A stretch of 37,670 nucleotides of DNA, taken from an uncultured Coriobacteriia bacterium (GTDB lineage: Bacteria > Actinomycetota > Coriobacteriia > Anaerosomatales > PALSA-660). The position numbers and the translations under genes were made by a program. The stretch covers positions 1-37,670 of the forward strand of contig CAIKZH010000099.1 of assembly GCA_903831865.1 (NCBI GenBank), written 5' to 3'. Below are positions 1-37,670 of this stretch, piece after piece. The notes beneath the pieces are model-generated. The model saw nothing but the letters and a program-made list of their open reading frames with translations, did no database searches and was not told the DNA's origin. Positions within the stretch are counted from its first letter, which is position 1. Every line of letters begins with the position of its first letter.

Positions 1-1
1 C

Positions 2-649
2 GGATGCCGGCTCGGCATCGTCTTCCCTGAGATCTACGGGATGCAGGTGAGGGCACTGGCGCTGGCCGCGTGCGAGCTGAAGAAGCAGGGCAGGGACCCC
101 AGACCCGAGATCATGATCCCTCTGGTCTCGGTCGTCGCCGAGCTGGAGACGCTGCGCCGGGAGTCCGAGGTGATCATCGCAGAGGTGGAGAAGGAGCAGG
201 GGTGTCCTCTTCATATCCCGATCGGAACGATGATCGAGTTGCCGCGCGCGGCGGTCACCGCCGACGAGATCGCCGGCGCCGCGGACTTCTTCAGCTTCGG
301 CACGAACGACCTCACGCAGACCACGTTCGGGTTCTCCCGTGACGACATCGAGTCGAAGTTCCTGCCGCGTTACCTCGAGCGGAAGATCCTTGCGCGCAAC
401 CCGTTCGAGACCATCGACGCGGGAGTCGCCAAACTCGTCGCCATGGGCTGCGAGCTGGGTCGCAAAGCCAATCCGATGATCAAGCTGGGAGTATGCGGCG
501 AGCACGGAGGGGACCCGGACAGCGTGAAGGCGTTCTTCGGCATGGGTCTCACGTATGTCTCGTGCTCGCCCTATCGGGTCCCGCTCGCGAGGCTCGCCGC
601 CGCCCAGGCGGCGCTCGCATCGTCGGCGACGGCCTCTGACAACAGGTGA
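2..649 (+). CDS. ppdK: Pyruvate, phosphate dikinase, C-terminal part (partial, 5' end outside the window)
   Basis: The open frame runs in from the left edge with no start; the first visible residues (GCRLGI, then PEIYGMQ) already belong to the C-terminal PEP/pyruvate-binding TIM barrel. Family hallmarks follow: an IGTMIELPRAA segment, the FSFGTNDLTQTTFGFSRDD segment, and near the end LGVCGEHGGDP, which contains the catalytic cysteine of the PEP-utilising enzyme family. The enzyme interconverts pyruvate + ATP + Pi and PEP + AMP + PPi in the cytoplasm, a common feature of anaerobic glycolysis and gluconeogenesis. About 215 residues of the usual ~880 are present. The frame ends normally at a TGA, so this is the true C-terminus. 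It lies upstream of a small membrane-protein gene and dgt on the same strand. Confidence 0.95.
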   Translation, partial: GCRLGIVFPEIYGMQVRALALAACELKKQGRDPRPEIMIPLVSVVAELETLRRESEVIIAEVEKEQGCPLHIPIGTMIELPRAAVTADEIAGAADFFSFGTNDLTQTTFGFSRDDIESKFLPRYLERKILARNPFETIDAGVAKLVAMGCELGRKANPMIKLGVCGEHGGDPDSVKAFFGMGLTYVSCSPYRVPLARLAAAQAALASSATASDNR

Positions 650-704
650 CGGTCGTGGCGCCGCGGGGACGGCGCCCGGGGGGACGGTCTGCGAAGGGGC
701 GGAA

Positions 705-857
705 GTGGTCGGGAGGACGCGGCTCTACCAGTCGTTGGGCTCGCCGCTGATCCACGGCAATATGCGGCCGCACAGGCGGATGTGGCCATACGTGGTGCTG
801 ATGATCATCGTGCTAGCGGTGGTCGGAACGCTGGCCTACATGTACTTCGTGCGCTGA
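705..857 (+). CDS. Small single-pass membrane protein (50 aa), unknown function
   Basis: This short frame sits between ppdK and dgt. With the GTG at 705, preceded by a purine-rich stretch (gaaggggcggaa), it encodes 50 residues: a short basic N-terminus (RPHRR around residues 21-25) followed by one hydrophobic helix at about 28-48 (beginning WPYVVLMIIVLAVV). Positive charges before the helix and almost nothing after it predict a cytoplasmic N-terminus. A later ATG at 762 would give only 31 residues but keeps the helix. I do not recognise a family. The frame is supported by the clean hydrophobic segment and same-strand position; the start is uncertain. Confidence 0.5.
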   Translation: MVGRTRLYQSLGSPLIHGNMRPHRRMWPYVVLMIIVLAVVGTLAYMYFVR

Positions 858-877
858 GAGCGACGTGGAGGCGCGGT

Positions 878-1912
878 TTGACCGTCTCGACCCGTGAGAT
901 GATAGAAGGCGACGAGCACGAGAGGCTGTCGCCTCGCGCCGCCTTCTCCGACGCGACCCGCGGGCGCGAGCGCCCGCTCGTGCCCGATCCGTATCGTACC
1001 GAGTACCAGCGCGATCGGGATCGGATCATCCACAGCAAGGCGTTCCGGCGATTGATGCACAAGACACAGGTGTTCCTGGCGCCGGAGGGCGACCACTACC
1101 GCACCCGCCTCACTCACACGCTCGAGGTATCCCAGATCGCGCGCAGTGTCGCCCGGGCCCTGCGGCTCAACGAGGACCTGACCGAGGCGATCGCGCTCGG
1201 TCACGATCTGGGGCACACGCCCTTCGGGCACGTGGGGGAGGATGCGCTCACCGCGTGCTACGCGGAGATACGCGATCGCTGGCCGGACGTGCCCTCCGCC
1301 TACCACCACAACGTGCAGTCGCTGCGGGTGATAGAGGTGCTCGAGTACGAGGGCAGCGGTCTCAACCTGACGTGGGAGGTGCGGGACGGCGTCCTGAACC
1401 ACACCGGTGACGGTCGCCCCGCCACGCTCGAGGGCGCCATCGTGCGCATCGCCGATCGCATCGCCTACGTGAACCACGACATCGACGACGCCCTTCGCGC
1501 GGGCGTGCTCGCCGAGGACGAGCTTCCCGTCGAGGCGACGGACGTGCTGGGACACAGCCATGCAGCCCGCATCAGGACGATGGTGCAGGACATGATCGCC
1601 AGTTCAGACCGCTCGGACGAGATCGCGATGAGCGCCCCTGTGTGGGACGCGATGATGGCCCTTCGGGCATTCCTGTTCGAGCGCGTGTATCTGTCCCCCC
1701 GCGCCAAGATCGAAGAACCCAAGGCCTTCGGCGTCGTGCACGCGCTGTTCCGCCACTATCTGGACTCGCCCGGATCGCTGCCCGCGGAGTATCGGCCGGC
1801 CACGCCCGGGGTATTGCCGCAGTGCGTGACCGATTACATCGCAGGCATGACCGACAGGTATGCGATCAGGGACTACGAGGCGCGCTTCGTGCCGGTCTCG
1901 TGGCGGATGTGA
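878..1912 (+). CDS. dgt: Deoxyguanosinetriphosphate triphosphohydrolase-like protein (HD domain)
   Basis: Predicted cytoplasmic dNTP triphosphohydrolase (dGTP to deoxyguanosine + tripolyphosphate) that helps set dNTP pools. The protein starts with the conserved segment around SPRAAFSDATRGR and PYRTEYQRDRDRIIHSKAFRRL. It carries the HD metal site: H80 in RLTHTLE, H109-D110 in GHDLGHTPFGH, and a later conserved Asp in ADRIAYVNHDIDD. Length is 344 residues, matching the shorter Dgt-like subfamily. The TTG at 878 was chosen because GGAGGCG lies about six bases upstream; an ATG at 899 is the alternative, and further upstream extension would overlap the preceding small gene. It is followed after 123 bases by dnaG, so dNTP control, priming and the main sigma factor sit together. 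Confidence 0.88.
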   Translation: MTVSTREMIEGDEHERLSPRAAFSDATRGRERPLVPDPYRTEYQRDRDRIIHSKAFRRLMHKTQVFLAPEGDHYRTRLTHTLEVSQIARSVARALRLNEDLTEAIALGHDLGHTPFGHVGEDALTACYAEIRDRWPDVPSAYHHNVQSLRVIEVLEYEGSGLNLTWEVRDGVLNHTGDGRPATLEGAIVRIADRIAYVNHDIDDALRAGVLAEDELPVEATDVLGHSHAARIRTMVQDMIASSDRSDEIAMSAPVWDAMMALRAFLFERVYLSPRAKIEEPKAFGVVHALFRHYLDSPGSLPAEYRPATPGVLPQCVTDYIAGMTDRYAIRDYEARFVPVSWRM

Positions 1913-2035
1913 GCGGGGGCCTCTTCCGCTGAGGGAGATGTCCGCGCGCAGGCCGCGGGCGAGTATCATGACGGGTTCGGGCGGCGGCATCTGGCGCCCG
2001 CTTCGACGCACAAGGCCGAGGAGGGAGCGCCGGAC

Positions 2036-3865
2036 GTGTCACGCATCTCGGACGAAGACGTCCAGCGCGTCCGCGACGCGACCGACATCGTCACCTTCAT
2101 CTCGGAGACGGTCCCTCTGCGGCAGAAGGGGAGGCTGTTCTGGGGCCTGTGTCCCTTCCACGGCGAGAAGACGCCGTCGTTCAAAGTGGACCCCGCCACG
2201 CAGCTGTGGCACTGCTTCGGCTGCGGACTCGGGGGTGACGTGTTCGGCTTCCTCATGCGCGCCCAGAACCTCGATTTCCCCGATGCCGTGCGTCTGCTCG
2301 CCGATCGCGCGCGGATCGAGATCGTCGAGGAGGGCGGCGGCGTGCCACGCGGCCGCCGTGAGCGCCTGATCGCCGCCTGTGGCGCCGCGGCGGAGTTCTT
2401 CGCGAAGCAGCTGGCATCGTCGAAGGAGAGCGGCGCCGAGACCGCGCGCCGCTACCTCGCGAACCGAGGGCTGAGCTCGCAGGTGGCCAAGCGATGGGGG
2501 CTGGGGTACGCGCCCGCGGGTCCGTCGGCGCTCGCGAAGTGGCTGGCGGCGCATGAGGTCGTGCGCGACGAGGCCATCGAAGCCAACCTTGCCATGCCGG
2601 CTGAGGGCGGCGCGCTGCGTGACCGCTTCCGCGACCGGATCATGTTCCCCATCCCGGATCTCCAGGGGCGAGTGATCGCTTTCGGAGGGCGCGTCGTGGG
2701 CGACGGGCAGCCGAAGTACCTCAACTCCTCCGACACGCCGATCTTCCACAAGTCGGCGAATCTCTACGCGATCGATCGCGCCAAGACGCAGATAGTGGCG
2801 ACCGGCACCGCTGTGGTCGTGGAGGGCTACACGGATGTGATCGCGCTGCACGAGGCGGGAGTGGGCAACGCGGTCGCAACCCTGGGCACGGCTCTCACCG
2901 CCGAGCATGTCAAACTGTTGGGAAGGTTCGCGAAGCGCGTCGTCTACCTGTTCGACGGGGACGAGGCCGGGATGCGCGCGGCCGATCGCGCAGCGGAGTT
3001 CATCGATTCTACGGCCACGCCGGAGGCCGGCAGCTCACGGCTCGACCTGCTCGTCGCGATGCTGCCTCTCGGACAGGACCCGGCTGACCTTGTGACCGCC
3101 TCCGGCGCCGACGCCGTACGGCAGGTGATCGACTCTGCGCAGCCTCTGCTACGATTCGTGATCGATCGTCGGCTCGCCGCGCACGACCTCGCTTCCCCTG
3201 AGGGGAGGAGCCGGGCCCTCGCGTCGGCGGCCGGCGTGCTGGCGAGCGTGCGTGGGTCGCTTCTGGCGCAGGACTATGCGAACTACGTGGCGGAGCGTCT
3301 GAGCACTGACTACGCGACCGTCCAGGCGGCCTCGCGCGCCGCCCGGGCCGAGTTCGGAGGGCGGGCGGACGCCGCGGTGACCGAGGAGCCGCCTGCCGTT
3401 TCTGCGTCCCGCGCCGTCGGCGCACGCTCCGGGACCGAGAAGGAGTTGCTTCGGGAACTGGTCGCGGCTCCGTCGCTGCGCTCGAGGGTACAGGACTTGC
3501 TTGCATTCGAGGGCGCCCTCACGGATCCCGTGACGAGGCGGCTGGTTGAAGCGGTGGCAGGGGCGGGCAACGCCACCGGAAAAGCGCTCTACGAGATGTT
3601 GGCCACGACCGACCGCGACGCGACCGAGGCGATCTCCACCTTTCTGGTCGAGCCCTTGGACCCGTCGGAGGCGGAGGAGCGCTTCAGCGCGACCTCGAGT
3701 CGCTTGAAGGAGTTGGCGCTGAGCGCAGGGATCGCAAGGCTGCAGACGGAGATGCGATCCGCGACCGCAATGAAGGAATCAAAGGATTGCGACGAACTCT
3801 TCCTGAGGATCGCCGCGATGCAGGCGCAGCTCGCCGGTCTGCGCGCTTCTGTCGAAAGCCGGTGA
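2036..3865 (+). CDS. dnaG: DNA primase
   Basis: Synthesises RNA primers at the replication fork together with the replicative helicase. The N-terminal CHC2 zinc-binding domain has C39-x2-H42 and C60-x2-C63. The catalytic core follows, with a Toprim motif: the acidic [16 protein letters not shown] segment near residue 262 and the YLFDGDEAG segment near 307, which supply metal-binding Glu and Asp. The C-terminal ~150 residues are the less conserved helicase-interaction part. Length, 609 aa, is normal. The start is GTG with an aggagggag Shine-Dalgarno site just upstream. rpoD begins 26 bases after the stop, so the two are probably co-transcribed. Confidence 0.96.
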
Positions 3866-3891
3866 ACCGTCCGAACGGTGTGAGGAGAAAC

Positions 3892-5313
3892 GTGAGCGGA
3901 AAGACAGTGAAAGAGTCGTTGCTCGAGGGAACCAAGACCAGGGCCAAGGCTCCTGCCAAGACGGAGGCGGCTCTCGACACCGCCGTCGCGGTCGGACAGA
4001 TCGCGGAAGCGGGGCCGGCGAAGGTCACACCGGAGCTGGCGCTGCCCGAAGTGGTCACCCTCGTCAAGATCGGCAAGGCCAAGGGCAACCTCACACAGGA
4101 CGAGATCGATGCCGCGCTCTCGGACATCGAACTGTCCGAAGAGCAGGTCGACAACGTCTACACGCACTTCGTGAAGAGCGGGATCGATATCGCCGAGGCC
4201 GTTGTGGACGTGACTTCGGAAGACGCCGCGATGATCCACGAGGCGGACGAGGTGTCGGCGACGCTGACCGGCTCGCTGGCCGCCGAGGTCCCAGCCGACG
4301 TGGTGGAGGTCCTTGTGACCCCCGCGCCCAGGCCCTCGCGCGCCAAGAAGAAGAAGCCGCGCCGCCGCGCCGACCACTCATCGCTCGCTCCACTGACCTC
4401 CGACCCGGTGCGCATGTACCTGAAGGAGATCGGCAAGGTGCCTCTGCTGACGGCGGCCCAGGAAGTGAGTCTGGCGAAGAGGATCGAGGCGGGGCTCGCG
4501 GCCGCAGCGGAGATCGAGGATGCCGAGGCGAAGAGCGTCAAGCTCGATCGGGCAACGATGCGCGGCCTCCAGCGTACCGAGGCCGACGGGCTCAATGCCA
4601 AGCGCGCGCTCGTCGAGGCCAACCTGCGACTCGTGGTGTCGATCGCGAAGCGCTACGTGGGTCGCGGGATGCTGTTCCTCGACCTCATCCAGGAGGGCAA
4701 CCTCGGACTGATCCGTGCCGTCGAGAAGTTCGACTACACGAAGGGCTACAAGTTCTCCACCTACGCGACGTGGTGGATCCGGCAGGCCATCACGCGGGCC
4801 ATCGCGGACCAGGCCCGCACCATCCGCATCCCCGTGCACATGGTGGAGACCATCAACAAGCTCATCCGGGTGCAGCGCAGCCTTCTGCAGGAACTCGGCC
4901 GCGAGCCGATGCCCGACGAGATCGGCGCGCAGATGGAGATGACCGCGGAGCGCGTGCGGGAGATCCTCAAGATCTCGCAGGAGCCGGTGTCCCTCGAGAC
5001 GCCGATCGGCGAGGAGGAGGACAGCCAGCTCGGCGACTTCATCGAGGACTCCGATGCGATCGCGCCGCCCGACGCCGCCAACGAGACGATGCTTGCCGAG
5101 CACCTCGGCCGCGTGCTGGACTCGCTCTCCGAGCGCGAGCGCAAGGTCATCGAACTGAGGTTCGGGCTCATCGACGGTCATCCTCGCACGCTGGAGGAGG
5201 TCGGCCGCGAGTTCGGCGTCACGCGCGAGCGCATCCGGCAGATCGAGAGCAAGACGCTGTGCAAGCTCCGTCATCCGAGCCGCTCCAGCCGGCTGAAGGA
5301 CTACCTGGAGTAG
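3892..5313 (+). CDS. rpoD: Primary sigma-70 factor
   Basis: Housekeeping sigma factor directing RNA polymerase to -35/-10 promoters. The GTG at 3892 was chosen because GAGGAGAA lies three bases upstream; starting earlier would overlap dnaG. Of 473 residues, a region 1.1-like segment lies at about 45-95 and a basic stretch (AKKKKPRRR) precedes region 1.2 ([12 protein letters not shown], near 171). Region 2 holds [37 protein letters not shown] and the promoter-melting segment [15 protein letters not shown]. Region 4.2 has the helix-turn-helix [20 protein letters not shown] at about 435-455. It ends the dgt-dnaG-rpoD run, and a strong hairpin terminator follows within 30 bases. Confidence 0.97.
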
Positions 5314-5339
5314 AAGCGGTCCGGCCGGTTCGAGCAGAC

Positions 5340-5367
5340 GAAGGGCCCCGCCGTGGCGGGGCCCTTC
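5340..5367. terminator. Strong bidirectional hairpin between rpoD and tRNA-Asn
   Basis: Perfect 12-13 bp G+C-rich inverted repeat with arms gaagggccccgcc and ggcggggcccttc and a 2-4 base loop. It begins 27 bases after the rpoD stop and lies directly downstream of the convergent tRNA-Asn, so it probably terminates both. The tail is not a long U-run, as is usual in high-GC genomes. Confidence 0.85.
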
Positions 5368-5378
5368 TGCGCGTCGTA

Positions 5379-5454
5379 TGGCTCCTCGGGTAGGACTCGA
5401 ACCTACAACCTAGCGGTTAACAGCCGCCCGCTCTGCCAATTGAGCTACCGAGGA
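5379..5454 (-). tRNA. tRNA-Asn (anticodon GTT)
   Basis: Read on the minus strand, a full cloverleaf is present. The acceptor arms TCCTCGG and CCGAGGA pair, the D-arm is GCTC...GAGC, and the anticodon arm GCGGCTGTTAACCGC gives loop CTGTTAA and anticodon GTT. The T-arm contains GGTTCGAGTCC. The discriminator base is G and the CCA end is encoded (tgg at 5379-5381 on the plus strand). It converges on rpoD with the bidirectional hairpin in between, and has its own promoter-like sequence upstream. Confidence 0.95.
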
Positions 5455-5490
5455 GTGTGGAGCGTGCATGTGCGCACGGCGCCGGGCGAG

Positions 5491-5519
5491 ATTATAGGCG
5501 CAGCGCTTGTGCCACGCAA
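5491..5519 (-). promoter_or_regulatory. Sigma-70-like promoter for tRNA-Asn
   Basis: On the minus strand a perfect TATAAT (-10) lies at 5491-5496 and TTGCGT (-35-like) at 5514-5519, with an exact 17-base spacer. The tRNA 5' end is 37 bases downstream of the -10. The -35 matches only the TTG of the consensus. Confidence 0.6.
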
Positions 5520-5591
5520 CACGACAAGTCGGCCGCGATGCGCGCGTGGAACGCCACATGTGCGGTACCATCACACGGCTGCAGACGAGTG

Positions 5592-5666
5592 GGGCCCGTA
5601 GCTCAACGGCGGAGCAGGGGACTCATAATCCCTTGGTTGAAGGTTCGAATCCTTCCGGGCCCACCA
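5592..5666 (+). tRNA. tRNA with anticodon CAT, probably tRNA-Ile2 (lysidine type)
   Basis: Complete cloverleaf: acceptor arms GGGCCCG and CGGGCCC, D-arm GCTC/GAGC, anticodon stem GGGGA/TCCCT closing loop CTCATAA (anticodon CAT), T-arm around GGTTCGAATCC, discriminator A and encoded CCA. The 1:72 pair is a normal G-C and the three G-C pairs at the foot of the anticodon stem are absent, so it is not the initiator. C4-G69 and C5-G68 pairs, known TilS recognition elements, favour tRNA-Ile2 over elongator Met; this assignment is inference. Confidence 0.9.
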
Positions 5667-5937
5667 GACAAACAACCCGGCGACCTGCGGACAGCTGCGC
5701 CAGACTCGCCGGGATGGATCCGCCCAATCGCCATGGTCAGGTGATTCCTCAAACGAGCCTGACTGGCGCGGGGACTCCCGGCGGCTGCGTCTGCGGGAGC
5801 CGCGACACCATCGCCGGAGAAAACGACGAGGTCAGGGCCCCTGACCTCCACTAATACCGTACCACGATTCCGGCCCGAGAACGAGTCCTGTATTCGCCGC
5901 AGAAGGCGCGTATAACACCGTAGCTGAGGTGATGCTC
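5667..5937 (+). other. Intergenic region with two hairpins after the CAT tRNA
   Basis: No convincing gene. Two inverted repeats are present. The first is CCCGGCGA (5676-5683) pairing with TCGCCGGG (5706-5713), ten bases after the tRNA and a plausible terminator for it. The second pairs CGCGG (5767-5771) with CCGCG (5800-5804) and, after a three-base bulge, CTCCCG (5775-5780) with CGGGAG (5794-5799), enclosing a 13-base loop. The second could be a further terminator or a small structured RNA. Confidence 0.4.
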
Positions 5938-6525
5938 GTGATCGTTCCATCGTGGCAGGACCCTGTCCACATTCAGCTCGCGAGCGCCGTCCGTGAGCTC
6001 GAATCCTGCAACCGTGAGATCCAGCGCTACGGGCTGTCGCTCACGACCGGCGACATCCATGCTCTGGTCGCAGGGCGGCGCGAGTCGCTTGGATCGAGCG
6101 ATCGGGTCGAGTTTGGCGGAGGCGTTGTCAAGCAGATCGTCCTGGCGTTCGCCGCCTCGCCGTTCGTGTCCCAGGAGAACTTCGTGCCGACGGTGCTCGA
6201 GCTGCAGGAGCTCTTCTACGACTTCAAGAACGAGTCGCTGGAGCAGATCCCCGACGACGACCTGATCACGAAGATGCGGTCGCTGTTCGACGAACCCTCA
6301 GAAGGGGATCTGGCCTACCTCGCGGAGGCGCTGTTCGACGGGCTTGCGCGCCACGTCCGCGAGCAGGCTGTCGGATCGATCGCCGACGACGATGCGGCTG
6401 ATCCTGACGCCGACCGCGCCGCCGCGAACGCGCTGACGCTCGCGCATCACCGCTTCGACGTGTCGAGCTGGGTCGACGACACGTACGCACCCGGCTGGGA
6501 GGGCTCGAGCTGGCTCGACGAATAG
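5938..6525 (+). CDS. DUF6323-like protein of unknown function
   Basis: A soluble 195-residue protein without signal peptide or membrane helix. From memory it follows the pattern of the DUF6323 family: an N-terminal helical part (ELESCNREIQRYGLSLT), then ESLGSSDRVEFGGG, AFAASPFVSQENF and ELQELFYDFKNES, and an acidic C-terminal half. The last ~50 residues (rich in D and A, ending GWEGSSWLDE) look like a lineage-specific tail. The GTG at 5938 was chosen because GAGGTGAT at 5926-5933 is almost identical to the anti-SD complement and spaced correctly; ATG 5932 or GTG 5929 would overlap it. The next gene starts 12 bases after the stop, so the two form an operon. Function is unknown. Confidence 0.8.
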   Translation: MIVPSWQDPVHIQLASAVRELESCNREIQRYGLSLTTGDIHALVAGRRESLGSSDRVEFGGGVVKQIVLAFAASPFVSQENFVPTVLELQELFYDFKNESLEQIPDDDLITKMRSLFDEPSEGDLAYLAEALFDGLARHVREQAVGSIADDDAADPDADRAAANALTLAHHRFDVSSWVDDTYAPGWEGSSWLDE

Positions 6526-6536
6526 AGGAGCGGCGC

Positions 6537-7445
6537 GTGGCCGATGAGAACGCACTGGTCCGGCCTGATGTGCCGAACGCGGATCGGGGGCTTGTGGCGC
6601 CCGAGGACATCGCCGCCTTCCAAGAGCGGTTCATGCGGCTGCTCGAGCGGCACACCGCGATCTACACGATGGGTGACGCCACGTCCGTGCCCACGCACGT
6701 CGCCGCCGACCTGCTGCGGTCGGTCGCCTTTGTGCTCGGCATCGATCTCGAGCGCCCGGAGGTCCCTGAGCGGCTGCTGACCGTAGACCTCGAGGACGAG
6801 TTCCGCCGCAACCTTGCCGAGATCGGGCGCAAGGTCGAGTCGAGCGGTGAACTCTGGCGCGAGGTGGTCTCCACGCTCCCGCCGATCCCGAGCATCGCCT
6901 TGCGGGACACGATCGCGGCCATCGGGGACTTCCCGCGGCTCTACGACCTCCGCTCGATGGCGCACGACATCCCTGTCGTCTTCGACTACCCGCTCTGCCA
7001 CCCGGTGCCGGACACGCTGTTCGGCGTGGACTACATCAACGAGTATCTGAGGCGTCTTCTGGTGGAGGGCGACTTCCTGCGGCACTTCGAGGTCGAGGAG
7101 TGCGTGCGCGTGCTCGAGTGCAGCGGCCCGGACTTCGAGGACCTGCTCGTGAACCTGTACGAGCCGGTCGCCACGAACGCGATCGGACGAGCGCTGACCG
7201 GCGAGGACCCCCGTCGGCTGCGCATCACCGACGAGGGGCGCGCCGAGATCGCGTTGCGGTTGGGACCGTTGACCGCAGTGCAGCGAGAGCGGGCGATGTC
7301 CGAGGCCGCATCGGTCACGTGTGACGCCATGGGCATCGATGAGGACGGCGGCAGGGAGTACCTGCGCTCGCTCGTGCCCGAGTTGCTCCCGCGCATCGAA
7401 GTAGGGCTGGCGCACGGTGACCTCAGGGGCGTGTTCGTGGGCTGA
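6537..7445 (+). CDS. DUF6179-like protein of unknown function
   Basis: A 302-residue soluble protein, GTG start with agagga eight bases upstream, 11 bases after the preceding stop. It matches my memory of the DUF6179 family, which is usually encoded beside DUF6323: a conserved TAIYTMGDATSVPTHVA stretch near residues 40-56 and the VFDYPLCHPVPDTLFGVDY stretch near residue 150. It is predominantly helical with many acidic residues, with no recognisable catalytic motif apart from the single conserved cysteine in YPLCHPV. Co-occurrence implies that the two products act together, possibly as a complex. A hairpin terminator follows at 7543. The family assignment is from recall and the function is unknown. 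Confidence 0.8.
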   Translation: MADENALVRPDVPNADRGLVAPEDIAAFQERFMRLLERHTAIYTMGDATSVPTHVAADLLRSVAFVLGIDLERPEVPERLLTVDLEDEFRRNLAEIGRKVESSGELWREVVSTLPPIPSIALRDTIAAIGDFPRLYDLRSMAHDIPVVFDYPLCHPVPDTLFGVDYINEYLRRLLVEGDFLRHFEVEECVRVLECSGPDFEDLLVNLYEPVATNAIGRALTGEDPRRLRITDEGRAEIALRLGPLTAVQRERAMSEAASVTCDAMGIDEDGGREYLRSLVPELLPRIEVGLAHGDLRGVFVG

Positions 7446-7542
7446 GCCGAGCGCGGTGGTCGGCGCGCAGGGCATGTCGCCCAACACCAGGCGCCCCTGC
7501 CGGTTCCAAGTCCATTCACAGCGACCCACCAGCAAGAACAGT

Positions 7543-7578
7543 CCTGCCACCTGCGGAAGCGTCAGGTGGCAGGTTTGT
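7543..7578 (+). terminator. Hairpin terminator after the DUF6323/DUF6179-like operon
   Basis: Perfect 11-bp inverted repeat: CCTGCCACCTG (7543-7553) and CAGGTGGCAGG (7563-7573) with a nine-base loop, followed by tttgt. It lies about 100 bases after the stop and before a convergent gene. It fits a rho-independent terminator for the plus strand and may also serve the minus-strand gene. Confidence 0.65.
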
Positions 7579-7663
7579 CCCTTGGGACCAGAGCGGCCAG
7601 GAGCCGCTTGTCTATTGCACGAGGTGATGCGTGGAGTTGTCGGGCGACCGCGCCGTTCGTTGA

Positions 7664-8047
7664 TCACTTCGCTTCTTCTGGGACGCGCTTCAGCAGTTCC
7701 ACGAGCATCTTCTCGGCAGCGTCGGCGTTTCTGTACGTCGCTTCCGCGACCGCCTCGGAGTGCACCTGGACCTTGTTGGCGCTGTTCTGCAGCACGGGGA
7801 GCATGAGGAGCTGGATCACCGTCTGAGACAGGAAGGCGGCGACGATGACCAGCACGGACAGCGCGCTGACCCAGTGCGGGAAGGACGCGCCGAACAAGGT
7901 CAGCACCTGGATGACGAGACCGGGAAGCGCCACGACGTCGAGCGCTACGCAGAACCAGAAGAAGCTCATGGATGCTCCGAGCGCCGACAAACGGTCCGAC
8001 ACGCGGGTGTCGATATCCTGAATGACGTCTTTCGCATGCGTCGCCAT
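7664..8047 (-). CDS. Small membrane protein with two TM helices
   Basis: A 127-residue protein with an N-terminal ~22-residue amphipathic segment (KDVIQDIDTRVSDRLS). Two hydrophobic helices follow at about 24-50 (FFWFCVALDVVALPG...) and 59-85 (VSALSVLVIVAAFLSQ...). The C-terminal ~40 residues are charged and helical (SEAVAEATYRNADAAEKML), probably cytoplasmic. The overall plan resembles small DUF1003-like integral membrane proteins, but I could not confirm a family. The ATG at 8047 has ggaagga about 12 bases upstream. It converges on the DUF6323/6179-like operon and is divergent from the GAF/SpoIIE phosphatase gene. Confidence 0.75.
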   Translation of the reverse strand: MATHAKDVIQDIDTRVSDRLSALGASMSFFWFCVALDVVALPGLVIQVLTLFGASFPHWVSALSVLVIVAAFLSQTVIQLLMLPVLQNSANKVQVHSEAVAEATYRNADAAEKMLVELLKRVPEEAK

Positions 8048-8245
8048 GTCTAGGTGCCATCCTTCCGGGGAGACGGCAGGGCACGTTGCTCTCTCTCAGT
8101 CTCGCCGACCAAGTGTACCCACCTCTGCGGGGAGGCGAGAAGCGTCCTTCGAGCGTGCCGTCCGCCACACGCCATTAGTGTTCTTCCGTCGCGGCTCGTA
8201 GAATGTGGCCACTGGAAGACCCACCCAGATTGGGGAGAAGTTCGG

Positions 8246-10132
8246 ATGGAGGGGGAGCGCGAGTCCGGTCAGGCACACCGTGACGGCGGGATCGGACGCG
8301 TGAACCGTCTGTATGCCGTGCTCAGCAATGTCAACGAGGCGATGGTCCGCATCCATGAGCCTCAGAGACTCTACGAGGCCGCGTGCAGGATCGCCGTCGA
8401 GGAAGGGAACTTCATCCTGGCCTGGATCGGATTCGTCGATCCGGACAGTGGGCGCGTGCGGTGGGTCGCCAAGTACGGCCGTGATGACGGCTACCTGGAC
8501 ACCGTCGACATCTCTCTCGACGAGAATGTGCCCCAGGGTCGAGGTCCGACCGGCGTGGCGCTGAGAGAGGGCCGCGCCTTCATCAACAACGACACCGAGA
8601 ACAATCTGATCATGCTGCCTTGGCGGGATGAGCAACTCAGGCGCGGATACAGGTCGACCGCCTCGTTCCCGCTCAAGACCGACGGTCGGACCATCGGCGT
8701 CATCACGCTGTACGCGGGCGAACCGGACTACTTCGACGAAGAAGAGGTCCGGCTGCTGGAGTGTCTTGCGGACGACTTCTCCTTCGCGATCGAGGCGGCG
8801 GAAGTGGCGCAACGGCGTTCCGAGGCCGAGGAGGCCCTGCGCCGATCTCACGATGAGCTCGAGGCTCGTGTGGCTCAGCGGACGGCAAGCCTGCAGGCAC
8901 TCCTCGAGGAACGGGGCAGACAGGCCAGATACGCAGACGCCCTCGACCGGATCAACGCGAGCATCCATTCCACGCTCGACTTCGACGAGATCATGCGTCG
9001 GGTCGTGGTCGACATCGCGCGAGCGCTGGAAGTCGACGCGGCGGTCGTGCAGGTCCACAGGGAGGGCCACTGGGAGTTCGCCTACGAGCATGGGCTCCCG
9101 GAGGAGCTGCGGTCTCTTCGGCTGGCGGACAGCGAAGTGCCGCTGTCGATGGAAGTCCTGCGAACACGCGCACCCCTCGTCGTCAACGACGTCGCGCATG
9201 ACGACCGGGTCAACCCGGTCGTCATGGAGCAGTTCGGCATCACCGCCCTCGTGATCGCGCCGCTGGTCATGCGCGGCGAGGTCTTCGGTGTCGTGATCGC
9301 GGACCGTTTCGGCGAGCCGGTGTCGTTCGCACCTGAGCAGGTGGAGTTCCTGCAGAAGGCGGCGACCACGTTGGCGCTGGCGCTCGAGAACGCGCGCCTG
9401 TACGGGACGGAACACAGGATCGCCCAGACGCTCCAGGAGGCGCTCCTGACGATGCCCGAGCGGCTCTCCGGCATCGACTTCGCCCATGCGTATCGTTCCG
9501 CGACCGAGTATGAGAGCGTCGGCGGGGACTTCTACGACATCTTCGAGATCGAGCCGGGTCGTGTGGGCATCGTGGTGGGGGACATCTCGGGAAAAGGGCT
9601 TCAGGCGGCGGTGCTGACATCTCGAGTGAAGAACGTGATCCACGCCTACGCGGTGGGGGACGGCAAGGGGCCTGCGGAGATCATGACGCTGGCGAACACG
9701 GCCTTCTACAAGAGCACCACTCCGGAGCAGTTCGCCACGGTCTTCTTCGGCATGCTCGACGTGTGTGACGGCCGCCTCGTCTACTCCAACGCCGGACACA
9801 CGACCGGGGCCATAGTGGGCGGCGCCGCCATAAGCCAGTTGCGATCGACGGGGACCGTCCTGGGGGCCGTGGCCCGTCCGACGTTCGCGGAGAAGATCGT
9901 CCACCTCGGCAAGAGGGACGTCCTGTTCCTGTACACCGACGGGCTCACCGAGGCGCGCTGCGGGCTCGAGCAGTTCGGCGAAGAGCGTCTGTTCGACACT
10001 CTCGTCTCGGTGCAGAGCGCGGATCCGACGACTGTCGTGAGCCGTGTGACGGATCGTGTGGACGACTTCACCGGAGGCGACCGCCGGCGCGATGACGTCG
10101 CTCTGCTGGCGCTGCGGCTGGCCCGAGACTGA
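8246..10132 (+). CDS. GAF-GAF-PP2C (SpoIIE/RsbU-type) serine phosphatase
   Basis: A 628-residue cytoplasmic signalling phosphatase. A first GAF domain spans about 20-185 (FILAWIGFVDPDSGRVRW ... FPLKTDGRTIGVITLYA), then a coiled-coil at about 190-230 (EEALRRSHDELEARVAQR), a second GAF at about 232-385, and a C-terminal SpoIIE/PP2C domain from about 395. Phosphatase motifs are intact: GGDFYD (near 425), DISGKGLQAA (near 446), NAGH, YTDGLTEA (near 565) and DDVALL (near 616), supplying the metal-binding aspartates. The family usually dephosphorylates STAS-type anti-anti-sigma proteins; none is encoded nearby, so the partner is unknown. ATG 8246 was chosen for ggggagaag five bases upstream. Its first GAF resembles that of the HD-GYP protein at 30917. 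Confidence 0.93.
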   Translation: MEGERESGQAHRDGGIGRVNRLYAVLSNVNEAMVRIHEPQRLYEAACRIAVEEGNFILAWIGFVDPDSGRVRWVAKYGRDDGYLDTVDISLDENVPQGRGPTGVALREGRAFINNDTENNLIMLPWRDEQLRRGYRSTASFPLKTDGRTIGVITLYAGEPDYFDEEEVRLLECLADDFSFAIEAAEVAQRRSEAEEALRRSHDELEARVAQRTASLQALLEERGRQARYADALDRINASIHSTLDFDEIMRRVVVDIARALEVDAAVVQVHREGHWEFAYEHGLPEELRSLRLADSEVPLSMEVLRTRAPLVVNDVAHDDRVNPVVMEQFGITALVIAPLVMRGEVFGVVIADRFGEPVSFAPEQVEFLQKAATTLALALENARLYGTEHRIAQTLQEALLTMPERLSGIDFAHAYRSATEYESVGGDFYDIFEIEPGRVGIVVGDISGKGLQAAVLTSRVKNVIHAYAVGDGKGPAEIMTLANTAFYKSTTPEQFATVFFGMLDVCDGRLVYSNAGHTTGAIVGGAAISQLRSTGTVLGAVARPTFAEKIVHLGKRDVLFLYTDGLTEARCGLEQFGEERLFDTLVSVQSADPTTVVSRVTDRVDDFTGGDRRRDDVALLALRLARD

Positions 10133-10159
10133 CCCGGATCGGGCCCCTCCCGGAGCGCC

Positions 10160-10186
10160 GCGCCGGACGTTTCGACCGTCCGGCGC
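10160..10186 (+). terminator. Hairpin terminator after the SpoIIE-type phosphatase
   Basis: Perfect 10-bp inverted repeat GCGCCGGACG / CGTCCGGCGC with a seven-base loop, 28 bases after the stop. There is no strong U-tail. The next gene is on the same strand 60 bases on. Confidence 0.65.
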
Positions 10187-10245
10187 TGGGGACTATCCAC
10201 AGGGCACGCAATCTTCGGAAGGGAAGCCCTCGGAAGGGAGTCGCT

Positions 10246-10614
10246 ATGGCGCGGATCACGTGGTTCGAGTACTTCACTGAGGACGCGGAGAAGGACCTCG
10301 CGTTCTACAAGGACGCATTCGGGTGGGAGTCCCAGAAGTGGGGCGACATGCCGTACTGGCTTGTGATCACGGGCAGGGACGAGCCCGGTATCGACGGTGC
10401 CATCGGAATGCCGCCGATGGAGGGCATGACGCAGAAGGTCGTCAACACGATCTCCGTCGACGACAACGACGCCGCCGTCGCGAAAGCGGTCGCAGCAGGC
10501 GGGACCGTGGCGGTCCCGAAGCGCGCGGTGCCCGGTTCGGGCTGGCTCACCTACCTCATGGATCCCGCAGGCATCCTGTTCGGGATCATGCAGTACGACG
10601 ACACAGCGAAGTAG
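10246..10614 (+). CDS. VOC (glyoxalase/bleomycin-resistance fold) family protein
   Basis: A compact 122-residue soluble protein typical of single VOC-fold proteins. It opens with ITWFEYFTEDAEKDLAFYKDAFGW, the usual first beta-alpha unit, and ends with a second half in which YLMDPAGILFGIMQ is the usual 'DP.GN.FG' strand. The segment KVVNTISVDDNDAAVAKAVAAGG matches the middle 'V.V.D.D.A...A...GG' pattern. The substrate cannot be predicted; these proteins range from metalloenzymes to binding proteins. A ggaaggga Shine-Dalgarno site lies nine bases before the ATG. It is convergent with the RlpA-like gene across a shared hairpin. Confidence 0.85.
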   Translation: MARITWFEYFTEDAEKDLAFYKDAFGWESQKWGDMPYWLVITGRDEPGIDGAIGMPPMEGMTQKVVNTISVDDNDAAVAKAVAAGGTVAVPKRAVPGSGWLTYLMDPAGILFGIMQYDDTAK

Positions 10615-10674
10615 CGTCGAGCGCTCCCGACACGGACGGGACCGGAGACGTTCGGCGGTTCCTGACAGGAAGAC

Positions 10675-10702
10675 ACATGGCCCGGCGTGAGCCGGGCCAT
10701 GT
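10675..10702. terminator. Bidirectional hairpin between convergent genes
   Basis: Perfect 12-bp inverted repeat: arms ACATGGCCCGGC and GCCGGGCCATGT with a gtga loop. It lies between the VOC gene (ending 10614) and the minus-strand RlpA-like gene (ending 10730). Symmetry and position suggest it terminates both. Confidence 0.8.
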
Positions 10703-10729
10703 CATGTCCCACACGCGTGTCGCGCGGGC

Positions 10730-11698
10730 CTATCGCCCGATGATGCGGTACTGCACCCGCGCCACGCCGTCGAAGTGCAGAGCCTGCGCGGTCCCCGGGC
10801 CCAGGTCGAACTGGCGACCGGCCACATAGGGGCCACGGTCGGCGACCTTGGCGACCGCGTGGTGGCCCCTGAACGAGAACTCGATCAGGGTGCCGAATGG
10901 AAGCGTCTTGTGCGCGACGATCATGGAGCCCGGTCGAAGGATCTCCCCGTCGGCCATGTGGTGGCCGTAGAAGCCGGGACCGTACCAGGAGGCCATCGCG
11001 CTCAGCCACGACCCCGACCCGGTGGGGCCAGTGTACGGGTCGCCGGGCGATCTTGCGACGGACGCGGCGGCCTCCGCGGCAGCCCGACGGGCCTGCGCAC
11101 TCTCGATGGCATTGATGTCGCTCTGCGCGCTGGCGAGGAGTGCCTGGCGCTGCGCCAGCTGGGCCTGCAGCGCTGTCCTGCTCGCCGAGAGAGCTTGGAA
11201 GCGAGCTGCTGCCTGGGACTGGGTCTGCATGAGGGACTCTCCCTCGGAGACCGCATGGGACCTGGCCGCCTTCAGACTCCCGATGGTGGTCGCGTCGCCC
11301 ATGCTGAGTTGCGTGAGCAGGTCCATCTTGGTCGAGAGCTCCGCGATGGTCTTCGAGCTCATGAGGACCTCGAGCAGCCCCGTAGGGCCGGTCTGGTACA
11401 TGTAGTCGGCCCTCAGGTTCAGGTGGAGCTGAAGCCTGTCCATCGTGGTGAACAGTTCATCGAGCCTGCGCGAGTTGGCGGCGACTGCCGCGTCGGCGGT
11501 CGCCGCCTGCCACCGGGCGGCCTCGTAGCGCGCGGCACCGGCCTGCATCTGCAGGTCCAGAGTGTCGATCTTCGCCTTCGCGACAGCCGCCTGCTGCTGC
11601 TTGTCCGACAGCGGGGAGGCGATCGCGGCGGTCGAAGAGCAAAGGACCGCGACTATCGTGAAGAGGGCGACGAGGGTCGCCCGGTGAGCCTTCGTCAT
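10730..11698 (-). CDS. Secreted coiled-coil protein with C-terminal RlpA-like double-psi beta-barrel
   Basis: A 322-residue exported protein. A signal peptide occupies about 1-28 (hydrophobic core LVALFTIVAVLCSSTAAIA, cleavage after ASP/IAS). Residues ~30-210 are an alanine/glutamine-rich coiled-coil resembling the stalk of PcsB/CwlO-type cell-wall hydrolases. The C-terminal ~95 residues are an RlpA-like/3D-type barrel: ASWYGPGFYGHHMADGE, GSMIVAHKTLPFGTLIEF and the hallmark VADRGPYVAGRQFDLGPG. The domain family binds or cleaves peptidoglycan glycan strands; no NlpC/P60 domain is present. The ATG has aggag 11 bases upstream. It is divergent from a PASTA amidase gene, so both probably serve envelope remodelling. 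The enzymatic activity is inference. Confidence 0.85.
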   Translation of the reverse strand: MTKAHRATLVALFTIVAVLCSSTAAIASPLSDKQQQAAVAKAKIDTLDLQMQAGAARYEAARWQAATADAAVAANSRRLDELFTTMDRLQLHLNLRADYMYQTGPTGLLEVLMSSKTIAELSTKMDLLTQLSMGDATTIGSLKAARSHAVSEGESLMQTQSQAAARFQALSASRTALQAQLAQRQALLASAQSDINAIESAQARRAAAEAAASVARSPGDPYTGPTGSGSWLSAMASWYGPGFYGHHMADGEILRPGSMIVAHKTLPFGTLIEFSFRGHHAVAKVADRGPYVAGRQFDLGPGTAQALHFDGVARVQYRIIGR

Positions 11699-11880
11699 GC
11701 TCGCATCGACTCCTGACGGGTCCGTGCGTGCGCACCGGGATTATACCGGAGCGCCGCTGCGCGCACGACCGCGAGGGACCGGCGGCGGCCTCGGCAGTCG
11801 GCAGACATGCTCGTTGGGGCGCGACCGGAGGTCGTCATCCGGGTGCATCGGCAAGCCGCTCGCTGTAGACTCGAGCACGT

Positions 11881-13101
11881 GTGTCGCTGGCGAGGCGACC
11901 TCGTGAGCGCCGGATAGGAATCTCGCCGGACTTGGCTCCGGACTCGCTCGGAGGAACCACGGACAGAAGCAGACCCAAGAGGAGCGGTCGCGGCGCGGGT
12001 GCGCCCACGTATCGTGCCGGGCGTGGTCGTCGCGCCGGCAACGGCGCGTTGATCCCCGCGCTCACGGTCCTTGCCATCATCTGCGTCGTTGCGGGCGGGA
12101 TCGCTCTTGCCCTGCACTTGACGCCGACGACGTCAGCTCGCCAGCCGGTCGCCTCGGTCGCGCGGCCAACCACCGTGACTCCTGCGGCTGGCGCCGATTC
12201 CACGGCGGCGAGTCTCTCGACGGGAAGCAGTTCCGCGGCGGCGACCAACGCGCCGGAGACTGAGGTGCCCAACGTCGTCGGCAAGCCCGTCACCGTCGCC
12301 GAGACCGTGCTGACCGCGGCCGGCTTCCAGGTGCAGACCCGGGTGGCAGACTCCTCCGCGGTCGCGCCGGCCGCGAACACGGTCGTGACCCAACAGCCGC
12401 TGGCCGGCGCTCGGTTGGCGGCCGGACAGGCCGTCATCATCACCTATCAGCCGATGGCCAATCCGTCGGCTCGGCGCCAGTACGTTGTCGTCATCGACGC
12501 CGGACACCAGGCGAAGGCCGACCTGGCCCTGGAGCCCGAAGGACCTGGCTCGAAGATCAAGAAGCCGAAGGTGGCGGGCGGCGCCACGGGAGTGGCCACC
12601 CACATCCCCGAGTACGTCGATGCCCTCGCGATCTCGCTCAAGCTCAGGACCGTCCTTGAAGCTCAAGGTGTGAAGGTCGTCATGGTGAGGACGGGCAACA
12701 ACGTCGACATCCCCAACTCGGAGCGCGCGCGCATCGGCAATCGGGCCAACGCAGACCTCGTCGTGCGGGTGCATCTCAACTCGGCCACGAGCTCGAAGCC
12801 GCGCGGGATCCTGTCCATCTACCCGCACAGTCAGTGGACGCGGGCGATCGAGGCGCCGAGCAAGGCCGCCGCTGGACTCGTCGAGGCCGCCGTCACGAAA
12901 GCGACCGGCGCGAAGGCGTGGCCGCTGTCCGCGGTGGGCGACATGACCGGCTTCAACTTCTCAACGAGGCCGACGATCATCGTGGAGTGCGGCTTCATGT
13001 CGAACCCCATCGACGACCATCTCGGGGCATCACCGGCGTACCAGTCGAAGCTCGCCCAGGGCATCGGCGCAGGAGTGATGTCCTACCTGAAGTCGCGCTG
13101 A
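11881..13101 (+). CDS. Membrane-anchored N-acetylmuramoyl-L-alanine amidase with one PASTA domain
   Basis: Cuts the amide bond between N-acetylmuramic acid and the stem peptide of peptidoglycan, outside the membrane. Of 406 residues, the first ~54 are a basic cytoplasmic tail and a TM helix follows at 55-79 (ALIPALTVLAIICVVAGG). A Ser/Thr/Ala-rich linker is next. A PASTA domain lies at about 128-190 (VPNVVGKPVTVAETVLTAAGF). The Amidase_3 domain runs from about 200 to the end, with zinc ligands in VVVIDAGHQ (His), the Glu in HIPEYVD, VRVHLNSA (His) and the catalytic Glu in VECGFMSN. The GTG start at 11881 has no clear Shine-Dalgarno site, so the N-terminal boundary is uncertain. It is divergent from the RlpA-like gene. 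Confidence 0.9.
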   Translation: MSLARRPRERRIGISPDLAPDSLGGTTDRSRPKRSGRGAGAPTYRAGRGRRAGNGALIPALTVLAIICVVAGGIALALHLTPTTSARQPVASVARPTTVTPAAGADSTAASLSTGSSSAAATNAPETEVPNVVGKPVTVAETVLTAAGFQVQTRVADSSAVAPAANTVVTQQPLAGARLAAGQAVIITYQPMANPSARRQYVVVIDAGHQAKADLALEPEGPGSKIKKPKVAGGATGVATHIPEYVDALAISLKLRTVLEAQGVKVVMVRTGNNVDIPNSERARIGNRANADLVVRVHLNSATSSKPRGILSIYPHSQWTRAIEAPSKAAAGLVEAAVTKATGAKAWPLSAVGDMTGFNFSTRPTIIVECGFMSNPIDDHLGASPAYQSKLAQGIGAGVMSYLKSR

Positions 13102-13169
13102 CCACAGCCTGCGGGCGCTTGAGGCGCTAGCATGGTCGAGGTGCGTGTCGGGGCGGCGGAGGGGCGGCT

Positions 13170-14138
13170 ATGCGGATCCTGGTCACGGGCGGCGCGGGCT
13201 ATATCGGGTCCATCACCGTGCGGCACCTCCTGGACCGCGGGCACCAGATCACGGTCCTCGACAGTCTGGAGCGCGGTCGGCGCGGATCCGTCGACGGTCG
13301 GGCGGCTCTCGAGGTGGGGGACGTGGGAGACCGGCCGCTGCTCGAGAGGCTGGTCGCCGAGTGCGACGCGGTGCTTCACCTGGCGGGGCTGATCGACGTG
13401 GCCGAGTCCCAGGCCGATCCCGGTCGCTACTTCGACGTGAACGTCGCGCGCCCGCTGGCCCTGCTGAGGGCGATGGCGGCTCGGGGCGCCGGGCGACTGG
13501 TCTTCTCCTCCACTGCCGCCGTCTATGGCGTCCCGGATGCGGTGCCGATCACCGAGGACGCTCCTGCTCTCCCGGTGAACGCCTACGGCGCGAGCAAGCT
13601 CATGTTCGAGCAGATGATCGAGCGGTTCGAGAGCGCGCACGGGCTGCGGGCGATCCGGTTGCGCTATTTCAACGTGGCGGGAGCTTGGCCCGACGGGTCG
13701 CTCGGCGAGGCGCACGACCCCGAGACCCACATCATCCCGCGTGTCCTGCAGGCGATGAAGCGCGGTGAGGACACCTTCGAGGTCTTCGGCGACGACTATC
13801 CGACGCCCGACGGGACGTGCGTGCGCGACTACCTGCACGTCCAGGACCTGGCTCGCGCGCACGCACTTGCCCTCGAGAGGCTGGGGGAGGGCGGCGAAGG
13901 GGGCGTCTTCAACCTGGGGAACGGACGCGGCTTCTCGAACCTCGAGGTCGTGAACACCTGCGCCTCCGTGACCGGCCGCCGCGTGCGCGTGGTCATGGGT
14001 CCACGCCGCCCCGGCGACCCAGCAACGCTCGTGGCATCGTCGGAGCGCGCTCGGGGGGTGCTGGGCTGGCGGCCCGAACGCGACACGCTGGATCTCATCG
14101 TGGAGGAAGCCTGGCGCTGGCATCAGAACCGCCTATGA
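13170..14138 (+). CDS. galE: UDP-glucose 4-epimerase family protein
   Basis: An extended short-chain dehydrogenase/reductase of 322 residues. The NAD-binding motif TGGAGYIG lies at 6-13, the catalytic SST segment at 113-115 and the catalytic Y139-x3-K143 in NAYGASK. Further GalE-like signatures are LRYFNVAGA, HIIPRVLQA, GTCVRDYLHVQDLA and NLGNGRGFSN. It predictably interconverts UDP-glucose and UDP-galactose, supplying galactose for envelope glycans. The ATG is preceded by ggaggggcgg. Exact substrate (UDP-Glc or UDP-GlcNAc) cannot be decided by eye. It sits 68 bases downstream of the amidase gene on the same strand. Confidence 0.88.
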   Translation: MRILVTGGAGYIGSITVRHLLDRGHQITVLDSLERGRRGSVDGRAALEVGDVGDRPLLERLVAECDAVLHLAGLIDVAESQADPGRYFDVNVARPLALLRAMAARGAGRLVFSSTAAVYGVPDAVPITEDAPALPVNAYGASKLMFEQMIERFESAHGLRAIRLRYFNVAGAWPDGSLGEAHDPETHIIPRVLQAMKRGEDTFEVFGDDYPTPDGTCVRDYLHVQDLARAHALALERLGEGGEGGVFNLGNGRGFSNLEVVNTCASVTGRRVRVVMGPRRPGDPATLVASSERARGVLGWRPERDTLDLIVEEAWRWHQNRL

Positions 14139-14205
14139 GCGCCAGGCCGACGGCGATCCGCGTCGGGCCGGCCGGAGTGTCGTCGCGCAGCCTCCGAGGA
14201 AGGGG

Positions 14206-14235
14206 TTCAACGCGGCGGGATGTTGCGGTTACAAT
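14206..14235 (+). promoter_or_regulatory. Promoter-like sequence for tRNA-Val
   Basis: TTCAAC (-35-like, 14206-14211) and TACAAT (-10, 14230-14235) with an 18-base spacer. The tRNA begins 35 bases after the -10. The match is partial but well placed. Confidence 0.45.
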
Positions 14236-14269
14236 ACCGCTTGCCGCTCTCGACCCGGGCGGACCACAA

Positions 14270-14344
14270 GGGCGATTAGCTCAGGGGGAGAGCGCTTCCT
14301 TCACACGGAAGAAGTCGTAGGTTCAAATCCTACATCGCCCACCA
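14270..14344 (+). tRNA. tRNA-Val (anticodon CAC)
   Basis: Full cloverleaf: acceptor arms GGGCGAT and ATCGCCC, D-arm GCTC...GAGC, and anticodon stem CTTCC/GGAAG closing loop TTCACAC (anticodon CAC). The T-arm contains TAGGTTCAAATCCTA. The discriminator is A and CCA is encoded. Confidence 0.95.
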
Positions 14345-14351
14345 GCACCAG

Positions 14352-14383
14352 ATGGGGCCTCGGCGAACGCGCCGGGGCCCCAT
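14352..14383 (+). terminator. Hairpin after tRNA-Val
   Basis: Inverted repeat of 13-14 bp with one G-T pair: arms ATGGGGCCTCGGC and GCCGGGGCCCCAT around a short loop. It starts eight bases after the tRNA CCA end and probably terminates it. No U-run follows. Confidence 0.7.
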
Positions 14384-14571
14384 GCCATGCGCTGGCCGAC
14401 GGGCTGCCGGAGGCATGTCAGACGAGGCGTGTCGACTGGGTGACTCGGAGAACCCGACGACAGCAGGTTTGGCCGCGCACCGTGCAGTCTTGGGATTCAC
14501 TGGGCTGGGAAAGAAGTGCGATGCCGAACCGCGATGACGGCAACGACGCAGACGACGCGCAGGAGGACGAC

Positions 14572-15006
14572 ATGGAGAAGGAGACGGGTCCAAAGATGGA
14601 ACGGTCTCCCGCGGAGCACATCGATGCGAGGATCGAGGAGTTGGGGGACTGGCGCGGCGAGATGCTGTCGCGGCTTCGAGCCCTGATCAGGGAAACCGAT
14701 CCCGACACGGTCGAGGAATGGAAGTGGAGAGGCGTTCCGGTGTGGTACCTCGACGGGATGGTCTGCACGGGTGAGACGTACAAAGACCACGTGAAGGTCA
14801 CCTTCCCCAAGGGCGCGAAGATGGAGGACCCTTCAAGCCTTTTCAACTCCGGCCTGGAGGGCAATGCCCGGCGCGCCTGCGACTTCTTCGAGGGAGATGA
14901 GATCGACGAGGAGGCGTTCAGGGCGCTGGTCCGCGAGGCGATCTACCTGAACCAGGCCTCGGGCGGGGCGCCGAGTCAAGGGAAGGCGACCGGCAAGAAG
15001 GAGTGA
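14572..15006 (+). CDS. DUF1801 (YdhG-like) family protein
   Basis: A 144-residue soluble protein of the DUF1801/YdhG type. It starts with a helix (SPAEHIDARIEELGDWRGEML) followed by LRALIRETDPDTVEEWKW, then VPVWYLDGMVCTGETYK, HVKVTFPKGA and SSLFNSGLEGNARRACDF. The Trp/Tyr-rich core and the final helix (DEEAFRALVREAIYLN) fit the family; the tail is basic. The biochemical role is not established. ATG 14572 was chosen because AGGAGG lies five bases upstream; an ATG at 14521 with a weaker site would add 17 acidic residues. Confidence 0.82.
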   Translation: MEKETGPKMERSPAEHIDARIEELGDWRGEMLSRLRALIRETDPDTVEEWKWRGVPVWYLDGMVCTGETYKDHVKVTFPKGAKMEDPSSLFNSGLEGNARRACDFFEGDEIDEEAFRALVREAIYLNQASGGAPSQGKATGKKE

Positions 15007-15078
15007 CCGGGCTCTCGCAGGTCGGGTCGGAAGTGATGCTCTCTCTGGACCAGGACGCAGCCCTTCGGTCCATGACCT

Positions 15079-16374
15079 ATGCTTGCACGCATGGCCGACG
15101 AATCCCACACGACGAGCGCGCGACCTTCAGCCCGTCCAGTCAGCCGCCGTATCCCGGTGCTGGCTGCGGCGGTCGTTGTCGGCCTGGTGACCGGTCTCGT
15201 CGTCACCGGACTCCGCTATCTCACGACCGACGTCATGTGGCCTCGGCTTCTGGCCACTCACAGCGCGCCTCTGTTGTTCGCGGCTCCTGCCGTCGGCATC
15301 CTGCTCTCCGGCCTGCTGCTGCGCTACTTCGCGGATCGTCCAGATGTCCACGACGCCGAGGCCTACCTCGAGGCCTACCATCACGGCCTGACCGAGTCAC
15401 GAGTCGCTTCCTTCGTCGCCAAAGTGGCGGCTGCCACAGCGACAGTGGGCCTTGGAGGGGCCGCCGGCCTCGAGGGACCGAGCCTGTTCGTGGGCAGTTC
15501 GCTCGGTGCCGTGGTGTCGGATCGGCTCTCACGGGTCGGTCTCGATCGTGATGGTCGTCGAGCGCTGCTCGTCGCAGGGGCCGCGGCTGGTATCAGCGCG
15601 GTGTTCAAGGCGCCGCTGACAGGGCTCATCTTCGCTCTCGAGATGCCCTACACGGATGACTTCGCACGGGAGGCACTCATCCCATCGATGCTGGCTTCCG
15701 TCTCCTCGTACCTGGTGGCCATATCGCTGCTCGGACCCGAGCCGCTCTTTCAAGTCGACCGGGCGTACGTACCAACGGTCAGCAGCGTCCTTCTCGCACT
15801 TCTCCTGGGCGCATTCGTGGGTCTTGCCGCCAGACTGTTCGTTGCTTCGCTCAAGGCGGCGGAGTCACTCTCCAAGAGAGCGAGACTCACCCTCGTCGCT
15901 CGCACTGCGATCGGGGGTGTCCTCTGTGGCGCCTTCGGATTGGCGAGCTACAAGATCTTCGGATCTCCCCTGGCGATAGGCAGTGGCTACCAGCTGATCG
16001 ATGCAGCGTCGGCGGCACGCTACGTGGGCTTCGCCGCGGCCCTGTTGTTCATGCTCAGGGGAGGCGCGGTCGTCGCGACACTGGGAAGCGGGGCTTCGGG
16101 CGGATCATTCGTCCCGCTGGTGTCGATGGGGGCGATCGCCGGCAGCGTGTTCCAGGGGATCGCGCCCGCAACCGGCTCTCTGTTCCCGGTGGTCGGTATG
16201 GCGGCGTTTCTCGCCGCGGCTAACGCCACTCCGATAGCGGGAGCCGTGTTCGTCGCTGAGTCCACGGGCGCGGCAGGCTACGTGATCCCTGGCCTGGTAG
16301 CTGCGGCCGCCGCGTACGTCCTCGCTGGAGGCAGGACCCTATCGGAGCACCAGCGCCCAAGTCGACGGAGCTAG
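15079..16374 (+). CDS. CLC-type chloride channel / anion-proton antiporter
   Basis: A polytopic membrane protein of 431 residues with the CLC fold and no C-terminal CBS domains. The gating glutamate is E132 in GGAAGLEGPS (equivalent to GREGP). FKAPLTGLIFALEMPY carries E188, at the position of the internal proton glutamate of antiporters. The third signature is GSGASGGSFVP near 335. The first selectivity-filter motif (GSGIP in classical CLCs) is not recognisable; the corresponding stretch reads DAEAYLEAYHHG. Both glutamates suggest an antiporter more than a channel, which is inference. Two starts are possible (15079 and 15091), neither with a strong Shine-Dalgarno site. The neighbouring ferritin-like gene is convergent. 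Confidence 0.88.
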   Translation: MLARMADESHTTSARPSARPVSRRIPVLAAAVVVGLVTGLVVTGLRYLTTDVMWPRLLATHSAPLLFAAPAVGILLSGLLLRYFADRPDVHDAEAYLEAYHHGLTESRVASFVAKVAAATATVGLGGAAGLEGPSLFVGSSLGAVVSDRLSRVGLDRDGRRALLVAGAAAGISAVFKAPLTGLIFALEMPYTDDFAREALIPSMLASVSSYLVAISLLGPEPLFQVDRAYVPTVSSVLLALLLGAFVGLAARLFVASLKAAESLSKRARLTLVARTAIGGVLCGAFGLASYKIFGSPLAIGSGYQLIDAASAARYVGFAAALLFMLRGGAVVATLGSGASGGSFVPLVSMGAIAGSVFQGIAPATGSLFPVVGMAAFLAAANATPIAGAVFVAESTGAAGYVIPGLVAAAAAYVLAGGRTLSEHQRPSRRS

Positions 16375-16427
16375 GCCGCCCGGCCCTTGTCGCGGTGGGC
16401 GTCAAGCATCGCCGACGCTGACCCTTC

Positions 16428-17270
16428 CTAGCGCGTCAGCCCGAGCTGGTATCGGTGGTAGTCGTGGTGAGCAGCCGCGCGGACGAGGTCCTCGCTGAGA
16501 GCTCTGCCCTTCGCTGCCGAACTCTTCTCTGAGTAGAGGCTGGCTGCCAGGCCCTCGAGCAGGCGGGCCGCCTCCTGTGCCTCATCCGTCGAGTGCACCA
16601 CGCGCACCCTGTCTGAGGGGACGTCGGGCGGCTGCGGCCCCACGAGGCCCGGGACGTAGGATGCGACCTGGCTCAGATGCCGCATCTCGTCCACCGCAAG
16701 CTCGAAGTACGTCTCGGCCTGCTCGCAGTCGCCGCATCCGTACTTGTTCCACAGGTACTGCAGCACGCTCGCATACTCCGTCTGGATCGTCGGGCCGATC
16801 ACGGCCAGATCCTCGGGTCCGGTGATGGGGTGGGCGGCGTACGCCTCCTCGCCGGCTTCTTGCGCGTCCTGCGCGAGTCGCTCGAACGTCAAACGGTGGT
16901 AGCGCTCGTCGACAACGATCCGCTCGATAAGGCGGCTGAGCTCGGGATCGGAGTGGCCAACGACTTCGAGGGTGTGCGCGTAGTGCAAGAGCGCCAAGTC
17001 CTCGGTAGCGATGTCCGCCTGCAGACTGTCACCCATGGACGTCGAGAGGAACATGTCCGCGCGGTCGAGGACTCCTTCGCCACCGCGGTCGCGAAGCGCC
17101 TCGGCAAGCCACTCGAAGTGCCACATCTCCTCGCGCGCGATCTTGCGGACCTGGTCCGTGATGCCGACATCCCGAAGATAGACCCCGTGGATGACGTACT
17201 GCATGATCGCGCCGTGCTCGAGCGCCATGTCCTCGGTGAGTGAGGCCAGGACCTCGGATGAGGCAGACAT
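16428..17270 (-). CDS. Tandem ferritin-like (di-iron) protein
   Basis: A 280-residue soluble helical protein built of two ferritin-like four-helix units. In the first unit the likely iron ligands are E18 (LEHGAIMQY), E48 and H51 (REEMWHFEW), E90 region (TEDLALLHYAHTLE), and E122 and H125 (DERYH). The second unit repeats the plan: TEYASVLQYLWNKYG (E165), then DEMRHL (E195, H198). Cysteines in KYGCGDC add two further candidate ligands. Such proteins bind iron for storage or redox chemistry, often in oxidative-stress defence of anaerobes; the exact reaction is unknown. An SD-like run of Gs (ggggggatg) precedes the ATG. Confidence 0.82.
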   Translation of the reverse strand: MSASSEVLASLTEDMALEHGAIMQYVIHGVYLRDVGITDQVRKIAREEMWHFEWLAEALRDRGGEGVLDRADMFLSTSMGDSLQADIATEDLALLHYAHTLEVVGHSDPELSRLIERIVVDERYHRLTFERLAQDAQEAGEEAYAAHPITGPEDLAVIGPTIQTEYASVLQYLWNKYGCGDCEQAETYFELAVDEMRHLSQVASYVPGLVGPQPPDVPSDRVRVVHSTDEAQEAARLLEGLAASLYSEKSSAAKGRALSEDLVRAAAHHDYHRYQLGLTR

Positions 17271-17317
17271 GTCATCCCCCCGCTCTAGTCCGGATGCCGG
17301 CTAGATACCCCTCGCGC

Positions 17318-18277
17318 TCATCCGATCCGCACTACCACGAATACATACGCGGCGTAGGCGATCGCCAACGCTGTCCCCGCGACGCGGCCGATCCGCGATC
17401 TGAGCAGGACGAGCGCCGACACGGCTATGGCGGCTGCCAGCATCAACGGGATGGCTGAGCGCGCCAGAGACGGGTCGATCGCGAACGGCCGCACGATGGC
17501 GCACACGCCGAGTATCCACAGGACGTTGAAGATGCACGAGCCCAGGATGTTGCCGATGGCGACGTCCGTGTGACCCCTGATGGCCGCGATCAGCGACGTC
17601 GCGAGCTCGGGCAGTGACGAGCCTGCGGCGACCACCGTCAAGCCGACGACGGTCTCGCTCGCGCCGAGAGCGGTCGCGATCCCCTCAGCGCCGCCCACTA
17701 CAAGGTGCCCCCCGAGGATCAGCCCTGCGAGACCGCCGACGGCCAGCCCGACGGCCGGCACCAGGGGCGGGAACGGCGCGAACTCTTCGCACTCCTCCGA
17801 GTGCCAGTCCCGCGCCGCGGTGCGCCTCCTGCGGTCGCGAAGGTATGCGGTGACGACGTAGCCGGCCAGAAGGCAGATCATCGCCAGTCCCGTGGCCCGG
17901 GAGATGGAGCCGAAAAGGCCCAACAACGTGAGTACCGCAGCGCTCGCCACCACGACGGCGGCGTCCAGCGCGAAACGCCCCCGCGAATAGGCGAGGGGCG
18001 CCACGATTGCTGCTAGGCCGAGCACGAGGGTCAGGTTGATGACGTTCGATCCGGTGACATTGGCGATGGCGATCTGCGCTCTGCCCCGAAGCACCGCCTC
18101 CAGCGACACGAAGAACTCGGGCGCCGACGTTCCCAGCGCGACCACGGTCAGCCCGATCAGCAGTTCCGACATGCCCGCGCCCTTCGCGAGGCCCACGGCT
18201 CCGCGAACGAACGCCTCGCCCGCCACGAACAGCAGGGCAAGACCCCCGGCAAGCTCGAGCCACAACACCGGCTGCAT
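17318..18277 (-). CDS. Na+/Ca2+ exchanger (CaCA) family cation antiporter
   Basis: A 319-residue inner-membrane protein with about ten helices arranged as two homologous halves. The two alpha-repeats are clear: ALGTSAPEFFVSLEAVLRG followed by TGSNVINLTLVLG in the N-half, and AAGSSLPELATSLIAAIRG followed by GNILGSCIFNVLWILG in the C-half. A charged cytoplasmic loop (RDRRRRTAARDWHSEECEE) separates them. The acidic residues in each repeat coordinate the transported cation. It is the YrbG-like bacterial branch; whether Ca2+ or another ion is moved is not determinable here. AAGGAGT lies four bases before the ATG. The DrrAB-like exporter genes lie upstream on the same strand. Confidence 0.92.
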   Translation of the reverse strand: MQPVLWLELAGGLALLFVAGEAFVRGAVGLAKGAGMSELLIGLTVVALGTSAPEFFVSLEAVLRGRAQIAIANVTGSNVINLTLVLGLAAIVAPLAYSRGRFALDAAVVVASAAVLTLLGLFGSISRATGLAMICLLAGYVVTAYLRDRRRRTAARDWHSEECEEFAPFPPLVPAVGLAVGGLAGLILGGHLVVGGAEGIATALGASETVVGLTVVAAGSSLPELATSLIAAIRGHTDVAIGNILGSCIFNVLWILGVCAIVRPFAIDPSLARSAIPLMLAAAIAVSALVLLRSRIGRVAGTALAIAYAAYVFVVVRIG

Positions 18278-18338
18278 CGCACTCCTTCATCTGTGGGAGC
18301 CACACGCTGGTTCTTGCGACGCCGCGCCGGTCCGACCC

Positions 18339-19184
18339 CTAATCCTGCTTGCTGAACAGCAACACCGCGGGCACGAGGAACACGACGAAGAACCCGAGCA
18401 GGAACAGCACGTCGACGCCGGGCGAGTGAAGGAACAGCGCGCTCGGCAGCTGTCCCGAAAGAGCGATCTGGCGCATGGCTTCGACGCCATAGGTCATCGG
18501 GTTGATCTGAGCCACCGTGCGCAGGATGAGGGCCGGAGTCCCGCCGCCGCCAGTGAGAGGGAAGAATGCGCCCGAGAGGAAGAGCATCGGGAGGAGAAGG
18601 AACTGCATGATGACCTGGAATCCCTCCATGGTCTTCTGGCGGGCGGCGATCAGGATGCCCAACGACGAGATGACCGCGGCCAGCAGCAGGAGCGTGAGCA
18701 ACATGAGCACCACTCGCACGAAGTCGTAGTGCACGCCCAGAAGCGGCCCGAGCAACATGATGAGCGCGGCCTGGATCATGGCGATGGTGGATCCTCCCGC
18801 CACCTTGCCCAGCGCCACCGAGATCCGTGACACCGGCGCGACGAGCACCTCCCGAAGGAACCCGAACTCGCGGTCCCACACGATCGAGACCGCGGAGAAC
18901 AGGGCGGTGAACAGCGCCGTCATGCACAGGATCCCCGGATACAGGAAGACGATATAGGGCACGTTGGGGGGCAGTCCGCCCAGGCCCGCCCGGCCCAGCT
19001 GCCCCACTCCGAAGCCCAGCGCGAACAGGAAGAGCAGCGGCTGGGCAAGCGATCCGAAGATCCGCGAGCGGTCACGGACGAACCGAAGCACGTCGCGGTA
19101 CCAGATGGTGTAGACGCCCTTCAGTTCGTGCACCAGCCTGCTGCGCGAGACGGTGATGTCCTGCGGCTGTGTGTTCGTCGCCAT
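18339..19184 (-). CDS. ABC-2 type transporter permease (DrrB-like)
   Basis: A 281-residue permease with six predicted helices and the ABC-2 signature region: PLLFLFALGFGVGQL, FLYPGILCMTALFTALFS, then REFGFLREVLVAPVSRISVALGK and SGAFFPLTG. The cytoplasmic N-terminus (VYTIWYRDVLRFVRDRSR) is typical of DrrB/NodJ exporters of drugs or glycolipids. It begins two bases after the ATPase gene ends, and its Shine-Dalgarno site (gggaggcgg) lies inside that gene, so the two are translationally coupled and form one exporter. The substrate is unknown. Confidence 0.92.
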   Translation of the reverse strand: MATNTQPQDITVSRSRLVHELKGVYTIWYRDVLRFVRDRSRIFGSLAQPLLFLFALGFGVGQLGRAGLGGLPPNVPYIVFLYPGILCMTALFTALFSAVSIVWDREFGFLREVLVAPVSRISVALGKVAGGSTIAMIQAALIMLLGPLLGVHYDFVRVVLMLLTLLLLAAVISSLGILIAARQKTMEGFQVIMQFLLLPMLFLSGAFFPLTGGGGTPALILRTVAQINPMTYGVEAMRQIALSGQLPSALFLHSPGVDVLFLLGFFVVFLVPAVLLFSKQD

Positions 19185-19186
19185 GG

Positions 19187-20179
19187 CTACCGCCTCCCTC
19201 CGCCCCTCATCATGCGACTTCTTCGCATGGACTCCATCTGATCGGCTTCCTCATCGCGTATGGCCCGTCCTGTCAGCTTGACGAACACGTCCTCGAGCGT
19301 GGGACGCCGCAGGTTGACGCTGGTGATGGTGACCGGCGGCGTCGCCGCGCTCATGGCGCCCAGAACGAGCGGGATGAATCGGTCTCCGTGGTCGATCTCC
19401 ACGCGCAGGCCATCGTCCCTCTTGGTCGGCGTCACGCCCAGCCCGGCAAGCACCCGCTGCGCCCGCTCGTCATCATCGGTGCAAAGAGTGACGACATCGC
19501 CGCCCACCATGGCCTTGAGCTTCGACGGCGTGTCCAGTGCGACTATGTCGCCGTGATCGATGATCGCGATGCGGTCGGCGATCTCCGCCTCGTCCATGTA
19601 GTGGGTCGTCAGGAAGAGCGTGAGTCGCTCCTGGTCCCGCACCTTCACGAGGTACTCCCAGATGTGCCTTCGAGTCTGCGGGTCGAGACCGATCGTCGGC
19701 TCGTCCAGGAACAGCACCTTCGGGTGGTGCAGGAGACCGCGGGCGATCTCCAACCGGCGCTTCATCCCGCCCGAGAACGCCTTCACGCTCTCTTTCACCT
19801 TGTCGGTGAGCTCGACCATCTCGAGGAGCTCCTTGGCGCGCGACTCGAAGACGGCGGCCGGCACGTCGTAGAGCATGGCGTGGAACTGCAGGTTCTGCCA
19901 TCCGGTGAGGCGCTCGTCCAGAGTAGGGTCCTGGAAGATGAGGCCGATGGACCGGCGGACCATGTCCTGCCGTGAGGCCACATCGAAGCCGTTGACGCTC
20001 GCACTTCCGCCTGTCGGCTTCAGCAGTGTGCAGAGCATGTTGATCGTCGTGGTCTTGCCGGCGCCGTTGGGCCCGAGGAACCCTATGATCTCTCCCTGCT
20101 CCACCTCGAAGCTGACGCCGTTGACTGCGGTGAAGTCACCGAACTTGCGCGAGAGATCGCGGACTTCGATCACAGGCAT
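19187..20179 (-). CDS. ABC transporter ATP-binding protein (DrrA-like)
   Basis: A 330-residue ATPase that powers the adjacent permease. Walker A is GPNGAGKT (36-43), the Q-loop lies in LIFQDPTLDERLTG, the signature is FSGGMKRRLEIARG, Walker B is KVLFLDEPTIGLD and the switch His is in LTTHYMDEAE. A C-terminal ~90-residue DrrA-type extension follows (VNLRRPTLEDVFVKLTGRAIRD) and ends in a basic Arg/Met tail (MESMRRSRMMRGGGRR). Ggaagga precedes the ATG by seven bases. It leads the two-gene exporter operon and is divergent from the membrane-protein gene at 20322. Confidence 0.95.
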   Translation of the reverse strand: MPVIEVRDLSRKFGDFTAVNGVSFEVEQGEIIGFLGPNGAGKTTTINMLCTLLKPTGGSASVNGFDVASRQDMVRRSIGLIFQDPTLDERLTGWQNLQFHAMLYDVPAAVFESRAKELLEMVELTDKVKESVKAFSGGMKRRLEIARGLLHHPKVLFLDEPTIGLDPQTRRHIWEYLVKVRDQERLTLFLTTHYMDEAEIADRIAIIDHGDIVALDTPSKLKAMVGGDVVTLCTDDDERAQRVLAGLGVTPTKRDDGLRVEIDHGDRFIPLVLGAMSAATPPVTITSVNLRRPTLEDVFVKLTGRAIRDEEADQMESMRRSRMMRGGGRR

Positions 20180-20321
20180 GCAAGGTTCCTTCCGCTCAAG
20201 GGCCGAACACCGGATACGCTTTCAGCCTCCGGCAGGTGTCCCCGCCGGTCAAGTCCCCGCGCCGCCGATGCGAAGTTGTACCGTGCCTTCATCGACAGAA
20301 CCCGACTCCATGGGAGAGCGC

Positions 20322-20870
20322 ATGAGCATCCTCGGCTTCGCGACACCCGCCCAAGCCACCCTGTTCGTCCTGATACTCATCTCCAGGCTGGGCGACGTGG
20401 GGAGCACGTTCGTTGCGACCCCGACGCTGAAGATGGAGGCCAACCCGCTGATGCGGCTCGGCGGCTGGAGACTGGCACTGGCGAGTCTCCTCCTGTGTCT
20501 TATCCCCTTCTACGATGTCCGGCTGGGGATGACCGTGCTGGTGCTGTCGCTGCTGGTGACCGCGTCCAACCTGTCGAAGGGATGGCTGATGCGCGCCCTG
20601 GGTGAGGAGGGCTATTCGGCGGTGACGGCGGCCGCGGCACAGCGCAGTTCGCTGCTGACCGCGCTCGCGTTCGTCCTCGTGGGCGCCTTCAGCGTGGGTC
20701 TGGCGGGGCTGGTCATGGTCTATGTCTCCGGAGGGCCGCGCACGTGGAGTTACTGGGCGGCCTCGGGAGTCGTCCTCTACGCAGTGGCGACGGCGTTCTA
20801 CGGATCGCTGGCCGCGGTAGGACTCTTCCGCCGGGTCGCCCGGCCTCGCTCGTCCGAGGGAACACTCTGA
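20322..20870 (+). CDS. Multi-pass membrane protein, unknown function
   Basis: A 182-residue protein with about five hydrophobic helices and short loops. The N-terminal helix is followed by RLGDVGSTFVATP and MEANPLMRLGGW; the D..ST...EANP pattern recalls DUF5658-like small membrane proteins, which is a tentative reading. The C-terminus is a short basic tail (RRVARPRSS). ATG 20322 was chosen because GGGAGAG lies immediately upstream at the right distance; an ATG at 20310 is in frame. It is 31 bases from the NTF2-like gene that follows. Confidence 0.72.
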   Translation: MSILGFATPAQATLFVLILISRLGDVGSTFVATPTLKMEANPLMRLGGWRLALASLLLCLIPFYDVRLGMTVLVLSLLVTASNLSKGWLMRALGEEGYSAVTAAAAQRSSLLTALAFVLVGAFSVGLAGLVMVYVSGGPRTWSYWAASGVVLYAVATAFYGSLAAVGLFRRVARPRSSEGTL

Positions 20871-20901
20871 CGAGTAGGCGCGGATCGAAGGAGAGCCCAG
20901 G

Positions 20902-21360
20902 ATGGACGAACGGCAGAACATGCATCGGAACCGGGCGGCCCTCGAGCGGATGATGGAGATCGTCACCAGCGGGGACTACGACAAGCTGGGGGAGGCGCTG
21001 CATCCCGACTTCGTCCAGCATATCCCTCAGTCAGGCGAGCGCGTCGTCGGCATCGACAACTTCCGAAAGGTCTTGGAGCACCTGCCGGGGGCGGGGTCAG
21101 GTCTGACCATCGCCCGCGACCCGCACATCGCGGGCGATGAGGAACACTTCGTCATGACCCCCACGTTCACGGTCGTGAAGGTGGAGGGCGTGGGTGACGA
21201 GCTCACGAGCTACGTCAAGGCGAGGTATCCCGACGGTTCCGACTGGTACATCGTCACCTTCTCCTCGTACAAGGACGGCCTGATCATCAAGCGTGTCGAC
21301 TTCTACGCGCCCTTCTTCGAGCCGCCGCCCTGGCGGGCGGCCTGGGTCGAGAAGGACTGA
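20902..21360 (+). CDS. NTF2/SnoaL-like fold protein (ester cyclase-type)
   Basis: A 152-residue soluble protein with the alpha+beta cone pattern: an N-terminal helix pair (NRAALERMMEIVTSGDYDKLGEAL), then HPDFVQHIPQSGERVVGIDNFRKVLEHLP, followed by strands including DEEHFVMTPTFTV and YIVTFSSYKDGLIIKRVDFYAP. The HPDFVQH segment and central strands match SnoaL-like polyketide cyclases and related 'ester cyclase' proteins, a family of diverse and often unknown activity. An agagccc site precedes the ATG weakly. The gene follows the membrane-protein gene closely and may be co-transcribed with it. Confidence 0.78.
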   Translation: MDERQNMHRNRAALERMMEIVTSGDYDKLGEALHPDFVQHIPQSGERVVGIDNFRKVLEHLPGAGSGLTIARDPHIAGDEEHFVMTPTFTVVKVEGVGDELTSYVKARYPDGSDWYIVTFSSYKDGLIIKRVDFYAPFFEPPPWRAAWVEKD

Positions 21361-21464
21361 CGAACCCGGGTCCGACGCTCTTGGCGGTAGTCCGCGCTCC
21401 CATCGGGCGGGGAACGAACCGACTGGAAGGGCTTCGGAAGGACCGGGCCGAGAGAGGCGACGCT

Positions 21465-21968
21465 ATGGTGTCTGTCCAGCAGCTGCTCACGGGCATGACA
21501 GGCGCCCTCGTCGGCGTCATAGGGTGGCTGTTCGTCGGGATCTACATCCAGCGTCGCGACGCGCGCAGACGCGCGCGCAACGCCGGTCGCGCCGTGTACT
21601 TCGAGCTCGGAGCCAACCTGCTCGCCATCTTCACGGCGCTCGAGTACGGCATGTTCGGCCCGCTGAGCAGAGCGTCGTACGACCAGCTGTTGCCAGAGCT
21701 GGCCACGTGGCTTCCCGCGGATGAGCTGCAGGCACTCGCGCTGGCGTACCTGGGTCAGGGCGCCTACGCACAGATCACCGAACAGCAGGACCTGCCTGTC
21801 GACGCCCGGAGGATGTCGCTCGGGGCGCTTCGCGACGCCCACCGGGTCGCGCTGGATCTTCTGCGCAAGCGCGTCTTCTCGCCTCAGGAGATCGACTCAC
21901 TGAACAGGTACGCGAGTCCCCGTCAGGAGCAGCTGATCGAGGCGGCATCGACCGAACACCACGGCTAG
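21465..21968 (+). CDS. Single-pass membrane protein with helical cytoplasmic domain, unknown function
   Basis: A 167-residue protein: one TM helix at about 8-29 (GMTGALVGVIGWLFVGIYI) followed by a strongly basic stop-transfer stretch (QRRDARRRARNAGR). A mainly helical soluble part of ~130 residues comes next (FELGANLLAIFTALEYGMFGP, LLPELATWLPADELQALALAY). The charge pattern puts the C-terminus in the cytoplasm. No known domain was recognised. ATG 21465 was chosen for gagagg eight bases upstream; an upstream in-frame ATG at 21381 lacks a good site. Confidence 0.72.
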   Translation: MVSVQQLLTGMTGALVGVIGWLFVGIYIQRRDARRRARNAGRAVYFELGANLLAIFTALEYGMFGPLSRASYDQLLPELATWLPADELQALALAYLGQGAYAQITEQQDLPVDARRMSLGALRDAHRVALDLLRKRVFSPQEIDSLNRYASPRQEQLIEAASTEHHG

Positions 21969-22087
21969 AGCAAGCGAGGTCTCCCTGTGGTGAGGCGCCC
22001 TGCCTGCGGGGTGGCCCGGCGGGGGAGCGATGGGACTACAATCCTGGCGAGGGCTCGCGACAGATCCGACCGACGCGAGGGGGACCC

Positions 22088-22909
22088 ATGGCACTAGCAG
22101 GATATTGCTCCGGGTGCGGTGGCAACGTATGGCTCACCGGCGACGGGCGGTGCGCCGCGGGACACGGGAGCGAGTGCATCTCGAACGTCTATGACGCCTC
22201 AGCGCCCGTGGAGACCACGGTGACCGCAGCGGTGGCTGTGCCTCAGGTCGCGGCGGTGCCTTTGGCGAAAGCGCCTTGGCCGAGCAGCGCCAAGGTGCTG
22301 GTCGGAGTCTTGTGCGGACTGATGGTCGTTGGAGGACTTGCCCTGGCGTTCGTCGCCCTCAGGCCGCAGCTCGCCGGATCCGGGGCCGGGCTCGGTCGCG
22401 GGCCGACGCCCGCGCAAACGACCTCCAGCTCGACGGTCGAGCTTGAGACGACCGCATCGAATCCGAGCGCCACGTCCGCGGTGGACTCGAACCCTCCGTC
22501 ACAGGTGCCGGCAGTCTCCTCGGGCCAGCCGAGTCTGACCCTGCACACGCCGAAGTTCGGCGGTGCCGAGCGCGTGGCGATCCTGGATGCGCTGCGCGTT
22601 CCGGTCCAGAAGGACATCGGACAACGCGTGGTGTTCAGGGTCTCCTGGATGAAGTCCGAGGGCGGCTTCGCCTTCATCGACGGTGAGCCTCTGCAGCCGA
22701 GCGGCAGGAGCATCGACTACCGCAAGACGAAGTTCGCCACCGCCGTGCGCGATGGGGTGTTCGGGGGCGGTGTCGACACCCTGCTCAGATGGCGAGACGG
22801 GCGTTGGGAGATCGTCGACTACGATCTCGGGGCCACGGATGTCGTATGGGAGCCGTGGGAAGCGCAGTACGGCGCTCCCCACGGCATCTTCCCCTCGCTC
22901 GGCGACTAG
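22088..22909 (+). CDS. Zinc-ribbon / TM / extracytoplasmic-domain protein, unknown function
   Basis: A 273-residue protein with three parts. Residues 1-30 hold candidate metal ligands C7, C10, C22, H26 and C30, a small zinc-finger-like head. A TM helix lies at about 68-91 (VLVGVLCGLMVVGGLALAF) and a Ser/Thr-rich linker at about 95-155. The C-terminal domain (~160-273) shows AILDALRVPVQKDIGQRVVFRV, a Trp-rich core and YDLGATDVVWEPWEAQYGAP. That last domain resembles an uncharacterised domain seen in many bacteria; I know no function for it. Topology predicts the head inside and the domain outside. The ATG is preceded by gcgaggggga. Confidence 0.75.
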   Translation: MALAGYCSGCGGNVWLTGDGRCAAGHGSECISNVYDASAPVETTVTAAVAVPQVAAVPLAKAPWPSSAKVLVGVLCGLMVVGGLALAFVALRPQLAGSGAGLGRGPTPAQTTSSSTVELETTASNPSATSAVDSNPPSQVPAVSSGQPSLTLHTPKFGGAERVAILDALRVPVQKDIGQRVVFRVSWMKSEGGFAFIDGEPLQPSGRSIDYRKTKFATAVRDGVFGGGVDTLLRWRDGRWEIVDYDLGATDVVWEPWEAQYGAPHGIFPSLGD

Positions 22910-22936
22910 GCAGCAGCCGAAGGCGACTACCTCGGC

Positions 22937-23116
22937 TTAGCGGCAGAGGCGTGCGACGAGAACGGCGTACATCCAGCCGAGCACGAACCCGATGCATGCG
23001 AGCGCGACATAGTCGAAGTAGACGGCTCCCTTGAGGAAGAACGCCGCCAACAGGACGACGAGAAGTCCGAGCACGCCGACGATCCTGTACAGCGTGAAGC
23101 TCTTGTACCAAGTCAC
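22937..23116 (-). CDS. Small two-helix membrane protein (59 aa)
   Basis: A 59-residue protein with helices at about 9-28 (YRIVGVLGLLVVLLAAFFL) and 34-55 (DYVALACIGFVLGWMYAVL). GTG 23116 was chosen because CGGAGG lies five bases upstream; in-frame extension upstream is Arg/Pro-rich and looks non-coding. The stop lies inside a weak 6-bp inverted repeat (22915-22937) between it and the convergent zinc-ribbon gene. No family was recognised. Confidence 0.65.
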   Translation of the reverse strand: MTWYKSFTLYRIVGVLGLLVVLLAAFFLKGAVYFDYVALACIGFVLGWMYAVLVARLCR

Positions 23117-23356
23117 GTGTGCCTCCGAGATCGCGGGTCGGGGAACGCTGGGCAGCTCTCGTCGGGTCGCGAGGGCTCTCCCACTGTCTTTCCCCAGGCT
23201 CGGCCGGCGCGACACGTCCCGGCCTGGCTGGCGGCTCGGCGCGCAGCCCGGCATCTCGGCGCCGCAGGTCACGCCTCGGTATCGGGTATCGCTGAAGTGG
23301 GGCGGAGTCAGCGCCCGGTGAGTGTGCAGGTCCGGATCGGCGGAGAGGGGCGGAAG

Positions 23357-23752
23357 ATGATCAAGGGGTTCCGGGATTTCGTCTTGCGAGGCAATGTCGT
23401 CGATCTGGCCGTGGGCATCGTCATCGGTGTGGCCTTCGGTGCGCTGGTCAACTCCTTTGTGGCGAACCTCATCATGTCACCGATCGGCGCGGTGTTCGGC
23501 AAGCCGAGCTTCGACCAACTCGCGCTCGGGCCCTTCAAGTACGGGGCCTTTCTGACCGTGCTCGTCCAGTTCCTGATCATCGCCGTGGCGATCTACTTCG
23601 TCGTCGTGGTGCCGATGAACGCGGTCATGAAGCGGCTCGGCCTGCTCAAGGAGCCCCCGCGTATGCGCGACTGTCCTTCGTGCCTGCAGAGTGTCCCGGC
23701 CGCCGCCACGAAATGCATGTACTGCACCGTGGACCTCAAGCCCGAGGAATAG
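23357..23752 (+). CDS. mscL: Large-conductance mechanosensitive channel with C-terminal zinc ribbon
   Basis: Homopentameric inner-membrane channel that opens under membrane tension and releases osmolytes during hypo-osmotic shock. The N-terminus is the classical MscL signature (GFRDFVLRGNVVDLAVG, then GVAFGALVNSFVANLI). Helix two lies at about 65-90 (LTVLVQFLIIAVAIYFVVV), followed by MNAVMKRLG. After the core, residues 100-131 hold C106-x2-C109 and C120-x2-C123, a four-cysteine zinc ribbon, in place of the usual charged C-terminal helix bundle. Total length 131 aa. ATG 23357 was chosen for the agaggggcgga site; the upstream in-frame extension is not MscL-like. Confidence 0.95.
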   Translation: MIKGFRDFVLRGNVVDLAVGIVIGVAFGALVNSFVANLIMSPIGAVFGKPSFDQLALGPFKYGAFLTVLVQFLIIAVAIYFVVVVPMNAVMKRLGLLKEPPRMRDCPSCLQSVPAAATKCMYCTVDLKPEE

Positions 23753-23838
23753 GCCGGCTGACGCAGAGGTAGGCTTGCCGCAGCGGAGCGGACGGATCGG
23801 CCGCCACGCAGCTGCGGAAGGAGCAACGAGGAGTGAAG

Positions 23839-24198
23839 ATGGGTCTCACTGACAGGCTCCCTTTCCGCGTCGTCAACGATCTGGTGCATGACCTCACAGC
23901 CGGGGTGTTTCCGGGCGCGGTCTTCGGGCTGTGGATGGTCCGCAGCGGCGCCCAGGCGGTTCTGAGTCCGGACGCGCTCGCGACGATGGTCCGAGGTTGG
24001 TCGTGGATCGTCCTCGTGCTGTTCATTGCGTTCGCGATCTTCATCCTCACGGGCTCGATACGCGTGAGCTATCGAGTGCGCAACATCAAGCCTGAGGCGC
24101 TGGCGTCTCAGGGGCGAGCCGCGCTGATCAAGCACGCCGTCTTCGTTGCGGTGTTCGTCTACGCAGCGGTGGTCGCCTTCACTGTCATTCAGCCCTAG
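23839..24198 (+). CDS. Membrane protein with about three TM helices, unknown function
   Basis: A 119-residue protein. Hydrophobic segments lie at about 20-40 (GVFPGAVFGLWMV), 54-76 (SWIVLVLFIAFAIFILTG) and 97-117 (AVFVAVFVYAAVVAFTVI). Between the second and third lies a basic loop (RVSYRVRNIKPEAL). The arrangement recalls small copper-resistance/CopD-like or DUF2269-like proteins, but no diagnostic residue is present. ATG 23839 follows GAGGAG by five bases; a GTG at 23833 is in frame. Confidence 0.7.
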   Translation: MGLTDRLPFRVVNDLVHDLTAGVFPGAVFGLWMVRSGAQAVLSPDALATMVRGWSWIVLVLFIAFAIFILTGSIRVSYRVRNIKPEALASQGRAALIKHAVFVAVFVYAAVVAFTVIQP

Positions 24199-24274
24199 AA
24201 CTCTGCCGGCGGAGTCGGAGGCGGGGGCGGGACGTCGCGAGTTCAACGAGCTCTGCAGGCATGCCCGGCGGTGG

Positions 24275-25018
24275 CTACTGAAGTGCGAACACGACCGTCA
24301 TCTGCGCCGATGCAGTGACCCTGCCCGGTGACACGTTCGGCGCGATGGTGGCCTTCTGCGCCGCGAGGTATTGGAAGCTCACACCGGCGCCGAGTCCTCC
24401 GACCAAGCTGTTCGCGTACGGTGAGCTCGAAGACCGAGTCACATCGCTCACGCTCACCACGCGCCCGAGACCGCGTCCGGCCGACTTGGCCATCACCGAC
24501 GCTCGGGTCCTCGCGTCCTTCATGGCGGCGGCGATCGCCCGCGCCTGCACCGACCTCTGATCGACGAGTGAGAAGTCGGGGCCGGAGATGCCCGATGCGC
24601 CTGCACGGGTGGCTTCGGCGACGAACTTCCCGAGCTTGTCCAGCTGCTTCGTCGTGATCTTCAGCGCCTGGTTTGCCTGGTAACTGCTGCCGCGGGGGCC
24701 GCCCTGCTGATAGACGGAGACCTGCTGGGTCTGCAGCTCCGCGTCGCTGAGCCCGGCCGCCTTCAGGGCCACGACGAGCCTGTCCATCGCCTTCGTGGCG
24801 CTGTTCATCGCGTCGGACGAACTGCGTGCGTGTGCGTTGACGCTCATGGACAGCGTGGCGCGGTCCGGTGCGGAGCTGCCCGTTCCGGAGCCAGTGACCG
24901 TCACGGTGTCCGGCGCCGCGCCGCCTGTATTGACCACAGTCGTGGTGCATCCGGCGGTCGCAAGAAGAGCGATGAGAACGACGGCGGTCAAGAGTCCCGC
25001 TGAGTTTCTCGTGCGCAT
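24275..25018 (-). CDS. SIMPL-domain (DUF541) lipoprotein
   Basis: A 247-residue exported lipoprotein. The signal peptide has a basic start (MRTRN), a hydrophobic core and a lipobox LATAGC with the lipidated cysteine at C24. The rest is a SIMPL/DUF541 domain (oxidative-stress/BP26-like family): VTVTGSGTGSSAPDRATLSMSV near the start, then ALKAAGLSDAELQTQQVSVY, ISGPDFSLVDQRSVQARAIAAAMKDAR and TASAQMTVVFAL at the end. BP26 homologues form periplasmic channel-like oligomers; the physiological role is unclear. The start at 25018 has aggggggatc about seven bases upstream, and further upstream sequence lacks a signal peptide. Confidence 0.88.
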   Translation of the reverse strand: MRTRNSAGLLTAVVLIALLATAGCTTTVVNTGGAAPDTVTVTGSGTGSSAPDRATLSMSVNAHARSSSDAMNSATKAMDRLVVALKAAGLSDAELQTQQVSVYQQGGPRGSSYQANQALKITTKQLDKLGKFVAEATRAGASGISGPDFSLVDQRSVQARAIAAAMKDARTRASVMAKSAGRGLGRVVSVSDVTRSSSSPYANSLVGGLGAGVSFQYLAAQKATIAPNVSPGRVTASAQMTVVFALQ

Positions 25019-25158
25019 GGCGATCCCCCCTCTGAGTGGCGCGGCGCGCCACGCGTGTGGCGTCAGTCTATTCGACGGCAACGGGAGACGGATGGTTCGC
25101 AGGCGAGCAGGTCAGGAGTCGGGCCTGCGATCCTGTCAGCCGTGGGTAAAGATGCTGC

Positions 25159-25671
25159 ATGCCGCCTCTGCTGCTTCACGGAGATCGCGTCACCCTGCGG
25201 CCCCTCGGGGAGTCGGACCTTCCGAGACTGCTCGGCATCCTGCTGGAGCCGGGGGTCAGCGAGTGGTGGCCCGACTACACCCTCTCGCGACTGCGGGCCG
25301 ACACGCTGGAAAGCGCTGGCGTCACCTCGCTCGTCATCGAGCTGGACGGTGAGACGATCGGCCTGGTCATGCTCACGGAGGAGACGGACCCGCACTACGA
25401 ATCGGCCGGCATCGACATCGCCATCGACGCGATGCATCTTGATCGCGGTCGTGGGACGGATGCGTTGCGGATGCTGGCGGGCCACCTGTTCGACGTCCGC
25501 GGGCATCATCGCCTGACGATCGATCCAGCGGTCGCCAACCATCGTGCGATCGCCGCCTACGGAAAGGTGGGCTTCAGCTCCGTCGGGATCATGCGGGAAT
25601 ACGAGCTGGGCCCTGATCACACATGGCACGACAACCTGCTGATGGACATGCTCCCCAACGACCTGCGCTAG
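25159..25671 (+). CDS. GNAT-family N-acetyltransferase, AAC(6')-like
   Basis: A 170-residue soluble enzyme that transfers an acetyl group from acetyl-CoA to an amine. It begins with VTLRPLGESDLPRL and GVSEWWPDYT, the pattern of the aminoglycoside 6'-acetyltransferase-like branch. Core GNAT strand beta-4 contains AGIDIAIDAMHLDRGRGTDALR (the R-G-x-G-T pyrophosphate-binding turn), and the last motif has VANHRAIAAYGKVGF. The acceptor is not predictable, and resistance function should not be assumed. No strong Shine-Dalgarno site is visible before the ATG. The upstream SIMPL gene is divergent. Confidence 0.88.
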   Translation: MPPLLLHGDRVTLRPLGESDLPRLLGILLEPGVSEWWPDYTLSRLRADTLESAGVTSLVIELDGETIGLVMLTEETDPHYESAGIDIAIDAMHLDRGRGTDALRMLAGHLFDVRGHHRLTIDPAVANHRAIAAYGKVGFSSVGIMREYELGPDHTWHDNLLMDMLPNDLR

Positions 25672-26029
25672 GTTCAGGCCCCACGGATCGCAGGACGCAG
25701 TCGCGCTCCGACCCGTGGGGTACTCAGGAGATACGCCCTCGGGCGCATGCGGAGGCCCCGGTCTCCTCGCTACCATTGAGTCGTGCGGTCGACGCCCCGC
25801 GAGCATCTCTCGAGGCGAGCCGCGCGGGAAGGCACGCGTACGCCTCCGAGAGAGGCCGGACCCCCCTGGCCGAGTGATCCCGAAGCGTGCGCACACCTTC
25901 ATGAAGCGGACCGCGCCGGCCGAGACGCTCCGAGTCTCTCCTGGATACCCCTCCTCGGGTCGCCGCGGTCCGCTTCCTTGCGCGATGACGCCGCGCGGCC
26001 GCCATGCCGCCGGGTCATCTCTCGGACGG
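25672..26029. other. Intergenic region without a recognisable gene
   Basis: About 360 bases between the GNAT gene and the minus-strand TIM-barrel gene. Open frames exist on both strands but are Arg/Pro-rich and lack family or ribosome-binding-site support. CCCCACGG (25679-25686) can pair with CCGTGGGG (25713-25720) across a 26-base loop, a weak terminator candidate for the GNAT gene. I see nothing else. Confidence 0.4.
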
Positions 26030-27061
26030 CTACCAGCCTGCGTAGCTCATCCTGCGCCACTGCGCGGCGCTCGTCCCGGTCCAGCCGTAGAGGCTCGCCC
26101 CGTAGCAGGCGGAGTCACGTGCCGCGCGTGCGAAGGCGTCGGCCTCGATCACCGACGAGTCCTCGGATATGCCGCCGATCAGGTGGATCGGCGTCTGCGC
26201 GCAACCGGACTGAGAACGCAGTATCCGCACGTTGGCGGCGGTGTCCGCATAGACCGCACCGGCGCCGTGAGCGTGATACGTGTAGTAGCTCATCGGCAGG
26301 ATCACATCGTACGTCCGGGCGACCGACGCATAAGGGAACGTGGTCCAGCCGCCCTTCGCCTTTGCGAGGCCCACGGGTGACGGGATGATCGCCCCGAGCG
26401 GATACGACGGTCCCACCAGATCGCGGATCCTGGCGGAGAGCGCGGAGAGGCGGCTGTTGCGGGCGCTTTGCGACGAGACCTCGTGTGACTCGATGTCGAG
26501 GGCGAATGAATCGAAACGCTGACCGTCCGGAGTCGTGAAGTGGATCGCCTGCTCGATGCGCGAGTAGTCGAGGTCCGGGTGCGTCAAGTCAGGCAGGTAC
26601 CAGGCCACGATGCGCATCCGGTGAGAGTGCGCCGCGACGACGAAGGCGGCCAGCTGGCTCGGCATGCGGAGCGCCGAGGAGGAGTTGGAGTTGGCGGTCT
26701 CGATATAGAGCGTCCGGACGCCATGCCGGGCCATGTCGGTCACCGCCGCGGCCGGGCCGGCCCAGGCCCGGTCATCGTAGATATCGACCCAGCTGCCGAG
26801 TCCCCGGTACGCGTCGATGGCTGCGCCCTGGGACGCCGGCACGGGCGGCGTGCTCGGCTCGGCGGACGAGGTCACAGGATCGGCCGACGACTCCCGGGAG
26901 ACCACCACGGGGCGTTTGGTGCCTGTAGCAGCCGTCGTTCGGCCAAGAGGTCCGCCGCCCGCCGTCTGCAGGACCACCGCGATGCCCACCGCGATCACCG
27001 CGGCGGCCAGGACGAGATCCGCCAGTACGAGCAGGTGGCTGCTCAGGACGCGCCGCGGCAT
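26030..27061 (-). CDS. Membrane-anchored TIM-barrel (glycoside-hydrolase-like) protein
   Basis: A 343-residue exported protein. An N-terminal signal anchor covers about 9-33 (HLLVLADLVLAAAVIAVGIAVV) and is followed by a Ser/Pro/Thr linker to about 80. The rest is a (beta/alpha) barrel-like domain: GSWVDIYDD, HGVRTLYIETANSNS, HRMRIVAWYLPDL, then DSFALDIESHEV with acidic D189 and E191 placed like catalytic carboxylates, and YDVILPMSYYTY later. The order resembles GH18/GH25-like or DUF4015-type putative glycosidases. A role in exopolysaccharide or wall turnover is inference. Gaggag precedes the ATG by ten bases. Confidence 0.72.
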   Translation of the reverse strand: MPRRVLSSHLLVLADLVLAAAVIAVGIAVVLQTAGGGPLGRTTAATGTKRPVVVSRESSADPVTSSAEPSTPPVPASQGAAIDAYRGLGSWVDIYDDRAWAGPAAAVTDMARHGVRTLYIETANSNSSSALRMPSQLAAFVVAAHSHRMRIVAWYLPDLTHPDLDYSRIEQAIHFTTPDGQRFDSFALDIESHEVSSQSARNSRLSALSARIRDLVGPSYPLGAIIPSPVGLAKAKGGWTTFPYASVARTYDVILPMSYYTYHAHGAGAVYADTAANVRILRSQSGCAQTPIHLIGGISEDSSVIEADAFARAARDSACYGASLYGWTGTSAAQWRRMSYAGW

Positions 27062-27134
27062 GGCCGATGAGACTCCTCTTCGCCTTCAGGGACGGGGGAA
27101 CGTCCGATGCCTCACGAGGACCAGCGGGCCTCCG

Positions 27135-27437
27135 TCAACGGTCCGAGTGTCCTGCCTTGTAGAGCCCGAGGAAGTACCTGTGCGGGCCCGGCGTCCCAAA
27201 GGGCACGAAGGCCACCTCGTCGCCTGGACGGACCGGGTGGTCCAAGCCGAAGATCGTGTGGTTGCAGAACACCCCCTCGATCCTGTCCACCGGCAGCCCC
27301 ATGGCGCTGGCGAGCCGGCTCGCGCTGCAGCCCCCTTGCGGCAGGGGGACGGACTGCTCGCACGGCAGGTCGCGCTGGCGCTGGAACTCCCGCAGCACGC
27401 CGAACACACGAACGTTCACCTGCGGTCCCTGTGGCAT
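27135..27437 (-). CDS. MoaD/ThiS-like beta-grasp protein with atypical C-terminus
   Basis: A 100-residue protein that starts NVRVFGVLREFQ, the first beta strand and helix of MoaD/ThiS sulfur carriers. It continues SASRLASAMGLPVDRIEGVFCNH, the helix and strand typical of that fold, and reaches the final strand RPGDEVAFVPFGTPG. In sulfur carriers the chain stops at a Gly-Gly just after this strand. Here about 18 more residues follow (PHRYFLGLYKAGHSDR) and there is no terminal GG. ATG 27437 was chosen for gagaaggggg upstream. The gene is divergent from the AOR gene. Either it needs proteolytic processing, or it acts as a scaffold or regulator, or its sulfur carrier function is lost. Confidence 0.75.
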   Translation of the reverse strand: MPQGPQVNVRVFGVLREFQRQRDLPCEQSVPLPQGGCSASRLASAMGLPVDRIEGVFCNHTIFGLDHPVRPGDEVAFVPFGTPGPHRYFLGLYKAGHSDR

Positions 27438-27487
27438 CCCGAGCCCCCTTCTCCCAGCTTCTGCGCAACAGTATCCCTCGAGTGCCC

Positions 27488-27559
27488 GTGACACTTCAGC
27501 GCCGCTCCGCCTCCGTCCGACGACCGGATAGGCGACGGCAGCGGCAGGAACGCCGTCAC
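27488..27559 (+). promoter_or_regulatory. Structured element between the divergent MoaD-like and AOR genes
   Basis: Nested inverted repeats are visible on either strand. The outer pair is GTGAC (27488-27492) with GTCAC (27555-27559). Inside it GCCGCT (27501-27506) pairs with AGCGGC (27540-27545), then CGCCT (27508-27512) with AGGCG (27530-27534), then GTCCG (27515-27519) with CGGAT (27525-27529, one G-T) around loop acgac. Such an interrupted long hairpin in the 5' region of a molybdenum/tungsten enzyme could be a leader RNA or operator. I could not match it confidently to the Moco/Tuco riboswitch. Confidence 0.4.
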
Positions 27560-27665
27560 AGCGGGCATATACCTCTGCGGTAGGGAACCACCGGCATGGA
27601 TCCCGGCAGCTCTCCTGTCAGGACCCACAGTCGGGATGCATGTCCGGACGAAGGAGGGATGCAGC

Positions 27666-29438
27666 GTGCGTACGATCCTGCGAGTCGACATGTCAACGCT
27701 CCGCGTCACCAGTGAGCCTGTGCCCGAGCGTTGGAAGGACTTCGGGGGCCGGGCGCTCACCTCGGCGATCGTGTTCGAGGAGGTCCCCGCCGACGCTGAC
27801 CCGTTGGGACCGGCGAACAAGCTCATCATCGCCACGGGCCTTCTGGGCGGAACGACGGCCCCCAATGGCGGGCGGCTCTCCATCGGCGGCAAGAGCCCCC
27901 TCACGGGCGGGATCAAGGAGTCGAACGTCGGGGGACAGCTGGGGCACACGCTGGGTCACCTCGGGATCGCGGCTATCGTGGTCGAGGGCGCGGCGAAGAC
28001 CGGCCTGTACAGCCTCCTGATCGAGGCGGACGGCTCGGCCAAGCTGGAGCGCACGGACGACTGGGCCATGCTTGGCAACTACGCGCTGGCGGACAAGATC
28101 GCGGCCACCCGTCCCGAGGGCGACCGGTTCGCGACAGCATCGATCGGGCCCGCGGGTGAGAAGCGCCTCGCTGCGGCGTCCATCGCGGTGTCCGATCCCA
28201 AGGGCTACCCCAATCGTCACGCCGGCCGGGGAGGCCTGGGCGCGGTGATGGGCAGCAAGGGTCTGAAGGCCGTCATCGCGAGCGACCGGGGCGTCACCGG
28301 CGTTCCGGATCATGCGGACAAGGACGCGTTCGTCGCTGCGACGCGGAAGTTCGCGACCGCACTCAGGGAGCACCCGGTCAGCGGCGAGGGTCTTCCCACC
28401 TATGGCACGCAGGTGCTCACCAACATCATCAACGAGGCGGGGGGCTATCCGACCCGCAACTTCTCCGCCGGCCAGTTCGAGTTCGCCAGCGCCCTGTCTG
28501 GCGAGAACATGCGGGAGATCACTCTGGAGCGCGGCGGCAACGTCAAGCATGGGTGCCATTCGGGTTGCGTGATCCAGTGCTCGCGGTACTGGTACGACAA
28601 GGACGGCCACTACAAGACGAAGGGCATGGAGTACGAGTCTGTATGGTCGCTCGGTGCGGACTGCGGGATCGGTGACCTCGACGACGTTGCGGAACTCGAT
28701 CGCGCGTGTGGTGACATCGGCATCGACACGATCGAGATGGGTGCGACCCTCGCGGTCTACATGGAGTCGGGGGCGCTCGCCTTCGGCGACGCCAAGGGTG
28801 CGCTCGCCGCGCTCAAACAGGTCGGGACCGACAGTGAGCTCGGCACGACTCTCGGCAGCGGTGCCGGCGCGACCGGCAAGAAGTTCGGCGTCACGCGTGT
28901 CCCGACCGTGAAGAACCAGGCGATGCCCGCCTACGACCCGCGGCCGATCCAGGGTATCGGCGTCACGTACGCGACGTCCACCATGGGCGCGGACCACACC
29001 GCCGGATACGCCATCACGGCGAACGTCCTCGGAGTCGGCGGCAGCGTCGACCCTCTCAAGCCGGAGGGACAGGTCGCTCTGTCGCAGAGCCTTCAGATCG
29101 CCACGGCGATGCTGGACGCGATGGGGCTGTGCATCTTCGTCGCGTTCCCGGTGCTCGACAAGCCGGAGGCCTTCGAGGCGATCGTCGAGATGGCGACGGC
29201 TCACACGGGCAAGGACTGGAACGCCGACGAGCTCATGGGTCTCGGCAAGAAGGTCCTGACCTACGAGCGGCTCTTCAACAACCACGCGGGGTTCACCGCG
29301 GCCGACGACCGTCTGCCGGCGTACATGTACACCGAGAAGCTCCCCCCTCACAACGTGGTGTTCACGGTTCCCGATGCGGAGCTCGACACGATGTACGACT
29401 TCGTGGACGAGACCGCGATGGCGCTTCAGATCAGCTGA
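27666..29438 (+). CDS. Aldehyde:ferredoxin oxidoreductase family protein (tungstopterin enzyme)
   Basis: A 590-residue cytoplasmic enzyme of the AOR family, which oxidises aldehydes to acids with reduction of ferredoxin (or the reverse) at a tungsto-bispterin site. The N-terminal domain shows NKLIIATGLLGGTTAPNGG and GKSPLTGGIKESNVGG, the pterin-binding signature. The [4Fe-4S] ligands are C297, C301 and C305 (spacing C-x3-C-x3-C in CHSGCVIQC) plus C489 in DAMGLCIF. The C-x3-C-x3-C spacing differs from the C-x2-C-x3-C of classical AOR. GTG 27666 was chosen for aaggaggg seven bases upstream. It heads an operon with a MoaD-like carrier and an E1 enzyme. The actual substrate is not predictable. 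Confidence 0.92.
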   Translation: MRTILRVDMSTLRVTSEPVPERWKDFGGRALTSAIVFEEVPADADPLGPANKLIIATGLLGGTTAPNGGRLSIGGKSPLTGGIKESNVGGQLGHTLGHLGIAAIVVEGAAKTGLYSLLIEADGSAKLERTDDWAMLGNYALADKIAATRPEGDRFATASIGPAGEKRLAAASIAVSDPKGYPNRHAGRGGLGAVMGSKGLKAVIASDRGVTGVPDHADKDAFVAATRKFATALREHPVSGEGLPTYGTQVLTNIINEAGGYPTRNFSAGQFEFASALSGENMREITLERGGNVKHGCHSGCVIQCSRYWYDKDGHYKTKGMEYESVWSLGADCGIGDLDDVAELDRACGDIGIDTIEMGATLAVYMESGALAFGDAKGALAALKQVGTDSELGTTLGSGAGATGKKFGVTRVPTVKNQAMPAYDPRPIQGIGVTYATSTMGADHTAGYAITANVLGVGGSVDPLKPEGQVALSQSLQIATAMLDAMGLCIFVAFPVLDKPEAFEAIVEMATAHTGKDWNADELMGLGKKVLTYERLFNNHAGFTAADDRLPAYMYTEKLPPHNVVFTVPDAELDTMYDFVDETAMALQIS

Positions 29439-29452
29439 GGGAGAGCTCCACC

Positions 29453-29692
29453 GTGCAGATCGAGTTGGCGCTGTTCGCGAAGCTGTCCGCCCGCTACCCG
29501 GTCCCGGGTAGCGGGCGGGAGCCTCGCCCCCTCGAGATCGAGGACGGCACCAGAGTCGGCGCTCTCGTGGAGCGCATCGGCCTGGCCGCGGAGCCGCGAA
29601 TCACCTTCGTGAACGGTCGCCATGCCGCAGACGACCGTCTCCTGGCCGAGGGCGACCGGCTCGCCATCTTCCCTCCGATCGCGGGGGGCTAG
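29453..29692 (+). CDS. MoaD/ThiS-family sulfur carrier protein
   Basis: A 79-residue beta-grasp protein starting IELALFAKLSARYPV, with EDGTRVGALVERIGL as the central helix and ending FPPIAGG. The terminal Gly-Gly is the site that an E1 enzyme adenylates and converts to a thiocarboxylate, the sulfur donor for molybdopterin (or thiazole). GTG 29453 follows gagggagag by nine bases. It starts 14 bases after the AOR stop and ends 5 bases before the E1 gene, so all three are an operon. The partner is more likely the pterin pathway than thiamin, from context. Confidence 0.88.
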   Translation: MQIELALFAKLSARYPVPGSGREPRPLEIEDGTRVGALVERIGLAAEPRITFVNGRHAADDRLLAEGDRLAIFPPIAGG

Positions 29693-29697
29693 CAGCG

Positions 29698-30327
29698 ATG
29701 AGCGACCCATCGTCGCGTGCGGCCGCATGCCCGACGGACCAGGCCGAAGTGGTCGCACGTCTGTCCGCTTCGGCCGTCGGGATAATCGGGCTGGGTGGGC
29801 TCGGCTCGAACGCCGCGATGATGCTCGCCCGATCAGGAGTGCGCAGATTCGTGCTCGCCGACTTCGACCGCGTGGAGGGCGGCAACCTCAACCGGCAGCT
29901 CTACTTCGAGGACCAGATCGGACGGCCCAAGACCGACGCGCTCGCCGAGACCCTCAGACGCATCCAGCCGGGGATCGAACTGACGATCGTCGGCGAGCGC
30001 GTCGAGCCAGGCAACCTTGCGCGCTTGTTCGCGGGCGTCGATGTGCTGCTGGAGGCGGTCGACTCGGCGGAGGACAAGGCGATGATCGTGGCGACAGCCG
30101 CCGATGAGCTGCGCGACGTACCCCTTGTCTGGACGTCGGGACTTGCAGGCTGCGGGTCCGCCAACTCGATACGGACCCTGCGTGTCGGCGACGGGGTCTG
30201 GGTCGTCGGTGACCTGGAGGCCGACATCCGGGATGGACTGCCGCTGCTGGCCCCGCGGGTGATGGTGGCCGCCGCACACCAGGCGCATATCGCGGCGCGC
30301 ATCCTCCTCGGGATGCCGGACGCATAG
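29698..30327 (+). CDS. ThiF/MoeB/HesA-family E1-like adenylyltransferase
   Basis: A 209-residue soluble enzyme that would adenylate the C-terminal glycine of a sulfur carrier. The nucleotide-binding motif GLGGLGS lies at 31-37. ADFDRVEGGNLNRQ at 54-67 supplies the conserved Asp, Asn, Arg and Gln, followed by K78. The second half contains VDVLLEAVDSAEDK and LVWTSGLAGCGSANS. Only two cysteines exist, C11 and C152; the C-terminal zinc CxxC pairs and the rhodanese domain of long MoeB proteins are absent, matching the short ThiF type. It is five bases after the carrier gene, its probable substrate. It converges on the CMD gene. Confidence 0.88.
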   Translation: MSDPSSRAAACPTDQAEVVARLSASAVGIIGLGGLGSNAAMMLARSGVRRFVLADFDRVEGGNLNRQLYFEDQIGRPKTDALAETLRRIQPGIELTIVGERVEPGNLARLFAGVDVLLEAVDSAEDKAMIVATAADELRDVPLVWTSGLAGCGSANSIRTLRVGDGVWVVGDLEADIRDGLPLLAPRVMVAAAHQAHIAARILLGMPDA

Positions 30328-30346
30328 GTCTGGAGGGTCCGGCCGC

Positions 30347-30670
30347 TCACTTCGCGTCGTAGGCGCTCAGGGCGGCGGGGAGCGAGGAGATGACCCTCTG
30401 CCCCGCGGCGGGGAGGCCCACCAGCACGGCGCCGATGACCTCGTCGCGGCTGGCACCTGCCTGTCTGGCGGAGGCGACATGGAAGGGCACGCCGCTCTCC
30501 ATGCCGAGGGCGGCGAGGACCGCCAGGTACGCGAGCTCCTCGGTCTTCTTGTCCAAAGCGCTGGCGTCGTCCAGTCCCTTCACAGCCGACATCCAGACTG
30601 CAGCGTGCGCCGGCGCCTCCTGGCCGAACAGCCGGAAGGCCTCGCTGACGCCGATGGACCGGTCGCTCAT
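30347..30670 (-). CDS. Carboxymuconolactone decarboxylase (CMD/AhpD-fold) family protein
   Basis: A 107-residue helical protein of the CMD/AhpD fold: AFRLFGQEAPAHAAVWMSAV, then LDKKTEELAYLAVLAALGMESG, HVASARQAGASRDEVIGAVLVGLPAAG. The Cys pair of the peroxidase type AhpD is absent (the stretch is GMESGVPFH), so it is not a peroxidase of that kind. Function is likely a decarboxylase-like or unknown enzymatic role. AAGGAGT precedes the ATG by seven bases. It is convergent with the E1 gene, 20 bases apart. Confidence 0.82.
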   Translation of the reverse strand: MSDRSIGVSEAFRLFGQEAPAHAAVWMSAVKGLDDASALDKKTEELAYLAVLAALGMESGVPFHVASARQAGASRDEVIGAVLVGLPAAGQRVISSLPAALSAYDAK

Positions 30671-30916
30671 GCTCAGCACTCCTTCAGATGCGATGCACGA
30701 TCTGACGGCTCCATTGTGGCATCGGACCGTTCGGCGGCGCGCGAGCCGTTCGGGGCACGCCGCTTGCATCGCGTCGCTCATGCGCCCGGCCGTCGGGGCC
30801 GATGTGGATAGGGGCTCTGCGGACGCGTGGACAGACCGCGTCGCACCTGATGCAGGCCGCGGTAGTGAACCGACTCGGAAGACGACGCCGTCCACGGGTG
30901 GCTCGCAAGGAAGGCA

Positions 30917-33061
30917 GTGCAAGTGGACGGACCGGCGTTGGATCCTGCGCGCGAGCGCGGGCAGCTGGGCGTATCCGAGCCTGTGACTGAACGGTCGAAC
31001 GTCGTCCGCAGCGGAGACGGCCACGATCTGCGGAAGGCCGGATCCGCCGGTCTGCTGGCCGAGCCCGAGCTCCGTCACCTCTTCGAGAGCGGCGCCATGG
31101 GCGTTGCCGTGCTCGATCACAAGGGCCGGCTCCTCTACGCGAACGGGTCCCTGCGGGACATGTTCGGGGTAGGCGACGAGCCGGTGGGCGGCATGGGCGA
31201 CGACGCCGTGGCGTGCCTTGAGAGCGTCGCGCGGGAGCCGGAGCTGTTCGAGCAGGTCCTCTCGGGGAGGATCGGTTCGTATCGCATCGGCAAGCGTCTT
31301 GCCCGCCGTGGGGGAACGCCGCTCTTCGCTGACGTCGTCGTCTCCGGGTTGCGGGCAGCGAGCAACGGTGACCGCAACGTGGTGGCCATGGTGGTCGATC
31401 TGACCAGCCGTCACGAACTCGAGGACGCATTGAGCGCCGAGAAGGCCGTCACCGAGAGTCTCATCGCCTCGGCCCCGGGGCTCCTGTACATGACCAGTAT
31501 CGACGGCACCTTCGTGCGATGGAACAGCGCGGTCGAGGAGCTGCTCGGTCTCTCGGCGGGTGAGATGACGAGCGCCGATGCGTCTACCTTCATCTGCGAG
31601 GAAGATGTCGAGGCCGGCGGCGTCTTCGGCGCGCGCCTCATCGGGGAGGGGAGCGCCGATGCGGAGATCCGCATCCGGACCGTCGACGGCCCGCGGGACT
31701 TCCTGATAACAGGTCGGCGGGTCGACGTCGGGGGCGAGCCGTATCTGGTGGGCTCCGGCGTCGACATCACCGAGCGCCGGCTCGTCGAGCGTGAGCTCGC
31801 CCGGGCTCGGGAAGGGCTCGAAGCCGAGGTCGGGCTGCGCACCGCGGAGCTGCGACTCTCGAACGAATCGCTGCAGTCAGAGGTCGAGCGATCGGCGCGG
31901 ATCCAGGCCGATGTCGAGCGAGTGGCGCGGGCGCACCACACTCTCAGCGCGGTGAACAGGGCGCTCGTCCGGGAGACCGAGGAGCAGGATCTGGTCCAGG
32001 CCGTCTGCGACGCGATCGTCGAGGTGGGCGGGTACCGCCTCGCCTGGGTGGGGTATTGCGTCGCCGACGCCGAGCACTCCGTCGCGCCGGTGGCCTTCGC
32101 CGGCGCTGAGGAGGGGTACCTCGGCTCGATCAACGTCTCGTGGGACTCCGGAGTGAACGGCACCGGCCCCGTCTCGAGAGCCATCACCGGCGAGGAGCCC
32201 GTGGTGGTACGTGACATCGCCAGTGACCCTTCATGCGACCTATGGCGGGAACGCGCCCTAGGGCACGGCTATCGCTCCGTGATCGGCCTCCCGCTGTTGT
32301 CGCAGGATGGCACGATCGAGGGGGCGATGGGCATCTACTCCGACGCGATCGACGCCTTTGATGAAGACGAGACGTCGCTCCTGCGAGAGCTCGCCGACGA
32401 CCTTGCCTTCGGGATCTTGCACCGGCGGACGCAGGTCCGCCGCGAGGAGTCCGAGGCGGACCTGAAGCAGAGCTACCAGCGGCTGGAGCGCATGACTCGC
32501 GGTGTCGTGGAGGCGATGGGCAAGGCGATCGAGGCGCGAGACCCGTACACGAGCGGACACCAGGACCGCGTGGCGCATCTGTGTGTCCTGCTGGCGAACG
32601 AGATGGGACTCCCACCTGACGAGGTCGCGGCCGTGGAAGTGGCCGCTCTCCTGCACGACATCGGCAAACTGACCGTACCTTCGGAGATCCTCAGCAATCC
32701 GGGGCAGCTGCGCCCACTGGAGTACGAGATCATCAAGGCCCATGCACGCCGGGGCTACGAGATCCTGAAGGACATCGAGTTCCCGTGGCCGGTGGCCGAG
32801 ATCGTGCTCCAGCATCACGAGCGCCTGGACGGGTCCGGGTACCCGGCGGGTCTGACTTCCGAGGGCATCCTTCTTCCGGCGCGCATCCTCGGTGTCGCGG
32901 ACGTGGTTGAGGCGATGGCATCGCACCGGCCCTATCGTCCGGCCCTCGGGCTCGACGCGGCCATCGAGGAGATCCGGGATCACCCTGCGTTGTTCGACGC
33001 CGATGTCGTCGCGGCGTGCGTGCGACTGCATGAACTGGGGCGCATCGACCTGCGGCCCTGA
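30917..33061 (+). CDS. PAS-PAS-GAF-HD-GYP protein, probable c-di-GMP phosphodiesterase
   Basis: A 714-residue cytoplasmic signalling protein. Two PAS domains span about 50-170 (FESGAMGVAVLDHKGRLLYANGSL) and 175-290 (SIDGTFVRWNSAVEELLG). A coiled-coil covers about 290-335 and a GAF domain about 345-520 (YRLAWVGYCVADAEHSVAPVAFAG). The C-terminal HD-GYP domain spans about 525-710, with catalytic H580-D581 in LLHDIGKL, IKAHARRGYEIL, HHERLDGSGYP (G641-Y642-P643) and RILGVADVVEAM. HD-GYP domains hydrolyse c-di-GMP. All metal-binding residues expected are present. GTG 30917 has aaggaagg just upstream. Its GAF resembles the first GAF of the phosphatase at 8246. Confidence 0.93.
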   Translation: MQVDGPALDPARERGQLGVSEPVTERSNVVRSGDGHDLRKAGSAGLLAEPELRHLFESGAMGVAVLDHKGRLLYANGSLRDMFGVGDEPVGGMGDDAVACLESVAREPELFEQVLSGRIGSYRIGKRLARRGGTPLFADVVVSGLRAASNGDRNVVAMVVDLTSRHELEDALSAEKAVTESLIASAPGLLYMTSIDGTFVRWNSAVEELLGLSAGEMTSADASTFICEEDVEAGGVFGARLIGEGSADAEIRIRTVDGPRDFLITGRRVDVGGEPYLVGSGVDITERRLVERELARAREGLEAEVGLRTAELRLSNESLQSEVERSARIQADVERVARAHHTLSAVNRALVRETEEQDLVQAVCDAIVEVGGYRLAWVGYCVADAEHSVAPVAFAGAEEGYLGSINVSWDSGVNGTGPVSRAITGEEPVVVRDIASDPSCDLWRERALGHGYRSVIGLPLLSQDGTIEGAMGIYSDAIDAFDEDETSLLRELADDLAFGILHRRTQVRREESEADLKQSYQRLERMTRGVVEAMGKAIEARDPYTSGHQDRVAHLCVLLANEMGLPPDEVAAVEVAALLHDIGKLTVPSEILSNPGQLRPLEYEIIKAHARRGYEILKDIEFPWPVAEIVLQHHERLDGSGYPAGLTSEGILLPARILGVADVVEAMASHRPYRPALGLDAAIEEIRDHPALFDADVVAACVRLHELGRIDLRP

Positions 33062-33152
33062 CGGGTCGGGCCCGACAGTCCGGGTGCTAGCATCGGGCCG
33101 TGCAGCGTCGCGCAGGCGGCCACTGCTGTAGCCGGGTTCACGCGCCGGTGTG

Positions 33153-33174
33153 CCGGTTCGACCGCAAGAACCGG
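33153..33174 (+). promoter_or_regulatory. Inverted repeat upstream of ada
   Basis: Arms CCGGTTC (33153-33159) and GAACCGG (33168-33174) around the eight-base spacer gaccgcaa. It lies 78 bases before the ada start and 92 bases after the HD-GYP stop. The GCAA in the spacer recalls part of the E. coli Ada box, but the match is short. It may be a hairpin terminator or an operator. Confidence 0.4.
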
Positions 33175-33251
33175 ATATCGTGAAGGGCGGGCGCGGACGA
33201 GACTGGACCCGGATGGTACGACCCCTGACTGGCCGGAGGTGAGCCGCCCGC

Positions 33252-34343
33252 ATGAGAGAGCCACTCCCGACCGTGACGCAGGCGCCGTGCGCCGACGACA
33301 TGTGGGCGGCGGTATCGGAACGCGACGCCCGCTTCGACGGGCGCTTTGTCTACGCCGTGACCTCGACCGGGATCTACTGCAGGCCGTCGTGCGGGGCACG
33401 CCGCCCGAGGCGGGACAGGGTGCGCTTCTTCCAGGGACCGGCCGAGGCCGAAGCATCCGGATTCCGGGCCTGCAAACGCTGCCGGCCGGACGTGGCCGAG
33501 CAGGCACGGCAAGGGCTCACGCTCGTCGCGGCGGCGACGTACATCGAGGCGCACAGAGACGAGCGCGTCACACTCGAGACGCTCGCGACCGAGGTGGGCC
33601 TGAGCTCCGGCCACCTGCAGAGAGCGTTCACTCGTGCGTACGGGTTGTCGCCGCACCGCTACCAGGCGCGACTGCGCGGTGAAGAGATGCGACGCAGGTT
33701 GCGCAGCGGGGAGACGGTCGCCGCAGCGGGTTACGGCGCCGGATTCGGTTCGAGTCGGGCGGTCTACGAGGAGGCGAAGCGGTCCATGGGGATGACACCG
33801 GCGGCATACCGGCGGGGAGGCGCCGGTCTCGACATCCACTACGGCGTGGCGCCGTCGGCGCTGGGCGCTGTGCTCGTCGGCGCGACGGACCGTGGCGTCT
33901 GTTGCGTACTGCTCGGCGATAGTGACGATTCGGTCGTGCGCGGCTTGGCCGACGAGTTCCCCCACGCCGAGTTCCACCGCGACGACGCAGGTGTCGCGCA
34001 GTGGATGGTGGAGGTCGTGGCGCGCATCGGCGGCGAGCGTCCCGCTTCTCAAGTGCCGCTGGATCTGTGTGGCACGGACTTCCAGCGCAGGGTGTGGACG
34101 GCGCTGCGAGAAGTGCCCTCCGGATCGACGGTCTCGTATCGGTCGATCGCCGTTGAGATAGGTCGGCCCGCCGCGACCCGGGCCGTCGCAGGCGCATGCG
34201 CCGGGAACCACGTCGCGGTCCTCGTGCCGTGCCACAGGGTCGTGAGGTCGGACGGCGGTCTTGGCGGTTACCGGTGGGGCCTTGGGCGGAAGCGCGCCCT
34301 CCTCGAGGGTGAACGTCGCGCCGAGAGGGCACCGCAGGGCTGA
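33252..34343 (+). CDS. ada: Bifunctional Ada: DNA methyltransferase repair protein and transcriptional regulator
   Basis: A 363-residue full-length Ada. The N-terminal methylphosphotriester domain has C43 and C47 (STGIYCRPSCGARRP) and C74 and C77 (RACKRCRPD), four zinc-bound cysteines of which one accepts methyl. An AraC-type helix-turn-helix follows at about 90-185 (VTLETLATEVGLSSGHLQRAFTRAYGLSPHRYQ). The C-terminal O6-methylguanine-DNA methyltransferase domain has the active-site motif VPCHRVVRSDG with C327. GTVSYRSIA-type and GxCAGNHVAVLV segments are also in place. The ATG at 33252 follows a gccggaggt Shine-Dalgarno-like site. Self-methylated Ada typically activates its own gene. Confidence 0.95.
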   Translation: MREPLPTVTQAPCADDMWAAVSERDARFDGRFVYAVTSTGIYCRPSCGARRPRRDRVRFFQGPAEAEASGFRACKRCRPDVAEQARQGLTLVAAATYIEAHRDERVTLETLATEVGLSSGHLQRAFTRAYGLSPHRYQARLRGEEMRRRLRSGETVAAAGYGAGFGSSRAVYEEAKRSMGMTPAAYRRGGAGLDIHYGVAPSALGAVLVGATDRGVCCVLLGDSDDSVVRGLADEFPHAEFHRDDAGVAQWMVEVVARIGGERPASQVPLDLCGTDFQRRVWTALREVPSGSTVSYRSIAVEIGRPAATRAVAGACAGNHVAVLVPCHRVVRSDGGLGGYRWGLGRKRALLEGERRAERAPQG

Positions 34344-34373
34344 CCCGGGTTTGCGCGCTCGCGACATTGCCTG

Positions 34374-34403
34374 TTGAACGCCCTCGCCCGCGGGGTCTAC
34401 CAT
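34374..34403 (+). promoter_or_regulatory. Sigma-70-like promoter for the DUF2251 gene
   Basis: TTGAAC (34374-34379) and TACCAT (34398-34403) with an 18-base spacer, four of six consensus bases at each element. It lies 111 bases upstream of the GTG start. The upstream ada gene ends at 34343. Confidence 0.5.
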
Positions 34404-34513
34404 GGCGCGAGCGTTCGCCGCGCGGCGCAGGAGTCCATCTGCGCGCGCGTCCGACCGCCTCCGCATGCCGAACCTCGGCCGCTCGAGCGGCCCGACGCTC
34501 GAAAGGAGATCCC

Positions 34514-34975
34514 GTGCCCGCTTCACTCCTGGTCTCGCGGACGATCCATCCTGGGGAAGAGACCGTCATCGACGTCACGTCAGGCATGTACTCGGTGGTC
34601 TTCAAGGACAACGGCGAGACCGGGTACGTGTACGCGCTCGACAACGGGCGTCCTCAGCCGGTGCTCGACGCCCTTCACATCTACAACGTCGAGCAGTTCG
34701 AGAAGGCGCCCTCGAAGCGTCGTGCGGACATCGAGATCTGGGCATCGGAGGACGGGCTGGCCGCGCTGGTCAAGTTGAACGGCCGCGACGAGGCCTACTT
34801 CGACTTCGCGGATCGGAGATCGGTGTGTCGTTCCTGCTTCCCACGCGCCGTGGGCGGTTACACACAGTCGCACGACTGGGACGATTCGGCTCTGTACCGC
34901 TTCTATCCCGAGAGGAAGCAGCAGCCGGCCTCGGAGAAGAAGGCTGCACCGAAGAAGAGGGTCACGAAGGAGTAG
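34514..34975 (+). CDS. DUF2251-like protein
   Basis: A 153-residue soluble protein. It matches from memory the DUF2251 pattern: GMYSVVFKDNGETGYVYAL, then PVLDALHIYNVEQF, IEIWASEDGLAALVKLNG and FDFADRRSVCRSCFPRAVGG, with a final DWDDSALYRFYP. The last ~20 residues are Lys-rich (SEKKAAPKKRVTKE), a possible nucleic-acid or membrane contact. Function is unknown. GTG 34514 follows AAAGGAGA by five bases. It is monocistronic by its promoter and by the long gap before the protease gene. Confidence 0.8.
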   Translation: MPASLLVSRTIHPGEETVIDVTSGMYSVVFKDNGETGYVYALDNGRPQPVLDALHIYNVEQFEKAPSKRRADIEIWASEDGLAALVKLNGRDEAYFDFADRRSVCRSCFPRAVGGYTQSHDWDDSALYRFYPERKQQPASEKKAAPKKRVTKE

Positions 34976-35052
34976 CGGCTCCCGGCCACACGATGCCAGC
35001 TCGGCGCGGGTCGCCTCTGCCGGGCGACCACCTGGCCGAGGGCGGCGGATCA

Positions 35053-35078
35053 AGTGCCGCTTGGGCACTGTTCTTGCA
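35053..35078 (+). promoter_or_regulatory. Inverted repeat overlapping a -24/-12-like sequence upstream of the protease
   Basis: AGTGCC (35053-35058) and GGCACT (35064-35069) form an inverted repeat with a five-base spacer. The right arm is part of GGCAC-N5-TTGCA (35064-35078), with GG and GC at the spacing used by sigma-54 (-24/-12). The T before GG is replaced by G. Sigma-54 is rare in Actinobacteria, so a repressor operator or coincidence is as likely. Confidence 0.3.
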
Positions 35079-35150
35079 CTTCGCTGGGTGAGTCTGGAAG
35101 CGGCCCGGCGGTTCGTCGCCCGGCACCGCAAGCCTCCTGGAAGGTACTCG

Positions 35151-37481
35151 ATGTCACTGTTGCTCCGTCGCGGCGCCGTACTCGTGCTGACGTCCGCGCT
35201 CGTGCTGTGCACCGCGCCAGTCAGCGCTCTCGCGCAGACGGGCACGGTGGTCGCGACACCTGCTGCGCGCTCTTCGGTCATCGTCGGCGTCTCGGACGCG
35301 GGGCACATGGCCCCGGTGCGCGAGGCGCTCGAGGCCGCGGGCGGGTCCATCAAGAAGACGTACGCGTGGAACGCATTCCTCGTCTCCGCGCCGGAGGGGA
35401 CGGGCTCGGCGGCGTTCTCGGCCATCGCTGAGCGCATCGCCGGAGTGACGTACGCGCAAGGCAATGCAACGGTGCATGCCGCAGGCACTGCGAACGACCC
35501 CTCGTTCTCGCTCCAATGGGGCCTGCCCGACATCGGCGCGACCTCCGCATGGGACGTGAGTCAGGGCGCTGGCGTCTCAGTGGCCGTACTCGACTCCGGC
35601 ATCGACGCGAACCAGCCCGACCTGGACGCGCCCGGCCAGGTCGTCATGAACGGCGCGTTCAACTACATCGACCCGGGGGCGCTGCCCTTCCCGGATCCGG
35701 ACGTCCCGGACCCCAATCACCCGTACGAGTACCTCGGGTGGCACGGCACGCACGTCGCCGGGATACTCGCCGCGACAAGGAACAACGGCGTGGAGGGCGC
35801 GGGTGTGGCGCCGCTGGTGACGCTGTATGCATTCAAGGTGCTTGGGGCGGACGGAAGTGGCGATGATGGAACCGTCGCTAGCGCCGTCTACGATGTGGTC
35901 AACAAGACTCCCTGCAGAATCATCTCGATGAGTTTGGGGGGCGTCGGCGATCAAGGCGGAACCGATCAAGTGCTCTCCGACGCCATCGCGTATGCCCAAG
36001 GGCATGGAGTCCTTGTGGTCGCGGCAGCCGGCAACGATGCGACCGACGCACCTGAGTTCCCGGCGGCGGTTCCGGGAGTGATCGGCGTCGGCGCGGTGAG
36101 CAGGCTCAACATTCTGGCGCCGTACTCGAACTACGGCACGCTGGACGAGGATTTGGTCGCTCCTGGCGGGGTCGGTGGCGACGGGATTCTGTCCACGATG
36201 CCCGGCGACACGATGCAGCAGGCCGTGGGCACCTCCATGGCAACGCCCTTCGTCTCTGGATCGGCGGCGCTGGTCTGGTCTGCGCACCCCTCTTGGACGG
36301 CGACGCAGGTGGCCGATGCGCTTGAGAACACGGCGCAGGATCTGGGCGCAACGGGGACGGACCCGACATACGGACATGGGTTGGTGAGACCTGATCTTGC
36401 GCTGGACCCGCTCACCACCATCTCAGGCGCCGTCCCCGGGGGGTTCTACGCTGGGTCTGTGAGTCTGTCGCTGGTCGCCCTCGATACCGCCGCGAGCGTG
36501 AGTAGCACGTACTACGCGATCGATGGTGGACCCGCCCAGCTGTATACGGCTCCGTTCACCGTGAGCGGCAGTGGCGTCCACACCGTGGACTACTACTCCG
36601 CCGATGCTGCTGGGCGCGTAGAGAGTCCTAACTCGCTGCGCTTCTCCATCGCGACGCTCGAGCCGGGGCGTTGGACAGCAATCTCTGGGAATACTGTCGG
36701 CTGGTCCCCGAGGTCCGAGACTATCGCCTTCGCCGCCGGGGGCAGCGTGCCTCCGCTCACGACCTTCTATGCACTGGACGGTGGAGACGCGACGACGTAT
36801 ACGGCGCCCTTTGTCCTTTCAGCAGAAGGCACAACAACGCTCGACTACTACTCGGTTGACGCCTCAGGCAGGGCAGAGAGCACGAATACCGCGATCATTC
36901 AGATCGACACCGTCGCGCCTGTGACGACGCTGTTGGGGGTCAGCCCAGGTGGCACTCATGCGAGTCCGGTCTTGCTGACGCTCTACGCCACAGATAGGAC
37001 CTCGGGTGTGAGCACGACCTTCTACTCGCTCGACGGCTCACCAGCTCGAGGCTACTCGTCGAGCGTGGCTGTGTCGTCTCCCGGTCTTCACGTCATCAGG
37101 TATTGGTCAGTAGACAACGCTGGCGTCTCGGAGGTGCCACAGACAACGACTTTCACCGTGAGTCCGCCAGCGACCGAGACCATCACGGCAGCGGCCAGCG
37201 CCTCCTCTGTGAAGCTCCGGGTGTCCTTCGTGCTGTCGGGCACGCTCACGCCTTCGACGCTCGGCAGGACCGTCGTCGTCCTGGTGCAGAAGCCGGGCTC
37301 AGGCCGGTGGTCCTACTCATCGGCGCGCCTGACCTACGGGACCGCCGCCAAGGGCGGAGCGCTTTGGTGGTACCGGTATGTCCCGATCGTCCGCGGTACC
37401 TATCGCTTCCAGTCGACCTTCGCCGGGGACGCGTCAGGCACGGCCGCGGCCTCGAGGCTGGTCTCTGTCTGGGTCCGCTAG
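35151..37481 (+). CDS. Secreted subtilisin-like (S8) serine protease with C-terminal Ig/OmpL47-like repeats
   Basis: A 776-residue exported protease. The signal peptide (MSLLLRRGAVLVL..., cleavage near ALAQ) is followed by an inhibitor-I9-like propeptide (SSVIVGVSDAGHM to about residue 110). The S8 domain carries the catalytic triad: D148 in VAVLDSGID, H198 in WHGTHVAGI and S362 in GTSMATPFVSG, with oxyanion Asn in AAAGND. About 350 residues follow. Three ~75-residue repeats at about 422-510, 516-585 and 586-675 each contain Tyr..Asp-Gly-Gly and Y-Y/W-S motifs of the OmpL47-type. A last Ig-like segment covers ~680-776. ATG 35151 follows ggaaggta. It probably degrades or processes proteins outside the cell. 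Confidence 0.93.
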   Translation: MSLLLRRGAVLVLTSALVLCTAPVSALAQTGTVVATPAARSSVIVGVSDAGHMAPVREALEAAGGSIKKTYAWNAFLVSAPEGTGSAAFSAIAERIAGVTYAQGNATVHAAGTANDPSFSLQWGLPDIGATSAWDVSQGAGVSVAVLDSGIDANQPDLDAPGQVVMNGAFNYIDPGALPFPDPDVPDPNHPYEYLGWHGTHVAGILAATRNNGVEGAGVAPLVTLYAFKVLGADGSGDDGTVASAVYDVVNKTPCRIISMSLGGVGDQGGTDQVLSDAIAYAQGHGVLVVAAAGNDATDAPEFPAAVPGVIGVGAVSRLNILAPYSNYGTLDEDLVAPGGVGGDGILSTMPGDTMQQAVGTSMATPFVSGSAALVWSAHPSWTATQVADALENTAQDLGATGTDPTYGHGLVRPDLALDPLTTISGAVPGGFYAGSVSLSLVALDTAASVSSTYYAIDGGPAQLYTAPFTVSGSGVHTVDYYSADAAGRVESPNSLRFSIATLEPGRWTAISGNTVGWSPRSETIAFAAGGSVPPLTTFYALDGGDATTYTAPFVLSAEGTTTLDYYSVDASGRAESTNTAIIQIDTVAPVTTLLGVSPGGTHASPVLLTLYATDRTSGVSTTFYSLDGSPARGYSSSVAVSSPGLHVIRYWSVDNAGVSEVPQTTTFTVSPPATETITAAASASSVKLRVSFVLSGTLTPSTLGRTVVVLVQKPGSGRWSYSSARLTYGTAAKGGALWWYRYVPIVRGTYRFQSTFAGDASGTAAASRLVSVWVR

Positions 37482-37497
37482 AATGTCCGACGTGTGA

Positions 37498-37524
37498 CGC
37501 CCGGCGCCGGCGCGCGTCCGGGCG
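37498..37524 (+). terminator. Hairpin after the protease gene
   Basis: Inverted repeat CGCCCGG (37498-37504) / CCGGGCG (37518-37524) with a 13-base G+C-rich loop, 17 bases after the stop. Plausible terminator; no U-run. Confidence 0.5.
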
Positions 37525-37610
37525 CTCGCGGTCGCGGAGCGTCGTCCTGATCTCCTCGCGCCCCACCGAGCCGAGACCGGCCCAGGGCGCGGTGCACCGC
37601 TGGGGGGCCT

Positions 37611-37670
37611 GTGCACTACCAGCTCTCGACATACAGCCTGATCTACCTCGTCGCGGCGGCCCTCGCCGTC
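37611..37670 (+). CDS. N-terminus of a membrane protein (partial, 3' end outside the window)
   Basis: A GTG at 37611, preceded by ctggggggcc, opens a frame that runs off the right edge: 20 codons translating to MHYQLSTYSLIYLVAAALAV. A short polar start followed by an aliphatic helix is typical of a multi-pass membrane protein. It is reminiscent of the 7TM sensor (HisKA_7TM) N-termini of histidine kinases, but twenty residues cannot establish this. Confidence 0.45.
   Translation, partial: MHYQLSTYSLIYLVAAALAV

Follow-up and report, generated by a model that had tools for sequence, protein, structure and literature searches.

A near-obligate pair of uncharacterised genes, DUF6323 and DUF6179, proposed to encode one complex in Bacillota and Coriobacteriia-type bacteria

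The DNA analysed here (hereafter the window, meaning the whole stretch) comprises 37,670 nucleotides of contig CAIKZH010000099.1 from an uncultured Coriobacteriia bacterium (assembly GCA_903831865.1). A first-pass annotation of the window had singled out two open reading frames at 5938–7445, lying 11 bases apart, as a DUF6323/DUF6179-like pair, and both the coordinates and the gap are as it had placed them. The features of the locus are listed below.

5828–5848, no strand assigned: palindrome (arms of 10 bp) that precedes the pair, about 89 bases before GTG 5938
5926–5929, plus strand: GAGG, likely ribosome-binding site of the DUF6323 gene, 8 nt before GTG 5938
5938–6525, plus strand: DUF6323 gene, an open reading frame of 195 aa with its Pfam match at residues 20–143, then a variable acidic tail
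6526–6530, plus strand: AGGAG, likely ribosome-binding site of the DUF6179 gene, inside the 11-base gap
6537–7445, plus strand: DUF6179 gene, an open reading frame of 302 aa, of the short form; the clostridial long form has a further C-terminal domain

The two genes lie on the same strand and are separated by positions 6526–6536. Three candidate starts (GTG 5929, ATG 5932 and GTG 5938) are available to the DUF6323 frame, which stops at 6523–6525, and GTG 5938 fits best because of the GAGG at 5926–5929. The DUF6179 frame starts at GTG 6537 and its stop ends at 7445. To the 5′ side of the pair lie rpoD (which matches annotated rpoD genes), tRNA-Asn and tRNA-Met, and to the 3′ side a minus-strand open reading frame at 7664–8047. 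The palindrome at 5828–5848 is possibly an operator on the plus strand or a terminator-like element for the minus strand, judging from its sequence; of 2000 stretches of 250 bp drawn at random from the window, 3.35% contained arms this long, and inspection by eye of the palindromes 5′ of DUF6323 in relatives made no common motif evident.

The family assignments of the first-pass annotation hold, with both Pfam matches far above the curated cut-offs. The first protein matches PF19848 (DUF6323) at E 1.1e-38 (132.3 bits, cut-off 30.6) and covers profile positions 1–124 of 127; it differs from the family in its long acidic C-terminal tail and in carrying Asp at G55, a glycine in 93% of rows. The second matches PF19677 (DUF6179) at E 8.5e-54 (183 bits, cut-off 25) over profile positions 1–271 of 272, with His in place of E54 (90% in the family) and Asn in place of G92 (96%), and represents a short form, with no counterpart of the C-terminal helical domain found in long-form copies. 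Neither window protein has a match in NCBIfam, and PHROGs returned weak rows only. That these are uncharacterised families is borne out as well: both are domains of unknown function, and no enzyme family was matched in Pfam or NCBIfam. Both window proteins are plausibly soluble, since neither has a strongly hydrophobic stretch (maximum 19-residue Kyte–Doolittle means of 1.47 for DUF6323 and 1.38 for DUF6179) and both are acidic (net charges −22 and −23, respectively).

All of the segments quoted in the first-pass annotation are present in the window proteins. Across 59 aligned DUF6323 sequences the FYxxKNE and SP motifs are conserved, and R56, S74, Y94, D106 and G123 are each kept in at least 98% of rows; ‘VSQEN’ itself is not conserved, while the next aromatic (F82 in the window, Tyr in 97%) is. 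Those five residues are likewise unchanged in all 20 Coriobacteriia-type DUF6323 proteins that were aligned (20 of 38 fetched), where position 97 is K or R, and E58 and E99 vary. The 70 aligned rows of DUF6179 show no substitution at S50 (in ‘SVP’) or at Y151 (in ‘DYPL’). A motif pattern in DUF6323, with weak fold rows (Z 4.0–5.3), had also prompted a comparison with the AAA+ lid-like domain ClpB_D2-small (PF10431). This candidate gained no support, as hhalign gave it a probability of 0.8% with 28 sequences (28 of the 30 loci returned, two contig-edge loci having been left out) and scored reversed decoys higher, at 8.6% and 3.1%.

The length of DUF6179 varies among relatives. In 54 of 76 loci the frame reaches 390 aa or more and includes an additional helical region at the C terminus, and in 20 it is shorter than 350 aa; this count left out L015, L016, L053 and L063, and the gene is short or broken in the last three. 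Diverged Coriobacteriia-type copies stop near profile position 182 (three checked with Pfam, the others by their profile ends).

The two genes nearly always occur together. The first-pass annotation had mentioned the same pairing in Firmicutes. Of 80 loci in named genomes, nearly all titled Bacillota (one, L081, is titled Bacteroidales and a few carry no group name), 79 have DUF6179 directly beside DUF6323 and on its strand; the 80th, L015, ends at a contig edge. These are the best 80 of 93 relatives from a pattern scan of named genomes. In a co-occurrence profile of 245 Clostridia-type genomes drawn around Acetobacterium wieringae, with this centre genome, a known carrier, counted in, 19 held both families, one DUF6179 alone, two DUF6323 alone and 223 neither (Fisher p 4e-25). 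All 19 double carriers have the genes adjacent on one strand, and the three singletons are all fragments: a DUF6179 fragment in G449, an N-terminal DUF6323 remnant in G340 and a stop-riddled trace in G542.

Within the class of the window, DUF6179 sequence lies beside DUF6323 in 38 of 40 carriers, that is, in the window, in genome G271 and in 36 of 38 other loci (34 recognized by profile, L154 and L172 by tblastn). As for the two remaining loci, L179 contains 668 N and its tblastn match falls mostly over DUF6323, so that a partner is not countable, while L173 has a broken DUF6323 without a partner. Copies in L154, L155, L156, L169 and L172 are partial or broken. In both Bacillota and the Actinomycetota-type class of the window the pairing is thus near-obligate, which upholds, in near-strict form, the strict pairing across phyla that had been proposed.

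The arrangement of the pair is also largely fixed. DUF6323 usually comes first, as it does by coordinates in L044 and L058; in L078, L080 and G475 DUF6179 precedes it. In L078 (6464–10506) the reversed pair is followed by a flagellin lysine-N-methylase (FliB) and an M18 aminopeptidase, and the same gene clusters follow in L080. The two genes overlap in 52 of 76 loci (L003 and L004 included; L016, L044, L058, L078 and L080 left out) when the DUF6179 start nearest the DUF6323 stop is taken, a choice that favours short gaps. Over 57 pairs, the pairwise distances among the DUF6323 proteins track those among their DUF6179 partners (r 0.80; maximum 0.28 in 1000 shuffles), a correlation owed in part to shared ancestry alone.

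On a wider scale, the pair is accessory and mostly chromosomal. Both families occurred in the same two of 296 genomes drawn from the phylum of the window, and DUF6323 in 40 of 396 in a denser draw of its class, in 15 of 19 species genomes of the genus of A. wieringae and in 13 of 29 genomes of that of Desulfosporosinus hippei. DUF6323 was single-copy in 19 of 20 named genomes checked (20 of the 80); Pelotomaculum (G304, L017) has two copies, the sole such case. DUF6179 appeared in six of 72,556 plasmid records, and Enterococcus raffinosus copies sit on records that are labelled plasmids and measure about 1 Mb. DUF6323 was absent from 50,697 phage records and unconfirmed in viral contigs, which were scanned with one peptide pattern. 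In midpoint-rooted FastTree trees of 57 pairs, which included two of the 40 Coriobacteriia-type carriers (the window and G271, of the same class), both fell among short-form Clostridia-type copies. They join each other in the DUF6179 tree (0.985), inside a group of eight (0.90); in the DUF6323 tree they are not directly joined and a well-supported group of ten holds both (0.971). Gene transfer between phyla, in either direction, is likely on these trees. A 16S search of the window genome gave no hit; the 16S of G271 is nearest to that of Collinsella aerofaciens (87.7%) among the plasmid-collection records, which makes Coriobacteriia the probable class of both.

No third gene shares this association. 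Among the 80 loci, gene clusters present in four or more showed no recurrence at a fixed place outside close relatives, the exception being a TetR-type gene, and the flanks of 38 Coriobacteriia-type loci yielded no shared operon partner. Neighbours of at least 80 aa are oriented both ways, upstream (44 same vs 35 opposite) and downstream (41 vs 36), and the close co-directional neighbours that were scanned are diverse (GNAT, flavodoxin, metallophosphoesterase, YgjP, HTH, AI-2E transporter). In five Acetobacterium-type loci (L026, L027, L028, L029 and L040) a gene of one cluster lies directly 3′ of the pair on the opposite strand; its L026 copy is a flavodoxin-like FMN reductase. The TetR-type gene, which the window lacks, lies directly upstream of the pair in six of the 80 loci; the one copy scanned with Pfam scored 24.8 bits (cut-off 24), and none of the six reaches the NCBIfam cut-offs. 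It is the sole hint of the stress role that the first-pass annotation had floated.

Two relatives carry both domains in one open frame, each domain above its Pfam cut-off and each fusion known from a single assembly.

L152 (genome G821), 2238–3854: natural single-frame fusion of the pair
L153 (genome G817), 2827–3945: natural single-frame fusion, without the N-terminal part of DUF6179

Compared with four relatives, L152 has an insertion of about 47 bases, which precedes the start of DUF6179 and joins the frames, and the fusion is for this reason not a single-base slip. The L153 fusion sits in a genome held as one contig.

Structure prediction, which the first-pass annotation had envisaged for the pair as a complex, was applied to a related pair as one read-through protein. 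The L075 pair, read through its intergenic TAA, was modelled at pLDDT 90 and pTM 0.80, with 565 of 631 residues at pLDDT of at least 70; three of the 94 alignment rows were paired, and the model was judged on its pLDDT and pTM scores. DUF6323 likely has a defined placement on DUF6179 in this model, because the pTM exceeds the value of about 0.63 that we estimate for a model in which the ordered part of DUF6323, some 135 residues, has no fixed position. The window DUF6179 alone is predicted by AlphaFold2 to be all helical (pLDDT 93, pTM 0.89). Neither the read-through model nor the window DUF6179 had a PDB fold match at E ≤ 0.001, VIA-align rows were weak (Z at most 6.2 and 4.5, respectively), and the viral structure models contained no fold match for the window DUF6179. 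Rows to trans-prenyl synthases for the DUF6179 core were also weak (no higher than Z 4.5, across some 70 residues), and sequence and profile searches of the PDB found no convincing relative of either protein. This absence of a PDB fold match does not prove a new fold. The C-terminal region of the long form, absent from the window DUF6179, bears a weak likeness (L075 model residues 499–618) to chain G of the Arp2/3 complex (Z 6.1) and to FliG (Z 5.1).

We propose that DUF6323 and DUF6179 form a single cytosolic complex as its two subunits, and that this complex has a conditional accessory role, a reading to which we assign a probability of about 0.6; its binding component is deduced from the genes and models, and any biochemical role is a guess. 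The case for one complex lies in the near-obligate adjacency, the joint presence and absence, the natural fusions and the very short or overlapping junctions. The obligate complex suggested earlier is likewise likely, given that the pairing is nearly strict and that two natural fusions exist. Both proteins would be made together from a stand-alone two-gene unit, probably with translational coupling, and the small helical DUF6323 would then dock directly on the helical core of DUF6179, and intact copies of either protein would not be retained without the other. More speculatively, the accessory function may be conditional because a one-component regulator, of TetR type in some lineages, turns it on, and the few polar residues that stay unchanged in both proteins might let the complex work as a ligand-responsive adaptor or binding unit.

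A different use of the same residues is conceivable, in which the invariant polar side chains of both proteins form one active site at their interface, so that DUF6323 would be needed for catalysis and not for binding or regulation. Such a heteromeric enzyme would suit the few near-absolute polar invariants (R56, Y94, D106 and K/R97 of DUF6323; Y151, E177 and N206 of DUF6179), and enzyme subunits are commonly found fused. However, the window proteins match no enzyme family in Pfam or NCBIfam, the PDB offers neither a convincing sequence match nor a fold match at the above threshold, and the prenyl synthase rows are unconvincing; we consider this reading unlikely. Rather improbable, in our judgement, is that the proteins are functionally linked and co-regulated and do not bind each other. 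Operon pairing is by itself no proof of binding and the gene order is reversed in a few loci, but the two fusions argue against independence, as does the finding that none of the singletons in the 245 genomes is intact.

Two further readings concern the biological setting of the pair. The small first gene, larger second gene, short junctions and patchy distribution are reminiscent of a toxin–antitoxin or phage-defence pair, yet PADLOC had no match for the window proteins or for one long DUF6179 (a DUF6323 relative gave one row at E 0.023), and the phage, viral and plasmid counts, the single DUF6323 copy in nearly all genomes checked and the broad presence in the Acetobacterium genus all speak against it, leaving it very improbable. 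Hardly more credible, and if anything less so, is the sporulation or developmental-stage module that the first-pass annotation had entertained. While many carriers are Clostridia and Spo0A_C is found in 16 of the 19 carriers, it is about as frequent in the others (177 of 226; p 0.77), three pair-carrying genomes of the Acetobacterium genus are without it, and the pair is also found in E. raffinosus and in the class of the window; this suggestion is not supported.

A stronger version of the two-subunit complex, which we put forward tentatively and at less than even odds, is an obligate, previously unreported heterodimer in which the larger subunit adopts a helical fold without a detected relative among solved structures. 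In anaerobic Bacillota and Coriobacteriia-type bacteria it would carry out a conditional chemistry, or a sensing function, outside known pathways. The DUF6323 and DUF6179 names and Pfam accessions are absent from the open-licence papers searched. Viewing the pair as one unit, with natural fusions that could be expressed as a single protein, would turn two genes without an assigned function into one testable complex, available in bacteria that can be cultured, Acetobacterium and Clostridium among them.
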